In this document: piece after piece, positions 1-64,000 of the stretch
How the letters are laid out: each line of letters opens with the position of its first letter
Numbering within the stretch: the first letter of the stretch is position 1
Assembly: GCF_004345565.1 (NCBI RefSeq)
Contig: NZ_SLWA01000001.1
Location: 95,892-159,891, forward strand
From: Flavobacterium circumlabens
GTDB taxonomy: Bacteria > Bacteroidota > Bacteroidia > Flavobacteriales > Flavobacteriaceae
Reading direction: 5' to 3'
Length of the DNA: 64,000 nt
The notes under the pieces: generated by a model
The model's database searches: none
What the model was told of the DNA's origin: nothing
The model's input: only the letters and a program-made list of their open reading frames with translations
Position numbers and translations under genes: made by a program

Positions 1-600
1 TTGTCTGCTGTCGTTGGGGTTCCTAGTGTAACTCCCGTTGCAGTACATGAATTGGCATCTGTTGTTTTTGTAACATTCGAAGGACAAGTGATTGTTGGTT
101 TTTGGGTATCGGTTATCGTTACGGTCTGGGTACATGTTTGGGTGTTTCCTGAATTATCCGTAACAGTCCACGTTACCGTTGTTACTCCGATTGGGTATGA
201 AGTCGGTGCGTTATTGGTTACCGAAGCAACTCCACAATTGTCTGCTGTCGTTGGGGTTCCTAGTGTAACTCCCGTTGCAGTACATGAATTGGCATCTGTT
301 GTTTTTGTAACATTCGAAGGACAAGTGATTGTCGGTTTTTGGGTATCGGTTACGGTTACAGTCTGGGTACACGTTTGGGTGTTTCCTGAATTATCCGTAA
401 CAGTCCACGTTACCGTTGTCACTCCGATTGGGTATGAGGTCGGTGCGTTATTCGTAACCGAAGCCACTCCACAATTGTCTGCTGTCGTTGGGGTTCCTAA
501 AACAACTCCCGTTGCAGTACATGAATTGGCATCTGTTGTTTTTGTAACATTCGAAGGACAAGTGATTGTCGGTTTTTGGGTATCTGATACAACAGCAACA
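1..600 (-). repeat. Tandem 237-bp coding repeats (HYR units)
   Basis: The same sequence begins at 1, 238 and 475, a period of 237 bp or 79 codons. Units differ at only a few positions, for example gttattggtt versus gttattcgta near 210 and 447. The third unit diverges after about 585. The repeats lie inside the large minus-strand gene and keep its frame. Confidence 0.9.
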
Positions 601-2798
601 ACATTACTGGTAATTGTACACATTCCAGCATTAGTCGCAATCACATAATAACCTGTACCTGCAGAAAGACCTGACCAGGTAAGGCCAGATCCTGTTCCTG
701 CTTTTACTGCCTGAACAGCGGTATTCGCTGAATTGTATAATTGATAATTTACATTATTAACTGACGTTGTGGATGTAATAGTCCCTCCTGATGCAGGAAT
801 ACAGATGGTACTTCCTGTTAGGGAAAGCGCTACTGGTAATGGCTTAGGGGTTGTTGAAACACTTGCCGAATTATTGGCCGAATTACTATCTACTGTAGAA
901 TTTGGTAATGCTGCCGTATTGTTATAAACTCCGGTAGCGTTTACTTTTGCGGTAATTTTTAATGTTCGGCTAACTCCTCCATCAACATCTCCAATACTCC
1001 ATACCCCGGTTGTTGAATTATAATTTCCAATTGAGGCTACTGAACTTACATAAGTATATCCCGTAGGAAGCAAATCGTTTATAGAAACGCCTGTGGCATT
1101 ATTAACCCCTAAATTGCTTAAAGTAACTGTAAATTCTACATTAGAGCCTACACATGGTGTTGCATTATCAACCGTTTTTGTAACTCCCAAATCTGTACAT
1201 AAAGTAACTGAAACCGGTTTAGACTGCGTTTGAACACCACAGGCTAAAGTGGAAGCTACTGCATAAGAACCTGTTTTGGTAGCTATATATGTATCTGAAT
1301 TTGCACCAGAAATTGCTGTGCCATTATAATACCATTGATAGGGTGCAAAACCGGAAGGAGTTGTTAGCGTTGCTGTGTTATTAGTACATCCTCCTCCAGA
1401 AACATACGCCATAGTAGGATCGTCAGGCAGAGCAGCAAAACTCGAGAAAAATCCTGCCATTGAGAATCCTCCTGCTTGTTGTACTATCGAAACGGTAAGT
1501 TTAGCATTACTTGCAATAGAAAGTACTTCCGGACTTCCAATTTGCACACTATTAAAGTTTATTAAATACCAGCCTGTTGAACCTATCTGATAACGGGCTG
1601 CAACACCAGAGATACTTGCAATATTAGTACCATTTACTGTTACAACTTCGGTAGCACTTCGTAAAAGGATGTACCCAAAATAATCTAAATTATTTGAAGC
1701 ATAATTTTTAAATTTGGTTGTTTCTATAAAATTAGATCCTCCACATTCTGATACTGGTGCAATTGTTGAAATATCAACTTCACAATTTTGTGCAGTCCCT
1801 GAATAAACCGCAACCCTCTTATCGGCAACAATATGAGATGCCGTAAAACTTGTGCCGGGAACACCATTTACAAAAGTATAAAACTTCCCTGCCTGTGCCA
1901 GAGTCTGAGTAGTTGTAGATATAAGTGCTCCGGTAGCTGAATAACCTTCTATTGTTACCTTTGTATCATCTTTTGTAGCTACTACAGTGGTCTGTTCTGC
2001 TGTATTATTTCCCGTTCCTCGTTCCAGAAAATATTCAGTTCCCAAAACGGATTCAGGAGGAATTTGATTAAAAGCGCCATCTCCACAACCACCCGGTACA
2101 TCTATAGCAGCCGATGTATTCATCACTGATGGATTTGAAGATTCTACTAAAGTTCCCATTGGAGCCTTAAACAAATAACTTTGTCCCGCATTTAATGTCG
2201 CTTTAACAACGTTATCTATCTTTACAGATGTATTATCAACGGTAGCCATAATACTATAGATTGGCCTTTGATCTCCAAAGGTGCTAAAAGTTCCCAATGA
2301 ACCATCTCTGTAATAACCTATTCGAAAACGGACTCCAATCCCTGCATCTCCAAAGCTTGTAAGTGCTGCATTTCCTTTTATATTAGCATCAACATTATCA
2401 CCATTGGAATAATCATCCGAAGCAATATTTCGTAGATTTATAGCTACTGGTCCATCTGCAGTTACAATTAATCCCGCACCTGTAAGTACAGTGTCTAAGG
2501 CATTCATTGGAAGATTTTTTGCTAAAAGCGGAAATCTGTAAACAGCCGGCGTCCCTTTTTTAGCCTTCAGTGAAGTTATAAAAGTGCCATCACTTTTCGC
2601 TACCGTTATATTTATTTCTGCAACAGAATTTGTTGCGATTACAATTTCATTCGCTTTACTAAAGTACTGCCAGGGTGCCGGCGCGATATAATGTTTTGTA
2701 TAAAACTGAGCAGAAGCATTAAAATTTATAAAAAAGAAAAAAACTAAAAATGAGATTAATTTAAATAAACTAATCTTTTTAAAAGTAAAATTACGCAT
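1..2798 (-). CDS. Giant secreted adhesin-like protein with IgGFc-binding-like, DUF11 and HYR domains (partial, 3' end outside window)
   Basis: About 932 codons are visible, reading from an ATG at 2798 with no stop to the window edge, so the C-terminus is missing. Residues 1-31 form a signal peptide (Lys-rich start, Phe/Leu-rich core, ending NASAQ). A long region of about residues 32-430 resembles the IgGFc-binding N-terminal domain seen in Bacteroidota surface proteins. An Ig-like segment follows, then a DUF11-type domain from about residue 530 (DLGVTKTVDNA start, NNTA end), and HYR-type repeats from about residue 736 (PTITCPSNV, DNCGV, TWTVTDNSGN). The HYR unit is 79 residues (237 bp), with three near-identical copies before the edge. 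Such proteins usually end in a type IX secretion sorting domain, which would lie outside the window. Likely role is surface adhesion or matrix; that is inference. Family assignment is by motif. Confidence 0.85.
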   Translation of the reverse strand, partial: MRNFTFKKISLFKLISFLVFFFFINFNASAQFYTKHYIAPAPWQYFSKANEIVIATNSVAEINITVAKSDGTFITSLKAKKGTPAVYRFPLLAKNLPMNALDTVLTGAGLIVTADGPVAINLRNIASDDYSNGDNVDANIKGNAALTSFGDAGIGVRFRIGYYRDGSLGTFSTFGDQRPIYSIMATVDNTSVKIDNVVKATLNAGQSYLFKAPMGTLVESSNPSVMNTSAAIDVPGGCGDGAFNQIPPESVLGTEYFLERGTGNNTAEQTTVVATKDDTKVTIEGYSATGALISTTTQTLAQAGKFYTFVNGVPGTSFTASHIVADKRVAVYSGTAQNCEVDISTIAPVSECGGSNFIETTKFKNYASNNLDYFGYILLRSATEVVTVNGTNIASISGVAARYQIGSTGWYLINFNSVQIGSPEVLSIASNAKLTVSIVQQAGGFSMAGFFSSFAALPDDPTMAYVSGGGCTNNTATLTTPSGFAPYQWYYNGTAISGANSDTYIATKTGSYAVASTLACGVQTQSKPVSVTLCTDLGVTKTVDNATPCVGSNVEFTVTLSNLGVNNATGVSINDLLPTGYTYVSSVASIGNYNSTTGVWSIGDVDGGVSRTLKITAKVNATGVYNNTAALPNSTVDSNSANNSASVSTTPKPLPVALSLTGSTICIPASGGTITSTTSVNNVNYQLYNSANTAVQAVKAGTGSGLTWSGLSAGTGYYVIATNAGMCTITSNVVAVVSDTQKPTITCPSNVTKTTDANSCTATGVVLGTPTTADNCGVASVTNNAPTSYPIGVTTVTWTVTDNSGNTQTCTQTVTVTDTQKPTITCPSNVTKTTDANSCTATGVTLGTPTTADNCGVASVTNNAPTSYPIGVTTVTWTVTDNSGNTQTCTQTVTITDTQKPTITCPSNVTKTTDANSCTATGVTLGTPTTAD

Positions 2799-3405
2799 AG
2801 ACAACTATTATTTGTGAAATAGAAATATCAGAAACCAAATAAACTAACTTAGTTTTCAAAATATAGAACACATACGATAAAAGGGAAGAATTGGTTTCTA
2901 AAAATCCAACAAAAGTCGTTTCAGAATTTTTAGTAGAATAACATCGCATGTGGACCATAAGGTTAAATAGTTTCAAGACTAAATAATACTGTCTAGGATT
3001 AAATTAGTAGTTTTGGTGCCGCGAAAATATGTAAAGTGCTCAATACTAAATACATTCGTCGACAAACTACCCATAAAGTCGTTGAAATACACCTTTTGTG
3101 AGTCGATATTCACATTTAAATAGCGAAAAAGTAATGATTTGATAACCAAAGGCTCAAAAACTATTAAAATATTGCTGATATTTGACATTCTTACATATTT
3201 ATCCGACAAAAACGTAAATTTTTTTCAAAAAAATAAAACTCAATATAAAATACAAATAATTAGCTATCAACATGTTAATTATTTAAAAGTAGACAAATAC
3301 TTACTTTTGAAAAATAATTATGTTTGAGATAAAAATTAATAATTCTTATAAAAAGGGAAGAATGAATTTTAAAAATTTAAGGTAAGATAAAACATAGAAT
3401 TAACC
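2799..3405. other. Gene-poor AT-rich intergenic region (607 bp)
   Basis: This is the upstream region of the large adhesin gene and lies downstream of queG. Two short minus-strand frames (61 and 76 codons) show no recognisable family, signal peptide or promoter and are probably chance. A clear TAnnTTTG box for the adhesin was not found; a near match (TATATTTTG) lies around 2856-2864 on the minus strand. No RNA gene was recognised. Confidence 0.4.
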
Positions 3406-4329
3406 TTACTGCAGAAATTTAATATTGCGTTTTAGACCATCAAACTTTGTTCTTTTGATAGGGGAATTCTTAAAGACTGCCCGAAAAGTTTCTTCAGTAA
3501 TTTCAATCCAGTCTTTCTTTGAGAAAGAAAGCAATTCGGGATTTGGATTAAATAAGGGTTCTGCATGAGGTTTTGAGAACCGGTTCCATGGACAAACATC
3601 CTGGCAGGTATCGCAGCCAAAAGCCCACTCATCAAATTTTCCCTTCATTTCTGTTGGGATATTTTCTTTAAGTTCAATCGTATAATAAGAAATACATTTA
3701 CTTCCGTCTACAACATAGGGAGCAACTATTGCCTGTGTCGGACAGGCATCAATGCAAGCCGTACAGGAACCGCAATGATCTGTTGTGGCAAAGTCGTATT
3801 CTAAATCCAAATCCAGAATAAGTTCGGCTATAAAATAAAACGATCCTACTTTTTGAGTCAGCAGATTACTGTTTTTACCAATCCATCCTAAACCACTTTT
3901 TGCTGCCCAGGCCTTATCAAGAACGGGCGCTGAGTCAACAAATGCACGACCGGAAACCTCACCTATATTTTCCTGTATGGAGAAAAGAAACTCTTTTAGT
4001 TTGTCTTTTATAACAGTATGGTAATCTTGTCCGTAAGCATATTTTGAAATTTTGAAACTCTCCTGATTTTGAGTTTCTCCGGGAAAGTAATTAAGCAAAA
4101 GCGAGACGACACTTTTTGCATCATCAACCAACAATGTTGGATCTAATCTTTTATCAAAATGGTTTTCCATGTAAGCCATCTGACCATTTCTGTTATTTTT
4201 CAGCCAGTTTTCCAATCGAGGGGCTTCTTGTTCCAGAAATCCTGCTTTTGATATCCCACAGGATAAAAACCCAAGTCTTTTGGCTTCTGCTTTTATAAAT
4301 TTAGAATATGTTTCTTTAGAATTAATCAT
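3406..4329 (-). CDS. queG: Epoxyqueuosine reductase QueG
   Basis: 307 residues, normal family length. Reduces epoxyqueuosine to queuosine in tRNA wobble position 34 in a cobalamin-dependent reaction with two [4Fe-4S] clusters. The cluster ligands are visible: [12 protein letters not shown] (Cys186, 189, 192, 196) and CDTCQDVCP (Cys239, 242, 246), plus Cys212. The family's acidic catalytic segment is [10 protein letters not shown] (Asp132). The ATG overlaps the TAA of the upstream P450 gene by one base (TAATG), so the two are translationally coupled. A queuosine precursor transporter is encoded elsewhere in the window at 51042-51704, consistent with a working queuosine pathway. Confidence 0.95.
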
Positions 4330-5675
4330 TATCTCCTGTAAAAAATGACTTTAACACCTACAGGTTTTAAAGTGATTAACGGATTAAAATCAACCGTATT
4401 TTCAACCGAAACAACTTTGTAGTTTTTAACAATATGAGAAATTGCCAGACACATCTCATAAATAGCAAATCCTGCACCGATACACATTCTGGGTCCGGCT
4501 CCAAAAGGATAAAAATATTGCATAGAATGTTTTCTTTGTTCTCCGAGAAATCGCTCCGGATTAAACGCATCCGGATTTTCCCAATATTTAGGATTTCTGT
4601 GCAGCTCATAGAAAGAGACTCCAATCAAGGTTCCTCTTTTTATATTGAATTGTCCAAGGTTGTCGTCCTGTACATTTTGGCGATCTGTAATCCAGGCCGG
4701 GGGATAGAGGCGCATAGACTCATTTAAAACAGCATTTGTATAAGTCATTTTCTGAAGCTGTTCTACAACATCGTCCGTTTCTGACTGAATTTTTATAATT
4801 TCATCCAATACCTTTTGCTGAACAGCGGAATCATTTCCTAAAAGATGCAGTGTAAAAGTAAGCGCATTTGCTGTCGTCTCATGTCCGGCGATAAAAAGAA
4901 TTTTAATTTCATCTATCAATTGACCTATAGACATGCCCTCTCCACTATCCTCGTATCGTGTTTCCAGAAGCATATTCAGCAAATCATTAACTTCATTCTT
5001 TGAAGTAATTCTTTCTTCGATAATTTCCTGAATTATGCTGTTATTTTCCGCGGCAAGTTCCAGATGTTTTTTTACCTGACCACTTAGCGAGAACCACCAG
5101 GCTTTATGCGGAAGTCTGATTTCCTTGATTAAAAAGTTTTGTACTTCTTCAATAATAAATTTAATCCGATTCAATTTCTCTTCCGCTATAGAAAACTGAA
5201 ATAATGATTTAGCCACCACATTAAAAGCCAGTTCACTCATTAGAGGAAAAAGATCAACAACACTTTCTTCTACTAAACCATTTAGCTCCAAAACGATCGT
5301 TTGCTGCATATTCTCAACCAGCTGATTCATCTTTTGTTTATGAAAGGCAGGTTGAATAAGTCGTCTTTGTTTTAACCAAAAATCGCCATCAACAGTTAAA
5401 AGTCCTTTCCCTAAATATTTCGAAAGATAAACAGACTGAAATTTAGACTTATGATAATTCTTTTGATTCTTCTGTAATATATATTGGGCAACGTCATTAT
5501 CCCTGGATAAAATGATATGTTTTGTTCTTCCAATTCTAATAGAAAAGGAATCACCCAATTTATCAAAATACCTTCTGTGAAACGGGATAGGATTTTTACG
5601 AACCCCTTCAGAATCCAAAAAAAATCGGGATATTGAAAGTTTTGCAGGATAATTATATTTATTATTCTCAGACAT
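4329..5675 (-). CDS. Cytochrome P450
   Basis: 448 residues, full length. Canonical motifs are present: I-helix AGHETT (263-268), ExxR as ESMR (319-322), and the heme-binding loop [11 protein letters not shown] with proximal Cys398. Expected to be a soluble heme monooxygenase; the substrate cannot be told from sequence. No ferredoxin or ferredoxin reductase gene is adjacent, so its redox partner must be encoded elsewhere. It is the middle gene of ruvB-P450-queG, with 10 bp to ruvB and a one-base overlap with queG. The operon mates concern DNA repair and tRNA modification, so context does not give a substrate. Confidence 0.95.
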
Positions 5676-5685
5676 TTTGAATGAA

Positions 5686-6708
5686 TTAAAACAGTCCTCC
5701 CTGAATATTTGTATTTATTTTTCCTAAGTGTTTATAAGCCTTGTCTGTTACCTCACGCCCACGGGGTGTACGCATAATAAAACCTTCCTGAATCAGGAAA
5801 GGCTCATAGACTTCTTCGATGGTTTCGCTGCTTTCAGAGACAGCAGTTGCCAAAGTAGACAATCCAACTGGTCCGCCCTTGAACTTATTAATAATAGTAA
5901 GCAGAATTTTATTGTCCATTTCATCAAGTCCATGCGCATCTACATTAAGTGCTTTCAAAGCATAACGCGCAATTTCTAAATCAATGGTACCATTTCCTTT
6001 TATTTGTGCAAAATCACGAACTCTTCTTAATAAAGCATTGGCAATACGAGGTGTTCCGCGACTTCTTCCTGCAATTTCAATAGCAGCATCCAAAGAAATG
6101 GGCATTTTTAGAATAGAAGAACTTCTTTCCACAATAGTCGTTAAAAGTTCGGTGGTATAATATTGTAAACGGGATGAAATTCCGAAACGCGCACGCATAG
6201 GTGCAGTCAATAATCCGGAACGGGTTGTTGCTCCAATTAAGGTAAAAGGATTTAAATTGATCTGAACTGTTCTGGCATTTGGGCCGGATTCGATCATAAT
6301 ATCAATTTTGAAATCTTCCATTGCCGAATATAAATACTCTTCCACAATGGGGCTCAAACGATGAATCTCATCGATGAACAGAACATCCCTTTCATCCAGA
6401 TTGGTAAGTAAACCTGCCAAATCCCCTGGTTTGTCTAAAACAGGGCCTGAAGTAATTTTAATTCCAACTTCAAGTTCATTTGCTAAAATATTAGCTAAAG
6501 TTGTTTTCCCCAGTCCGGGAGGCCCGTGAAAAAGGGTATGATCAAGTGCTTCGCCACGCTGATTGGCCGCAGCCACAAAAACTTTTAAATTCTCTAAAAC
6601 TTGATCCTGCCCTGCAAAATCATCAAATGACAGCGGACGCAATTTTTTTTCAAGATCTAATTCTTCTGGATTATATCCGTTTGTAGTGGGATCTAGGTTC
6701 TCATTCAT
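5686..6708 (-). CDS. ruvB: Holliday junction branch migration helicase RuvB
   Basis: 340 residues, usual length. The AAA+ motor drives branch migration of Holliday junctions with RuvA and resolution with RuvC. Walker A is GPPGLGKTT (residues 62-70), Walker B DEIH (113-116), and the sensor/arginine-finger region contains [18 protein letters not shown]. The C-terminal winged helix ends in TPRGREVT. It is first in the operon with the P450 and queG. A TATCTTTG box on the minus strand (6713-6720) ends only 4 bp before the ATG, so the transcript may be almost leaderless. Confidence 0.97.
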
Positions 6709-6712
6709 TTTA

Positions 6713-6720
6713 CAAAGATA
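6713..6720 (-). promoter_or_regulatory. Candidate -7 box upstream of ruvB
   Basis: The minus strand reads TATCTTTG, a perfect match to the Bacteroidota TAnnTTTG consensus. No TTG was found at the expected -33 spacing. The box ends 4 bp from the ruvB ATG, so either the transcript is leaderless or the match is a coincidence. Confidence 0.35.
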
Positions 6721-6769
6721 GATAAAGTAATCAGTTTGTAAAACAGTTAAATTCTAAATAAAAAAATGA

Positions 6770-6848
6770 AAATTCCAATATCTTAAATTCCAAATTTCAA
6801 TGCTATGATGAACATGGCTGGAATTTGAAATTTAAGATATTGAAATTT
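6770..6848. repeat. AAATTCCAA-type intergenic inverted repeat
   Basis: The left arm at 6770-6797 and the right arm at 6821-6848 are near-perfect reverse complements of about 28 bp, built around AATTCCAATATCTTAAATTC. It lies between ruvB and coxA. Related AAATTCCAA tracts occur at 29843-29996, 47572-47674, 54019-54064 and 62590-62741. Confidence 0.75.
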
Positions 6849-6854
6849 ATAGCT

Positions 6855-6886
6855 AAAAAAAAGACTGTCGTTTCGGACAGTCTTTT
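6855..6886 (-). terminator. Intrinsic terminator of the act-cox operon
   Basis: On the minus strand an 11-bp stem AAAAGACTGTC/GACAGTCTTTT with a 6-nt loop is followed by a run of eight T. It sits just downstream of coxA. Confidence 0.85.
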
Positions 6887-6895
6887 AAAATATTT

Positions 6896-8698
6896 TTAGT
6901 GGTGTAAAACTTCTTCACCTTCTTTCATTGGTACATTTTGCGGTACAAAATCAACGTCGTGATTTGGGTTACTGTAGTCATACGGCCAACGGTATACATG
7001 AGGAATCTCACCTGGCCAGTTCCCGTGGATATGTTCTACCGGAGTTGTCCATTCTAATGTTGTAGATTTCCATGGATTCTGTACTGCTTTCTTACCGTAG
7101 AAAATACTACTAAAGAAGTTGTACAAAAATACTAATTGGAAAGCACCTCCTACAAGAGCAAATGTTGTAATTAAAACATTTACATTTTGTAAATCATCAA
7201 ATAATGGGAAGTTTGTATTTGTATAATAACGTCTTGGCAAACCAGCTAATCCGATAAAGTGCATTGGGAAGAAAACTCCGTAAGCACAAACTGCTGTTAC
7301 CCAAAAGTGAATATAACCTAAGTTTTTGTTTAACATTCTTCCGTACATTTTAGGGAACCAGTGGTAAATACCAGCAAACATTCCGTAAAGTGCAGAGATA
7401 CCCATTACTAAGTGAAAGTGAGCAATAACAAAGTATGTATCGTGAACGTTAATATCCAGTGTACTATCTCCTAAGATGATTCCGGTTAAACCTCCAGTGA
7501 TGAAAGTAGAAACCATTCCGATAGAAAATAACATTGCAGGGTTGAATTGTAAGTTACCTTTCCATAAAGTTGTAATCCAGTTAAACGCTTTTACAGCAGA
7601 AGGAATTGCAATCAATAATGTTGTAAAGGTAAATACAGATCCCAAGAAAGGATTCATACCCGAAATAAACATATGGTGACCCCAAACAATTGTAGATAAA
7701 AAGGCAATTGCAAGAACTGACATAATCATCGCTCTATATCCAAAAATTGGTTTACGAGAGTTCGTAGCCATAATTTCAGAAACAAGTCCCATCGCTGGTA
7801 AGATTACGATATAAACTTCAGGGTGTCCTAAGAACCAGAATAAGTGTTCAAACAAAACCGGAGAACCACCTTGGTAATGTAAAACCTCTCCTGCAATATA
7901 AATATCAGACAAGAAGAATGAAGTACCAAAACTTCTATCGAAAATCAATAATAATGCAGCTGATAATAAAACCGGAAACGAGATAACACCAATAATAGCT
8001 GTTACGAAAAATGTCCAGATTGTTAATGGAAGTCTGGTCATAGACATTCCTTTAGTTCTTAAGTTAATAACTGTTACAATGTAGTTTAATGATCCCATTA
8101 ATGAAGATGCAATAAATATAGCCATTGAAACTAACCATAAAGTCATACCTGTTCCTGATCCCGGAATTGCCTGTGGCAATGCACTTAAAGGAGGATAAAT
8201 TGTCCAACCTGCAGATGCTGGTCCAGCTTCAACAAATAAAGAAGACAACATAATTACAGCAGACAGGAAAAATAACCAGTACGAAATCATATTCATGAAT
8301 CCGGAAGCCATATCTCGCGCTCCAATCTGAAGTGGAATAAGTAAATTACTAAAAGTTCCGCTCAAACCGGCTGTAAGTACAAAGAATACCATTATAGTAC
8401 CGTGAATTGTAACTAAAGCCAGATAAATATCATTAGCCATTACACCATCGGGTGCAAATTTATCCCCTAATAAAACATTAAATATTTTAAAAGATTCTTC
8501 AGGCCATGCTAATTGCATTCTAAAAAGTAATGACATTACAATACCAATAATCCCCATGATGATACCAGTAATCAAGTACTGCTTAGCAATCATTTTGTGA
8601 TCAATACTAAATATATATTTGGTAATGAAAGTGTCTTTATGGTGATGTTCGTGCTCGTGATCGTGTTCGTGTCCGTGATCGTGTGCTTCTGCTGACAT
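6896..8698 (-). CDS. coxA: Cytochrome c oxidase subunit I
   Basis: 600 residues. Catalytic subunit of a heme-copper oxidase reducing O2 to water with proton pumping, in the inner membrane. Heme and copper ligands are recognisable: TIHGTIMVFFVL (low-spin heme His), FLGHPEVYIVILP (CuB His cross-linked to Tyr), WGHHMFISG (CuB His pair) and HDTYFVIAHFHLVMG (heme His ligands). About 12 membrane segments. The N-terminus is a His-rich stretch (about residues 4-21, alternating HD/HE). Last gene of actABCDEF-coxBA, 31 bp after coxB, followed by a strong terminator. Confidence 0.96.
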   Translation of the reverse strand: MSAEAHDHGHEHDHEHEHHHKDTFITKYIFSIDHKMIAKQYLITGIIMGIIGIVMSLLFRMQLAWPEESFKIFNVLLGDKFAPDGVMANDIYLALVTIHGTIMVFFVLTAGLSGTFSNLLIPLQIGARDMASGFMNMISYWLFFLSAVIMLSSLFVEAGPASAGWTIYPPLSALPQAIPGSGTGMTLWLVSMAIFIASSLMGSLNYIVTVINLRTKGMSMTRLPLTIWTFFVTAIIGVISFPVLLSAALLLIFDRSFGTSFFLSDIYIAGEVLHYQGGSPVLFEHLFWFLGHPEVYIVILPAMGLVSEIMATNSRKPIFGYRAMIMSVLAIAFLSTIVWGHHMFISGMNPFLGSVFTFTTLLIAIPSAVKAFNWITTLWKGNLQFNPAMLFSIGMVSTFITGGLTGIILGDSTLDINVHDTYFVIAHFHLVMGISALYGMFAGIYHWFPKMYGRMLNKNLGYIHFWVTAVCAYGVFFPMHFIGLAGLPRRYYTNTNFPLFDDLQNVNVLITTFALVGGAFQLVFLYNFFSSIFYGKKAVQNPWKSTTLEWTTPVEHIHGNWPGEIPHVYRWPYDYSNPNHDVDFVPQNVPMKEGEEVLHH

Positions 8699-8729
8699 AT
8701 ATGTATACTTTAAATTTTCTTAATAAATA

Positions 8730-9917
8730 TTATTTCATAGCCACTTTAGCTACAACAGCTTTAACGGTATCAATAACTGCTTTTACTGTATCTTTAGCTG
8801 TACTATCTGTAGTTGGTGCTTTTACTCCCTCAGCAGGTTTTTCAGCAGCAGCTGCAGCCTTAATATCCTGAGTTAACGTAGTTTTTTCGCTTAACCATTT
8901 TTTATAATCTTCCGGAGAATCAACAACTACTTTCATTTGCATGTTGTAATGAGAAGCTCCACAAATTTTATTACATAATAATAAATAATCAAATGTATAA
9001 GGATCTAAAGATGTTCCGCCTTTAGCAACCAACTCTACACTTTTTTCAGCTCTAAGTTTATTGATGTTTGCCACCTTTTCAATCATAAATGGCAACTCTC
9101 TGTATTCAGCAGTTGTGTAAGTTGGAATAAAAGCAAACTCAGTAACCATCCCGGGAACACAGTTCATTTGTGCTCTAAAGTGAGGCATGTAAGCAGAGTG
9201 CAATACATCCTGAGAACGCATTTTGAAATGTATTTTTTTACCTTTTGGGATATGCAATTCTGAAACTACGATATCATCCTGAGCATTAGGATCTGACATG
9301 TCAACTCCTAATGTATTAACACCTTCAATTAAACGAACATTGGCTTTTCCAAGAACATTGTCTTGTCCGGCATATCTTGCAGTCCATTTAAATTGTTGCG
9401 CATATAATTCTATTTCGATAACATCTTCATCTTTATCAACGAACATAATATTGTTCCATGCATATAATCCGTAAAGAATTAAACAAGCCAAAACAACAGA
9501 TGGAATAATACTCCAGATTGCTTCTAATTTGCTGCTATCAGCAAAGAATAGCGCTTTTCTGTCTTTATGACCTCTATTTTTAAAAGAAAACCAGTATAAT
9601 AAACCTTGCGTAATAAATTGTACTACAAAAATTAAAACCCAGGTAATATTCATCAAATTATCTACTAAAAGACCATGCTCTGACGCCGGAGTATGAAGTG
9701 CTAAACCACCCCATTTTAGTAAGCCGTAAATCGTGAATATATATATGAATGCCAGAAAGCCGAACATAATATATCCCTGAATATTATTATCATTATCTGA
9801 TGCAACCTGAGAATCGTCCGAAGAAGACCCCACTTGAGTAAGATCAAATATCTTGGTCAATTGCCATAATGCAACTGCTAATAAAACTAAAACTATAATT
9901 ACCAACAAACTTGTCAT
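8730..9917 (-). CDS. coxB: Cytochrome c oxidase subunit II
   Basis: 395 residues. Binds the dinuclear CuA centre that receives electrons from cytochrome c or directly from complex III. The CuA ligand set is visible: the HSAYMPHFRAQMNCVPG segment and CNKICGASHYNMQMKV near the C-terminus. The N-terminus has membrane segments (an extra one at about residues 1-15, then about 50-70, 90-110 and 140-160). A C-terminal extension of about 50 residues rich in Ala, Lys, Thr and Val follows the cupredoxin domain; such extensions are variable in Bacteroidota. Lies between actF and coxA on the same strand. Confidence 0.95.
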   Translation of the reverse strand: MTSLLVIIVLVLLAVALWQLTKIFDLTQVGSSSDDSQVASDNDNNIQGYIMFGFLAFIYIFTIYGLLKWGGLALHTPASEHGLLVDNLMNITWVLIFVVQFITQGLLYWFSFKNRGHKDRKALFFADSSKLEAIWSIIPSVVLACLILYGLYAWNNIMFVDKDEDVIEIELYAQQFKWTARYAGQDNVLGKANVRLIEGVNTLGVDMSDPNAQDDIVVSELHIPKGKKIHFKMRSQDVLHSAYMPHFRAQMNCVPGMVTEFAFIPTYTTAEYRELPFMIEKVANINKLRAEKSVELVAKGGTSLDPYTFDYLLLCNKICGASHYNMQMKVVVDSPEDYKKWLSEKTTLTQDIKAAAAAEKPAEGVKAPTTDSTAKDTVKAVIDTVKAVVAKVAMK

Positions 9918-9936
9918 CTGTTTACTTCTTTAAATA

Positions 9937-11331
9937 TTAATAATGAAAATGTTTACTTTCTTCAATGAAAGGATTTCTTTTTGCTAACAAAGGAGCTTTA
10001 GTTAATGCAGTAAACACTACAAAAATAAACAAACCTAAGAAGAAAAGTATAGATGCAATTTCAGGAATTCCAATAAACCATTTATCTCCAACTGTACCAG
10101 GCATAATCATATTAAAGAAATCTACATAGTGACCTAATAAGATAACAATACCAGCCATTACAATAACCCAGCTAAGACGTTTAAAGTCTGTATTGATTAA
10201 TATTAATAATGGGAAAACAAAGTTCATAACTACAGCTCCAAAGAATGGTAAGTTATACAACTGAATTCTTGTTATAAAATAGGTTACTTCTTCAGGAATA
10301 TTAGCATACCAGATCAACATAAATTGAGAGAACCATAAATAAGTCCAGAAAACACTTATACCAAACATAAATTTAGCTAAATCATGTATATGGCTTGTAT
10401 TCACATATTCTAAATATCCTTTTGACTTTAAGTACACAGTAACTAATGCTATAGTAGTAATACCACTTACAAAGAAAGAAGCAAATACATACCATCCGAA
10501 CAAAGTACTGAACCAGTGTGGGTCAATAGACATAATCCAATCCCAGGACATAATAGATTCAGATACAATAAAGAATACTAAGAACCCAGCAGTTAACTTG
10601 AAGTTCTTTTTGTAGTATAGATCATCCTTAGCATCATCCTGAGCCAAACAATTTTTTCTGGATTGATAACGATATAAGTTCCATCCTATTAAAAATATAG
10701 CAGCTCTGATAATCCAGAAATAAAAATTTAAATAACCCGCTTTACCAGCAATAATTTCATCATAATTTGCACTTGTAGGATCTGTAATTCCTTTGTCTAA
10801 CCATACAAATATGTGATTAAAATGTAATCCACAAAGAATTAATATGATAAAGAAAATAACAGAACCAACTGGCAAATAAGCTGTGATTCCCTGCATAACT
10901 CTAAACAAAACCGGAGACCAACCTGCCTGGGCAACTTGTTGAATAGCATAAAATGCTAAAGTTCCCATAGAAAGCAGTAAGAAAAAAATACAGGCAACAT
11001 ATAAGGCAGACCAAGGCTTATTTTGCAATTGGTGCAATACATGTTCTAAATGTTTTTCATGCTCATCGGCAACACTTACTTTTGCATGCTCACCACCTTC
11101 GTGTGATTCATGAGAAGCTTCTGCAGCTTCATGATGACCTGCTTCTTTGTGAGAAGCCCCAGCAGTAGCTTCATGCGCCGCACCATGAGAACCATGTGCA
11201 TCTGCAGCTAGTATTTTTTCAACTTCTTGAATATCTTTAGGCGCACTTAAAAAACCATATCCAATTCCTAATATACCAACGGCCATTAGGATGATAGAAA
11301 AAGTTTTTAATTTACTTGAAAATGTATACAT
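9937..11331 (-). CDS. actF: Alternative complex III subunit ActF (quinone-binding membrane subunit 2)
   Basis: 464 residues from the ATG at 11331 (MYTFSSKLKTF); a TTG at 11358 directly abutting the actE stop would add nine residues but is less likely. NrfD/PsrC-like integral membrane protein with about ten helices, one of two such subunits in menaquinol:cytochrome c oxidoreductase. After the first helix comes a periplasmic loop of about 60 residues very rich in His, Ala and Glu (roughly residues 44-100), unusual for the family core. Acts with ActC in the membrane arm of the complex. Placed between actE and coxB. Confidence 0.9.
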   Translation of the reverse strand: MYTFSSKLKTFSIILMAVGILGIGYGFLSAPKDIQEVEKILAADAHGSHGAAHEATAGASHKEAGHHEAAEASHESHEGGEHAKVSVADEHEKHLEHVLHQLQNKPWSALYVACIFFLLLSMGTLAFYAIQQVAQAGWSPVLFRVMQGITAYLPVGSVIFFIILILCGLHFNHIFVWLDKGITDPTSANYDEIIAGKAGYLNFYFWIIRAAIFLIGWNLYRYQSRKNCLAQDDAKDDLYYKKNFKLTAGFLVFFIVSESIMSWDWIMSIDPHWFSTLFGWYVFASFFVSGITTIALVTVYLKSKGYLEYVNTSHIHDLAKFMFGISVFWTYLWFSQFMLIWYANIPEEVTYFITRIQLYNLPFFGAVVMNFVFPLLILINTDFKRLSWVIVMAGIVILLGHYVDFFNMIMPGTVGDKWFIGIPEIASILFFLGLFIFVVFTALTKAPLLAKRNPFIEESKHFHY

Positions 11332-11358
11332 ATCTATTACGATCAGTTTGTTCAACAA

Positions 11359-11904
11359 TTATAATTGGCTTTTTAGTTTTAGAACATAGTCAGCAACTAA
11401 CCAACGTTCGTGGGCACTTAATTGATTTGCATGTGAACCCATTGCATTTAAACCATAAGTTTCAACGTGAAAGATACTTCCTTCAGTGATTTCTCTGTCT
11501 TTGTAGCTAGGTACTCCAAGAAATTTTTCTCTTTCAACCAATTTACCTTTACCGTTTCCAGCTGCACCATGGCAACTGATACAATAAATTTCGAAAAGTT
11601 CTTTTCCTTTGCCTGAGTTTCTCTCGATAGAATCCAAAGGTGATTTTAGATTAGCTTTAGCCAATTCATAACCAGCAGTTGAATTTTCATATTCATAAGG
11701 CTCAAAACCTCTGTTAATAGTTCCTTCTACAGGAAGCTGTCCTTCTTTTCCTCCTTTAAATATTTTTGCCTCTGAATAGGTTTCATAACCTACAGACTCA
11801 TACATATTAGGGAAATACTGATAGTTTGGTGCCGAATTATTGTGGCAAGATGAAACTAAAATAGTTATACCAACTAAAAGTGTTATTTTATATATCCTTT
11901 TCAT
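11359..11904 (-). CDS. actE: Alternative complex III subunit ActE, monoheme cytochrome c lipoprotein
   Basis: 181 residues. The N-terminal signal ends in a lipobox (ILVSSC, Cys20), so it should be a lipoprotein. One CXXCH heme motif (CISCHG) at about residue 107, with a downstream Met ligand candidate in GLNAMGSHA. It relays electrons from the pentaheme part of ActA to the oxidase or to soluble cytochrome c. Spacing to actD is 8 bp. Confidence 0.92.
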   Translation of the reverse strand: MKRIYKITLLVGITILVSSCHNNSAPNYQYFPNMYESVGYETYSEAKIFKGGKEGQLPVEGTINRGFEPYEYENSTAGYELAKANLKSPLDSIERNSGKGKELFEIYCISCHGAAGNGKGKLVEREKFLGVPSYKDREITEGSIFHVETYGLNAMGSHANQLSAHERWLVADYVLKLKSQL

Positions 11905-11912
11905 AGCTACAA

Positions 11913-12437
11913 TTAATTCTTTTCAATTACTTTAACTTCAACTGCTCCTGTACCTTCGAAGAAAGAAACTAGTTCTGCCTCGTTATCGTTTACGGCAACT
12001 TCCATTAAAAAATGGTCATCTGTTGTTCTTACATCAGGATTTTCAGCTTCTTTAAACGGCCATAATCTACTTCTCATATAAAAAGTGATTACCATTAAGT
12101 GAGCAGCAAAAAACACAGTCATTTCAAACATAATTGGCACGAATGCAGGCATATTCTGAATGAAACTGAAACTTGGTTTTCCACCAATATCCTGTGGCCA
12201 GTCATGAATCATAATGTAACTCATCATGGTTGTCGCAACAGAGATACCAACACATCCATACAAAAATGCACAAATTGCTAATCTTGTTGGTGCTAATCCC
12301 ATAGCTTTATCCAATCCGTGAACTGGGAATGGAGTAAAAACTTCTTCAATATGATGATGCGCAGCTCTGGTTTTCTTTACTGCATCCATCAAAATATCAT
12401 CGTCATTATAAATGGCGTATATTACTTTATTACTCAT
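11913..12437 (-). CDS. actD: Alternative complex III subunit ActD (DUF3341)
   Basis: 174 residues. DUF3341 family: a cytoplasmic N-terminal domain, two membrane helices (about residues 55-80 and 95-118) and a C-terminal tail. It has no cofactor; in known complexes it packs against ActC and ActF. The ATG overlaps the end of actC by 8 bp, indicating coupled translation. Confidence 0.93.
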   Translation of the reverse strand: MSNKVIYAIYNDDDILMDAVKKTRAAHHHIEEVFTPFPVHGLDKAMGLAPTRLAICAFLYGCVGISVATTMMSYIMIHDWPQDIGGKPSFSFIQNMPAFVPIMFEMTVFFAAHLMVITFYMRSRLWPFKEAENPDVRTTDDHFLMEVAVNDNEAELVSFFEGTGAVEVKVIEKN

Positions 12438-13830
12438 GATGTGAATCTTTATTTGCTCTTTCTCTAATGTAATTATCTCCTGTTCCTTTCAAAATTGTTT
12501 TTACCTCCGCCTGAGCAATTACAGGGAATGTTCTTGAGTACAATAAAAACAATACGAAAAAGAAACCAATTGTTCCGATGAAAATTCCAATGTCAACAAA
12601 TGTTGGTGAGAACATTGTCCATGAAGACGGAAGATAATCTCTATGTAAAGAAGTAACGATAATTACGAATCTTTCGAACCACATTCCGATGTTTACTACA
12701 ATCGAAATAATAAATGAGAACATGATACTTGTTCTTAATTTCTTGAACCACATAAATTGTGGAGAGAAAACGTTACAAGTCATCATTGACCAATATGCCC
12801 ACCAGTAAGGTCCGGTAGCTCTGTTTAAGAAAGCATATTGCTCGTATTCTACACCTGAATACCAAGCCACGAATAACTCAGTGATATAAGCAACACCAAC
12901 AATAGAACCCGTAATCATAATTACAATGTTCATCAATTCGATATGTTGAAGTGTGATATAAGCTTCAAGGTTAGAAACTTTTCTCATGATAATCAACAAT
13001 GTATTTACCATTGCAAATCCTGAGAATACCGCTCCGGCAACGAAGTACGGAGGGAAAATTGTTGTATGCCATCCCGGAATTACAGAAGTAGCAAAGTCCA
13101 TCGATACAATAGTATGCACAGAAAGTACAAGTGGAGTAGCTAAACCTGCAAGTACTAAAGATACTTCTTCAAAACGTTGCCAGTCTTTTGCTCTACCGCT
13201 CCATCCAAAACTCAGGATCGAATATACTCTTTTATTGAAAGGTGTTATTGCTCTGTCACGCAGCATTGCAAAGTCAGGTAGTAAACCAGTCCACCAGAAA
13301 ACCAGTGACACTGAAAGATACGTTGAAATTGCGAATACGTCCCAAAGTAGCGGTGAGTTAAAGTTTACCCATAAAGATCCAAACTGATTTGGAATAGGTA
13401 AAACCCAGTATGCTAACCATGGACGGCCCATGTGAATAATTGGAAATAAACCTGCCTGAACTACTGAGAAAATAGTCATAGCTTCTGCAGAACGGTTAAT
13501 AGCCATTCTCCAACGCTGACGGAAAAGTAATAATACCGCAGAGATCAATGTTCCTGCGTGACCAATACCTACCCACCAAACGAAGTTAGTGATATCCCAG
13601 GCCCAACCAACTGTTTTATTTAATCCCCATGTTCCGATACCGGTAGATACAGTGTAAATAATACAACCCAGTCCCCAAAGGAAGGCCGTTAATGCGATTG
13701 AAAATACAATCCACCAATGTTTATTTGCTTTACCTTCAACAGGCGCAGCTACATCTACTGTTACGTCGTGATAAGATTTATCACCTATAACTAAAGGTTT
13801 TCTAATGGGTGCTTCGTAATGAGACGACAT
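12430..13830 (-). CDS. actC: Alternative complex III subunit ActC (NrfD-like quinol-binding subunit)
   Basis: 466 residues. Polysulfide reductase NrfD family with about ten membrane helices; the quinol-oxidising subunit that passes electrons to the ActB iron-sulfur clusters. Conserved stretches include WWVGIGHAGTLISAVLLL and IIHMGRPWLAYW. It lies 38 bp after actB and overlaps actD by 8 bp, giving the standard act order. Confidence 0.95.
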   Translation of the reverse strand: MSSHYEAPIRKPLVIGDKSYHDVTVDVAAPVEGKANKHWWIVFSIALTAFLWGLGCIIYTVSTGIGTWGLNKTVGWAWDITNFVWWVGIGHAGTLISAVLLLFRQRWRMAINRSAEAMTIFSVVQAGLFPIIHMGRPWLAYWVLPIPNQFGSLWVNFNSPLLWDVFAISTYLSVSLVFWWTGLLPDFAMLRDRAITPFNKRVYSILSFGWSGRAKDWQRFEEVSLVLAGLATPLVLSVHTIVSMDFATSVIPGWHTTIFPPYFVAGAVFSGFAMVNTLLIIMRKVSNLEAYITLQHIELMNIVIMITGSIVGVAYITELFVAWYSGVEYEQYAFLNRATGPYWWAYWSMMTCNVFSPQFMWFKKLRTSIMFSFIISIVVNIGMWFERFVIIVTSLHRDYLPSSWTMFSPTFVDIGIFIGTIGFFFVLFLLYSRTFPVIAQAEVKTILKGTGDNYIRERANKDSHHE

Positions 13831-13868
13831 AATCCTTTATATTGTTTCTTAATTAATAATTCTTTGTA

Positions 13869-16800
13869 CTACGTATTTCTAACTTTAACATGGTAAACCA
13901 CATTAGGTTTTGTTCCAACATGCTCTAACAAATGGTATGATCTTTCATCAGCAGCTAATTTAGCCACTTTACTTTCTTTATCATTAACATCTCCAAATAT
14001 CATTGCTCCAGAAGAACAAGCGCTGGAACAAGCTGTCTGGAATTCACCATCAACAACCGGACGTCCTTCATTTTTCGCTTTCAATTTTGTAGCTTGTGTC
14101 ATTTGAATACACATAGAACATTTTTCCATAACACCACGAGAACGAACATTTACGTCTGGATTTAATACCATACGACCTAAATCATCATTCATGTGATAAT
14201 CGAACTCACTGTTTTTGTTATACAAGAACCAGTTAAAACGACGTACTTTATACGGACAGTTGTTTGCACAATAACGAGTACCAACACATCTGTTGTATGC
14301 CATATGGTTTTGACCCTCACGACCGTGAGAGGTTGCAGCAACCGGACAAACTGTTTCACAAGGTGCGTGATTACAGTGTTGACACATTACTGGCTGGAAA
14401 GCAACCTGAGGATTATCTCCCGCTTTTTCCATTTCATTAAAAGTAGACAATGAACTAGATAAACCAGCAATATTCTCTTTTCTTTCATTATCAACTTCAA
14501 AAGTACTTTCAGAAGAATAATATCTGTCAATACGCAACCAGTGCATATCGCGGCTTCTTCTTACTTCAGCTTTCCCTACGACAGGTACATTGTTTTCAGC
14601 ATGACAAGCAATAACACATGCTCCACATCCTGTACAAGCATTTAAGTCAATTGAAAGATTAAAGTGATGTCCTGTAGAACGATCAAATGACTCCCATAAA
14701 TCAACCGTTGTAGCTTCTACTTCCTGGTGATCCAAAGACACCATTGGTTGTGGATTCCAATGTTCAGCATCTTTAGAATTAAATACTTCAAGAGTAGTTT
14801 CCTTAATAATATCTCCTCTACCCATTAAAGTTTTCTGACCCTGAACACAAGCAAACTCGTGTACTCCATTTGCTTTCACAATAGAAGAAACAGCCTGAAC
14901 ACTATTAAAGTTTTTATATAAAGCGTAAGCATTTAAACCTACCTGCATTTCTTCTTTCAAAGCAGCTTTACGACCGTAACCAACAGCTAAACCAAGTGTA
15001 CCAACAGCTTGTCCTGGCTGAACAATTACCGGCACGTTTTCTAACTTAGTACCATCAGCTATTGTAATAGTAGCATAACTACCATTTAAACCTCCGTTAG
15101 CAACAATTTCATTTGTTAAACCCAATTTCTTAGCATCAGCATTCGAAACAGTAACATAGTTATCCCATGATACTCTTGTGATTGGATCCGGAAACTCTTG
15201 CAACCAAGGGTTGTTTGCTTGTTGTCCGTCACCTAAACCTGTTTTAGTATATAATACTAATTCGAAATCACCAGCTGATTTTGATTTTGAAACTGCGTTT
15301 GCAGCAGCAGCATAATCAACAGCTCCACCTGCCAATGCAGCTGATCCAGCTACAAAAACACCATCATGTAAAACTTTATTCCATGAAGAACCTACAGTAA
15401 TACCAGCAGCATTAGCTTTGATATAATCATAGAAAGTTCCAGGAATTCCGTTTAACGATAATAAAACGTCTTGAAATTGTTTTGTATTAAATATAGGACG
15501 GATAGTTGGTTGTGTTAAACTATAAGTTCCTTTTGTTATCTCAACATCACCCCAAGCCTCTAAATAGTGAGCAACAGGAGCAGCAATCGTAGTAACTGAT
15601 GCAGTTTCATCTTCTTTTAAAGAAAATGCAACTGATGTTTTTACTTTTTTCAATCCAGCTTCAAAAGAAGCAGAATCCGCTAATGTATAAACCGGGTTAA
15701 CACCACTCATGATCAAAGTATGAACACTGCCAGCATTCATATCTTTTACCAATTGAGCAACAACCGCATTAGAACCTTTTCTAATCTGTCTTGTTCCAAC
15801 AGTAGTAAAAGCCTCACTGGCTAATGCCTGGTTGATAGCCAAAACTAACAACTGAGCATTTTTATCTTCAATTCCAGATACTAAAACTCCTTTTGATCCA
15901 GCAGCTTTTAATTGCTGAGCAGCTTTAACAGCTTCTGTTTTAAATTTAGCTTCCAAAGAAACCGGAACAGAAGCACCTGCAACGATATTATATATTTGAA
16001 CCAAAACTTGCTTCTGATCAGCCCCTGTCATAGGAATACGCTTATCAGCAGCAGCTCCGGATAAAGTCATGTTTGATTCAAACTGGAAATGGCGGGACAT
16101 TTTTCCGTTTTGAGGAATACGTCCTTTTGCATATCCTGAATCATATCCTCCACCTTGCCAGTCTCCTAAGAAATCAGCACCAACAGAAACGATTAAAGAT
16201 GCTTTTGAAAAATCATAATCAACTAAAGCTCTTTCACCATATACTGTTTGAAATGCATCTAAAGCATCTGAAGAAGATACTGCATCATAAACCACATGCT
16301 TAGCATTTGGATTTTTAGCGATAAATTCACCAATCAGTTTTTCAGTAGACGGACTCGCTAAAGTATTAGTCAACAATACAACTTGCCCACCTTTTGCCTT
16401 TGCATCAGCAATACTTGATTTAATTTTCAAATCAACAGCAGACCAGCTACTATTTTTTCCATCCAATTTAGGTTCTTTCAAACGCATACTGTCATATAAA
16501 GACAGGATAGACGCATGAATTCTCGCATTGGCTGAAAACTTAGCTCCGGAAATAGTATTGTTATCAATTTTAATTGGACGACCTTCACGGGTTTTCACCA
16601 AAAGGTTAGCAAAATCAAAACCATCAAAAACAGTAGTTGCATAATAATCAGCAACACCAGGAATGATTTGTTCTGGTTGCAACACATAAGGTATAGACTT
16701 GTGAACAGGGCCCTCGCAAGCTGCAAGCGTTACGGCTGCAGTACTAAACCCTACGTACTTTAAAAAGTCACGACGTGAAGTTCCAGATGAAGCTAATGCA

Positions 16801-16925
16801 TCTGCGTTTCCTAAAAATTCATCAGTAGGAATTTCTTCAACAAATTCGTTATTTCTAAGCGCCTCAACAATAGAACTATTTTCTAGTTCCTCAACACTTT
16901 TCCAGTATTTTTTGTTTGATGACAT
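13869..16925 (-). CDS. actB: Alternative complex III subunit ActB (molybdopterin-oxidoreductase-like plus Fe-S ferredoxin domain)
   Basis: 1018 residues. The N-terminus has a Tat-like motif (SRRDFLKYVGF) followed by a lipobox-like LAAC. The first 700 residues or so resemble a molybdopterin oxidoreductase fold (which in characterised complexes carries no molybdenum), and the C-terminal part of about 270 residues is a ferredoxin-like domain with four cysteine clusters: CTGCGACVIAC, CQHCNHAPCETVCP, CVGTRYCANNCP and CSMC. These would hold three [4Fe-4S] and one [3Fe-4S] cluster, feeding electrons from ActC to ActA. Located in the periplasm. The largest gene of the operon. Confidence 0.95.
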   Translation of the reverse strand: MSSNKKYWKSVEELENSSIVEALRNNEFVEEIPTDEFLGNADALASSGTSRRDFLKYVGFSTAAVTLAACEGPVHKSIPYVLQPEQIIPGVADYYATTVFDGFDFANLLVKTREGRPIKIDNNTISGAKFSANARIHASILSLYDSMRLKEPKLDGKNSSWSAVDLKIKSSIADAKAKGGQVVLLTNTLASPSTEKLIGEFIAKNPNAKHVVYDAVSSSDALDAFQTVYGERALVDYDFSKASLIVSVGADFLGDWQGGGYDSGYAKGRIPQNGKMSRHFQFESNMTLSGAAADKRIPMTGADQKQVLVQIYNIVAGASVPVSLEAKFKTEAVKAAQQLKAAGSKGVLVSGIEDKNAQLLVLAINQALASEAFTTVGTRQIRKGSNAVVAQLVKDMNAGSVHTLIMSGVNPVYTLADSASFEAGLKKVKTSVAFSLKEDETASVTTIAAPVAHYLEAWGDVEITKGTYSLTQPTIRPIFNTKQFQDVLLSLNGIPGTFYDYIKANAAGITVGSSWNKVLHDGVFVAGSAALAGGAVDYAAAANAVSKSKSAGDFELVLYTKTGLGDGQQANNPWLQEFPDPITRVSWDNYVTVSNADAKKLGLTNEIVANGGLNGSYATITIADGTKLENVPVIVQPGQAVGTLGLAVGYGRKAALKEEMQVGLNAYALYKNFNSVQAVSSIVKANGVHEFACVQGQKTLMGRGDIIKETTLEVFNSKDAEHWNPQPMVSLDHQEVEATTVDLWESFDRSTGHHFNLSIDLNACTGCGACVIACHAENNVPVVGKAEVRRSRDMHWLRIDRYYSSESTFEVDNERKENIAGLSSSLSTFNEMEKAGDNPQVAFQPVMCQHCNHAPCETVCPVAATSHGREGQNHMAYNRCVGTRYCANNCPYKVRRFNWFLYNKNSEFDYHMNDDLGRMVLNPDVNVRSRGVMEKCSMCIQMTQATKLKAKNEGRPVVDGEFQTACSSACSSGAMIFGDVNDKESKVAKLAADERSYHLLEHVGTKPNVVYHVKVRNT

Positions 16926-16957
16926 TGTATATAAATATTAAAATCTTAATAATTCGA

Positions 16958-18289
16958 TTAATAGTGGCATTTACCGCATTCTAAACCTCCCATTTGCGCT
17001 GCAGTCAATTTTTCTACACCGTATTTTTTAGAAAGTTCAGCATGAATTTTATCGTAATATGCATTTCCTTCCATCTTAACATCGGTTTTTCTATGGCAAT
17101 CAATACACCATCCCATTGTTAATTTAGAATATTGCTTCATGATCTCAAATTCCTGTACCGGACCGTGACAAGTCTGACATTCAACACCTGCAACAGAAAC
17201 GTGCTGAGAGTGATTGAAGTAAACAAAATCAGGAAGATTATGAATACGAACCCATTTTACCGGCTGCGTTTTTCCTGTATAAGCTTGTTTGGTCTTATCC
17301 CAACCAACCGCATCATATAGTTTTTGGATCTGAGCATCGTAAAACGCTTTGCTGTACTCAGGAGTAGCCGTAGTTTCAGCAACTTCAGAAATATTTTTAT
17401 GACAGTTCATACAAACATTCAAAGAAGGAATACCAGCATTTTTACTAACACGAGCAGCAGAGTGACAATATTTACAATTGATCTCGTTATCACCAGCGTG
17501 AATTTTGTGAGAATAATGAATTGGCTGAATTGGCTCATAATTCTGATCCACACCTACTTGCATTAAAAATCCATATACAAAATAACCACTAGCCAAAAGC
17601 AAGAATATAGAAGTCACTAATACCAGGAATTGATTTCTGGCAAACGCTTTCCAAATTGGTGTTCTGGCCTCTTTAGGAGCGACTACAATACCATTATTAC
17701 CAGCAACCTTAGTTAATACTTTGTTCACCATGAACAACATTACCACTAAAATAGCCATTACAAGAGCAAGAGCCCCTAAAATGATATTGTTAGAAATACT
17801 TCCACTTTCAACGTTTGTTCCAGGAGGAGTAGCAGCACCACCGGCAACTACAGCAGGCTCAGCTTTTACTTCAGAAGTATAAGCGATAATATTATCAATA
17901 TCACCTGTTGATAATTGAGGAAAAGCAGTCATAACAGACTTATTGTTTTCTTCAAATAATTTAACTGCAACAGCGTCACCTGACTTAATTACTTCAGAAC
18001 TGTTGTGCACCCACTTGTAGATCCAAGCCATTTCATGCTTAGCAGCAACTCCTCTTAAAGCAGGACCTGTTGATTTTGCATCTAATTTGTGACATGCAGC
18101 GCAATTTGCATTAAAAAGTTCCTTTCCTTTTACTGGATCACCACCTGCAGTTGCAGCCGGAGCAGCAGCTTCAGGCGCTGCAGGAGCAGCAGCATCTTGA
18201 GCAAATGAAGTTAGGGAGAAAATTAACGTTAGCGATAAGCTAAGTAATAATTTTCTTGAGATCGAATTATGGTTACCCACCTTTTTCAT
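16958..18289 (-). CDS. actA: Alternative complex III subunit ActA, multiheme cytochrome c with N-terminal monoheme domain
   Basis: 443 residues. A signal peptide is followed by an Ala/Pro-rich linker, a monoheme cytochrome c domain (CAACHK at about residue 58), a membrane helix (about 168-190), a second hydrophobic helix (about 220-240), and a C-terminal pentaheme part with CKYCHS, CMNCHK, CQTCHG, CIDCHR and CGKCHY. Six CXXCH motifs in total, one more than the pentaheme ActA core. First gene of the operon; the promoter lies upstream at 18376-18404. Moves electrons from the ActB clusters toward ActE and the oxidase. Confidence 0.93.
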   Translation of the reverse strand: MKKVGNHNSISRKLLLSLSLTLIFSLTSFAQDAAAPAAPEAAAPAATAGGDPVKGKELFNANCAACHKLDAKSTGPALRGVAAKHEMAWIYKWVHNSSEVIKSGDAVAVKLFEENNKSVMTAFPQLSTGDIDNIIAYTSEVKAEPAVVAGGAATPPGTNVESGSISNNIILGALALVMAILVVMLFMVNKVLTKVAGNNGIVVAPKEARTPIWKAFARNQFLVLVTSIFLLLASGYFVYGFLMQVGVDQNYEPIQPIHYSHKIHAGDNEINCKYCHSAARVSKNAGIPSLNVCMNCHKNISEVAETTATPEYSKAFYDAQIQKLYDAVGWDKTKQAYTGKTQPVKWVRIHNLPDFVYFNHSQHVSVAGVECQTCHGPVQEFEIMKQYSKLTMGWCIDCHRKTDVKMEGNAYYDKIHAELSKKYGVEKLTAAQMGGLECGKCHY

Positions 18290-18375
18290 ATAGTATAAAA
18301 TTATCTACTAATTTTTGGTATGATTTTTTCTGTATTAAAACAATAAAAACCGAACACCTTCTTTTAAAACTTGCA

Positions 18376-18404
18376 CAAAAATACGACTTATGAACTATTC
18401 TCAA
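18376..18404 (-). promoter_or_regulatory. Candidate promoter of the act-cox operon
   Basis: The minus strand shows TTG (18402-18404), an 18-bp spacer, then TATTTTTG (18376-18383), matching the Bacteroidota TTG-N17-23-TAnnTTTG pattern. This predicts a leader of roughly 80 nt before actA. Confidence 0.55.
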
Positions 18405-18481
18405 AACCTTAAAATACTCTTAAATATCAATTTATATCAATTCTAAATAATATTGAAATTTTCAATATAAACTTTAAATAC

Positions 18482-18489
18482 TATTTTTG
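18482..18489 (+). promoter_or_regulatory. -7 box for the SPOR-domain gene
   Basis: TATTTTTG, a perfect TAnnTTTG match 18 bp before the ATG at 18508. It contains the TTG that could be mistaken for a start codon at 18487, which argues for the downstream ATG. Confidence 0.5.
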
Positions 18490-18507
18490 CATAAAAACCA
18501 TCACATT

Positions 18508-18897
18508 ATGAGAATTTTAACCCCCACTAAAAGAGTTTTCTTAACATTAGCAATGCTAACTTTAGCTTATAATATTAATGCTCAGGACCAAAATTTAACA
18601 CTAAATCAAGATCCTAAATTTGAGCAATTACTGAATGACAAACGTAAAATTAACACATCAATAAGTACAAATGACACTTACAGAATTCAAATTTTTAGCG
18701 GAAAAAGCGATGAAGCCAAAAAAACGCTAACCGATTTTAAAAGAGAGTTTTACACAATTGACGGCACTATAATTTTCAACACGCCAAACTACAAAGTACT
18801 TGTAGGTAATTTTAAAACCAGAATCGAAGCGGAGAGAAACTTAGCTGAAATCAAAAAGAAATATAAAAGTGTTTTTTTATTGAAACCTGGCAAGTAA
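18508..18897 (+). CDS. Secreted SPOR-domain protein
   Basis: 129 residues from the ATG at 18508 (MRILTPTKRVFL). Signal peptide ending in NINAQ at about residue 25, a short linker, then a SPOR domain (about residues 52-125: YRIQIFSGKSDEAK, VLVGNFKTRIEAERNLAEIKKKY). SPOR domains bind denuded glycan strands of septal peptidoglycan, so the protein probably works in the periplasm near the division site. Transcribed divergently from actA, with a strong terminator after it. Confidence 0.88.
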   Translation: MRILTPTKRVFLTLAMLTLAYNINAQDQNLTLNQDPKFEQLLNDKRKINTSISTNDTYRIQIFSGKSDEAKKTLTDFKREFYTIDGTIIFNTPNYKVLVGNFKTRIEAERNLAEIKKKYKSVFLLKPGK

Positions 18898-18923
18898 TCA
18901 CTGAACAAATTATAGCGAATCAT

Positions 18924-18960
18924 AAAAAAAAGCAACTCTATTCAGGAGTTGCTTTTTTTT
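18924..18960 (+). terminator. Intrinsic terminator, probably bidirectional
   Basis: Stem AGCAACTC (18931-18938)/GAGTTGCT (18945-18952), flanked by A-run on the left and eight T on the right. Serves the SPOR gene on plus and the small secreted-protein gene on minus. Confidence 0.85.
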
Positions 18961-18984
18961 GTATTGATTAGATTAAAAATAGTA

Positions 18985-19467
18985 TTATTTTAAATTATTA
19001 AGTTCTTCCTGCTTTCGCTTGTGTGTTTCCCCTCCTATTGCCGAACACTCGAGGAATGGCCTATCGTCTTCGGCTAAATAAAAATCTATTATTACTTCCT
19101 TTTTATTATAGATATTAATATAGTTTGTCTCGACAGGTCGATACAGAAAAGCAAAAACCTCTACATAAAAAAACTCATCCTCTTGATTTCTAGTTTTAAA
19201 CGAATATTCTCCTTGATCTGTCGTCATAAATTCAAAACAACCTACTATCAATTTTGCAACACTCAAAGGTTTCTCAGTTTTTAAATCATAAACATGTCCC
19301 CGTATTGTGACATAATGAGCATCATCATTTTTTAATTTTTCCTCACTTACAACTAAATTGTACCCTCCCTTGTTATTATTTGGAATTAATTTCTTTTGTG
19401 CAAAAGACCCTCCACTTATAAAAAAAAAGCAGGAAAACATTAAAACAATAAATTTATTTATTTTCAT
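18985..19467 (-). CDS. Secreted protein with carboxypeptidase-regulatory-like domain
   Basis: 160 residues from the ATG at 19467; an upstream TTG at 19485 would add six residues. Signal peptide MKINKFIVLMFSCFFFISGGSFAQ cut after SFAQ. Residues about 50-130 (VTIRGHVYDLKTEKPLSVAKLIV, DQGEYSF) resemble the CarboxypepD regulatory-like beta-sandwich found in many Bacteroidota outer-membrane proteins. Function unknown. Starts 11 bp after the broken HEXXH gene on the same strand, so the two probably formed a unit. Confidence 0.65.
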   Translation of the reverse strand: MKINKFIVLMFSCFFFISGGSFAQKKLIPNNNKGGYNLVVSEEKLKNDDAHYVTIRGHVYDLKTEKPLSVAKLIVGCFEFMTTDQGEYSFKTRNQEDEFFYVEVFAFLYRPVETNYINIYNKKEVIIDFYLAEDDRPFLECSAIGGETHKRKQEELNNLK

Positions 19468-19478
19468 AATGAAACAAA

Positions 19479-20845
19479 TTAACAACCCGTTTTTATTCCT
19501 TTTTGTGGTTTAACTTTACCCAAATCATCATATCCACTTAACTCAATTTGAAGAGTATTAGATATTCTTTTCCTATCTGCCTCGGGTAATTTCTTAAATT
19601 CATCCGTTTCTTCAAGACCACCCCAAGCCATATCCTGATAAAACTGCTTATCTAATTTATACCCTTTATCAATGCCATAATTTTCTAAAGCAACGCTAAT
19701 TGAATTTATAAGGGTTCTAGCTATTTCTTCATGTTGCGCTTTGTTAAAAGTACTCTTACCCCATTCTTCAAGCATTTGAGGATAGGTTGCTGCCATATCT
19801 TTGTGATTACGTATATAATAGGTTGTCAAATAAGAATGAATTGATTCATGAAGCATTGTTTTTGCCCAAGACAACTCTGTTGCATTAGTATAGGACACAA
19901 CATCAAAGACCGTTTTAATACCTGTATTTGCATTATAAGAATTAGCTAATGTATGTGCCGGAACGTCTGGACTCGTTTTTCCTTGCTCCATTGTCCAATT
20001 ATAATTTGCAGACCAGGGATCACCTGTAAATTTAGCAATCATATTCCCAGGACTAGCCCCCATCTTTTTTAGATCATTAAGAATTTTCTTCAAACACGGA
20101 GGCAATTTAGAATCATCAATCTTATCATCAAATGCTTTTATATATTGTTTCCCGAAATAAGCGGCATAAGCAATACCCATTGCAGAACCATTGTTTTTGC
20201 GTTCGCACAAACTGATAATTCATCCTTGTATAAGCATCATTTGTTACGGGTGCTATGTGGGTGTTTTTAACAACAACCTCTTTTAATGGAACAGGATCCT
20301 TAATATAAGCCGAAGGAATATTTACACGCGTAACAATTCCCTTCTCCAATTTAAAACCACTAAGCACCTCTTAAATTAGTAGAATAGATACGACCCGTAA
20401 ATTCCCCATTATCATTGGGAGCCCTGGCAGTCACAGAAGCTTTTCTGCTTTCAGATATGCGGTGGAACAAAACTGTCTGCACTTCTCCATCTATTTTGAT
20501 TTGCAAAATTTCTGTCTCTACTCCTTCCAATCCAGTCGTAGCAGTTGCAATATTTAATTTAGCATCTGTATCTGTTACATCCACTTATTCTAAAGAGGAC
20601 AAATCTATTTTTAGATCAATATTAGTATCTACTGCTTTTTTGTTTAATTGTTCATTATTTAATTCATTAAAGAAATCAAACGATTTTTTCAGAGGCAATG
20701 TTTCCAGTTTGGCTGATTGAAAGTCTAATTCGGTTGTTACAGCGCTAGAATCAAGAGGCTCATCACTACAATTAAACATAAAAAATGTTATCACTAAGAT
20801 AAAACTAATTTTTAAGAATGGTTTGGCTGGCTTTTTCATCTTCAT
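19479..20845 (-). pseudogene. Broken lipoprotein gene with HEXXH motif (one nonsense codon, two frameshifts)
   Basis: Four consecutive minus-strand segments read as one protein. Segment 1 (20845-20588) starts MKMKKPAKPFLK, has a lipobox (FMFNC) and ends at an in-frame TAA (20585-20587). The same frame continues (VDVTDTDAKLNIATATTG) to a TAG at 20360. A one-base shift near 20362-20367 opens LSGFKLEKGIVTRVNIPS, and another near 20205-20212 opens CERKNNGSAMGIAYAAY down to the stop at 19479. The last segment carries MLHESIHSY, a zinc-metallopeptidase-like HEXXH. None of the three lesions is in a long homopolymer, so decay is more likely than phase variation. Sequencing error cannot be excluded. 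The repaired product would be about 450 residues. Confidence 0.7.
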
Positions 20846-20988
20846 CTCAATTTATTGTTTTTTGTAAATATAAATATTTTCAAAATAAATAAGATTTTTC
20901 ATATGTTAATTTTAAAATAAAAAGAAAAAACTTATAAAAATGAATTCAGGTATTTTAAGCCCTAAAACAAGTTAGAGTACTACTAAAC

Positions 20989-21017
20989 AAAAAAAGCCTC
21001 AACTTTCATTGAGACTT
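20989..21017 (-). terminator. Intrinsic terminator after DUF4920 gene
   Basis: The minus strand folds AAGTCTCAA/TTGAGGCTT (9 bp, one G-U) with a 6-nt loop, followed by a run of seven T. It lies about 35 bp after the DUF4920 stop. Confidence 0.7.
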
Positions 21018-21053
21018 CATCGGTAATTATTTCATTTGAAATTGCAGCAATCC

Positions 21054-21563
21054 TTAGTTTACCACTTTAATTCCATCAGCTACAAATCGAATCTCTTCTT
21101 TTGGTGCTGTAATGGCATCTATTTCTGATTGCGGTTTTTTAGCATCTTTTGCATAATGCTTTAGCTCTTCAACGGAGGTGATATTTTTCTCGGCGACACC
21201 TTCTAAAACAACATTTTTCCCTTTTAAAGCTGTCGGCACAAAAAAAGCATAATCCTTCATTTTAACAAAAAATGGATTCCCTCCTTCTGTTTTAATTGTG
21301 AGCCAGCATCCTCTTTTTTCACAAACGTCGGTTACCACTCCTTTTACGGCAACATTTTCTATCCTTTTCGAATCCTTTAATCCGCTTTCCAGCTTATCAA
21401 CCGGGATCGCTTTATTTTCAGATACTTTAGAAACATCGGCTCCATAATAATCTCCCACTAAAGCATTCCCTTCCGGCGGAGATTTTTTCTCTACGGCTTC
21501 TTGGGAAAAGGACAAAGTAGAAATACTTACAAAAAGAAGTACTGTATATATTAATCGTTTCAT
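21054..21563 (-). CDS. DUF4920 domain secreted protein
   Basis: 169 residues from the ATG at 21563 (MKRLIYTVLL). Signal peptide ends at LSFSQ (about residue 21). Residues 50-165 match the DUF4920 pattern: GVVTDVCEKRGCWLTIKT, FVKMKDYAFFVPTALKGKNVVLEG. The two Cys of VCEKRGCW could bind metal or form a disulfide. Family function is unknown, but the fold is OB-like by appearance. Monocistronic, with its own terminator. Confidence 0.8.
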   Translation of the reverse strand: MKRLIYTVLLFVSISTLSFSQEAVEKKSPPEGNALVGDYYGADVSKVSENKAIPVDKLESGLKDSKRIENVAVKGVVTDVCEKRGCWLTIKTEGGNPFFVKMKDYAFFVPTALKGKNVVLEGVAEKNITSVEELKHYAKDAKKPQSEIDAITAPKEEIRFVADGIKVVN

Positions 21564-21660
21564 AGTCAAATAATTTTAATCAAAAATAATATTAAAATTT
21601 GAAATAAATAAAAATATTCCTGCATTTGAAAATAATGATCTGGCACAAAAATATAAGAAC

Positions 21661-21690
21661 AAAAAAAGTCCCAACAAAAGCTGGGACTTT
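21661..21690 (-). terminator. Terminator of rimP-nusA-infB operon
   Basis: The minus strand reads AAAGTCCCA-loop-TGGGACTTTTTTT: a 7-9 bp stem with a T-run, 20 bp after the infB stop. Confidence 0.85.
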
Positions 21691-21709
21691 AAAATATAAT
21701 TATTGAATT

Positions 21710-24607
21710 TTATTTCAATTTCTTTTTGATAGCAACTTCGTGGTAGGCTTCAATAACATCTCTTTCTTCAATGTCATTGTAACCTTTAATCTGAATACCA
21801 CAATCGTAACCTTTAGCAACTTCTCTCACGTCATCTTTGAAACGTTTCAATGCTACAAGTTCACCTGTATGCACTACTACTCCTTCTCTGATAACTCTAA
21901 TTTTAGAAGTTCTCATAATTTTACCATCCATAACCATACATCCTGCAATAGAACCTACTTTAGAAATTTTGAAAATCTCACGGATTTCAGCAGTTCCTAA
22001 AATTTCTTCTTTCATCTCCGGAGCCAACATTCCTTCCATCGCATCTTTTAAGTCATCGATAGCAGCGTAGATAATAGAATAGTAACGGATATCGATTTCT
22101 TCCTTATCTGCCAATTGTCTTGCATTTCCGGCAGGACGAACGTTAAATCCAATGATAATTGCATCAGAAGCAGAAGCCAACATAACGTCAGTTTCGGTAA
22201 TTGCTCCAACACCTTTATGGATAATATTAATCTGAATTTCTTCTGTAGAAAGTTTAGAGAACGAATCTGATAATGCTTCAACAGATCCATCAACGTCCCC
22301 TTTAAGGATTACGTTCAATTCTTTAAACTGTCCAAGAGCAATACGACGACCAATTTCGTCCAGCGTAATATGTCTTTGTGTACGTACAGATTGTTCACGC
22401 ATTAATTGAGAACGTTTAGATGCAATTTGTTTTGCTTCTTTTTCATCTTCAAATACATTGAACTTATCCCCTGCAGTAGCAGCTCCGTCTAAACCTAAAA
22501 CCGATACAGGAGTTGAAGGACCGGCTTCTATAACGATATGCCCTCTTTCATCATGCATGGCTTTAATTTTACCATGATGTTTACCAGCTAACATATAATC
22601 CCCAACTTTTAAAGTTCCGTGTTGAACTAAAATTGTTGACACATATCCTTTTCCTTTATCCAAAAACGCCTCAACAACTGTTCCCTGAGCTGCTTTGTTT
22701 GGATTAGATTTTAAATCTAAAATTTCAGCTTCTAATAAAACTTTTTCTAATAATTCTTTTACTCCTGTTCCCACTTTTGCAGAAATATCGTGTGACTGAA
22801 TTTTTCCACCCCAGTCTTCAACAAGTAAATTCATACCAGCCAAACGCTCTTTGATTTTCTCAACATTAGCATTTGGTTTATCAATTTTATTGATTGCAAA
22901 TATAATTGGCACTCCTGCAGCTTGTGCGTGAGAAATGGCTTCTTTTGTTTGTGGCATGATATCATCATCCGCAGCAACAACAATAATAGCAATATCGGTA
23001 ACCTGAGCTCCACGTGCACGCATCGCGGTAAACGCCTCGTGACCTGGTGTATCTAAGAATGCGATTTTCTGACCATTATCTAAAGTTACCCCGTATGCTC
23101 CAATGTGCTGTGTAATACCTCCGGACTCACCAGCGATAACATTTTCTTTACGGATATAATCCAGTAAAGATGTTTTACCGTGATCGACGTGACCCATTAC
23201 AGTAACAATTGGTGCTCTAACTACTAAATCTTCTTCTCTGTCGGCAACTACCTCAATAGCTTCTTCGATATCAACTGTTATGAACTCAACTTCGTAACCA
23301 AATTCATCAGCTACAATCGTTAAGGTTTCAGCATCTAAACGCTGGTTCATGGTTACCATGATACCAAGAGACATACAAGTTCCAATTACTTTAGTAATCG
23401 GCACATCCATCATGATTGCAATTTCACCAACAGTAACGAATTCTGTAACTTTAATAGTTTTACTTCCTTCATCAATGGCTCTTTGCTCCTCATCAGATTT
23501 CTGACGGTGTGTATCTCTTTTATCTCTTCTGTATTTAGCCGCTTTTGATTTTCCACCTTTACCCTGAAGTTTTTCAAGAGTCTCTCTAATTTGGTTTTTT
23601 ACTTCCTCTTCAGTAGGCTCAACTTTAGCAACAATAGCAGGACGGTTTCCTTTTACAAAACCAGGTCTTGCGCTTCTGTTAGCATTAAAGCCTCCACCAC
23701 CGGTATTTGGTGTAATTTTATTAGGATTTGGTGTTCCCGGCGCATTACCTGTAGCAGGTTTTGGCGCCCCCGGCGTTCCTGGTTTAGGAGCAATTCTTTT
23801 ACGCTTATTTTTGTTAGCGTTATTTCCTGCACCCGGAGCTCCCGGTTTATTTGGAGTTATCTTAGGATCTTCTTTCTTTTTCTTAGGTTTGTTAAACTGA
23901 GATAAATCAATTGTCTGACCTGTAAGTGTCGTTCCTGATAACTTTTGATATTGAGTAGTGATCGTCTCTTCTGCAGTTGAAGGATCAGTTGATACAACCG
24001 GTTCCTGAGCTACTTTTGGTCCCGAAGTTTCGGGATTCACTTTTACTTCTTTTTTCTCTGTAATAATAGGTTTTTCAACTTTGTTCTCGGTAACTACAGG
24101 AGCTACTGGCTCAGGCTGTACTACTTCTTTTTGAACAGGTTTTTCCTCTTGAGCTGGAGTAGCAGCAACAACCTTAGGTTCTTCAGCTTTCACTGGCTCC
24201 TCTACAGGAGTAGCAACAGCCGCAGGCTTCTCGGGTTTCTTTGGATTTAAATCTATTTTACCAACCTGAACAGGCCCTGTAACAACAGCTTTCGCTTTTA
24301 TAACTTCTTGTTGTTTTTGGCGCTCTTCGTCTTGTCTGCGTTTGTCCTCAATTTCTTTCTCACGTTCTACACGTAATGCTTCTTTCTCTTTTCTTTTCTC
24401 TTCTCCTACCTCTTTAGAAGCTTCCTTATTCCCCTTATCGCCCGCAAATTGGCTTTGTAGGATATTAAATTCGCTATCAGAAATTTTTGCATTCGGATTT
24501 GCGTCAATAGCAATTCCCTTATCTTTTAGATAATCAACAGCTCTTTCTAACGAAATATTTAATTCCCTTAAAACCTTGTTTATTCTTATTACTCTCTCTT
24601 CAGACAT
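21710..24607 (-). CDS. infB: Translation initiation factor IF-2
   Basis: 965 residues. GTPase that places initiator tRNA on the 30S subunit. The N-terminal IF2-N motif ([23 protein letters not shown]) is followed by a long low-complexity linker rich in Lys, Glu, Pro, Ala and Gly (about residues 70-380), then a second IF2-N, and the G domain with [17 protein letters not shown] and NKID. Domains II-IV follow to IKKKLK. The long variable linker is typical of Bacteroidota. 48 bp after nusA in the same operon. Confidence 0.97.
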
Positions 24608-24655
24608 ATAACCTTTTTATTATTACCTTTTTCGTTGTGTTGTTAGAGCAGATAA

Positions 24656-25909
24656 CTAACTATCAAACTCTTCTTTTAGTATTTTCATCACATCAAGAAT
24701 AGTTTCCTCTTCTAAATCTGTTCTTCTTACTAAGTCTTCTACTTCTTGTTTTAAAATACTTTTTGCAGTATCTAACCCTATTTTAGCAAATTCTTCTATT
24801 ACCCAGTCTTCGATTTCATCTGAGAACTCTGTTAATTCAACATCGTCTTCATCTGCAGTTGCGCCAGCAACATCTCCTTCACGAATAACATCTAATTCGT
24901 AACCTGTCAGCTGACCCGCTAATTTTATATTATGACCACCTCTACCAATAGCTTTAGAAACCTCTTCTAATTTCAGGAAAACTTCAGCTCTTTTATTTTC
25001 CTCATCAATTTTGATAGAAGAAACTTTTGCAGGGCTTAATGCTCTTGTAATAAACAATTGAATATTACTTGTATAATTGATTACATCGATATTTTCGTTT
25101 CCTAACTCACGAACAATTCCGTGAATACGGGATCCTTTCATACCAACACAAGCTCCAACAGGATCAATTCTGTCATCATAAGAATCTACCGCTACTTTCG
25201 CTTTTTCACCCGGAATACGAACTACATTTTTAACTGTAATTAAACCATCAAATACTTCAGGAATTTCTTGTTCAAATAATTTCTCCAGGAACTTTTCAGA
25301 AGTTCTGGACATAATAATCTGAGGTTTATTTCCTTTTAATTCAACGCTTTCAATGATTCCACGAACATTATCTCCTTTACGGAAAAAGTCAGATGGAATT
25401 TGTTTTTCCTTTGGAAGCACAATCTCATTTCCTTCATCATCAACTAAAATAACAACTCTTGGACGTACGTGATGTACTTCTGCGGTGTAAATATCGCCAA
25501 TAATATCTTTAAATTGCTTATAAAGATTCGTATTATCGTGTTCATGAATTTTAGAAATTAAGTTTTGACGCAAGGCCAAAATAGCTCTTCTTCCTAAATC
25601 TATCAATTTAACTTCTTCGGAAACTTCTTCACCAATTTCAAAATCCGCTTCAATCATTCTGGCTTCAGTCAGGGTAATCTCTTCGTTTTCAAAATCCAGA
25701 TCTTCATCAGCAACGATTACTCTCCTTCTCCAGATTTCCATATCTCCTTTATCAGGATTTATAATAATATCGAAGTTATCATCAGAACCGTATTTTTTCT
25801 TCAATGCATTTCTAAACACGTCCTCTAAAATTGCCATAAGCGTTACACGATCAATAAGTTTATTATCTTTAAACTCTGAGAATGAATCGATTAATGCTAA
25901 ATTTTCCAT
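24656..25909 (-). CDS. nusA: Transcription termination/antitermination factor NusA
   Basis: 417 residues. N-terminal RNA polymerase-binding domain (1-130), S1 domain (about 135-200), and two KH domains (GACVGMKGSRIHGIVRELGNE; KAIGRGGHNIKLAGQLTG). The C-terminal acidic repeats of the E. coli protein are mostly absent, giving a shorter form. Sits between rimP and infB. In E. coli NusA controls its own operon; the leader hairpin before rimP makes a similar loop possible here (inference). Confidence 0.96.
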   Translation of the reverse strand: MENLALIDSFSEFKDNKLIDRVTLMAILEDVFRNALKKKYGSDDNFDIIINPDKGDMEIWRRRVIVADEDLDFENEEITLTEARMIEADFEIGEEVSEEVKLIDLGRRAILALRQNLISKIHEHDNTNLYKQFKDIIGDIYTAEVHHVRPRVVILVDDEGNEIVLPKEKQIPSDFFRKGDNVRGIIESVELKGNKPQIIMSRTSEKFLEKLFEQEIPEVFDGLITVKNVVRIPGEKAKVAVDSYDDRIDPVGACVGMKGSRIHGIVRELGNENIDVINYTSNIQLFITRALSPAKVSSIKIDEENKRAEVFLKLEEVSKAIGRGGHNIKLAGQLTGYELDVIREGDVAGATADEDDVELTEFSDEIEDWVIEEFAKIGLDTAKSILKQEVEDLVRRTDLEEETILDVMKILKEEFDS

Positions 25910-25922
25910 GCGAATTCTTTAA

Positions 25923-26387
25923 TTAAAATGTTACTGTAACAATTGCCTCTTTAATTTCTGTATAAGGTATTTGTTGCTCTTTTTGAACTGTTTCTTTTCC
26001 TTTTCCTACTTTTTTCGGTTCTCTTGCTTTCCAAGACAAAATTATAAAAACATCGTTAGCTTCCACTAATTCTGCTTCAATTTTTTCAGTATTTGTAGTA
26101 ACAATCAACGTTCTACCAATATTTTTAATGTATTGTCTGGTCAATTTCAAAGGAGATCCTACTCCAACCGATGCTACTTCAAGCGAAAAATCCTGTTCTT
26201 CACGATCCAGATTATTCTCGATTGCACGACTAATATCGATACAATCCTGCAACGCCACTCCATTATCTCCGTCTAAACCTACACTAATTTTAAAAGAATC
26301 CGAAATAGACAAATCAATCAAAAAGATCGATGGCTTTTCCAGAAGAGCTTCTGTAATTAATGTGTTTACTTTTTCTTTAAATGTCAT
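25923..26387 (-). CDS. rimP: Ribosome maturation factor RimP
   Basis: 154 residues from the ATG at 26387 ([11 protein letters not shown]), the family's usual start; an upstream in-frame ATG at 26423 lies inside the leader hairpin and is unlikely. Helps late 30S maturation. Conserved stretch [38 protein letters not shown] with the [13 protein letters not shown] motif. First gene of rimP-nusA-infB. Confidence 0.93.
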
Positions 26388-26395
26388 AATTTTAT

Positions 26396-26421
26396 AAAAA
26401 GAGGGGACACTTAGTCCCCTC
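26396..26421 (-). promoter_or_regulatory. Terminator-like attenuator hairpin in the rimP leader
   Basis: The minus strand reads GAGGGGAC-TAAGT-GTCCCCTC followed by TTTTT: an 8-bp GC-rich perfect stem with a 5-nt loop and a U-tract, 8 bp before the rimP ATG. There is no minus-strand gene upstream that it could terminate, so it lies inside the operon's own leader. Confidence 0.65.
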
Positions 26422-26449
26422 ATTATTTAGATTTTAATAAATAACGGTG

Positions 26450-26477
26450 CAAATATAGTGTTTTTTTTATAAATCAA
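26450..26477 (-). promoter_or_regulatory. Promoter of rimP-nusA-infB
   Basis: The minus strand has TTG (26475-26477, within TTTG), a 17-bp spacer and TATATTTG (26450-26457). Predicted start near 26444, giving a leader of about 57 nt that contains the 26401-26421 hairpin. Confidence 0.65.
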
Positions 26478-26562
26478 AATAAATAGATGGCGAAGAAAAT
26501 ATTTCTTATCTTTATGTAAGCATTAAAACAAAGGAAATTCACATTATTTAATCCCGAAAATT

Positions 26563-27387
26563 ATGAAACGAATTCTACTCCCTACTGACTTTTCAGAACA
26601 CGCTGAAGACGCCTTAAAAGTTGCTGCTCAAATTGCCAAAAGAAATGATTCTGAAATCATCATTTTACACATGCTCGAACTGCCACATCAAATGAATGAC
26701 GCCATTACAGGAGGCGCAAGCATTCCGGAAACTATGCTTTTCATGAAAAAAGCCAACGAAATGCTTGACGAAGTTTCTGCCAGACCTTATCTGGACGGAG
26801 TTCCCGTGACTGAAATCGTAAAAATGGACAAACCGATACACGGCATCGCACAAGTAAGCAAAGATTACGAAATAGATTTAATCGTAATGGGGTCACACGG
26901 CTCTTCGGGTGTCGAGGAATTACTGATAGGATCGACTACTGAAAAAGTAGTTCGAAATTCAGAAATTCCGGTTTTAGTGGTCAAAAAAGACATTTCTAAT
27001 TTCAATCCGGAAAATATTGTTTTTGCGTCAGATTTTTCAGATGAAACCAAAAAACCGTTCGAAAAATTTCTAAACTTCACTAAATTCTTCGACTCAAAAA
27101 TACATTTAGTTACTATTTGCACACCCAATAGTTTTAAACCTACCCATACGAGCGAAAAAGCCATGAATGAATTTGTTGCGGAATTCAATCTGACCAACTA
27201 TTCTACTCATATTTACAATGACACTAATATCGAAAAGGGAATTATAAACTTCTCCAATTCCATAAATGCGGACATTATTGGAATGTGCACACACGGAAGA
27301 ACGGGATTTGCTCATTTTTTTAACGGAAGCATCAGCGAAGGCTTGGTAAATCACGCTATAAAACCGGTGATTACTTTTAAAATTTAA
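26563..27387 (+). CDS. Universal stress protein (tandem UspA domains)
   Basis: 274 residues, two UspA domains (1-143 and 150-274). The first domain has the ATP-binding pattern (LPTDFSEHAEDAL, VMGSHGSSGVEELLIGSTTEKVVRNSEIPVLVV). The second has FASDFSDETKKP and GMCTHGRTGFAHFFNGSISEGLVNHAIKPVITF, near the G-2X-G-9X-G type site. Cytoplasmic stress protein of unknown client. Divergent from rimP, single gene with a terminator. Confidence 0.92.
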   Translation: MKRILLPTDFSEHAEDALKVAAQIAKRNDSEIIILHMLELPHQMNDAITGGASIPETMLFMKKANEMLDEVSARPYLDGVPVTEIVKMDKPIHGIAQVSKDYEIDLIVMGSHGSSGVEELLIGSTTEKVVRNSEIPVLVVKKDISNFNPENIVFASDFSDETKKPFEKFLNFTKFFDSKIHLVTICTPNSFKPTHTSEKAMNEFVAEFNLTNYSTHIYNDTNIEKGIINFSNSINADIIGMCTHGRTGFAHFFNGSISEGLVNHAIKPVITFKI

Positions 27388-27410
27388 ATAAAATCTCCTA
27401 TTTACTATCC

Positions 27411-27438
27411 TAAAGCTTCTCGTCTGAGGGGCTTTTTT
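27411..27438 (+). terminator. Terminator after uspA-like gene
   Basis: AAGCTTCTC/GAGGGGCTT (9 bp, two G-U) with loop GTCT, followed by a run of eight T. Confidence 0.75.
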
Positions 27439-27557
27439 TTATTACCTACCCAATCAAAACATGAGCTTTTAAACAAAGTTACATTGAGCTTTTCAACAAA
27501 GCCGACTCTTACATTCCTGCCGACCTTTGTCAAATAAAATCATAAATAAAAAACAAC

Positions 27558-28976
27558 ATGAGAACAATTGACAAGATTTACATCAACGGAGAGTTTGTAA
27601 CACCAAAAGGAAAAGATCGTTTTGATCTTATTAGCCCCACTACCAATAAAAAACTAGGCGAAGTAGTTCTAGGAAACAATGAAGATACCCTTGCAGCAAT
27701 AGACGCAGCAAAAAAAGCCTTCAAAACTTTCTCTAAAACTAATACAGCAGAAAGAATTACGTATTTACAAAATCTGCAGGCTTCCATCGAAAAAAGGAAA
27801 CAGGAGTTTATTGATATTACAATTGAAGAATACGGCGGGACTTTTCAATTTGCCACAGTCAGCTACCAGTACATGCTAAATAGTTTTGCTTCGGCAATCA
27901 AACTTCTAAACACTTATTCTTTCAACAAAACAATGGGTGAATCTGAAGTTCAAATGGCTCCTGTTGGCGTCGTAGGGATTATTATTCCGTGGAACTCGAG
28001 CAACGGTTTTATTTGCGGAAAATTAGCAACTGCAATTGCTGCGGGCTGTACAGCAGTAATTAAACCAAGTGAAATGAGCGCCCAGCAAACCCAATTGATC
28101 CTGGAATGCTTTCACGAAGCCGGATTACCAAAAGGTGTGTTTAATATAGTGAACGGACTTGGCGAAGTTGTTGGTGCAGAGATTAGCCGTAATCCTGATA
28201 TTGCAAAAATTTCATTTACCGGCTCTACTGTTGTGGGAAAATTGATTGCCAAAGAATCCGTTAACACCATGAAACGCATTACATTGGAACTAGGCGGAAA
28301 ATCACCGAATATTATTCTTGACGATGCCGATTTATCAAAAGCAATTCCGATGGCAATAGCTGCGGCTTTTATGAACAACGGGCAGGCTTGTATTGCAGGA
28401 ACGCGTTTATTAGTACCTGAAAATAAATTAGAAGAGGTAAAAAAATTAGTGAAAGCTGTGGTATCAAAAACAATTGTTGGAGATCCGAAAAACGAAACTA
28501 CTGCCGTAGGCCCGATGGTTAGTAAAAAGCAATACGAACGCGTACAAAATTACATCCAGATCGGGATTGATGAAGGCGCTGAAATACTGATTGGCGGATT
28601 AGGAAAACCTGAAGGATTAGAAAGCGGCAACTTTGTAAAACCAACCGTTTTTATACATGTAAATAATCAGATGAGAATTGCAAGGGAAGAAATTTTTGGA
28701 CCTGTTTTATCTATTATCACTTATAAAACAGAAGAAGAAGCCATCGAAATCGCCAACGATACGACTTACGGATTACAAGCTTATGTAAGTTCTGAAAATG
28801 AGGACAGAGCGTACAGCGTTGCTTCACAAATAAATGCAGGACGTGTTCAGGTTAATATACTCAGCCACGATCCGATGGCTCCTTTTGGCGGATTCAAACA
28901 ATCCGGAATTGGCAGGGAATTCGGAATTTTAGGCTTAGAGGCTTATTTAGAACCCAAAACATTAATCAGAAAATAA
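27558..28976 (+). CDS. Aldehyde dehydrogenase family protein
   Basis: 472 residues, usual length. NAD(P)+-dependent oxidation of an aldehyde. Landmarks: IIPWNSSNGFICGKLATAIAAGCTAVIKPSE (cofactor binding), FTGSTVVGK, the general base in LELGGKSPN (Glu), the catalytic Cys in NNGQACIAGTR, EEIFGPVLSI, and the C-terminal PFGGFKQSGIGREFG. Substrate not determinable. An AraC-type regulator follows on the same strand and may control it. Confidence 0.93.
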   Translation: MRTIDKIYINGEFVTPKGKDRFDLISPTTNKKLGEVVLGNNEDTLAAIDAAKKAFKTFSKTNTAERITYLQNLQASIEKRKQEFIDITIEEYGGTFQFATVSYQYMLNSFASAIKLLNTYSFNKTMGESEVQMAPVGVVGIIIPWNSSNGFICGKLATAIAAGCTAVIKPSEMSAQQTQLILECFHEAGLPKGVFNIVNGLGEVVGAEISRNPDIAKISFTGSTVVGKLIAKESVNTMKRITLELGGKSPNIILDDADLSKAIPMAIAAAFMNNGQACIAGTRLLVPENKLEEVKKLVKAVVSKTIVGDPKNETTAVGPMVSKKQYERVQNYIQIGIDEGAEILIGGLGKPEGLESGNFVKPTVFIHVNNQMRIAREEIFGPVLSIITYKTEEEAIEIANDTTYGLQAYVSSENEDRAYSVASQINAGRVQVNILSHDPMAPFGGFKQSGIGREFGILGLEAYLEPKTLIRK

Positions 28977-28983
28977 TAATTTC

Positions 28984-29025
28984 AGACACAGAAAATTTTA
29001 CAACCTAAATTCTCTGTGTCTTTTT
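28984..29025 (+). terminator. Terminator after aldehyde dehydrogenase
   Basis: AGACACAG (28984-28991)/CTGTGTCT (29014-29021), followed by TTTTTAG. Confidence 0.65.
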
Positions 29026-29039
29026 AGTAACTTTACGGT

Positions 29040-29858
29040 ATGTCATCCATCAAAGCAAATACAAAACCCAAAATTTTATACTCCTGTTATTATGCGCGTA
29101 GTCGCGAAGGAGAACATTTTATACCCGAACATGTGTTCAGCTATCAGATATCAGGCGAAATGATTGCTGCTGACGGAAAAAAATCCTATCACTCCAAACC
29201 AGGTGATTTTCGGATCAGTAAAAGAAATCATTTGGCCAAGTTTGTGAAAATTCCGCCGGAAGGAGGTGAATTTAAAGTCATATCGTTGTTTCTGGATCAG
29301 GAAATTCTGCGTGAAATCTATCAGGAATATCAATTTAAAATTGAAAAGAAACCTCAGGAAGCTGCAATAATTTCCTTAAATCCACATCCGCTTTACCAAT
29401 CTTTTATGACTTCGCTCCTGTCTTATCTGGAAGTTGAACAGGAAAACAATGAAGTTTTATTTAATTTAAAAATCAAAGAAGCGGTTCATCTTCTACTCAA
29501 AGTAAACCCCGAACTTAAAGATATTTTATTTGACTTCAACGAACCCGGGAAAATTGACCTGGAAGCTTTTATGAACAGAAACTTTCATTTTAATGTACAC
29601 TTAAATCGTTTTGCGTATCTCACCGGAAGAAGTTTAGCGACTTTTAAAAGGGATTTTCAGAAAGTTTTTCAGGAAACACCCCGACACTGGCTTCTGGACA
29701 AGAGACTTCAGGAAGCGTATTATCTTATTAAGGAAAAAGGAAAAGCACCTTCTGAGGTTTATATTAATGTTGGTTTTGAAGACTTATCACATTTTTCATT
29801 TTCATTTAAAAAGAAATTCGGAGTGGTTCCGTCTTCTTTATCAAATTCCAAATTTTAA
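29040..29858 (+). CDS. AraC family transcriptional regulator
   Basis: 272 residues. N-terminal cupin-like sensing domain (about 1-150; HFIPEHVFSYQISGEMIAADGKKSYHSKPGDF). C-terminal AraC DNA-binding domain with two helix-turn-helix motifs (about 170-270; FAYLTGRSLATFKRDFQKVFQETPRHWLLDKRL, VGFEDLSHFSFSFKKKFG). Ligand unknown; the nearby aldehyde dehydrogenase is a plausible target. The last five codons (SNSKF) are made of the AAATTCCAA intergenic repeat that begins at 29843, so the repeat supplied the C-terminus. Confidence 0.9.
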   Translation: MSSIKANTKPKILYSCYYARSREGEHFIPEHVFSYQISGEMIAADGKKSYHSKPGDFRISKRNHLAKFVKIPPEGGEFKVISLFLDQEILREIYQEYQFKIEKKPQEAAIISLNPHPLYQSFMTSLLSYLEVEQENNEVLFNLKIKEAVHLLLKVNPELKDILFDFNEPGKIDLEAFMNRNFHFNVHLNRFAYLTGRSLATFKRDFQKVFQETPRHWLLDKRLQEAYYLIKEKGKAPSEVYINVGFEDLSHFSFSFKKKFGVVPSSLSNSKF

Positions 29859-29996
29859 AATTTCAAATTCCAAACTGTGTAAATTAAAAAACATTACGCA
29901 GATAACACCACCTCTTAAAAACACCTAAAATTGAAATAAAACGTATTAAATTCATGAAGAATATCCAGAAATTGGAATTTTAAAAATTGGAATTTA
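29843..29996. repeat. AAATTCCAA-type inverted repeat overlapping the AraC gene end
   Basis: Left part 29843-29873 (AAATTCCAAATTTTAAAATT type) and right part 29968-29996 (ATTGGAATTTTAAAAATTGG type) are imperfect reverse complements. It overlaps the AraC gene stop at 29856-29858. Confidence 0.65.
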
Positions 29997-30017
29997 TTTA
30001 AAAAAACTTTATTCCAT

Positions 30018-30046
30018 AAAAAAAGCCTCTCAGTTGAGAGGCTTTT
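30018..30046 (-). terminator. Terminator of tRNA-Gln copy 1
   Basis: The minus strand reads AAAAGCCTCTCAACTGAGAGGCTTTTTTT: a perfect stem GCCTCTC/GAGAGGC with A/T flanks and a T-run. Confidence 0.85.
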
Positions 30047-30049
30047 ATG

Positions 30050-30120
30050 TTGGTCTACAAGGACTCGAACCTTGAAAGACTGCACCAAAAACAGTTGTGT
30101 TACCATTACACCATAGACCA
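30050..30120 (-). tRNA. tRNA-Gln (TTG anticodon), copy 1
   Basis: 71 nt. Minus-strand cloverleaf: acceptor TGGTCTA/TAGACCA, D arm with GTGTAATGGTAACAC, anticodon loop TTTTGGT giving UUG, T arm CAAGG-TTCGAGT-CCTTG. CCA is not encoded. The mature sequence is identical to copy 2 at 30218-30288. Preceded by its own TAAGTTTG -7 box (30141-30148). Confidence 0.95.
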
Positions 30121-30140
30121 GCAATGCTGTTAAGCGAGTG

Positions 30141-30171
30141 CAAACTTAAATCTTTTTTTTAGTTTGCGCAA
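30141..30171 (-). promoter_or_regulatory. Promoter of tRNA-Gln copy 1
   Basis: The minus strand has TTTG (30169-30172), a 20-bp spacer, then TAAGTTTG (30141-30148). Confidence 0.65.
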
Positions 30172-30185
30172 ATTTTTTAGCGCAT

Positions 30186-30214
30186 AAAAAAAGCCTCTCG
30201 ATTGAGAGGCTTTT
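30186..30214 (-). terminator. Terminator of tRNA-Gln copy 2
   Basis: The minus strand reads GCCTCTC-AATC-GAGAGGC followed by a T-run. It is the duplicate of the copy 1 terminator, 168 bp away. Confidence 0.85.
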
Positions 30215-30217
30215 ATG

Positions 30218-30288
30218 TTGGTCTACAAGGACTCGAACCTTGAAAGACTGCACCAAAAACAGTTGTGTTACCATTACACCATAGACCA
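30218..30288 (-). tRNA. tRNA-Gln (TTG anticodon), copy 2
   Basis: 71 nt, identical to copy 1 and offset by 168 bp. It carries its own promoter and terminator, so each copy is a complete transcription unit. Confidence 0.95.
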
Positions 30289-30308
30289 GCAGTGCTGTTA
30301 AGCGAGTG

Positions 30309-30338
30309 CAAATTTAAAGCTTTTTTTAGTTTGCACAA
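30309..30338 (-). promoter_or_regulatory. Promoter of tRNA-Gln copy 2
   Basis: The minus strand has TTTG (30336-30339), a 19-bp spacer, then TAAATTTG (30309-30316): a full match to the Flavobacterium consensus. The predicted start is about 14 nt before the mature 5' end. Confidence 0.7.
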
Positions 30339-30533
30339 ACTTTTTGATAAAAAAAAATGATTTTTTTTCATTTTATCTCCTTAAAAATCCGCAATCTTCA
30401 CGCAAGTATTTCACAAACAATATATTACTCATACTAAATACTTTTGTAGAATTTTTTGTTAATGCCCTATTCTTTACGCAAAAAAACATTTTCTTTGTAG
30501 GATAGAAAACAAACAAAATTTTAACATCTAAAT

Positions 30534-33500
30534 ATGGCACAATTCAATTTCAATAAATGGAATACAATTATTGGTTGGTTTGCATTTGCAATCGCTTTAA
30601 TTACTTATACACTAACTGTTGAACCTACAATGAGCTTTTGGGATTGTGGCGAATATATTGCTACAGCGGCCAAATTGGAAGTTGGTCACCCGCCCGGAGC
30701 TCCTTTATTTCAAATGATGGGCGCTTTCTTTGCCATGTTTGCCATAGACAATCAGCATGTAGCCGTAATGGTAAATATGATGTCTGTTTTCTCAAGTGCC
30801 TTTACGATTCTGTTTCTGTTTTGGTCTTCTTCTATGATTTTGAAAAAAATTATAGCTCGTTTTGCTGAAATCGATCAAAATAATTCAATTGTCATCTTAG
30901 GAAGTTCTTTTGTCGGAGCTTTGGCCTTTACTTTTTCAGACAGTTTCTGGTTTAATGCCGTTGAAGCCGAAGTTTACGCAATGGCTTCTTTATTAATTGC
31001 CTTACTTTTCTGGCTTGGACTTCGTTGGGAACAAGACATGGACAAACCAACAGGAAACAAATGGTTATTGGTGATTTCACTTGTTATCGGTCTTTCGTTT
31101 GGAGTTCACTTCATGGCTTTGCTTACAATTCCTTCAATAGGATTTTTATACTATTTTAAACACTACGAAAAAGTTACAATCAAAAACTTTCTAATAGCCA
31201 ATGTTGTTGTTATCGGTGTTTTGTTGTTTATCTTCAAATTACTTTTACCCTTAACAATGGCTTTCTTTGGAAAAACGGAAATTTTCATGGTAAACAGCAT
31301 GGGATTACCTTTTAATTCAGGAACCATTTTTGTGCTTTTACTGTTTATCGCTTTCTTTTATTTCGGATTAAAATACACCAGACAAAAAGGGCTTGTTTTC
31401 TACAACACTATCATTCTTTGTGTCTTATTTATTTTAATAGGTTTCTCAACCTGGATGATGTTGCCGGTACGTGCTAATGCCAATACGGTAATTAATGAAA
31501 ACAAACCATCGGATGCTACAGAGGTTTTAGCGTATTACAACCGTGAACAATATGGTGTAAATCCATTGTTTTACGGGCCTCAGTATACTGAAGTTTTTGC
31601 TGGTCTGGATGCTAAAACACCTTATTTGGACAAAAATCCAAACTACGAAAGAGATTATAAAACCGGTAAATACATTATTACCAACAATTATAAAAACGCG
31701 GAACAAAATACAGATGACAATCAAAAAACCATTCTTCCAAGAATGTGGAGTACTGAAACAAGTCACATTCAGAACTATATCAGTTTTACAAATCCTCCGA
31801 GTTTCAAAATAAATCCAAATTATCCTTACGAAGATGATTTGGCGAAATACGGAATCGACGCCAGTCAGTTAAGCGAAGACGAATACAATAAAGCTACTGC
31901 CCAATTGCGCAATGAAGTAGAAAAAACAGTTTCTGAATTCAGAAAAGCGTATGCTCAAAAACAAATTGACAACGAAGGTTACACCAAATTCCTGAAAAGT
32001 TATGGTGATTATCTAATTATTGAAAAACCATCTGCAGTAGACAACTTTAGTTTTATGTTCGAATACCAATTTGGATATATGTACTGGAGATACCTGATGT
32101 GGAACTTTGTCGGACGTCAAAACGACATTCAGGGGAAATACGATAATCTAGACGGAAACTGGATTAGTGGAATCAAACAATTGGACTCCTTACACCTTGG
32201 TTCTCAGGACAATTTACCTTCGGATGTACTAAATAACAAAGGAAGAAACGTTTATTTCTTCTTACCTTTTATTTTAGGACTGATCGGACTTATGTATCAC
32301 GCTAACAAAGACCTTAAAAGTTTTTATGTCCTTTTAGCCTTATTCCTATTCACCGGAATTGCCCTGAAAATTTACCTGAACGAAAGACCTTTCGAACCTC
32401 GTGAAAGAGATTATGCCCTTGTAGGCTCCTTTTATGTATTTGCGATCTGGATAGGATTTGGCGTATATTCTTTATACGAAAGCATACAGAAATACATTGC
32501 ACCTAAGCTTGCCGGCCCGATCATTATAGCCGCAAGTTTACTGGCAGCTCCTGTTTTAATGGCTTCTCAGAACTGGGACGATCATGACAGATCCGGTAAA
32601 TATACTGCTGTAGCAATGGCAAAAGCGTATTTAACTTCATGTGATAAGGATGCTATATTATTTACCATTGGAGACAATGATACGTTCCCGTTGTGGTATG
32701 CCCAGGAAATCGAAGGGGTGCGAACAGATGTAAAAATCGTAAATACAAGCCTTTTTATGACGGACTGGTACATTGATCAGATGAAAGCCAAATCGTACGA
32801 ATCTGAACCACTGCCAATATCATTTACACATGCCGAATATGTGGGTGACAAACTGGATTATGTGGCTCACATTCCAAAAATAGAAACGCGTTGGAACATT
32901 AATGACTTTATCAGTTTTATTAAAAATCCAAAATCAACTGTAGGTCTACAAAATGGACAAACCATTCATTTTTACCCAACTAATAAAATCAGGGTTACTG
33001 TTGACAAAGCTTTAATTATTAAAAACAAAGTGGTCAACCCAAAATACAATGATTCTATTGTTCCTTATATGGACATTAACATTAAGGGAAGCGCGTTATA
33101 TAAAAACCGCTTAATGATGCTGGACATACTGGCAAACAATAACTGGAAGAGACCGATCTACTTTAGCGGAGGTGCTTTTGATGACGAAGATTATTTATGG
33201 CTGAAAGACTATTTACAACTGGATGGAATGGTTTACAAATTAGTTCCTGTCAAAAACACGCCATCAAAAGACGGCGGACCAATGGACATGGGGCAAATTG
33301 ATGCCGATAAAATGTACAATATTGTAATGAAATGGGACTGGGGTAACAGTGACAGCAATACCATATATCACGATCCTGAAACAAGAAGAAACAGTATCAC
33401 CTACCGTACCAATCTGTCTCGTTTAATGAATCAGCTTATTGAAGAAGGTAAAATTGACAAAGCTAAAAACGTTATCAATTTAGCCATGACAAAAATGCCT

Positions 33501-33815
33501 CTGGACAAATTCGGATATTATTCATTAGTTGAACCTTTTGCCGGAGGATACTATAAAGTGGGAGAAAAAGCAAAAGCACAGGATCTGCTGAATAAACTGG
33601 TTCAGAAATACAAAGAAGAACTAAATTATTACGCAACTTTAAGCGCTTCTGACCAAACTGACTTAGCCATTGATATTATTACTGAAATTGAGCGTTACAG
33701 AAGCTTATTGGAAGTAATGAAAGACAACAACGACAACGCGTTCTATGAAAAACATAAAGTAACTTTTAATACTTATGTAAATGTTTTCGAACGCTTTGGA
33801 AGAGAAAAGGAATAA
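30534..33815 (+). CDS. DUF2723 / GT117-family membrane glycosyltransferase-like protein
   Basis: 1093 residues. The N-terminal DUF2723 region has the signature TYTLTVEPTMSFWDCGEYIATAAKLEVGHPPGAPLFQMMG (acidic Asp/Glu pair after W) and about ten membrane helices in residues 1-330. A further helix cluster lies at about 570-690, followed by a soluble C-terminal part of about 400 residues with TPR-like helices at the end. The family is CAZy GT117 and includes human TMEM260, a protein O-mannosyltransferase. Bacteroidota O-glycosylate many exported proteins, so a role there is plausible but inferred. A candidate TACTTTTG box lies at 30439-30446. Confidence 0.85.
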   Translation: MAQFNFNKWNTIIGWFAFAIALITYTLTVEPTMSFWDCGEYIATAAKLEVGHPPGAPLFQMMGAFFAMFAIDNQHVAVMVNMMSVFSSAFTILFLFWSSSMILKKIIARFAEIDQNNSIVILGSSFVGALAFTFSDSFWFNAVEAEVYAMASLLIALLFWLGLRWEQDMDKPTGNKWLLVISLVIGLSFGVHFMALLTIPSIGFLYYFKHYEKVTIKNFLIANVVVIGVLLFIFKLLLPLTMAFFGKTEIFMVNSMGLPFNSGTIFVLLLFIAFFYFGLKYTRQKGLVFYNTIILCVLFILIGFSTWMMLPVRANANTVINENKPSDATEVLAYYNREQYGVNPLFYGPQYTEVFAGLDAKTPYLDKNPNYERDYKTGKYIITNNYKNAEQNTDDNQKTILPRMWSTETSHIQNYISFTNPPSFKINPNYPYEDDLAKYGIDASQLSEDEYNKATAQLRNEVEKTVSEFRKAYAQKQIDNEGYTKFLKSYGDYLIIEKPSAVDNFSFMFEYQFGYMYWRYLMWNFVGRQNDIQGKYDNLDGNWISGIKQLDSLHLGSQDNLPSDVLNNKGRNVYFFLPFILGLIGLMYHANKDLKSFYVLLALFLFTGIALKIYLNERPFEPRERDYALVGSFYVFAIWIGFGVYSLYESIQKYIAPKLAGPIIIAASLLAAPVLMASQNWDDHDRSGKYTAVAMAKAYLTSCDKDAILFTIGDNDTFPLWYAQEIEGVRTDVKIVNTSLFMTDWYIDQMKAKSYESEPLPISFTHAEYVGDKLDYVAHIPKIETRWNINDFISFIKNPKSTVGLQNGQTIHFYPTNKIRVTVDKALIIKNKVVNPKYNDSIVPYMDINIKGSALYKNRLMMLDILANNNWKRPIYFSGGAFDDEDYLWLKDYLQLDGMVYKLVPVKNTPSKDGGPMDMGQIDADKMYNIVMKWDWGNSDSNTIYHDPETRRNSITYRTNLSRLMNQLIEEGKIDKAKNVINLAMTKMPLDKFGYYSLVEPFAGGYYKVGEKAKAQDLLNKLVQKYKEELNYYATLSASDQTDLAIDIITEIERYRSLLEVMKDNNDNAFYEKHKVTFNTYVNVFERFGREKE

Positions 33816-33837
33816 AATACGAAAAACTTTGCAATTA

Positions 33838-33882
33838 AAAAAATGTAGCGCTGTTAGATAAATAGCGCTACATTTTTTATTT
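33838..33882 (+). terminator. Terminator after GT117 gene
   Basis: Perfect 12-bp stem AAATGTAGCGCT (33841-33852)/AGCGCTACATTT (33864-33875), followed by a T-run. Confidence 0.85.
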
Positions 33883-33910
33883 TTACATATCACTAAATCA
33901 TTTTTGAAAA

Positions 33911-34549
33911 ATGAGCTTCTATTGGGTAAAAACTAACACATTCATTAAAAGGGTATTTTCTAAATATTGTTGGGATATCCCGAACAATGAAAAGAAAATA
34001 TACCTCACTTTTGATGATGGCCCAACGCCCGAAATTACGGACTGGGTTTTATCTGAATTGAAAAAATTTGATGCAAAAGCTACCTTTTTTTGTATCGGAA
34101 AAAACATAAAAGCGAATTCTTCCTTATTTGAAAAACTGATTACCGAAGGTCATTCTATCGGAAATCATACCATGAACCATATTAACGGATGGAAAAGTAA
34201 AACCAACGATTATATTGAAAATGTAAAAAATTGCGCTACCGTCCTGAATGAAGAAAAAAACTTAAATCCGCTGATCTTTCGTCCTCCTTACGGGAAGATA
34301 AAAAAAGAGCAATCTAAGATTTTAAGAAATTTAGGCTATAAAATAGTAATGTGGGATGTGTTAAGTGCTGATTTCGATCAGAGTATTACCCCTGAAAAAT
34401 GTCTTGAAAACGTTACTAAAAATGTAAAATCAGGAAGTGTTATTGTTTTTCATGACAGTGTAAAAGCATCACAAAATTTAAAATTTGCCTTACCTAAAAC
34501 ACTGCATTTCCTAAAAGAAAATGGATTTGCTTTTGATATTATTCACTAA
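33911..34549 (+). CDS. Polysaccharide deacetylase (NodB homology domain)
   Basis: 212 residues, essentially a bare NodB domain. Motif 1 is TFDDGP, motif 2 HSIGNHTMNH (zinc His pair), motif 3 FRPPYG, and the late motif SVIVFHDS. Zn-dependent de-N-acetylation of a glycan such as peptidoglycan or a surface polysaccharide. No clear signal peptide, so the compartment is uncertain. Follows the GT117 gene after a terminator. Confidence 0.92.
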   Translation: MSFYWVKTNTFIKRVFSKYCWDIPNNEKKIYLTFDDGPTPEITDWVLSELKKFDAKATFFCIGKNIKANSSLFEKLITEGHSIGNHTMNHINGWKSKTNDYIENVKNCATVLNEEKNLNPLIFRPPYGKIKKEQSKILRNLGYKIVMWDVLSADFDQSITPEKCLENVTKNVKSGSVIVFHDSVKASQNLKFALPKTLHFLKENGFAFDIIH

Positions 34550-34570
34550 AATAATATCCGGAATCTTTTA

Positions 34571-34873
34571 TTATAAGTTAAATTGATCCTGAACAATTCC
34601 GATTATTGTATTGGCATCGAGTTCTCCTGACTGTCTCCAGATCATTTGTCCTTCTTTGTAAATCATTAAGGTAGGAAGTCCCTTTATACGCAAGGCTTCA
34701 GCAAGTTCCTGGTTTTTATCTACATCAATTTTAATGACTTTGGCCTTATCGCCAAGTGCAGCAGCCACATCCTTGATAACAGGATGCATTGACACAGATG
34801 ATTCGTTCCAATCAGTATAAAAATCAATTAACACCGGAACCTGAGCATTTATAAGTTCTCCAAATTTTGACAT
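34571..34873 (-). CDS. Thioredoxin-fold protein lacking the CXXC active site
   Basis: 100 residues, complete thioredoxin length. The fold markers are present: VLIDFYTDW, KVIKIDVDKN and the cis-Pro loop GLPTLMIYKEG. The usual WCGPC is replaced by W22-N-E-S-S26, and the protein has no cysteine at all, so it cannot be a disulfide reductase. More likely a binding or chaperone-like protein. A minus-strand TACATTTG box (34924-34931) lies about 50 bp upstream. Confidence 0.85.
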   Translation of the reverse strand: MSKFGELINAQVPVLIDFYTDWNESSVSMHPVIKDVAAALGDKAKVIKIDVDKNQELAEALRIKGLPTLMIYKEGQMIWRQSGELDANTIIGIVQDQFNL

Positions 34874-34945
34874 AAAACCAAAAATTTAATTCTTTTAATC
34901 TATTAAAAAGAGATAGTTTAATACAAATGTAGCATTTTTAACGAA

Positions 34946-36181
34946 TTAAGCCACATTCTTCCCTTTTTTTAGTTCAATGACCGTTATCTCCGGCATAATA
35001 CCAACCCTTCCCGGATAGGCATGAAAACCAAAACCACGGTTCACATATACATATCGGCCAAACTCTTCATATAGTCCAGCCCATTGTTTGTAAATATATT
35101 GTGCAATACTCCATTTAAAATAGCCCGGTATTTCAATACCAAACTGCATTCCGTGTGTATGTCCGGACAACGTCAGATGAAAGTTTTTAGGATGGTTTTT
35201 AATTTCATATTCCCAATGGCTTGGATCATGACTCATTAAGACTTTAAAATCATCCTGAGCTACATTTTGAGATGCTTTATTCAAATCTCCGGCTTTTTTA
35301 AAATTCTGCCCCCAGTTCTCTACTCCGATCAATGCAATTTTATCGTCGCCTTTTTGGATGTAAGTATGCTCATTTAGCAATAAATTAAAACCAATCTGAC
35401 CGTATAATTTTTTGATGTCCTGAAAATTTTCTTCTTTTTGCGTTTCCGATGGCCAGGTAACATATTCACCGTAATCATGGTTTCCTAAAACTGAAAATTT
35501 TCCGTATTTGTAGTCTTTTATTCTGTTGAAAGACGCTAACCAGGGATGCATTTCTTTTGCATGTGTATTTACAATATCTCCTGTAAACAAAATCATATCT
35601 GATTCCTGCTGATTGATCAGGTCAATAGCATAATTGATTTTCTCCGGATTATCAAAACTTCCACTGTGAACATCCGAAATCTGAGTGATTTTAAAACCAT
35701 CAAAGGCATCCGGAAGGTCCGGAAAAAATATGGTCTGTTTAATTACTTTAAAATTATACTTCCCTTCAAAAATTCCGTAAATTAAGGAAAGAAAAGGAAC
35801 CGCAGCCAATCCTAAACCAATCTGACTGATGAATTTTCGCCTTGACGGAATAGCTTCTGAACCACTTGAATTGTATACAAAATAATTTACTATTCCTGCT
35901 CCGGCTCTAAAAATATCTTCACCAAACATAATTAGTGTCAGGACAATTTTAGGCACATAAACCATAAGCATCAGGCCAGTAGTAAACATAAACTGTCTCG
36001 TCTGTCCAACGGAGCGATCAACCTGCGAAAAAGAATAGATGATAAAAATTAAAAGCAGTACACTTATAATTTGATAACTAACCAAAACCCACCTTAATTT
36101 GATTAAAGTTCGAAAGGCCTGGTAAGAATAAAACTCAATAAATAAAAAAAGAGCACATAGAATTATAAAACGAACGATCAT
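34946..36181 (-). CDS. Membrane-anchored metallophosphoesterase
   Basis: 411 residues. About four or five membrane helices in residues 1-150, then a calcineurin-like phosphoesterase domain: ISDVHSGSF (metal Asp and His), FTGDIVN, LGNHDYGEY, and the GHTHGMQFG motif. Resembles YkuE-type phosphoesterases acting on lipid or nucleotide substrates; substrate unknown. A PSRRKFISQIGLGLAAVPF stretch near residue 112 looks like a Tat motif but is internal, after the first helices. Confidence 0.9.
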   Translation of the reverse strand: MIVRFIILCALFLFIEFYSYQAFRTLIKLRWVLVSYQIISVLLLIFIIYSFSQVDRSVGQTRQFMFTTGLMLMVYVPKIVLTLIMFGEDIFRAGAGIVNYFVYNSSGSEAIPSRRKFISQIGLGLAAVPFLSLIYGIFEGKYNFKVIKQTIFFPDLPDAFDGFKITQISDVHSGSFDNPEKINYAIDLINQQESDMILFTGDIVNTHAKEMHPWLASFNRIKDYKYGKFSVLGNHDYGEYVTWPSETQKEENFQDIKKLYGQIGFNLLLNEHTYIQKGDDKIALIGVENWGQNFKKAGDLNKASQNVAQDDFKVLMSHDPSHWEYEIKNHPKNFHLTLSGHTHGMQFGIEIPGYFKWSIAQYIYKQWAGLYEEFGRYVYVNRGFGFHAYPGRVGIMPEITVIELKKGKNVA

Positions 36182-36264
36182 TAGTTATAGTTTTAAGCAA
36201 AGTAACAAAGAATGAATTTTTTATTGCTTTTTATTATCAAAAATTTAACTCAAATATAAATCAA

Positions 36265-36293
36265 AAGGCTGATAAATTTCTTTACCAGCCTTT
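36265..36293 (-). terminator. Terminator of Lys-rich peptide A
   Basis: The minus strand folds AAAGGCTGGTAAA-GAAA-TTTATCAGCCTTT: a 13-bp stem with one G-U and a GNRA (GAAA) tetraloop. Nearly the same hairpin follows the paralogous peptide at 38770-38797. Confidence 0.75.
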
Positions 36294-36369
36294 CTCTCTG
36301 CTCAAAATTATCTTTACTCATTATTTAACAGCCAAACCAAAAGCTATGAAACCAAATAAAAATTACTTT

Positions 36370-36558
36370 TTATTTTTTTGTTTCTGCTTTAGCTGCTTCT
36401 GCTTTAACCTCCGCTTTCTTAGCTTTTTTCTCTGCCTTTTTCTCTTTTTTAGGAGCTTTTGCTTCTTTTACCGGAGTTGTTTGTGCCGGAGTTGTCTGAG
36501 CGTTTACCATTGCTGTTGTTCCTAAAACTGCTACTGCTAACATTACTAATTTTTTCAT
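36370..36558 (-). CDS. Small secreted Lys/Ala-rich peptide A
   Basis: 62 residues: signal peptide MKKLVMLAVAVLGTTAMVNAQ, then a mature chain of 41 residues almost entirely Lys, Ala, Glu, Thr, Pro and Val, with no aromatics or cysteines. Paralog of the peptide at 38867-39082 (shared AVLGTTAMV core and TPVKEAKA/TPVKEVKA mature motif). Composition recalls the E. coli periplasmic acid-shock protein Asr, which is induced by a two-component system; homology is not claimed. Promoter: TATCTTTG at 36603-36610 with a direct repeat upstream. Lies 3' of the histidine kinase gene. Confidence 0.75.
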   Translation of the reverse strand: MKKLVMLAVAVLGTTAMVNAQTTPAQTTPVKEAKAPKKEKKAEKKAKKAEVKAEAAKAETKK

Positions 36559-36602
36559 GACTTTGAATTTTATAAATTATTATTATTTGATTATTTATAA
36601 GC

Positions 36603-36638
36603 CAAAGATAGAATCAGTAAATGAAGATGAAATGAAGA
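36603..36638 (-). promoter_or_regulatory. Promoter and direct-repeat operator of peptide A
   Basis: The minus-strand -7 box is TATCTTTG (36603-36610). Exactly 10 bp further upstream, in the region where the -33 element would lie, is ATGAAGA-N4-ATGAAGA (36621-36627 and 36632-36638 in plus-strand orientation), an 11-bp-period direct repeat as used by OmpR/PhoB-type regulators. No TTG -33 element is present, as expected for an activated promoter. Confidence 0.6.
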
Positions 36639-36668
36639 TTTGCCGTGTTAAAAAAAATTAACTTTAAA

Positions 36669-38003
36669 TTAAGTTTTTGCAGTTTCCGGGAACAAAAGCA
36701 GAAATGTTGTTCCTTCGTTAATTCCTGAGGTAACCTTAATTTCTATATGATGAAAATTAGCAATACTATCTGCGATAGCAAGTCCGAGGCCTTGCCCGTC
36801 CTGATCTGAATTGATTCGGGCAAACCGGTTAAATATCTTTTCAATTTGAGAAGAATCCATGCCGATTCCTGAATCTTCGATAGCAATAAAATAGTGTCGG
36901 TTTAGAAATCCGTCAGTAATTGTGATTTTTCCTTTTTGATAATTGTATTTAATTGCATTTGTAATCAGGTTGTAAATAAGAATATGAATCAGTGTTTTAT
37001 TTCCTTTAAAACTAAAATCATGTTGCATTGTATTCGAAAACTCAATTTCTTTATCTTCAATTCTGTCCTGAAGATCTTCCTGCATGTCTGTTATAATTTC
37101 ATAGAAATGAATCTCTTCTTCGGTTGTATACTGATTGTTTTCGATTCGGGAAATCAACAGCAGGTTATTGATAATTTTTTTCAACATGTCCAATGTCTTC
37201 AGGGAGCTCGCAATTTTATCAACCGCAGTATCATCTAAGGAATCATTCTGCAATAAATTTTCCAGCTTGTTTTTGAGTAAAGCGATTGGTGTAAGAAGTT
37301 CGTGCGAAACGTTGGAGATAAATTGTTTTTCTTTTTTAAAAAGCTCTCCGATACGATCCATCATCTGATTTAAAACCAAATCAAGTTCCCTGAAATCCCG
37401 TGATTTTGCTTTTATTGGCGTATGATCGAAAGTTTCGGGTTCATTGACCCGTCGAATTTTAGTATCAATTATTTTATAAAAAGGTTTCAGCAGATATTCA
37501 ATATAAACTGTATCAGCCAGAAATGTAACCAGAAGAATAATCACCAAAACAATAATAATAAATAACCTGATGATAAATGTGAGGTCGTTTACTTCGCTAA
37601 GATCACTGCCAATTTCGAGTTGATATCCTTCCTTTTCATAGGTGAAATGATATTGGAGAATTCTGTACTCATTCTCTTCCCCCTCAATAATCCGATAGTC
37701 ATTACTAAAAGTGGTTTCTTTTTGACGAGGCTTTACGGGAACTTTCGAAAGTACCAGAAACTCACTGTGAAGCGTGGAAAATTGCGAATACGTTTCGGTT
37801 GAATCACCGGGATTTTCGATAAAATCATTAATCTCATTTTGATTTAAATGGTCAATAAATTTTTTCTTTTTCTCCAGCAATCCATTATTAATATGCCTGT
37901 AAACTACATTTTCGACCAAAATGGGCAACATTAACCATAAAACCAAAATAACCAACAATCTTGTCAGTGCATTAAAAATCGCCAATTGGTGTTTTATCTT
38001 CAC
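36669..38003 (-). CDS. Two-component sensor histidine kinase
   Basis: 444 residues. TM1 about 12-35, periplasmic sensor about 36-142, TM2 about 143-165, HAMP-like linker, HisKA with phospho-accepting His234 (SNVSHELLTP), and HATPase with the N box LIYNLITNAIKYN, G1 DSGIGMD and G2 GQGLGLAI. Senses an envelope signal and phosphorylates the regulator encoded 11 bp upstream. Flanked by paralogous secreted peptides that are probable targets. Confidence 0.93.
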   Translation of the reverse strand: MKIKHQLAIFNALTRLLVILVLWLMLPILVENVVYRHINNGLLEKKKKFIDHLNQNEINDFIENPGDSTETYSQFSTLHSEFLVLSKVPVKPRQKETTFSNDYRIIEGEENEYRILQYHFTYEKEGYQLEIGSDLSEVNDLTFIIRLFIIIVLVIILLVTFLADTVYIEYLLKPFYKIIDTKIRRVNEPETFDHTPIKAKSRDFRELDLVLNQMMDRIGELFKKEKQFISNVSHELLTPIALLKNKLENLLQNDSLDDTAVDKIASSLKTLDMLKKIINNLLLISRIENNQYTTEEEIHFYEIITDMQEDLQDRIEDKEIEFSNTMQHDFSFKGNKTLIHILIYNLITNAIKYNYQKGKITITDGFLNRHYFIAIEDSGIGMDSSQIEKIFNRFARINSDQDGQGLGLAIADSIANFHHIEIKVTSGINEGTTFLLLFPETAKT

Positions 38004-38014
38004 AATATCTTATT

Positions 38015-38689
38015 TTACTCATTAATTCGATAGCCGACATTTCTGACTGTTTCAAACCAGCCGATATCGGTATGTTTGTCTAACTTTTTTCGAAGATTCC
38101 GAACATGAACATCTATAAAATTAGAATCTGAATTCACTTCCAGAATATCACCCCAAATATGCTCGGTTAATTGCAGCCGGGTAATCACCCGATTTTTATT
38201 CAGCACCAAATACTGAAAAATATCAAACTCTTTTTTGGTCAGATTAACAGGAATAGCATTGTAGCTTACCTTATAGTCCTGCAATTGCAGGGAGAAGCCA
38301 TGAACTACCAGGTCATTCAATGTAAAACCATGCATTCTGCGAATAACCGCAAACAAACGGGCACTCAATTCGGTTAAGGCAAACGGTTTTGTGAGATAAT
38401 CATCGGCGCCAAGATGCAAACCATTAATTCTGTCGTCTAATTCGCCACGAGCTGTAATGACAATGACAGCAATCTTTGATTTGGTTTTCCGAACAGCCCT
38501 CAAAACCTCAAAACCATCACCATCAGGCAGGCCAAGATCGAGTAGCATGGCATCATAATCATTACTGTTTACCTCTTCTAAAGCATCACTGCAATTATGA
38601 GTAATCTTGCACACATAACCCGTGTTGCATAAAAAATCATACACTTCTGCAGCAAGTTCCTTATTATCTTCAACAATTAAAATATTCAT
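38015..38689 (-). CDS. OmpR/PhoB-family response regulator
   Basis: 224 residues from the ATG at 38689 (MNILIVEDNK); an upstream in-frame start would add seven residues. Receiver domain with acidic pocket (E7, D8), phosphorylated Asp51 (AMLLDLGLPDG), Lys101 (LTKPF). C-terminal winged helix (about 125-222; TKKEFDIFQYLVLNKNRVITR, SNFIDVHVRNLRKKLD). Partner of the adjacent histidine kinase. Expected to bind tandem half-sites with 11-bp spacing, which occur before both peptide genes. No clear -7 box precedes it, so it may be read through from peptide B's promoter. Confidence 0.93.
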   Translation of the reverse strand: MNILIVEDNKELAAEVYDFLCNTGYVCKITHNCSDALEEVNSNDYDAMLLDLGLPDGDGFEVLRAVRKTKSKIAVIVITARGELDDRINGLHLGADDYLTKPFALTELSARLFAVIRRMHGFTLNDLVVHGFSLQLQDYKVSYNAIPVNLTKKEFDIFQYLVLNKNRVITRLQLTEHIWGDILEVNSDSNFIDVHVRNLRKKLDKHTDIGWFETVRNVGYRINE

Positions 38690-38767
38690 ATACACAAATT
38701 CTAAGCGCAACTAAAATTAGGCAATTATAAAAAGCCCTGTTGCCTGTTATTAAAAAATTAACGAATC

Positions 38768-38801
38768 AAAAAAAAAGCTGATAAATTTCTTTATCAGCTT
38801 T
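38768..38801 (-). terminator. Terminator of Lys-rich peptide B
   Basis: The minus strand folds AAAGCTGATAAA-GAAA-TTTATCAGCTTT, a perfect 12-bp stem with a GAAA tetraloop, followed by a T-run of nine. The same structure follows peptide A. Confidence 0.85.
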
Positions 38802-38866
38802 CTCCATAATTATCCTTTCTGTTTTGCTCCCCTTACAATCCTTCGACAGCAAAACAAAAACAACTC

Positions 38867-39082
38867 TTATTTTTTCATTGCTGAGGCTTCTGATTTTGGA
38901 GCTTCTTTTTTATCTGATTTTGCTTTTTTATCAGATTTTTTTCTGGGATGTTTTGTAGCTTTAACCTCTTTTACGGGAGTTGCTTTAACTTCTTTTACAG
39001 GACCAACTTTTAAAGCCGGAAATGCATGTACCATTGCTGTAGTTCCTAAAACTGCTACGAATAACATTAAAAAATTTCTCAT
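38867..39082 (-). CDS. Small secreted Lys-rich peptide B
   Basis: 71 residues: signal peptide ending at VHA (about residue 20), then about 51 residues rich in Lys, Ala, Ser, Glu and Val with a repeated PVKEVKAT motif. Paralog of peptide A (36370-36558); the duplication includes the terminator and promoter operator. Strongly basic, without cysteine or aromatic residues apart from one Phe. Lies 5' of the response regulator on the same strand, separated by a terminator. Confidence 0.75.
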   Translation of the reverse strand: MRNFLMLFVAVLGTTAMVHAFPALKVGPVKEVKATPVKEVKATKHPRKKSDKKAKSDKKEAPKSEASAMKK

Positions 39083-39124
39083 GATTTCTACAATTTAAAA
39101 TTAATAACCTTTTTAATTACAGAT

Positions 39125-39160
39125 CAAATTTACTCCTGTAAAATGAAGACCAAATGAAGA
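39125..39160 (-). promoter_or_regulatory. Promoter and direct-repeat operator of peptide B
   Basis: The minus-strand -7 box is TAAATTTG (39125-39132). After exactly 10 bp comes ATGAAGA-N4-ATGAAGA (39143-39149 and 39154-39160), the same motif, period and distance as before peptide A. Confidence 0.6.
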
Positions 39161-39226
39161 AAACATACCTCTTAGAAATTTTAACTTCAGATTAACTTAT
39201 TAGTCCATTCGAGGCATTTTCGACCA

Positions 39227-39324
39227 TGTAAGTTATGTAAGTTCATTTAATCTTTATGAATATGCGTAATGTTTTAAACACGCCGAATTACGCCTTCACT
39301 AAAATGAACTTATATAACTTATAT
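39227..39324. repeat. Composite palindromic intergenic repeat upstream of polA
   Basis: Left arm TGTAAGTTATGTAAGTTCAT (from 39227) pairs with the right arm ending near 39324 (AAATGAACTTATATAACTTA), with two mismatches. Inside is a second pair, GCGTAAT/ATTACGC. The whole could form a nested hairpin of about 98 nt. Confidence 0.6.
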
Positions 39325-39397
39325 CGCTAAAAAAAAATCCTGTTACTCTAATTTTTAAGGACCCAATTGTTTATTTTTACAGACTAATATTTTTTTT

Positions 39398-42235
39398 ATG
39401 TCAACTCAAAAACGTCTTTTTCTTCTTGATGCTTATGCACTAATATTCCGTGGTTATTATGCTTTCATAAAAAATCCAAGGATTAACTCCAAAGGAATGG
39501 ATACATCTGCCATTATGGGCTTTATGAATTCCCTTCTGGATGTCATCAAAAGAGAAAAACCGGATCATCTGGCGGTTGCTTTTGACAAAGGCGGAAGTCA
39601 TGTGCGAACAGAAATGTATACCGAATATAAAGCCAATCGTGACGAAACTCCGGAGGCTATAAAAATTGCGATTCCCTATATTCAGAGTTTATTAAGCGCA
39701 ATGCACATTCCAATTATTGAATCTAATGGTTGTGAGGCCGATGATTTAATTGGTACCATTGCAAAACAGGCCGAAAAAGAAAATTACAAAGTCTACATGG
39801 TTACGCCTGATAAGGATTTTGCACAATTGGTTTCTGAAAATATTTTCATGTATAAACCGGCCCGAATGGGTAACGGAATTGAAATCTGGGGTGTTCCCGA
39901 AGTTTTGGCCAAGTTTGAAATTGAAAGACCGGAGCAGGTGATTGATTTTCTCGGAATGATGGGTGATGCGGTCGATAACATTCCGGGACTGCCGGGTGTT
40001 GGAGAAGTGACCGCAAAGAAATTCCTGAAAGAATTCGGATCAATGGAGAATCTTTTGGCCAATACGCATTTGCTGAAAGGAAAAATGAAAGAAAACATCG
40101 AAGCCAATAAAGAGAAAGGAATCCTTTCTAAAAAACTGGCTACCATTATTATAGACTGCGATGTTGTTTTTAATGAAACGGATTACGAGTTAACGCGTCC
40201 CGATATCGAAAAAACAGATGCTATTTTTCAGGAACTTGAATTCAGAAGAATGGCAGAACAATTTGATAATTTGTTTAAAACAGGCGGCACTTCAACTGCA
40301 AATGAAGCCCCTGATGCCAAATTATACAAAAAACCACAACCTAAAAACGAAGATCAGTTTGATCTTTTCGGAAGTGCAACTTCAGATGAAAATCCTGAAA
40401 CCGCAAGAACTTCTTTCTATACTACATTAGAAAATACCCCTCACTCCTATCAGGCTGTTGAAGGCGATTTGGGCGTCAAATTACTTTTGCAAAATTTACA
40501 AAAACAGCCTTCTGTTTGCTTCGATACCGAAACGACAGGTTTAGATGCGTTACATGCGGAGTTGGTTGGGATTTCTTTTTCGTATGAAAAAGGAAAAGGA
40601 TATTATGTTCCGTTTCCGGAAAGTCAGGAAGAAGCTCAAACTTTAATCAACAAATTTATTCCGTTTTTTGAAAATGAAAACATCGAAAAAATTGGTCAGA
40701 ATTTAAAATACGATTTAAAAATTCTTTCTAATTACGGCGTTACTGTAAAAGGAAAGCTTTTCGATACTATGATTGCGCATTATCTGATTAATCCGGATAT
40801 GCGTCATAATATGGATATTTTAGCAGAGACTTATTTGAAATATTCGCCCAAATCAATTGAAACCTTAATTGGTAAAAAAGGCAAAAATCAACTTTCCATG
40901 CGCGATGTTGCGCTTGAAGAAATCAAAGAATATGCTGCCGAAGATGCTGATATCACTTTGCAGTTAAAAGAAATTTTCACAACAGAATTAGACAAAACAG
41001 AAACTAAAAAGTTATTTGATGAAATCGAAATTCCGTTAGTAAGTGTTCTGGCTGCTATGGAAACCGAAGGAATTCGTCTGGATGTTGAATTTTTAAGTGC
41101 CATGTCTAAAGAAATGGATGTTGAAATTAAATCTCTGGAGCAAAAAATTTATGAAAGTGCCGGAGAGAAATTTAATCTGGCCTCGCCAAAACAATTGGGT
41201 GATGTCTTATTTGATAAAATGAAAATAGGAGGCGCCAAACAAAAGAAAACCAAAACGGGTCAGTACGCGACCGGCGAAGAAGTTTTAACGTATTTGGCCA
41301 ACGACAATCCAATTGTAAAAGAGATCCTGGACTGGCGTCAGATGGTAAAATTACAGAGCACTTATATTTTGGCTTTACCGGAACAGGTAGACAAAAAAAC
41401 ATTACGTGTTCATACCGATTATATGCAAACCGTTGCCGCTACGGGCCGTTTGAGTTCTAATAATCCGAACTTACAGAATATCCCGATCCGTACCGAAAGA
41501 GGCCGTCAGATTCGTAAGGCATTTGTCGCAAGAGATGAAAACCATACGTTGATTTCTGCCGATTACTCTCAAATTGAATTGCGAATTATTGCGGCTCTAA
41601 GCGGAGAAGAAAATATGATTGCTGCTTTCCAAAACGGAGAAGACATTCACAAAGCAACTGCCGCAAAAGTATTTGATGTTCCGTTAGAAGAAGTTTCCCG
41701 CGAACAAAGAAGCAATGCCAAAACCGTAAACTTCGGAATTATCTACGGCGTTTCTGCCTTTGGACTGAGCAACCAAACTTCATTATCACGCAGCGAAAGT
41801 GCCGCTTTAATTGAGGCTTATTATAAAACATACCCACGATTGAAATCTTATATTTCGGACCAAATTGAGTTTGCCCGCGAAAAAGGATATGTACAGACTA
41901 TTTTAGGACGTCGTCGTTATCTGAAAGATATCAATTCGGCAAATACAGTGGTGAGAAGTGCCGCTGAACGAAATGCTGTAAATGCCCCTATTCAGGGAAG
42001 TGCTGCAGATGTCATTAAAATTGCCATGATCAACATTCATAAAAAATTAAAAGAAGAAAACTGGAAATCAAAAATGCTGCTTCAGGTACATGATGAGCTT
42101 GTGTTCGATGTTCACAACGATGAACTTGAAAAAATCCAGCCCATGATCAAACACGAAATGGAAAATGCTTTTAAAATGGCCGTTCCTTTAGAAGTGGAAT
42201 TAGGAATGGGTAAAGACTGGCTGGAGGCGCATTAA
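39398..42235 (+). CDS. polA: DNA polymerase I
   Basis: 945 residues. N-terminal 5'-3' exonuclease (1-290; LFLLDAYALIFRGYYAF, TPDKDFAQLVSENI). The 3'-5' exonuclease domain is intact (about 360-540; FDTETTGLDAL, AEDADITLQLKE), so proofreading is expected. The polymerase domain has motif A (ISADYSQIELRIIAALSG), motif B (RSNAKTVNFGIIYGVSAFGL) and motif C (QVHDELVFDV). Works in Okazaki fragment processing and repair. Monocistronic, convergent with the LacI gene. Confidence 0.97.
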   Translation: MSTQKRLFLLDAYALIFRGYYAFIKNPRINSKGMDTSAIMGFMNSLLDVIKREKPDHLAVAFDKGGSHVRTEMYTEYKANRDETPEAIKIAIPYIQSLLSAMHIPIIESNGCEADDLIGTIAKQAEKENYKVYMVTPDKDFAQLVSENIFMYKPARMGNGIEIWGVPEVLAKFEIERPEQVIDFLGMMGDAVDNIPGLPGVGEVTAKKFLKEFGSMENLLANTHLLKGKMKENIEANKEKGILSKKLATIIIDCDVVFNETDYELTRPDIEKTDAIFQELEFRRMAEQFDNLFKTGGTSTANEAPDAKLYKKPQPKNEDQFDLFGSATSDENPETARTSFYTTLENTPHSYQAVEGDLGVKLLLQNLQKQPSVCFDTETTGLDALHAELVGISFSYEKGKGYYVPFPESQEEAQTLINKFIPFFENENIEKIGQNLKYDLKILSNYGVTVKGKLFDTMIAHYLINPDMRHNMDILAETYLKYSPKSIETLIGKKGKNQLSMRDVALEEIKEYAAEDADITLQLKEIFTTELDKTETKKLFDEIEIPLVSVLAAMETEGIRLDVEFLSAMSKEMDVEIKSLEQKIYESAGEKFNLASPKQLGDVLFDKMKIGGAKQKKTKTGQYATGEEVLTYLANDNPIVKEILDWRQMVKLQSTYILALPEQVDKKTLRVHTDYMQTVAATGRLSSNNPNLQNIPIRTERGRQIRKAFVARDENHTLISADYSQIELRIIAALSGEENMIAAFQNGEDIHKATAAKVFDVPLEEVSREQRSNAKTVNFGIIYGVSAFGLSNQTSLSRSESAALIEAYYKTYPRLKSYISDQIEFAREKGYVQTILGRRRYLKDINSANTVVRSAAERNAVNAPIQGSAADVIKIAMINIHKKLKEENWKSKMLLQVHDELVFDVHNDELEKIQPMIKHEMENAFKMAVPLEVELGMGKDWLEAH

Positions 42236-42289
42236 TTTTATTTTAGATTTAGACTACAGATTTTAGATTTCCGGGTAAAAGAAACACAA

Positions 42290-42321
42290 TCTTGTGATTT
42301 CTCCTCCGTCGAAATGACACA
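42290..42321 (+). repeat. GTGATTTCTCC-GTCGAAATGACAC repeat, copy 1
   Basis: Shares about 30 bp, in the same orientation, with 62650-62681 (TGTGATTTCTCC...GTCGAAATGACACAA). The preceding 42240-42270 is also repetitive (TTTAGATTTAGA, TTTTAGATTT). Confidence 0.6.
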
Positions 42322-42323
42322 AT

Positions 42324-42358
42324 AAAAAAAGACTGTCCTTTTGGAACAGTCTTTTTTT
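42324..42358. terminator. Bidirectional terminator between polA and LacI gene
   Basis: AAAAAAAGACTGT pairs with ACAGTCTTTTTTT around an 8-9 nt loop. A/T runs on both sides suit both convergent genes. The stem resembles the coxA terminator. Confidence 0.8.
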
Positions 42359-42378
42359 ATGTATCTCTTTTTTTTGAA

Positions 42379-43407
42379 CTATAATTTCCGAGTAGATTCT
42401 CGTTCTTTCAATACCGTCTTAATAACGATTGTTTCGTAATCCGAAGTTTCTTCTTCGTTTTCTTCCAGTCTTTTGATTAATCTTTTGGCAGCGACTTCTC
42501 CAATCTCAATTCCGTGCTGACTTACTGTAGTTAAACTTGGTGACAGACGTCTTGAAGCCAAAATTCCATCAGCAAAACCAATGATCGATAAATCTTCGGG
42601 AACTCTGTATCCTTTTTTCAATCCAACCCTTAGGGCGGCAACAGAATCATTTTCATCCAAAGCAAAAATTCCGTCAATTTTGTTGTTATCAAAAATCGCA
42701 TCAATTTTAGCTTTCATATCCTCTTCAGAATCGGTACGAAGAATGATCTTTTCGTTTACCGGAATATTATTATCTCTTAGAGCTTTCAAATATCCATCGG
42801 CTCTTAATTTTCCAACACTCAGATTATCAACTGAAGAGATTAAGGCAATATTTTTACATCCTATATTGATTAAATGCTGAGTTGAATTTAAAGCCGAATC
42901 AAAATCATCAACTACAACCTTGTCACATTCTACTTCATCTGCAATTCTGTCAAACATTACAATAGGAGTTCCGTCATTTATAATCGCCGAGAAATGGTTG
43001 TATTCCTGTAGTTTTTGTGCTTCTTCCGAAACGGACAATATAAAACCGTCGATAGTTCCGTTACTAAGCATTTCAAGTGTATGAATTTCTTTTTCCAAAG
43101 ACTCATTAGAAATACAGGTAATTACGTTATATCCTTTTTTGTCTGCTACTTTTTCGATACCGCTAAAAACCTTCGCAAAAAAGGAATTTAATATATTAGG
43201 TATAATAACTCCAATTGTTTTTGTTTTACGATTCTTCAAATTCAGACCAATAACGTTTGGTTTGTAATTTTTTAGTTTAGCATACTCTTTAATTTTTATT
43301 TTAGTCTGCTCACTGATTTCAGGGCTATCATTAAGCGCTTTAGAAACTGTTGATACAGAAACATTAAGTTCTTTCGCGATTTGTTTTAAAGTTGCTTTAG
43401 CTTTCAT
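42379..43407 (-). CDS. LacI family transcriptional regulator
   Basis: 342 residues. N-terminal LacI helix-turn-helix and hinge (ATLKQIAKELNVSVSTVSKALNDSPEISEQTKIKIKEYAK, residues 4-45), then a periplasmic-binding-protein-like domain (IGVIIPNILNSFFAKVFSGIE, SIIGFADGILASRRLSPSLTTVSQHG). Probably senses a sugar. No sugar-use genes are in the window, so the regulon is elsewhere. Divergent from the ferritin-like genes. Confidence 0.92.
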   Translation of the reverse strand: MKAKATLKQIAKELNVSVSTVSKALNDSPEISEQTKIKIKEYAKLKNYKPNVIGLNLKNRKTKTIGVIIPNILNSFFAKVFSGIEKVADKKGYNVITCISNESLEKEIHTLEMLSNGTIDGFILSVSEEAQKLQEYNHFSAIINDGTPIVMFDRIADEVECDKVVVDDFDSALNSTQHLINIGCKNIALISSVDNLSVGKLRADGYLKALRDNNIPVNEKIILRTDSEEDMKAKIDAIFDNNKIDGIFALDENDSVAALRVGLKKGYRVPEDLSIIGFADGILASRRLSPSLTTVSQHGIEIGEVAAKRLIKRLEENEEETSDYETIVIKTVLKERESTRKL

Positions 43408-43944
43408 TCTATCATAATTTATGGAATTAGTACAAATATAGTAGAATTAGTGAAATTACAACAAAAACCAAATAAAAGCTGAGTGAAATTATAAAGTAGA
43501 TTCATTTCTTATTTTATAATGATTTAAAAAAAAACATGAAGAATCAGAAGTTTATTTCTTAAAAGCCATAAGTGATTTCTATTAAATTACGATGTAAAAA
43601 CTTACTTATAATAAATATTTATGTTAAAAAAAGAAAATACAACGATCTGTTTTAAACTCAATATTTATAAAGCTCTCCTGTAAATACATCAATTTCATAA
43701 GTAATTACGCACTCTTCTTCAGAATCACAGTTACTAAAACCCCTGGAAACAAAGGCACTTTACAGATTATCAGAAGATTACCATATTTAAAAACAGAATT
43801 TTATTACAAAATTTAATCTACCTTTAAGTAGGAAATAAGTATCAAATTTTTTACAAACTCCTAAAACCGCACTCTTTAAAATTTCGTTAATACTTATTTA
43901 CAGATAATTATGATTTGCTATTAATAACCTTAAAAAATTTAATT
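43408..43944. other. Intergenic region (537 bp) with a possible gene remnant
   Basis: Between the divergent LacI and ferritin-like genes. It holds the LacI promoter. On the minus strand, 43759-43658 is a 33-codon stop-to-stop frame reading SAFVSRGFSNCDSEEECVIT then YEIDVFTGELYKY and a TGA. It looks protein-like but has no start; a frameshift would join it to NSVFKYGNLLIICK at 43798-43757. It may be a decayed small gene. No RNA gene was recognised. Confidence 0.35.
43433..43464 (-). promoter_or_regulatory. Promoter of the LacI gene
   Basis: The minus strand has TTG (43459-43461 or 43462-43464; 18 or 21 bp spacer) and TATATTTG (43433-43440), about 25 bp before the ATG. Confidence 0.6.
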
Positions 43945-44691
43945 ATGAAAAACGAAGTAAAAATTCATGAGGTTGACACTTCATTGAACAACAGAAGGAA
44001 TTTTCTCAAACTTAGCGGACTGACTGTTGTTGGTGCGGGGTTACTTATGGCCGGGTGTAGTGATAATGATAATGACGACCCAGTTGTAGATAATATGTTA
44101 CCGGGAATCAGAAATGGAAAATTTGACTTAGGTGCCGGAGATTTTGGCGTTTTAACATATGCGTATGCTTTAGAACAATTAGAAGCTGACTTTTATACTA
44201 AGGTGGTAAATGCTTCAAATTTCAATGCCACTTTTAATGAGATCGAGAAACAAGTACTTACCGACTTATATCATCATGAAGTCGTGCACAGAGATTTCTT
44301 TAAGGCTGCTTTGAGCGGCGGACTACCGGACCCGAGTTCTCAACTATTGCCGACACTTGCCTTTAATTATGGTGCATTAAACTTTAACAGCCGTACTGAT
44401 GTTCTTGCAACTGCTAAAGCTCTTGAAGATACTGGTGTAGCTGCTTACAATGGTGCCGGAAAACTGATCAAAAGTCCCGATTATCTATTATTAGCCGGGA
44501 AAATTGTTTCCGTAGAAGCAAGACATGCCTCTGCAATCAGAAGTTTAATCAATCCTAATTCTAAGGATTTTGCAGGCGATGATATCGTAAATATGACTAC
44601 CGGATTGGATGATGCAAAAGATCCGTCTAAAATATTGGCCATTGCAGGTGGATTTATTACAACACAATTTACAGCTCAATTTTTACCTTAA
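43945..44691 (+). CDS. Tat-exported ferritin-like domain lipoprotein
   Basis: 248 residues from the ATG at 43945 (an upstream TTG at 43915 lies in the promoter area). Twin-arginine signal NNRRNFLKLSGLTVVGAGLL followed by lipobox MAGC. The rest is a Ferritin_2-type four-helix bundle with carboxylate/His ligand candidates EQLEADFY, HHEVVHRDFF, ALEDTGVAAY and VEARHASAIR. Tat export suggests folding or metal loading in the cytoplasm. Pairs with the next gene, 28 bp downstream. Confidence 0.85.
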   Translation: MKNEVKIHEVDTSLNNRRNFLKLSGLTVVGAGLLMAGCSDNDNDDPVVDNMLPGIRNGKFDLGAGDFGVLTYAYALEQLEADFYTKVVNASNFNATFNEIEKQVLTDLYHHEVVHRDFFKAALSGGLPDPSSQLLPTLAFNYGALNFNSRTDVLATAKALEDTGVAAYNGAGKLIKSPDYLLLAGKIVSVEARHASAIRSLINPNSKDFAGDDIVNMTTGLDDAKDPSKILAIAGGFITTQFTAQFLP

Positions 44692-44719
44692 TATTAATGC
44701 ACTTTAAAAACTAGAAATT

Positions 44720-45532
44720 ATGAATATATTAAAATTTATAGAGTCATTTACTAATGAAGGTATTATGGCCAGCACAGGTTCAAGAAGAGACAGTTTTACA
44801 CAATTTGGAAATCTTGGAAAAAATTTAGCATTTGCATCCATTCCCTTTGGTTTATCAGCGTTAGCAAATAAAGCAATGGCACAAGATATAACCGCCACTC
44901 CGGCAACACCAATCGGAGCTTTGCAATTTGCACTGACATTAGAATATCTGGAAAACGAATTTTATGCGATGGCATTAGATTCAGGAGTTATTCCGGCATC
45001 AGAAAATGGTGGTCGCGATTTAAAAGTTTTTCAGCAAATAGCAGATCATGAAGCCGATCACGTAAAATTTCTAATTGCCGGATTAGGAGGCACCTCGAGT
45101 GCTAACTTTGTTCCGAAACCAACTTTCGACTTTACGGTTGGCGGTGCTTTTGATCCTTTTGGAAATTATCAGACATTTTTGGCTTTAGCCCAGGCATTTG
45201 AAGATACAGGTGTAAGAGCCTACAAAGGTCAGGCCGCAAACCTGATTTCGGCTCCGGCTTTACTAACCGCAGCATTACAAATACATTCTGTTGAAGCACG
45301 TCATGCCTCTGAAGTACGAAGACTGCGTGGTTTAAAAGGATGGATTTCTAATAGCGACAGAGGTACCGGAATGCCAGCAGCTACACAAGCCGTATATGAT
45401 GGTGAAGGACTTACCATGCAGGCAGGATATAATACTGCAACCTTATTTGGAGCTGCCGCCGGATCTGAAGCTTATGACGAACCACTTACTACACAACAAG
45501 TTGTAGACATAGCCAATATATTTATAGTGTAA
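44720..45532 (+). CDS. Exported ferritin-like domain protein
   Basis: 270 residues. Tat-like N-terminus (GSRRDSFTQFGNLGKNLAF, cleavage near AMAQ, residue about 54) with a longer n-region than usual. Ferritin_2 domain: LEYLENEFYAMAL, IADHEADHVKFLI, AFEDTGVRAYKGQA, VEARHASEVRR. Paralog of the upstream gene and likely its partner in an extracytoplasmic di-iron or other metal protein pair. A strong terminator follows. Confidence 0.85.
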   Translation: MNILKFIESFTNEGIMASTGSRRDSFTQFGNLGKNLAFASIPFGLSALANKAMAQDITATPATPIGALQFALTLEYLENEFYAMALDSGVIPASENGGRDLKVFQQIADHEADHVKFLIAGLGGTSSANFVPKPTFDFTVGGAFDPFGNYQTFLALAQAFEDTGVRAYKGQAANLISAPALLTAALQIHSVEARHASEVRRLRGLKGWISNSDRGTGMPAATQAVYDGEGLTMQAGYNTATLFGAAAGSEAYDEPLTTQQVVDIANIFIV

Positions 45533-45556
45533 ATTATTTTTTTATAAGTCTTTTAT

Positions 45557-45595
45557 AAACCATCTTTACTTCATTTTGTAAAGATGGTTTTTTTA
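45557..45595 (+). terminator. Terminator of ferritin-like operon
   Basis: Perfect 13-bp stem AAACCATCTTTAC/GTAAAGATGGTTT with an 8-nt loop, followed by TTTT. Confidence 0.88.
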
Positions 45596-45655
45596 TTGTT
45601 TTAGATGAAAAAATAACTCCTGAAAATCAGCAGTTAAAATAATCATTTAAGGTAT

Positions 45656-45705
45656 TTGGTTTTAAAATAATTAATTGTACTTTTGCATCCCCTTTATTGG
45701 GGATG
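45656..45705 (+). promoter_or_regulatory. rplM-rpsI promoter with GC-rich palindrome
   Basis: TTTG (45655-45658), a 19-bp spacer and TACTTTTG (45678-45685) form a full consensus promoter. Directly after lies the palindrome CATCCCC-TTTATT-GGGGATG (45686-45705). The predicted start falls in its left arm, so it may act as a DNA operator or an initial transcribed hairpin. Confidence 0.65.
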
Positions 45706-45728
45706 GAATGTTTAATTAAAATAATATT

Positions 45729-46184
45729 ATGGACGCATTAAGCTACAAGACAATTTCAGCTAGCAAAGCCACTGTAACGAAAGAGTGGATTGTTGTTGAC
45801 GCTGAAGGTCATAACTTAGGTCGTCTTGCTTCAAAGGTTGCAATGATCTTAAGAGGTAAGTACAAGCCAAGTTACACACCGCACGTTGACTGTGGAGATA
45901 ACGTAATTGTTATCAACTCAGAAAAAATTAACCTTACAGGTACAAAAATGAATGACAAAATTTACATGCGTCATACAGGTTACCCAGGAGGACAAAGAAC
46001 TTTAACTGCTAAAGTATTGCAATCTAAAAACCCTGCATTACTAGTAGAGAAAGCTGTAAAAGGAATGTTACCTAAAAACAAATTAGGGGCTGAACTTTTT
46101 AGAAATCTAAATGTTGTTGTAGGATCTGAGCACAAACAAGGAGCTCAAAAACCTAGAACTGTTAACCTAAACGATCTTAAGTAA
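45729..46184 (+). CDS. rplM: Ribosomal protein L13 (uL13)
   Basis: 151 residues, standard length. Matches L13: WIVVDAEGHNLGRLASKVAMILRGKYKPSYTPHVDCGDNVIVIN, HTGYPGGQR and VKGMLPKNKLG. Its stop overlaps the rpsI ATG by one base (TAATG). Forms the usual rplM-rpsI operon. Confidence 0.98.
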   Translation: MDALSYKTISASKATVTKEWIVVDAEGHNLGRLASKVAMILRGKYKPSYTPHVDCGDNVIVINSEKINLTGTKMNDKIYMRHTGYPGGQRTLTAKVLQSKNPALLVEKAVKGMLPKNKLGAELFRNLNVVVGSEHKQGAQKPRTVNLNDLK

Positions 46185-46570
46185 TGGGAGTTATTCACAA
46201 AATCGGTAGAAGAAAAACCGCTGTTGCACGTGTATATGTTTCTGAAGGAACAGGAAAAATCACTGTAAACAAAAAAGAATTCGCAACTTACTTTCCAACT
46301 GCAACTTTACAATACAAAGTTTTACAACCAATGTCTATGACAGAAAATGTAAACAACTTTGATGTAAAAGTAAACGTTTACGGAGGTGGTTCAACTGGTC
46401 AGGCAGAAGCTGTAAGAATGGCATTAGCACGTGTTATGTGTGAAGTAAATGCTGAAAACAGAGCTATCCTTAAACCAGAAGGTTTATTAACAAGAGATCC
46501 AAGAATGGTTGAACGTAAGAAATTCGGTCAGAAGAAAGCTCGTAAGAGATTCCAATTCTCTAAACGTTAA
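46184..46570 (+). CDS. rpsI: Ribosomal protein S9 (uS9)
   Basis: 128 residues. GRRKTAVARVYVSEGTGKITVN at the start, and the C-terminal tail GQKKARKRFQFSKR that reaches the P-site tRNA. Cotranscribed with rplM. Confidence 0.98.
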   Translation: MGVIHKIGRRKTAVARVYVSEGTGKITVNKKEFATYFPTATLQYKVLQPMSMTENVNNFDVKVNVYGGGSTGQAEAVRMALARVMCEVNAENRAILKPEGLLTRDPRMVERKKFGQKKARKRFQFSKR

Positions 46571-46636
46571 TATTACTTGTCTTGTTCAATTAGGACAAGA
46601 CATGATCAATTATTTATTGAAATTAAAAAACACAGT

Positions 46637-46746
46637 TGTTGTTGCTCTCCTACCGAGGTAGGAAATAGTTTAGCATCTAAATGTATAAAGCCTGGGAAAC
46701 CGCCATTTATACATTGCTAATCAACAGAACGTAAACTAGTACAAAA
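46637..46746 (+). promoter_or_regulatory. Structured leader upstream of rpsB (candidate autoregulatory RNA)
   Basis: Hairpin I: TCCTAC/GTAGGA (46648-46663). Hairpin II: AATGTATAAA (46680-46689)/TTTATACATT (46706-46715) with a 16-nt loop, extended by TTAGCA (46670-46675)/TGCTAA (46715-46720). TGCT at 46643-46646 can also pair with AGCA at 46672-46675, so two folds compete. A clear TAnnTTTG promoter was not found in the gap. Confidence 0.5.
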
Positions 46747-47562
46747 ATGGCAAACAAAATAGAAGTTAAAGACTTACTAGAAGCAGGTGTTCACTTTGGA
46801 CACATGACTAGAAAATGGGATCCAAACATGGCTCCTTACATTTATATGGAGCGTAATGGTATACACATTATCAATCTATATAAAACTGCAGCTAAAATTG
46901 AAGAAGCTAATGAAGCTTTGAAAAAAATCGCTGCATCAGGTAGAAAAATATTATTCGTAGCTACCAAAAAACAAGCAAAAGACATCGTTGCTGAAAAAGC
47001 AAAAGCTGCAAACATGCCTTATATCACTGAAAGATGGCCTGGTGGAATGCTAACTAACTTCGTAACTATCAGAAAGGCAGTTAAAAAAATGTCTTCTATT
47101 GATAAAATGAAGAAAGATGGTACTTTCATGACTCTTTCTAAAAAAGAGCGTTTGCAAGTTGATCGTCTACGTGCTAAATTAGAGAAAAACTTAGGTTCAA
47201 TCGCTGATATGTCTAGACTACCTGCAGCATTGTTCGTAGTAGATATCAAAGCTGAACATATCGCAATAAAAGAAGCACAAAAATTAAACATTCCAGTTTT
47301 CGCAATGGTTGATACGAATTCTGACCCAAGAGAGGTTGATTACGTTATTCCTGCAAATGATGATGCTTCTAAATCAATTGACAAAATTTTATCTTTAGTA
47401 ACTGCTGCTGTAATCGAAGGTCTTTCTGACAGAGGTTCTGACAAAGAAACTGAAGTTTTTACTGAAGAAGCTGCTGTTGAAGCTGCTCCTGCTGTAGAGG
47501 CTGCACCAGCTGTTGAAGCTGCACCGGCTGTTGAAGCTGCTGCTCCTGCAACTGAAGAATAA
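46747..47562 (+). CDS. rpsB: Ribosomal protein S2 (uS2)
   Basis: 271 residues. Canonical LLEAGVHFGHMTRKWDPNMAPYIY, ERWPGGMLTNF and the FAMVDTNSDPREVDYVIPANDD motif. The C-terminus is a repetitive acidic tail (about residues 240-271) of tandem EAAPAV units, typical of Bacteroidota S2. Followed by tsf after 140 bp. Confidence 0.97.
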   Translation: MANKIEVKDLLEAGVHFGHMTRKWDPNMAPYIYMERNGIHIINLYKTAAKIEEANEALKKIAASGRKILFVATKKQAKDIVAEKAKAANMPYITERWPGGMLTNFVTIRKAVKKMSSIDKMKKDGTFMTLSKKERLQVDRLRAKLEKNLGSIADMSRLPAALFVVDIKAEHIAIKEAQKLNIPVFAMVDTNSDPREVDYVIPANDDASKSIDKILSLVTAAVIEGLSDRGSDKETEVFTEEAAVEAAPAVEAAPAVEAAPAVEAAAPATEE

Positions 47563-47571
47563 ATAACAATT

Positions 47572-47674
47572 TAAATTCCAAATTTTAAATTCCAAAATCC
47601 AAAAAAAAAAAATTAAAAACATTATGTTGATAATTTAATAAAATTGGAGTTTGGGATTTAAAAGATGGAATTTT
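47572..47674. repeat. AAATTCCAA-type inverted repeat between rpsB and tsf
   Basis: Left part AAATTCCAAATTTTAAATTC (from 47572) and right part GAGTTTGGGATTTAAAAGAT (to about 47674) are imperfect reverse complements. It interrupts the rpsB-tsf pair without an obvious terminator. Confidence 0.6.
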
Positions 47675-47702
47675 TACTTTTAACATTAAAATTCAAAATA
47701 TT

Positions 47703-48665
47703 ATGGCAACAATTACTGCTGCAGATGTAAATAAATTAAGACAAACTACAGGTGCCGGAATGATGGACTGTAAAAAAGCTTTAGTTGAGGCTGATGGAGA
47801 TTTCGATAAAGCTATTCAAGTCCTTAGAGAAAAAGGACAAAAAGTTGCTGCTAACCGTTCTGACCGTGAGTCTTCTGAAGGAGCTGCTGTTTCTTTTATC
47901 AATGCTGACAATACTAAAGGAGCTATCATTACTTTAAACTGCGAAACTGATTTCGTAGGTAAAAATGAGGCTTTCGTAACTTTGGCTAAAGAATTAGTAG
48001 AAAAAGCTATCAATTTCTCTTCTAAAGAAGAATTCTTAGCTTCAGATTTCAACGGAATTACTGTTGCTGAAAAATTAATTGAGCAAACTGGAGTTATCGG
48101 AGAAAAAATCGAAATCGGTGGTTTTGAAATCTTAGAAGGTGCTTTTGTTGGATCTTATGTTCACGTTAACAAAATTGCTGCATTAACTGCAATTTCTGCT
48201 GCAGTTCCTAACGCTGACGTTTTAACTAAAGATGTTTCTATGCAAGTTGCTTCTATGGGAGCTGATACATTATCTTACAAAGATTTTGATCCTGCTTTCG
48301 TTGAATCTGAACTTGCTGCTCGTATTGCTGTAATCGAAAAGGATAATGAAGAAGCAAAACGTTTAGGAAAAACTTTAAAAAATGTTCCTAAATATATTTC
48401 TTTCTCTCAATTAACGGAAGAAGTTTTAAAACAAGCTGAAGAAGATGCTAAAGCGGAATTAAAAGCTGAAGGTAAACCAGAGCAAATTTGGGACAAAATT
48501 ATCCCAGGAAAAGTGCAACGTTTCATCTCTGACAATACTACTTTAGACCAGGAGAAAGCCTTACTAGATCAAAACTTCATCAAAGATGACAGTAAAAAAG
48601 TTAGTGATTATGTTAAAGGATTCAACGTTGAAATTTCAGGTTTCAAAAGAGTTACTTTAGGTTAA
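47703..48665 (+). CDS. tsf: Elongation factor Ts
   Basis: 320 residues. Nucleotide exchange factor for EF-Tu. N-terminal UBA-like domain (VNKLRQTTGAGMMDCKKALVEADGDFDKAIQVLREKG) and the dimerisation core with NCETDFVGKNEAF. Longer than the E. coli protein by a C-terminal insertion, as in relatives. Confidence 0.97.
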   Translation: MATITAADVNKLRQTTGAGMMDCKKALVEADGDFDKAIQVLREKGQKVAANRSDRESSEGAAVSFINADNTKGAIITLNCETDFVGKNEAFVTLAKELVEKAINFSSKEEFLASDFNGITVAEKLIEQTGVIGEKIEIGGFEILEGAFVGSYVHVNKIAALTAISAAVPNADVLTKDVSMQVASMGADTLSYKDFDPAFVESELAARIAVIEKDNEEAKRLGKTLKNVPKYISFSQLTEEVLKQAEEDAKAELKAEGKPEQIWDKIIPGKVQRFISDNTTLDQEKALLDQNFIKDDSKKVSDYVKGFNVEISGFKRVTLG

Positions 48666-48684
48666 TATATTATTATTTCAATAT

Positions 48685-48722
48685 AAAAAGCCCGAATATT
48701 TATTTATTCGGGCTTTTTTATT
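48685..48722. terminator. Bidirectional terminator between tsf and the M3 peptidase gene
   Basis: AAAAAGCCCGAATA/TATTCGGGCTTTTT, a 14-bp stem with a short loop and A/T runs on both sides. Confidence 0.9.
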
Positions 48723-48738
48723 TGCTGATTTCAGGCTC

Positions 48739-50859
48739 TTAGTTTTTCTTCTCTACGATCGGAAAGTTTCTCGCACGCATTAAAGCATCAGACTTAGGGG
48801 CTCTTCCTCTGAAGTTCTCATATGCTTTTTCCTGATCAATCGTGTTTCCAACGCTAAATACAGTATCATAAAGACGTTTGGCTACTTCTTTGTCATAAGG
48901 GCCTTTTCCTTCAAGGAAAGCTTCGTAGGCATCTGCATTTATAACGTCAGCCCATAAATAACTATAGTATCCGGCTGCATATCCATCACTCGAAAAAATA
49001 TGTCCAAATTGTGGAATTCTGTGGCGCATTACAATCTCAGAAGGCATATGTAGCGCATCTAATGTTTCTTTTTCAAATTTATGAGGATCAATAGCTGTCG
49101 TAGTCAAATGAAGCTTCATATCTATTAAAGAACTTGAAATAGTTTCTACAGTAGAGAATCCTTCACCAAAGTTGGCTGCTCTTTCAATTCTTTCCACCAA
49201 TGCATGCGGCAAAGGCTGATTCGTTTTGTAATGCAAGGCAAATTTATTCAAAACTTCAGGAGTAGCCAGCCAATGCTCTAACAACTGAGAAGGAAACTCT
49301 ACATAATCCCTGGCTACCGATGTGCCGGATAAACTAGGATAGGTTACATTGGAGCACAAACTATGAAGCGCATGCCCAAATTCATGAAATAGTGTTGTAG
49401 CATCCTCCCATGAAATTAAAATAGGCTCATTTGCAGTGCCTTTAATAAAATTGCAATTGTTAGAAACAATCGTCAGCACGTCACCATCCAGTTTTTGCTG
49501 ATCCCTGTAAGAATTCATCCATGCGCCGGAACGCTTTCCTGTACGTGCATAAGGATCAAAATACCACAATCCTACCACTTTACCGGTTAGCTTATTACTT
49601 ACCTCCCAAACACGCACATCCGGATGATATACCGGAACATTTGTAATTTGTTTAAAATTTAAATTGAATAATTCACCCGCAACCCAAAACATTCCTTCGC
49701 GCAGGTTTTCTAATTGCAAATAAGGCTTCACCTCATTTTGGTCTAAATCATACTTTGCTTTCCTTACTTTTTCAGCATAGAAACGATAATCCCAAGGCTG
49801 AATTTTAAATGTACCGCCTTCCGCATCCACAATTTTTTGCATTTCAGCAACATCCTGATGTACTTTTTCTACAGCCGGAGTCCAGACAGATTCCATTAGT
49901 GCCATTGTTTTCTGTGGTTCTTTTGCCATTTTATTTGACAAACTCCAATGAGCGAATGAAGGGAAACCAAGTATTTTGGCTTTTTCCGTACGTAATTGCA
50001 AAATAGAGACTAAAGTGGCATTATTATCATTCGCATTTCCGTTATCACCTCGTTTCACAAAAATATTAAAAGCCTTTTCGCGCAAATCCCTACGATTGGA
50101 AAAAGTCAAAAAAGGTTCGATTGAAGAACGCGTATTGGCAACACATCCCATTACGCCTAATTTTCTCTCTTTCGCTTCTGCAATTGCTGCATTTTTCACT
50201 TCAGCAGGAAGGCCGTCGAAATCGGCTTCAGTCTTTAATTCCACATACTGATCATGTTCTTCTGCCAGCAAATTTTGACTGAATTTCGTAAAAAGTGTCG
50301 CCAGCTGCTTATTGATTTCAGCTACTTTTTCTTTATCGGCATTATTTAATTTTGCTCCTTCACGAACGAATTCTGTATAATACAACCAAATTAAGCGTTG
50401 TTGTTCACTCGTAAGTTTTTTACTTTCTTTTGAATTATATAACGTTTCGATCCTTTCGAAAAGCTTTTTATTCTGATTGATCTTATCATTGAATTCAGAA
50501 AATTTAGGAGACATTTCCGTATCTACGGCATTAAACTCCGGACTGCTTAAATTTGATCTGTAAATTCCGTAAACTGTAGCAATTCTTGTAATTGTTTTTC
50601 CGGAAAGCTCCAAAGCCGCTATCGTATTGTCAAAAGTCGGAGCTTTTGGATTATTGGCAATAGCATCTACTTCGTTAAGTTTTTCCTGAATTCCGAACTC
50701 AATTGCCGGTTTAAAATCTGATACTTTATACTCATTAAAAGCAGGAACGCCTCCATAAGGGCCGACCCATTTTTTAAGCAGCGGATTCTCAGAATTGGTT
50801 TGTGCGTGTGACGCAAAAAAAGTTGTACCCATAAGAAAAATTCCTATTATTTTTTTCAT
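48739..50859 (-). CDS. M3 family metallopeptidase (peptidyl-dipeptidase Dcp-like), exported
   Basis: 706 residues from the ATG at 50859 (MKKIIGIFLM); an ATG at 50865 would add two residues. Signal peptide ends at SHAQ (about 20). Thimet-type catalytic domain with the zinc site FHEFGHALHSL and downstream Glu ligand in EFPSQLLEHW. Cleaves short peptides in the periplasm, probably removing C-terminal dipeptides. Own -7 box candidate TATTTTTG on the minus strand at 50902-50909. Confidence 0.93.
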   Translation of the reverse strand: MKKIIGIFLMGTTFFASHAQTNSENPLLKKWVGPYGGVPAFNEYKVSDFKPAIEFGIQEKLNEVDAIANNPKAPTFDNTIAALELSGKTITRIATVYGIYRSNLSSPEFNAVDTEMSPKFSEFNDKINQNKKLFERIETLYNSKESKKLTSEQQRLIWLYYTEFVREGAKLNNADKEKVAEINKQLATLFTKFSQNLLAEEHDQYVELKTEADFDGLPAEVKNAAIAEAKERKLGVMGCVANTRSSIEPFLTFSNRRDLREKAFNIFVKRGDNGNANDNNATLVSILQLRTEKAKILGFPSFAHWSLSNKMAKEPQKTMALMESVWTPAVEKVHQDVAEMQKIVDAEGGTFKIQPWDYRFYAEKVRKAKYDLDQNEVKPYLQLENLREGMFWVAGELFNLNFKQITNVPVYHPDVRVWEVSNKLTGKVVGLWYFDPYARTGKRSGAWMNSYRDQQKLDGDVLTIVSNNCNFIKGTANEPILISWEDATTLFHEFGHALHSLCSNVTYPSLSGTSVARDYVEFPSQLLEHWLATPEVLNKFALHYKTNQPLPHALVERIERAANFGEGFSTVETISSSLIDMKLHLTTTAIDPHKFEKETLDALHMPSEIVMRHRIPQFGHIFSSDGYAAGYYSYLWADVINADAYEAFLEGKGPYDKEVAKRLYDTVFSVGNTIDQEKAYENFRGRAPKSDALMRARNFPIVEKKN

Positions 50860-51012
50860 TATCATTAATTTACTTGATCTAAATGAATTTTGTTAGTTTC
50901 TCAAAAATAACTAAAAAACGCCATTGAATAGAAAAATTTAACTTTCAGTATTCTTAAATCAGCTAATTATTTAATTTAAATTCAAACTGTTTTATGTTAT
51001 AAAGAAAAAACT

Positions 51013-51020
51013 TAAATTTG
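51013..51020 (+). promoter_or_regulatory. -7 box for the queuosine precursor transporter
   Basis: TAAATTTG, a perfect TAnnTTTG match ending 21 bp before the ATG at 51042. It contains the upstream TTG that might otherwise be taken as a start. Confidence 0.5.
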
Positions 51021-51041
51021 AAACTTCAATCACAAAAAGAT

Positions 51042-51704
51042 ATGTTCAAAACCAAAAAAGAAATTGTCTTTGTTATTCTTGCAGGAATTTTTATCACTAA
51101 TGCTGTAGTAGCTGAATTAATTGGAGGAAAATTAATTCAAATTGGGCCATTTGTAATGAGTATCGGAATTCTGCCCTGGCCTATCGTTTTTCTTACAACC
51201 GATTTAATCAATGAGTATTTTGGAGAAAAGGGAGTTAAAAAACTTTCTTTTATAACAGCTTGTCTGATCGCTTATGCCTTTCTAATCTTATTTATGGCTA
51301 TCGTAATTCCCGCGGCAAAAGGCATCAGCCCGGTAAATGATGAACAATTTCTCGCCGTTTTCGGACAAAGTATGTGGATTATTGTCGGAAGTCTTATTGC
51401 CTTTATGGCCTCTCAGCTTATAGATGTATGGATCTTTTGGTTTTTTAAAAGACGCACAGGTGAAAAAAAAATATGGCTGAGAACTACCGGATCTACCGTA
51501 GTCTCTCAATTATTTGATTCGTTTATTGTTCTCGGAATTGCTTTCTGGCTACCGGGAAAAATCAATTTTGACACTTTTATTTCTTCAGCCTTAACGGGTT
51601 ATGTTTTTAAACTGTCAGTCGCCATTTTATTAACTCCGTTAATTTATCTGGGGCATCATTTAATCAAAAAATATTTGAAAGAGGATTCTTCTGTTAAAGA
51701 TTAA
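51042..51704 (+). CDS. Queuosine precursor transporter (YhhQ / VUT family)
   Basis: 220 residues from the ATG at 51042. About six membrane helices; the family signature is ILPWPIVFLTTDLINEYFGEKGVKKL, with the later FKRRTGEKKIWLRTTGSTVVSQLFDSFIVLGIAFW. Imports queuosine precursors such as preQ0/preQ1. Together with queG this supports queuosine salvage. The following lipoprotein gene starts 15 bp after. Confidence 0.9.
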   Translation: MFKTKKEIVFVILAGIFITNAVVAELIGGKLIQIGPFVMSIGILPWPIVFLTTDLINEYFGEKGVKKLSFITACLIAYAFLILFMAIVIPAAKGISPVNDEQFLAVFGQSMWIIVGSLIAFMASQLIDVWIFWFFKRRTGEKKIWLRTTGSTVVSQLFDSFIVLGIAFWLPGKINFDTFISSALTGYVFKLSVAILLTPLIYLGHHLIKKYLKEDSSVKD

Positions 51705-51719
51705 GCGTACCTTGTAGTT

Positions 51720-52400
51720 ATGAAAAAGATAATTGCCATCTTACTCCTTTCAATAGCCTGTTTTTTTACAGGCTGTGGTGACGATGCAAAAAAACAGGCT
51801 AAACAAGAAACCGTTTATCCGGTCAATAAATTAAACCCTGCTCCGGTAAAAATCTTAAAAAAAGCAACACCGAAAACTACACTTATTTCAAATTCCAAAA
51901 AAAGAGCTCTTGCTGAAAAAAAGAATATTTTTTCAGTAAAAGCAGAACATGATTTTGAGCCGCAAATTAAAAACCAACAGATTATAGCAAACAGTCCTAA
52001 ATTAGATCTTAGTGAAGAGGCAAATAAAACCCTGATGACGTTCGTTAATTTGCGCAAAATACTTTACGGAAGCAAAATTGGACAGACTTTAACTCAGGAG
52101 GAACTCACTCAAAAATTTGAAATTCCGGAAGAAGCTGTTAAACTTGTAAAAAGTATTACAAAAACCGACGATGATGAAATTGCCGTAAAATGGCGTTCGA
52201 CATGGTTGGTAGAAAAGATTTCCGATGCTAAATTCAGAGACGGCCTGATGAAAATCACCTTTAAAGCCAATAAACTATACACTTCAGGGACTGCAATTGG
52301 CATCAAATACGACAAGAAGATTTATAATGAACTGGTTATAATTGGCCGTTCTGCTTATATTCCGGGCGTAAAAGGATATAGCTGGCAAATTGGAAAATAA
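51720..52400 (+). CDS. Lipoprotein of unknown function
   Basis: 226 residues. N-terminal lipoprotein signal MKKIIAILLLSIACFFTGC with Cys19 as lipidation site. Then a Lys/Pro-rich linker (20-90) and a C-terminal domain of about 130 residues (LDLSEEANKTLMTFVNLRKILYGS, DDEIAVKWRSTWLVEKISDAKFRDG) that I do not recognise. Closely follows the queuosine transporter gene and may be cotranscribed. Confidence 0.75.
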   Translation: MKKIIAILLLSIACFFTGCGDDAKKQAKQETVYPVNKLNPAPVKILKKATPKTTLISNSKKRALAEKKNIFSVKAEHDFEPQIKNQQIIANSPKLDLSEEANKTLMTFVNLRKILYGSKIGQTLTQEELTQKFEIPEEAVKLVKSITKTDDDEIAVKWRSTWLVEKISDAKFRDGLMKITFKANKLYTSGTAIGIKYDKKIYNELVIIGRSAYIPGVKGYSWQIGK

Positions 52401-52498
52401 TAGAGAAACAAAAACCTGGTTAAAGACTAGTGCTTAAAGGTTTCGCGTGTCCTTTATTTGGTAATGAAGCTTTATACATAATTAAAAAAAGACACGAA

Positions 52499-52879
52499 AT
52501 GAACTCTGACGAAATAATTATTTTTTTAGAAAAGTACAATTACAAGTACACCGTAAAACAAAATTTGATAACTGTAAATCTTGAATTTTCACAAAATGTT
52601 ATTATTGATTTATCGAGTCCGGGGAAACTTAAAATAAGCGATCAGCTTGTTAGCTGGAATTTTTTAACAGGAGTTATTACAATGAGTTTGAAAAATGCCT
52701 TTGTGTATAATTTTGTACTAACCGTGTTTTTTGGCTTTTTTTGTCAATATGCTGAAGTATTGAACCATAATTTAACGAATATATATCTAACTTTTATAAG
52801 CTGGATCTTAATTTTTATAATCTTTTACCTGATCAAACTTGAAAGTTTTAAATTACAACTTATAGCAGCTACAAAATAG
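52499..52879 (+). CDS. Small membrane protein of unknown function
   Basis: 126 residues from the ATG at 52499 (MNSDEIIIFLEKYNYKY); the frame extends upstream to 52430 without conserved sequence. An N-terminal polar part of about 60 residues is followed by two membrane helices (about 66-85 and 95-115). No family recognised. Confidence 0.55.
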   Translation: MNSDEIIIFLEKYNYKYTVKQNLITVNLEFSQNVIIDLSSPGKLKISDQLVSWNFLTGVITMSLKNAFVYNFVLTVFFGFFCQYAEVLNHNLTNIYLTFISWILIFIIFYLIKLESFKLQLIAATK

Positions 52880-52931
52880 ATGTATAAATCTCAAACTTAC
52901 TAATTGAGATTCTTTATATTTGAAATAAAAA

Positions 52932-53489
52932 ATGGAGCCTATTCGATGCAGCTGGTGTTCCGCCAGTGATTTATACAAAAAATACCATGACGAAGAATGG
53001 GGCGTTCCGGTATATGACGATGCTTCATTATTCGAATTTTTAATTCTGGAAACTTTTCAGGCAGGTTTGAGCTGGATTACCATTTTAAATAAAAGAGAAA
53101 ATTTCAGGACTGCTTTTGATGATTTCGATTATAAAAAAATAGCCCATTATCCGGAAGATAAAATTGAATCTTTATTACTCGATACCGGAATTATCCGCAA
53201 CAGGCTTAAGATTCGAGCTACCATTTCAAACGCGCAGGCCTTTCTAAAAATACAGGAAGAATTTGGAAGTTTCTCTGACTATATCTGGAAATTCACCAAT
53301 GGAAAACCAATCATAAACAATCCGAAGACATCAAAGGATGTTCCTGCTACTACTCCACTCTCCGATGAAATCAGTAAAGATTTAAAAAAAAGAGGCTTCA
53401 AATTCGTAGGTTCAACGGTTATTTATGCTCATATGCAGGCTACGGGCATGGTCAACGATCACGTTGAGGACTGCTGGACGAGGACTTAG
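52932..53489 (+). CDS. tag: DNA-3-methyladenine glycosylase I
   Basis: 185 residues, normal length. Removes 3-methyladenine from DNA. Start RCSWCSASDLYKKYHDEEWGVPVYDD, conserved ETFQAGLSWITILNKRENFR, and a C-terminal pattern (GFKFVGSTVIYAHMQATGMVNDHVEDC) with His and Cys zinc ligands of the Tag fold. Confidence 0.95.
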   Translation: MEPIRCSWCSASDLYKKYHDEEWGVPVYDDASLFEFLILETFQAGLSWITILNKRENFRTAFDDFDYKKIAHYPEDKIESLLLDTGIIRNRLKIRATISNAQAFLKIQEEFGSFSDYIWKFTNGKPIINNPKTSKDVPATTPLSDEISKDLKKRGFKFVGSTVIYAHMQATGMVNDHVEDCWTRT

Positions 53490-53495
53490 TAGACT

Positions 53496-53625
53496 GTTTT
53501 CAGTCGCAGTTTTCAGTCTGTTTGCAAGTCCCCTTTCTCAGTCGCAGTTTCAGTCTCTTTGCGGGTTTCCAGTTTTAAGTTTTATGAAAATCTGAAAACT
53601 GCGGCTAAAAACTGCGACTGAAAAC
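53496..53625. repeat. CAGTCGCAGTTTTCAG palindromic repeat element
   Basis: GTTTTCAGTCGCAGTTTT at 53496-53513 is the exact reverse complement of 53608-53625. A second direct copy of CAGTCGCAGTTTCAGTCT begins at 53539 (period 38 from 53501). It lies just upstream of the thi promoter. Confidence 0.8.
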
Positions 53626-53635
53626 TTTTTTTCCT

Positions 53636-53643
53636 TACATTTG
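53636..53643 (+). promoter_or_regulatory. -7 box of the thiamine operon
   Basis: TACATTTG matches TAnnTTTG. The predicted start (about 53650) coincides with the start of the TPP aptamer. Confidence 0.55.
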
Positions 53644-53651
53644 CTTCACAC

Positions 53652-53731
53652 TTTAGGGGTGTCTGCAACATTGCAGGCTGAGATTTTACCCTCTGAACCT
53701 GATCTAGTTCATACTAGCGTAGGGAAAAGTA
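53652..53731 (+). promoter_or_regulatory. TPP riboswitch (THI element)
   Basis: Hallmarks in order: GGGGTGTC (P2), GCTGAGAT near 53678, ACCCTCTGAACCTGATCTAG (53688-53707) and TAGCGTAGGGAA. It controls the thi operon that begins with thiS at 53808 by sensing thiamine pyrophosphate. Confidence 0.95.
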
Positions 53732-53807
53732 AGATGACTTCTTCGCGCATTTTTGTGCGCAATTGTAGCCATTCCTAAAGTATTATTATATACTAAACTC
53801 AAAAGGA

Positions 53808-54014
53808 ATGGAACTAAAAATCAACCAACAAATCAAAAAATTCAATGCTGAAACACTTAGCGTTCAGTCATTGCTCGATCTCGAAATTCCAAACAAACAA
53901 AACGGAATCGCCGTGGCGGTCAACAGCACCGTAATTCCAAAACTACACTGGAATTCACACCTTATTCAGGAAACAGACGAGATTCTAATTATTTCAGCAA
54001 CGCAGGGTGGATAA
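53808..54014 (+). CDS. thiS: Sulfur carrier protein ThiS
   Basis: 68 residues, ubiquitin-like fold, ending in the required C-terminal Gly-Gly (ATQGG). Adenylated by ThiF, then carries sulfur as thiocarboxylate to ThiG. First gene after the TPP riboswitch. Confidence 0.95.
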   Translation: MELKINQQIKKFNAETLSVQSLLDLEIPNKQNGIAVAVNSTVIPKLHWNSHLIQETDEILIISATQGG

Positions 54015-54018
54015 AAGT

Positions 54019-54064
54019 TAAATTCCAATCTTGAGGGTTTAGGATAAATTCTAAATTCCAATTT
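54019..54064. repeat. AAATTCCAA-type repeat between thiS and thiC
   Basis: TAAATTCCAATCTTGAGGGT (54019 onward) and TAAATTCTAAATTCCAATTT (to 54064) form a short direct repeat in the 105-bp gap. Confidence 0.5.
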
Positions 54065-54074
54065 TACTTTATAA

Positions 54075-55943
<1,869 letters not shown>

Positions 55944-55981
55944 GAAAGAAAACAGTAAAGATTAAAGAAAAAAATCAGGCT

Positions 55982-56572
55982 ATGATTGTTATTACCAATC
56001 CTTCTGCTATTGCAAATGAAATCAACCTGATCCATTCTCTTTTTGAGGAAGGATTAGGTCTATTTCATGTTCGAAAACCTGAATTTTCTGAAATTGAAAT
56101 GGCAAAATTCATTCATCAGATCAAACAGGAGTTCAGATCTAAATTGGTATTACACAATCACCATCAAATTGCAGCAGATTTTGGAATTGACAGGATTCAT
56201 TTTTCCGAAAAAGAAAGAAAAAAGGCTTCGGAAATTTCATCAGAGAACAAAATAATTTCAACTTCTGTGCATTCAATTGAAGCTTTTAATGCATTGAATC
56301 CGAATTTTGAATATGCTTTTTTAAGTCCTGTTTTTAAAAGTATTTCGAAACAAAATTATGCATCCGAAACTGATCTTTTTGAAGCTTTGAAATCAAGAAC
56401 AAATTTCAAAACAAAAATTGTTGCCTTAGGTGGAATTCATCCAGAAAACATTCAAAAAGTACTTAAAAACGGCTTTGATGACATTGCCCTTTTAGGAGCG
56501 ATCTGGAATCATAAAAATCCTGTAACCCAATTTAAATTATGCCAGAAAATCGTCCATACGCACTCTCTATAG
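55982..56572 (+). CDS. ThiE/TenI-family TIM-barrel protein (likely TenI-like thiazole tautomerase)
   Basis: 196 residues, shorter and more divergent than the ThiE at 57284. Keeps LFHVRKPEFSEIE, LHNHHQIAADFGIDRIHFSE, LSPVFKSISK and ALGGIHPENIQ, but lacks the ThiE substrate-binding motif VNDNVxLAxxIxADGVHLG. This pattern fits the TenI branch, known in Bacillus to aromatise the thiazole product of ThiG. A second synthase is the alternative. Its 3' end overlaps thiD by 34 bp. Confidence 0.75.
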   Translation: MIVITNPSAIANEINLIHSLFEEGLGLFHVRKPEFSEIEMAKFIHQIKQEFRSKLVLHNHHQIAADFGIDRIHFSEKERKKASEISSENKIISTSVHSIEAFNALNPNFEYAFLSPVFKSISKQNYASETDLFEALKSRTNFKTKIVALGGIHPENIQKVLKNGFDDIALLGAIWNHKNPVTQFKLCQKIVHTHSL

Positions 56573-57294
56573 CAGGTTTTGACCCGACCGGTGGTGCAGG
56601 AGTTTTAGCTGATATTAAAACTTTCGAGCAGCATCAGGTCAGCGGTTTTGCCATTTCGACAGCGAATACACTTCAGACCGAAAATCAGTTTTATGACATT
56701 CAATGGACTGATTTAAGTTTTGTTATCCGGTCTGTGGAGACCTTATTTCAAAACTATAAAATCAAAGCCGTGAAAATCGGAATTACTCCGGATTTAAATT
56801 ATTTAAGCCGAATTGTTTCAGCCATAAAACTTGCCTCTTCAACCACAAAAATTGTCTGGGACCCGGTTTTAAAATCAACAACTCAATTTGAGTTCCTTAA
56901 AATCACAGCTGATTTGAATCTTTATAAAATCTTATCCCAAATTGATCTGATTACACCCAATTACAAGGAAGCAGCGCTATTATTTCCGGACTTTTTATCG
57001 GAAGATTTTCAGAATAAAAACGAAATACCAACAGCTGTTTTAGTAAAAGGAGGACATAACGAAGCGAAAACCGGAACCGATTATCTGTTTCTGAAAGATG
57101 AAATAATAGCATTACTGCCTTCTGAAAAAAAATGCTTCGAAAAACATGGTTCAGGCTGTGTGCTATCGGCAGCAATTGCCTCAAATCTTGCCTTAAATCA
57201 GACCCACGAAGAGGCTTGTAAAAACGCTAAAATTTACATAGAAAAATACCTGAGTTCAACACCAACTTTAATTGGCTATCATTATGTACCATAA
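56539..57294 (+). CDS. thiD: Hydroxymethylpyrimidine / phosphomethylpyrimidine kinase
   Basis: 251 residues. Ribokinase-fold enzyme phosphorylating HMP then HMP-P. Start YALSIAGFDPTGGAGVLADIKTFEQ, later VWDPVLKSTT, and the catalytic HGSGCVLSAAIA loop. Overlaps the preceding TenI-like gene by 34 bp and the following thiE by 11 bp, so translation is coupled. Confidence 0.95.
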   Translation: MPENRPYALSIAGFDPTGGAGVLADIKTFEQHQVSGFAISTANTLQTENQFYDIQWTDLSFVIRSVETLFQNYKIKAVKIGITPDLNYLSRIVSAIKLASSTTKIVWDPVLKSTTQFEFLKITADLNLYKILSQIDLITPNYKEAALLFPDFLSEDFQNKNEIPTAVLVKGGHNEAKTGTDYLFLKDEIIALLPSEKKCFEKHGSGCVLSAAIASNLALNQTHEEACKNAKIYIEKYLSSTPTLIGYHYVP

Positions 57295-57922
57295 ACTACA
57301 ATACATTTCGCAGGGAAATACAATTGAAAAGCAGTTGTACAATATTCATGACGCACTGGACAGTGGCTGCGACTGGATTCAGATGCGTTTCAAAAATCAA
57401 AGCGCTAAAAACTGTTTTGCATTAGCGGAAGCAGTAAAATTTTTATGTGAAGAATACCTTGCTAGCTTCATTGTAAACGACAATGTATATCTGGCACAGC
57501 AAATTGCCGCAGATGGTGTGCATTTAGGTCTCCTTGATACTAAAATTGAAGAAGCGAGAGCCATTCTGGGAAATACCAAAATAATCGGGGCTACTGCCAA
57601 TACATTCGACGATATTCAAAATCATATTGAAAATGGTTGTGATTATATTGGATTAGGGCCACTGCGCTTTACAACAACAAAAGAAAAATTAAGTCCGATT
57701 TTAGGTTTTGAAGGGTATCATGCAATTCTTCAAAAATTAAAAGAAAACCACCTTGACATTCCGGTTTATGCCATTGGCGGAGTGACCTCTGAAGATATCG
57801 ATCAACTGATGGAAATTGGACTCCATGGAATTGCTGTTTCCGGAATACTTACCAAAACTGATCAGAAAGAAAAACTCATTCAACAATTAAACGAAAAATT
57901 ATATGCAAACGTCGTCATTTAA
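57284..57922 (+). CDS. thiE: Thiamine-phosphate synthase
   Basis: 212 residues from the ATG at 57284; the in-frame TTG four codons earlier is inside thiD. Couples HMP-PP to thiazole-P. Motifs: [56 protein letters not shown]. The 3' end overlaps thiG by 20 bp. Confidence 0.95.
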
Positions 57923-58679
57923 AATTGGTGATAAAACCTTAACCTCACGCCTGTTTTTAGGAACCGGAAAGTTTGGTTCTAATTTAGAAATGGAAGAAGC
58001 AATTTTGGCTTCTCAAAGCGAATTGGTAACGGTTGCCTTAAAACGAATTGATTTAGAAACCGAAACGGATGCTATTTTAGCACATTTGAAACATCTGGGA
58101 ATTAATCTGTTACCCAACACATCGGGCGCAAGAAACGCCAAAGAAGCCATTTTTGCCGCTCAATTAGCCCGCGAAGCATTAGAAACAAACTGGTTGAAAC
58201 TTGAAATACATCCGGATCCCAAATACCTCATGCCGGATGCAATTGAAACTTTAAAAGCAACAGAAGAATTAGCAAAACTAGGTTTCATTGTTCTTCCCTA
58301 CATTCATGCCGATCCTGTTTTGTGCAAACATTTAGAAAACGCCGGAACTGCAGCCGTAATGCCTTTAGGGTCTCCAATTGGCAGTAATAAAGGACTCAAA
58401 ACTATCGATTTCCTCGAAATAATCATCGAGCAAAGCAATGTTCCTGTCATTATTGATGCGGGAATTGGCTCTCCGTCTGATGCTGCAAAAGCAATGGAAT
58501 TAGGTGCTGATGCTGTTTTGGTCAATACAGCAATTGCTGTCGCCGGAAATCCGAAGTTAATGGCGGAAGCTTTTAAAGAAGCTGTAATCGCCGGGAGAAA
58601 GGCTTTTGAGGCTAAACTTGCAAATCAACAAAATCATGCCATTGCTTCTAGTCCTTTGACGTCTTTTTTATATGACTGA
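57903..58679 (+). CDS. thiG: Thiazole synthase
   Basis: 258 residues. Forms the thiazole ring from DXP, ThiS-thiocarboxylate and dehydroglycine. [73 protein letters not shown]. In relatives thiH normally follows directly; here about 570 bp with a GxxExxY gene intervene. Confidence 0.97.
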
Positions 58680-58690
58680 TTTTTGGTCTC

Positions 58691-58765
58691 TCTCGTAGAT
58701 TTGGCAGATTGCGCAGATTATTTTTGACACGTTTAAATTCAAATAAATCTGCCAAATCTGCGAGA
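58691..58765. repeat. Inverted repeat at left edge of the GxxExxY cassette
   Basis: TCTCGTAGATTTGGCAGATT (58691-58710) is the reverse complement, with one mismatch, of AATCTGCCAAATCTGCGAGA (58746-58765), separated by 35 bp. It begins 12 bp after the thiG stop. Confidence 0.85.
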
Positions 58766-58768
58766 AAA
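58746..58768 (+). repeat. 23-bp direct repeat, left copy
   Basis: Begins AATCTGCCAAATCTGCGAGA and continues AAA. Identical to 59216-59238; the two copies are 470 bp apart and enclose the GxxExxY gene. Confidence 0.9.
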
Positions 58769-58799
58769 CATTTTCAAATAAAAAAGTAAGAAATTTCGT

Positions 58800-58807
58800 T
58801 ATATTTG
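58800..58807 (+). promoter_or_regulatory. -7 box for the GxxExxY gene
   Basis: TATATTTG, a perfect TAnnTTTG match 23 bp before the ATG. Together with the flanking repeats it suggests the gene is an independent unit. Confidence 0.55.
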
Positions 58808-58830
58808 ATTTAAAAATTCAAATCATAATT

Positions 58831-59208
58831 ATGTCAGAAAATGAAATTTCATATAAAGTAAGAGGAGCTATTTTTACAGTATACAACACATTAGGCCCTG
58901 GACTATTAGAATCAGTTTACGAAAACGCTCTATATTATCAATTAAATAAAGATGGATTAAGCACAACTAAACAAATTAATTTACCCGTTAGATATGCTGA
59001 TGTAGAATTAGATATTAGCTTCCGATTGGATTTACTAGTTGAGAACAAAGTAATTGTTGAGTTGAAATCAGTTGAAGAATTAAAATCTCTTCATTTTAAA
59101 CAATTAAATACTTATTTAAAACTAACAAATAAAAAATTGGGATTATTAGTCAATTTTAATTGTATCAATATTCTAGACAATAAACATCGAGTAGTAAACA
59201 AAATTTAA
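58831..59208 (+). CDS. GxxExxY family protein (PD-(D/E)XK nuclease-like)
   Basis: 125 residues, full length for the family. The signature is G24-LL-E27-SV-Y30 (LGPGLLESVYENAL). The core has a PD-(D/E)XK-like triad: Asp67 (FRLDLLV), Glu77 and Lys79 (IVELKS), plus the typical QLNTYLKLTNKKLGLLVNFN. Function unknown; nuclease activity is predicted from the fold only. It sits between thiG and thiH but has no link to thiamine. Flanked by a 23-bp direct repeat and an inverted repeat, with its own -7 box, so it looks like a late insertion. Confidence 0.88.
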   Translation: MSENEISYKVRGAIFTVYNTLGPGLLESVYENALYYQLNKDGLSTTKQINLPVRYADVELDISFRLDLLVENKVIVELKSVEELKSLHFKQLNTYLKLTNKKLGLLVNFNCINILDNKHRVVNKI

Positions 59209-59215
59209 TCTGCTC

Positions 59216-59238
59216 AATCTGCCAAATCTGCGAGAAAA
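59216..59238 (+). repeat. 23-bp direct repeat, right copy
   Basis: Same 23 bp as 58746-58768, starting 8 bp after the GxxExxY stop and ending 13 bp before thiH. Confidence 0.9.
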
Positions 59239-59251
59239 AAAAACAAGCCCA

Positions 59252-60379
59252 ATGAAAACATTTAAATCGGTTTTTGGCCAGTATGACTGGGATTCCATTC
59301 AATCTAAAATATATCAAACCTCATCAAAAGAGGTAGAACTTTCTTTGGCAAAAAACAAACGGAATCTGGATGATTTTTTAGCTTTGATTTCACCCGCGGC
59401 ACAACCTTATCTGGAACGAATGGCCCAAGAGTGCCACGAGCTGACGAAGAAACGCTTTGGTAAAACAATTCAGATGTATGCGCCTTTGTATTTAAGCAAT
59501 GAATGCCAGAACATCTGTACCTATTGTGGCTTTAGTCTCGATAATAAAATCAAGCGAAAAACGCTCTCTGACGAAGAAATTAAGCTGGAAACCCAAGCTT
59601 TAAAAGCAGCGGGTTTTGACCATGTTTTACTGGTTACGGGCGAGGCTAACTATACCGTTAATATTAATTATTTCCTGAATGCAATTGCCCAGATCAAAGA
59701 ACAATTTTCGATTATTTCGGCAGAAGTTCAGCCCCTTTCAACAGAAGAATACGAGCGTCTGCATGAAGCGGGTGTTTATTCGATTTTGGTTTATCAGGAA
59801 ACCTATCATCAGGAAGTGTATAAAAAGTACCATACCAAAGGCAAAAAATCAAATTTTGATTTTCGTCTGGAAACTCCCGACAGAATAGGAACCGCTGGGA
59901 TTCACAAAATGGGCTTGGGTGTTTTGTTAGGGCTGGAAGACTGGCGAACGGATAGTTTTTTTAATGCCTTACATATCGACTACCTTCAGAAGAAATACTG
60001 GCAAACCAAATATTCCGTTTCATTTCCGAGATTACGTCCCGCCGAAGGCATTATCGAACCTAATTTTATTATGGATGATAAAGATTTAACACAGCTGATC
60101 TGTGCGTACCGTTTGTGGAATGAAGATCTGGAGATTTCAATTTCTACACGTGAAAACGAAAAATTCAGAAATAATATTATTCCGATTGGGACAACGAGTA
60201 TGAGTGCCGGTTCTAAAACGAATCCGGGTGGTTATGTAGTTGATCCGCAATCACTGGAACAATTTGAAATCAGTGATGAACGTTCCGCCAAAGAAATCGC
60301 GGAAATCATCAAAAATTCCGGTTACGAACCCGTCTGGAAAGATTGGGACCGAACATTTAATCCCTCTATCAAAATTTAG
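59252..60379 (+). CDS. thiH: 2-iminoacetate synthase ThiH
   Basis: 375 residues. Radical SAM enzyme that cleaves tyrosine to dehydroglycine for ThiG. The cluster motif is CX3CX2C in NECQNICTYCGFS. Conserved LVTGEANYTV, HKMGLGVLLGLEDWRTD, and C-terminal TTSMSAGSKTNPGGY. Use of ThiH implies the anaerobic-type thiazole route instead of glycine oxidase ThiO. Confidence 0.96.
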   Translation: MKTFKSVFGQYDWDSIQSKIYQTSSKEVELSLAKNKRNLDDFLALISPAAQPYLERMAQECHELTKKRFGKTIQMYAPLYLSNECQNICTYCGFSLDNKIKRKTLSDEEIKLETQALKAAGFDHVLLVTGEANYTVNINYFLNAIAQIKEQFSIISAEVQPLSTEEYERLHEAGVYSILVYQETYHQEVYKKYHTKGKKSNFDFRLETPDRIGTAGIHKMGLGVLLGLEDWRTDSFFNALHIDYLQKKYWQTKYSVSFPRLRPAEGIIEPNFIMDDKDLTQLICAYRLWNEDLEISISTRENEKFRNNIIPIGTTSMSAGSKTNPGGYVVDPQSLEQFEISDERSAKEIAEIIKNSGYEPVWKDWDRTFNPSIKI

Positions 60380-60439
60380 ATACATCTAACTTTTCACATT
60401 TCACATCTCACTTTTCACAACCCCACATTTCCCTTTAAA

Positions 60440-61150
60440 ATGAGCATTATACAAGAATTTTTACGCTACAACAGACAAACTATACTTCCTGAAATTGGAG
60501 ATGAAGGACAGGGCAAAATCAAAAAAGCAAGAGTATTGGTTATTGGTGCGGGCGGATTGGGCTGTCCGGTTTTACAATATTTATCAACCGCAGGAGTCGG
60601 AACAATAGGTATCGTAGATTTTGACACCATCGAAATTCATAATCTTCACCGTCAGATTTTATATACCGAAAATGAGATTGGTCTGCCCAAAGCTTCGACT
60701 GCCAAAAAAGTGTTGGAGAAACTAAATCCGTTAATTCAGGTTATCGCTATTGAAGAGAAAATAACTCCGGAAAACGCCTCTGAGCTTATTCAGTATTATG
60801 ACATTATTATTGATGGTTCCGATAATTTCAAAACCCGTTATTTAGTGAACGATACTTGTGTTAGTTTAAAGAAAACACTGGTATACGGAAGCATTTTAAA
60901 ATTTGAAGGACAACTTGCTGTTTTCAATCATAACGGAAGCAAAAATTTACGTGATTTGTTTCCTGAAATGCCCGATCCCAAAGATGTTTCAAATTGTAAT
61001 ATGAACGGAGTTCTGGGAACTTTACCTGGAATTATCGGTACTATGATGGCACACGAAACTTTAAAAGTAATCCTGGAATTACCTTCTTTAAAAAATGAAT
61101 TGGTACTTTTTAATACCTTAAACTGGAGTTTTACCAAATTGAATTTCTAA
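60440..61150 (+). CDS. thiF: ThiF/MoeB-family adenylyltransferase
   Basis: 236 residues. Adenylates the C-terminal Gly of ThiS. NRQTILPEIGDEGQGKIKKARVLVIGAGGLGCPVLQYLSTAG (ATP site), then IDGSDNFKTRYLVNDTC. The usual paired zinc-binding CXXC motifs are not seen (only one Cys at SNCNMNGVLG), and it ends shortly after NTLNWSFTKLNF. Probably a compact form without zinc. Last thi gene; its stop overlaps the convergent MOSC gene by 4 bp. Confidence 0.9.
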   Translation: MSIIQEFLRYNRQTILPEIGDEGQGKIKKARVLVIGAGGLGCPVLQYLSTAGVGTIGIVDFDTIEIHNLHRQILYTENEIGLPKASTAKKVLEKLNPLIQVIAIEEKITPENASELIQYYDIIIDGSDNFKTRYLVNDTCVSLKKTLVYGSILKFEGQLAVFNHNGSKNLRDLFPEMPDPKDVSNCNMNGVLGTLPGIIGTMMAHETLKVILELPSLKNELVLFNTLNWSFTKLNF

Positions 61151-61941
61151 AAAACAATTGGATCACCAACCCTTATAATTCCTGAATTTAAACTTACAAT
61201 ATTAGTTCCGAAGAAAACTGAATTTTCTACTTTTCTATATGTGCTTAAAGTTTTTAAAGGTTCCTTTTTCAGATTTCCATTCTGCGGATCGTTATTGACC
61301 ATAATACATCTTCCGCAGGGTTTTACATTTTTAAATTGAACTTCTCCGATTTTAAAAGTATCAAAGTCATCTTCTTCATGAGCCTTTTTCGATGTGATGA
61401 CAATGTTCGGGCGAAATCTTAAAACAGTGATTTTATCTTTTAATTTTTCATTTAAAAAATCCAGGCTTTCTGATCCCACCAATAAATAAGGATAGCCATC
61501 CGCAAGGCTAACGTTGAAGATTTCTTTGAGCCTTGAGCTTTCATGTTTACGGCCTCCAATTTTCATGATTTTGACCAACTTACACTCAAAACCTAAATGT
61601 TTGCTAAACCATTCTGAAGTTGTTTTATTCACTTCAACAACTTCGCTTTTATCCTCCCAGACCGTCGTTTCGATTGGAATGCTTAAATGCTCGTCTATTG
61701 AAAATTCATGTTTATGGTCCCGAAAAACAATGCTGATTTTTCCATCTGAAATCTGCGGATAAAACTGGCTCATGATCCGGTGTTCCCGTTGTGTTATCAT
61801 TTGATTTTCAGCATCAAGTAACATCCATCTTCGATCGTTTTCGAAACCCATTTCTTCTGCCAGAGCTTCCTGGCAGCTAATTCCGGCCAGGCTTTTTACC
61901 GGATAAATATAAATTTCTTTTACCACATGAATTGTACTCAT
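61147..61941 (-). CDS. MOSC domain protein
   Basis: 264 residues from the ATG at 61941, one base after the aat stop. N-terminal MOSC_N beta-barrel (VKEIYIYPVKSLAGISCQEALAEEMGFENDRRWMLLD), C-terminal MOSC domain with NIVITSKKAHEEDDFDTFKIGEVQFKNVKPCGRCIMVN. The Cys pair CGRC would bind molybdenum cofactor, as in mARC/YcbX proteins that reduce N-hydroxylated compounds. Convergent with thiF, overlapping stop codons. Confidence 0.9.
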   Translation of the reverse strand: MSTIHVVKEIYIYPVKSLAGISCQEALAEEMGFENDRRWMLLDAENQMITQREHRIMSQFYPQISDGKISIVFRDHKHEFSIDEHLSIPIETTVWEDKSEVVEVNKTTSEWFSKHLGFECKLVKIMKIGGRKHESSRLKEIFNVSLADGYPYLLVGSESLDFLNEKLKDKITVLRFRPNIVITSKKAHEEDDFDTFKIGEVQFKNVKPCGRCIMVNNDPQNGNLKKEPLKTLSTYRKVENSVFFGTNIVSLNSGIIRVGDPIVF

Positions 61942-61942
61942 C

Positions 61943-62581
61943 TTACTCACTTTTTAAAATAGACATAAATGCTGAGCGGTCAATTTCGCAACAGCCTAAA
62001 CTTTCCAAATGCGGATTATAAACCTGACAATCCAAAAGTTTATAATTATTTTTTCTTAAATACTCAACCAAAGCAATAAAAGCTACTTTTGAGGCATTGG
62101 ATACTTTTGAGAACATACTTTCTCCGCAGAAAACATTTCCCAGATCAATTCCGTACAAACCTCCAACTAAAACTTCGTCCTGCCAAACCTCAACCGATTT
62201 TGCGATTCCGCTTTCGTGAAGCTTGCAGTATGCCTCAATCATTTCATTGGAAATCCACGTTCCGTCCTGATCGCTCCGTTTTATTTTCTGGCAATTCGAA
62301 ATCACCTCCTTGAAATTTTGATTAAAGCTAACTTTAAACTGATTTCTATTCAAAATATTCCGCATGCTTTTGGACACATTCAATTCATCCAAAAACAAAA
62401 CCATTCTGGGATCCGGTGACCACCAAAGAATGGGCTCTCCTTCGTTAAACCACGGAAAAATACCGCTTTTGTATGCTAATTGCAAACGTTCCGGACTCAA
62501 ATCGCCGCCAATAGCTAGAATTCCTTCTTCATCGGTTTCTGAAACTGGAGGAAAAAACAACTCTTTGGATAAATAATACAT
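61943..62581 (-). CDS. aat: Leucyl/phenylalanyl-tRNA--protein transferase
   Basis: 212 residues from the ATG at 62581 (MYYLSKELFFPP). The reading frame extends upstream to 62680, but its first 33 codons (CHFDRREKSH...) come from the intergenic repeat and are not protein. Attaches Leu/Phe to N-terminal Arg/Lys for N-degron proteolysis. Motifs: GGDLSPERLQLAYKSGIFPWFNEGEPILWWSPDPRMV and GGLYGIDLGNVFCGESMFS. Coupled to the MOSC gene downstream. Confidence 0.95.
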   Translation of the reverse strand: MYYLSKELFFPPVSETDEEGILAIGGDLSPERLQLAYKSGIFPWFNEGEPILWWSPDPRMVLFLDELNVSKSMRNILNRNQFKVSFNQNFKEVISNCQKIKRSDQDGTWISNEMIEAYCKLHESGIAKSVEVWQDEVLVGGLYGIDLGNVFCGESMFSKVSNASKVAFIALVEYLRKNNYKLLDCQVYNPHLESLGCCEIDRSAFMSILKSE

Positions 62582-62589
62582 TTTAAAAA

Positions 62590-62741
62590 AAATTCCAATA
62601 AAATTAAAAGGGAAGTTCCAATATTGAAATTCCAAATTCCAACTTTTATGTGATTTCTCCCTTCGGTCGAAATGACACAAACTATATGCAAAAACAAAAT
62701 TCCAAATTCCAAATACGTTATTGATTTGGAATTTGGAATTT
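62590..62741. repeat. Composite repeat: AAATTCCAA hairpins around a GTGATTTCTCC/GTCGAAATGACAC core
   Basis: Contains TGTGATTTCTCCCTTCGGTC (from 62650) continuing GAAATGACACAA, the same core as at 42290-42321. A perfect 18-bp hairpin AAATTCCAAATTCCAAAT (62697-62714)/ATTTGGAATTTGGAATTT (62724-62741) with a 9-nt loop lies between the DUF3127 gene and aat and may end transcription on the minus strand. Confidence 0.8.
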
Positions 62742-62763
62742 ATAATTTTTGTAATTTAAACTT

Positions 62764-63135
62764 TTAGAACGGCAAATCATCCGGTTCGTCGTCGTTTACG
62801 TTTGTAGCCGGAGCAAAAGCTTCTGCAGCAGGCATTGGCGGAGCTTGTGAAGGAGCTTCAGCACCTGCTCTTTCAATTCTCCAACCTTGAATACTATTGA
62901 AATATCTGGTTTCTCCTTGTGGATTAACCCATTCTCTTCCTCTTAAATTGATAGAAACTTTTACTGCCTCTCCTTGCTTATAGCTACTTAACAAATCGCA
63001 TTTATCTTGTGTAAATTCGATTAAAATATGTTGTGGATATTGTTCATCAGTAGTAACAACTAATTCTCTTTTTTTGAATGAGGCACTAACTTGTTGCTCC
63101 GGGTTAACCACTTTTACTTTTCCTGTAACTTCCAT
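62764..63135 (-). CDS. DUF3127 OB-fold protein with SSB-like acidic tail
   Basis: 123 residues. An OB-fold-like beta protein (VTGKVKVVNPEQQVSASFKKRELVV, GEAVKVSINLRGREWVNPQGETRYFNSIQGWRI) followed by an Ala/Pro-rich linker and the acidic C-terminus NDDEPDDLPF. That tip resembles the SSB tail (DDIPF) that recruits repair and replication partners. DUF3127 function is unknown; single-stranded DNA binding is inferred. Confidence 0.85.
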   Translation of the reverse strand: MEVTGKVKVVNPEQQVSASFKKRELVVTTDEQYPQHILIEFTQDKCDLLSSYKQGEAVKVSINLRGREWVNPQGETRYFNSIQGWRIERAGAEAPSQAPPMPAAEAFAPATNVNDDEPDDLPF

Positions 63136-63165
63136 CTTCGTTTATATTAATTATTGATTCTTTTC

Positions 63166-64000
63166 TTATTTTTTTGCTAAAAGCACTTTCCAGGCGGATA
63201 CAATATCATCATTGTTGAGATACTTCTTGGCCTCTAAATGTATTTTTTCCTGATCATCGGAGCTTAGAACTCCTTTGACTGAAAAATTTTCTTTCACAAA
63301 TATACTAACTTCTTCCTTTGTAGGCAAGGCCTCAATATTTCCTAGTTTTCCGAGATCATTTCCGTCAAAAACGTGACTTTCCCTGATAAAATTCGGAATC
63401 ACGTCTACTCCAACCCCTAAGGTTGTAAGTGGTTTTGGCACTTCAAAAAGTCCCAGGTTTGACCTTGAATACCAATTATTTCCCAATCTCGAAACCAAAT
63501 CAATTTTATGTTGGTCGATGGCTCCATTTTCATCCAGAACAGCCTCGTGAATGTGGATTTTTACGACTTCGCAAAGAATAAGGTTTCCAGCTCCTCCTTC
63601 GGTTCCCAACGGAATAATCTGCGTGATTTTACACTCAAATTGTACCGGAGATTCTTTTACGCGATAAGGCTTTACCAGATCTGAAGGGATTTGTGTTAAA
63701 CCTGCCTTGATAAATTCATTTACACCCTCTCCGTATTCGGTACTGGCTAAAGAAGTCTGCTGTACCAAATCATAATTAACCACATTGATTACTACTTCAC
63801 GGGTCGCTTCGGCATTGATCAGAGTATGTTTGACCGTATTGTCCCGGACGCGTCGTGCAGGCGAAAAAATCAGGATTGGCGGATTGGCACTAAACACATT
63901 AAAGAAACTGAACGGTGACAAATTCGGAATTCCTTTTGCATTAATTGTACTTGCAAAAGCAATAGGTCTCGGTCCGACGGCACTCTGCAGATAACCATGC
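63166..64000 (-). CDS. Flavin reductase-like protein (partial, 5' end outside window)
   Basis: At least 278 codons, open to the window edge. A near-internal start at 63921 is not the true one, since the frame continues upstream with GYLQSAVGPRPIAFASTINAKG, the start of the flavin reductase-like FMN-binding split barrel. Later PFSFFNVFSANPPILIFSP, TREVVINVVNYDLVQQTSLASTEYGEGVNEF and FECKITQIIPLG. The domain binds FMN; substrate unknown. 30 bp upstream of the DUF3127 gene on the same strand. Confidence 0.9.
   Translation of the reverse strand, partial: HGYLQSAVGPRPIAFASTINAKGIPNLSPFSFFNVFSANPPILIFSPARRVRDNTVKHTLINAEATREVVINVVNYDLVQQTSLASTEYGEGVNEFIKAGLTQIPSDLVKPYRVKESPVQFECKITQIIPLGTEGGAGNLILCEVVKIHIHEAVLDENGAIDQHKIDLVSRLGNNWYSRSNLGLFEVPKPLTTLGVGVDVIPNFIRESHVFDGNDLGKLGNIEALPTKEEVSIFVKENFSVKGVLSSDDQEKIHLEAKKYLNNDDIVSAWKVLLAKK

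Follow-up and report, generated by a model that had tools for sequence, protein, structure and literature searches.

Direct repeats with an 11-bp period that lie over the upstream core promoter element are characteristic of the Pho box, and the sigma factor and promoters of Bacteroidota depart from the textbook. As far as we know, operators have been identified for few two-component regulators of this phylum. Among the described systems closest to the locus reported here is the acid shock protein Asr of E. coli, which is under RstBA/PhoBR control; the excerpted texts call its small exported product a disordered chaperone (PMC10746267) and place boxes in its promoter at –77/–55 and –39/–22, with 9 bp of spacer before the –10 element (PMC9026648). 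Excerpts likewise give the K. pneumoniae PmrA box as a head-to-tail pair CTTAAT/CCTAAG (PMC3973317) and place the –7 element of F. johnsoniae at –12 to –5 (PMC6847099).

We analyzed a 64,000-nucleotide stretch of the Flavobacterium circumlabens genome (the window), whose minus strand encodes, in 5′ to 3′ order, a 71-aa peptide, a response regulator, a histidine kinase and a 62-aa peptide. When the window was re-checked, the order of these genes, their strand and their coordinates agreed with the original prediction; the kinase gene starts 11 bp past the regulator gene.

38867..39082, minus strand: peptide A (peptide B of the original prediction), 71-aa precursor with a putative leader to V-H-A (residue 20)
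38015..38689, minus strand: OmpR/PhoB-type response regulator, receiver and winged helix, ATG at 38689
36669..38003, minus strand: membrane sensor histidine kinase, HisKA and HATPase_c
36370..36558, minus strand: peptide B, 62-aa precursor with a putative leader to V-N-A (residue 20)

Both peptides have, as predicted, a signal-peptide-like leader, which looks Sec-type and ends in V-H-A or V-N-A, and the motif TPVKE[AV]KA, present in both window translations. Their mature parts (51 aa with a net charge of +11 in peptide A, 42 aa with +8 in peptide B) contain no Cys, about 31–33% Lys and few hydrophobic residues, a composition from which they are probably disordered. In relatives, the mature parts are also low-complexity and free of Cys, vary in length and sequence, and often occur as paralogous copies within one locus. 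The original count of two peptides is correct for the window; as a fixed number it does not stand, since by a simple script the loci hold between 0 and 4 peptides each. The peptides fall outside the Asr family by sequence: a PF06392 profile search did not list peptides A and B, matched one of seven relatives' peptides at 13.0 bits (cut-off 24.9) without listing the other six, and gave no match in the whole F. circumlabens genome, while the E. coli control was positive. In diverged loci there is an extra target gene, two products of which score 21.8 and 16.8 against PepSY_like (PF11396), below its cut-off of 28.3, and we do not assign them to that family.

The regulator is of the OmpR/PhoB type, with both PF00072 (92.1 bits, cut-off 30.2) and PF00486 (77.9, cut-off 26.2) above threshold, and its recognition helix, DSNFIDVHVRNLRKK, is identical in 112 of 115 kinase loci. 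The kinase carries HisKA and HATPase_c domains (PF00512, 43.4 bits, cut-off 26.9; PF02518, 74.8, cut-off 26.4) and a domain of about 110 aa between two hydrophobic stretches, which we take to be periplasmic. A model of this sensor domain (pLDDT 72.6, pTM 0.69) retrieved nothing with Foldseek at E ≤ 0.001. VIA Z scores were 8.9 for TlpB (3.3 Å, 105 aligned), 8.6 for DcuS (3.1 Å, 104) and 8.3 for CusS (3.1 Å, 101); with values of 8–9 and the empty Foldseek search, the modelled fold may at best be called PDC/Cache-like. The chemoreceptor TlpB ranks first, but even a shared fold would say nothing on function.

The promoters of the two peptide genes carry the following elements.

39143..39160, minus strand: proximal repeat of promoter A, TCTTCAT-TTGG-TCTTCAT, about –40 to –23
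39125..39132, minus strand: –7 box of promoter A, TAAATTTG
36621..36638, minus strand: proximal repeat of promoter B, TCTTCAT-TTCA-TCTTCAT, about –40 to –23
36603..36610, minus strand: –7 box of promoter B, TATCTTTG
39181..39198, minus strand: distal 11-bp-period repeat of promoter A, AAGTTAA-TCTG-AAGTTAA
36658..36675, minus strand: distal 11-bp-period repeat of promoter B, AACTTAA-TTTA-AAGTTAA, which shares bases with the 3′ end of the kinase gene (final codons and stop)

At both promoters the proximal direct repeat stands exactly 10 bp from TAnnTTTG, just as proposed; its position at –40/–23 follows from the –7 element being placed at –12 to –5 in the excerpted F. johnsoniae work (PMC6847099). 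The exact TCTTCAT-N4-TCTTCAT (coding sense) has only two copies in the 5.76-Mb genome, both at the peptide promoters. In the 115 kinase loci, exact repeats number 170 on the gene strand, with none on the opposite one, and 165 of the 170 stand exactly 10 bp from TAnnTTTG; the same half-sites at all other gaps from 0 to 15 gave no occurrence on the gene strand, nor did any repeat appear in 20 Markov shuffles of these loci. The two genomic copies, the strand bias, the fixed gap, the fixed distance to the box and the empty shuffles thus put the repeat far beyond chance. The original statement that no –33 TTG is present does not hold in general: promoter A reads TTTG-N18-TAAATTTG, and a TTG at N16–N18 occurs in 112 of 215 sites family-wide (at N17 in 104), mostly between both half-sites. 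With up to two mismatches allowed, the proximal repeat matches 139 places in its own genome, both promoters included, versus 98 for the reversed control. None of the 28 non-promoter near-matches checked (L140–L167) has TAnnTTTG within 25 bp downstream and, the other 109 lying outside this check, we neither claim nor exclude further targets of a wider regulon.

The distal repeat, AAGTTAA-N4-AAGTTAA at about –77/–60, had not been part of the original prediction. Its sequence differs from that of the proximal repeat and the 25-bp offset between the two is no multiple of 11, and therefore it may bind another protein.

We next looked at the distribution of the arrangement in 398 Flavobacterium genomes, 115 of which are kinase-positive (E ≤ 1e-90). 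The kinase locus is present, among others, in strain CI04 of the laboratory species F. johnsoniae. The repeat with a –7 box at exactly 10 bp was detected in 105 genomes, all of them kinase-positive, and in none of the remaining 283; the other 10 kinase-positive genomes have a repeat with one mismatch, or with two at one site, and a spacing 1 bp shorter was seen in none of the 398. Across 20 diverged B promoters the half-sites are 96–99% identical, where the neighbouring flank reaches 34%. Conservation of the repeat at orthologous loci, which had been set beforehand as the test able to refute the prediction, was thereby observed. A Fisher test of repeat against kinase across genomes gives 3e-85, a value that ignores kinship and overstates the evidence, since related genomes are not independent. 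An OmpR-type regulator adjoins the kinase in 115 of 115 loci, and 114 of these have at least one gene-strand site. In total there are 216 sites, 215 on the gene strand; 204 precede a small Lys/Arg-rich ORF and 12 do not. In one exceptional genome (G257) kinase and regulator are kept, and the repeat is found elsewhere, beside displaced peptides: two of their genes are intact and a third has an altered reading frame. This is the clearest single independent event that we found. The circuit was not found outside the genus Flavobacterium.

The motif is usually missing upstream of the regulator gene itself. Three loci (L078, L081 and L085) have sites directly 5′ of the regulator, but each site is separated from the start codon by a terminator-like hairpin and no Lys-rich ORF was recognised there, so we reject autoregulation for them and regard these sites as relics or short RNAs.

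Both peptide genes are followed, as had been claimed, by a GAAA-loop hairpin.

38768..38803, minus strand: hairpin 3′ of peptide A, AAAGCTGATAAA-GAAA-TTTATCAGCTTT and then a T run
36265..36293, minus strand: hairpin 3′ of peptide B, AAAGGCTGGTAAA-GAAA-TTTATCAGCCTTT

GAAA is the commonest loop, at 111 of 233 peptide entries of up to 100 aa, a set in which inner tandem copies that lack their own hairpin are also counted. Because other loops also occur and a search against Rfam returned no match at gathering scores, we rejected a special RNA element and treat the hairpin as an ordinary terminator.

The resemblance to Asr, suggested from the start, lies in logic, peptide type and promoter layout and does not extend to family membership. 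Asr and, by our proposal, the Flavobacterium peptides are small exported products under OmpR-family control (PMC9026648, PMC10746267, as excerpted, for Asr). By the positions given in PMC9026648, the two upstream boxes of asr take nearly the places of the two Flavobacterium repeats, the proximal box overlaps the upstream core element in both, and the spacer to the downstream promoter element is 9 bp at asr and 10 bp here. Unlike Asr, the Flavobacterium peptides often come as several paralogues per genome, with their regulator encoded beside them and a promoter of Bacteroidota type. The Pho box shares the 11-bp-period direct repeat over the upstream core element, whereas its half-site is different and the regulator scores below the cut-offs of the PhoB models (TIGR02154, 166.0 versus 296.2; Bacteroidota model NF053854, 141.6 versus 270).

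The best explanation of these data, and in our judgement a probable one, is a dedicated two-component circuit driving polybasic exported peptides as stress protectants. On this best reading of the loci, the OmpR/PhoB-type regulator would drive up to four such peptides. The kinase, by its domains, would use the region flanked by its two membrane stretches to sense some condition of the envelope, and would phosphorylate the adjacent regulator. A head-to-tail regulator dimer would then bind TCTTCAT-N4-TCTTCAT at –40/–23, a step for which the comparative evidence is strong, bracket or replace the –33 element and activate RNA polymerase reading TAnnTTTG; AAGTTAA-N4-AAGTTAA at about –77/–60 may serve a second dimer, perhaps formed by the same regulator. 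Least certainly, the peptides might fill the periplasm in large amounts and work there as charged protectants or chaperones under acid or cation stress, a role modelled on Asr by analogy and not by homology. The original prediction of a closed regulator-to-peptide circuit is thus partly supported: its sequence observation is confirmed and comparative support is strong (the match of repeat and kinase, promoter geometry, G257 and the near-invariant helix), and we infer regulator binding, induction, the signal and peptide function. We found no description of this circuit in the open PMC literature, covered mostly as openings of abstracts and, for PMC9723704, PMC6847099, PMC10951265 and PMC10197871, as passages of the text.

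It is possible, though we think it doubtful, that the same circuit responds to cationic antimicrobial peptides or to a shortage of divalent cations, its polycations binding or cross-bridging LPS and other anionic envelope polymers instead of serving as chaperones. The peptides are strongly basic, and among curated models PmrA (NF007928) ranks first for the regulator, though its score of 183.2 against a cut-off of 330 leaves the regulator outside that family; the targets, too, are peptides and not lipid A enzymes, and no lipid A modification gene was recognised among ORFs of 33000–42500 (most named by eye, two neighbours scanned). BasR chains 4s04 and 8jo2, which we take to have been solved together with DNA, are among the nearest solved relatives of the regulator. 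In our own alignment to what we take to be the PmrA helix, base-contact positions seem changed (His195 to Arg, Glu199 to Lys). Like PmrA (BasR), the regulator belongs to the OmpR family, and the head-to-tail hexamers of the PmrA box, as given in the excerpt of PMC3973317, resemble CTTCAT. A paralogous origin of peptides A and B means that their promoters may share descent, and the repeat could then be a leftover of gene duplication, or else the target of an unrelated regulator. Either is extremely improbable: between A and B promoters of one genome (n = 96) half-sites are 97% identical against 29% for the flank (29% when shuffled) and 39% for the spacer (27% when shuffled), and the repeat with its box is absent from the 283 kinase-negative genomes of the sample and lies with the displaced peptides of G257.

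Two further readings concern the kinase. It could be the Flavobacterium counterpart of PorY, serving the type IX secretion regulator PorX, with the peptide link secondary. PorY (NF052314) is indeed its best NCBIfam match, nearly full length (264.6 bits, 264.1 in a repeat search; E 1.7e-78), and no other protein of the genome scores higher against that model (runner-up 157.6). We nevertheless hold this to be very improbable, as the score stays below the cut-off of 350 and the kinase has in all 115 loci its own neighbouring OmpR-type regulator instead of a distant PorX. It is also patchy in the genus, not found in 283 of 398 genomes (E ≤ 1e-90), whereas PorX homologues, according to the excerpted text of PMC10951265, accompany type IX components in every species that has these, a comparison whose weight depends on type IX secretion in those genomes. 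Alternatively, the peptides could be processed secreted signals or toxins that this kinase itself senses, closing an autoinducing loop, in keeping with small leader-bearing products, often in paralogous copies, beside a sensor kinase. Their variable, low-complexity, Cys-free mature parts make this very improbable, and no exporter or immunity gene was recognised among the neighbouring ORFs, named mostly by eye.

Returning to the dedicated stress-protectant circuit, we tentatively put forward that Flavobacterium may have evolved, independently of enterobacteria, an Asr-like system whose convergence extends to the promoter: a tandem pair of OmpR-type boxes in nearly matching positions (–77, –40) on a Bacteroidota sigma promoter, driving bulk disordered polybasic periplasmic protectants, with operators so specific that one search pattern finds the main targets in about 100 species. 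The regulator, its likely operator, the spacing to the –7 box and the targets can be read from the sequence with unusual certainty, which makes the system a test bed for activator-dependent transcription in Bacteroidota. It also suggests that dedicated control of polybasic disordered envelope peptides arose more than once, and Asr would then be one case of a general strategy.

The locus lies on the minus strand, with the regulator start set at ATG 38689 and an upstream TTG from a mechanical ORF listing set aside. Its genes, in transcription order, and the distal repeats of the two peptide promoters are:

within 36370-39160, minus strand: 71-aa peptide gene (A), first
from ATG 38689, minus strand: OmpR/PhoB-type response regulator, second
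start 11 bp after the regulator, minus strand: HisKA sensor kinase, third
within 36370-39160, minus strand: 62-aa peptide gene (B), last
39181-39198: distal repeat of promoter A, AAGTTAA-N4-AAGTTAA, 11-bp period
36658-36675: distal repeat of promoter B, AACTTAA-N4-AAGTTAA, 11-bp period, overlapping the 3′ end of the kinase gene (final codons and stop)

The ATGAAGA-N4-ATGAAGA repeat of the original prediction (TCTTCAT-N4-TCTTCAT in coding sense; the proximal repeat) is real: the 5.76-Mb genome holds exactly two copies, both at peptide promoters. Among 398 Flavobacterium genomes, 115 are kinase-positive (E <= 1e-90). The full pattern TCTTCAT-N4-TCTTCAT-N10-TAnnTTTG occurs in 105 genomes, its reverse in none, and a version with N9 instead of N10 before the -7 box (TAnnTTTG) is likewise found in 0 of 398. 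All 105 bearers are kinase-positive, while none of the 283 kinase-negative genomes has the exact repeat and box; the other ten kinase-positive genomes carry the pattern with a single mismatch, except for one site that has two. Fisher's test for this co-occurrence gives 3e-85, a value that ignores shared ancestry and is not to be read literally.

Sites were called allowing up to two half-site mismatches and requiring a correctly spaced TA plus three or more matching letters of TTTG, in 115 loci, one per kinase-positive genome (the window, 14 from the kinase search and 100 fetched additionally). The regulator lies 5′ of the kinase in all 115. There are 216 sites, 215 on the regulator's strand; at least one is present in 114 loci, and in 97 the kinase/regulator pair is flanked by sites on both sides, some loci ending too early to show both. 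A small Lys/Arg-rich ORF follows 204 sites; eight precede other ORFs (five PepSY-like, three the regulator itself), and our script detected no ORF downstream of four.

Exact repeats on the gene strand of kinase loci have a 4-bp gap in 170/170 cases and stand 10 bp from TAnnTTTG in 165. Since the -7 element spans -12 to -5 in F. johnsoniae (PMC6847099) and likewise in F. psychrophilum (PMC9723704), the half-sites fall at -40/-34 and -29/-23. The four bases between them are -33/-30, the usual place of the -33 TTTG. The predicted lack of a -33 TTG applies to promoter B but neither to promoter A nor to the family, where TTG is present at N16-N18 in 112 of 215 sites. Half-sites of A and B promoters from the same genome (n = 96) are 97% identical, the adjacent flank is no more alike than when shuffled (29%), and spacer identity is 39% against 27% for shuffled sequence; in 20 diverged B promoters half-site identity is 96-99% versus 34% for the adjacent flank. 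Selection, not recent duplication, therefore maintains the half-sites.

The constancy of the half-sites is paralleled by that of the regulator's recognition helix, DSNFIDVHVRNLRKK, identical in 112 of 115 loci. By sequence, DrrD (1kgs) and PmrA/BasR (4s04, 8jo2) are among the regulator's closest relatives of solved structure; the head-to-tail PmrA target CTTAAT/CCTAAG (PMC3973317) is close to the Flavobacterium CTTCAT. Neither the regulator nor the kinase reaches the cut-off of any of the 25 curated models listed for them. The sensor domain, modelled from 51 sequences (pLDDT 72.6), at best resembles PDC/Cache domains, with Z of 8-9 and no Foldseek match at E <= 0.001; all 51 aligned sequences have His at kinase residue 79 (fragment position 52). 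Judged from sequence, the regulator very probably acts on the peptide promoters, and because the repeat is positioned over the -33 region, it would activate rather than repress them.

The distal box lies at about -77/-60. As a pattern alone it is weaker than the proximal repeat, since AASTTAA-N4-AAGTTAA occurs at three places in the genome (both promoters and one A-rich stretch) against two for the reversed control. Its inner copy AGTTAW (up to one mismatch; sites with enough flank) stands 25-26 bp 5′ of the proximal repeat at 76/97 upstream-side and 92/115 downstream-side sites; the outer copy also shows GTTAA in the upstream-side (A) set and is looser in the B set. For the E. coli asr promoter, PMC9026648 reports an RstA box (-77/-55) and, overlapping the -35 element, a PhoB box (-39/-22), compared with about -77/-60 and -40/-23 for the Flavobacterium repeats. 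The distal box may bind the same regulator or another protein: its half-sites differ from the proximal ones and the 25-bp offset is outside the 11-bp register.

Natural variants bear on what the motif accompanies. Genome G257 has a kinase without internal stop and an adjoining regulator, with no acceptable site nearby; the exact motif is instead on two other contigs (L278, L279, L280), at two intact peptide genes and one longer frame with a peptide-like part. Motif location therefore follows the peptides, not the kinase. The copy on its contig C10 appears to have decayed or to have fused with a longer frame. Among diverged loci (kinase identity 52-63%), five (L076, L080, L082, L092, L094) have the motif also in front of a gene that precedes the regulator and encodes a leader-bearing PepSY-like protein; both of two such proteins tested score below the Pfam PF11396 threshold. 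In three loci (L078 1672, L081 1672, L085 1671; kinase orientation) a motif promoter is followed by a terminator-like hairpin within ~120 bp and then the regulator, with no Lys-rich ORF seen between promoter and hairpin; these may be either relics of a lost peptide gene or promoters of a short RNA. One further genome (G307 C1:4653125-4654428, L096) has an apparently broken kinase, matched as two overlapping pieces, and retains two exact motif promoters.

Where A genes are arrayed in tandem, the leading copy bears the motif (88/127 A rows with at most two mismatches) and the remaining 39 rows, nearly all inner copies among those listed, have 5-9 mismatches, as expected of an operon. The L103 peptide A is one 144-aa frame of two fused tandem peptides with two leader-like segments.

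Beyond the genus the search was negative: among 299 family genomes, the kinase (E <= 1e-75) and the motif CTTCAT-N5-CTTCAT-N10-TAnnTTTG were each found in one, the genome of this locus itself, and the reversed motif once in another; more distant forms may lie under these thresholds. Within Flavobacterium the system is patchy (115/398), many carrier genomes being at least 4.4 Mb; the best 80 of 111 places listed for the kinase fall, among others, in F. cupreum, F. johnsoniae CI04, F. aquidurense, F. hibernum and F. saccharophilum.

The circuit's parts are of known kinds, and their combination is undescribed as far as the open PMC literature searched shows. Both peptides have leaders Sec-type by appearance, ending V-H-A (A) and V-N-A (B), and Cys-free mature parts of 51 aa (net charge +11, 16% hydrophobic residues) and 42 aa (+8, 5%). 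In family-model searches they match no Pfam or NCBIfam family above its cut-off and fall outside the Asr family. By analogy, they may serve as Asr-like protectants, a role slightly less likely than not; that they bind envelope polyanions is somewhat less likely still, and other roles share the remaining probability.
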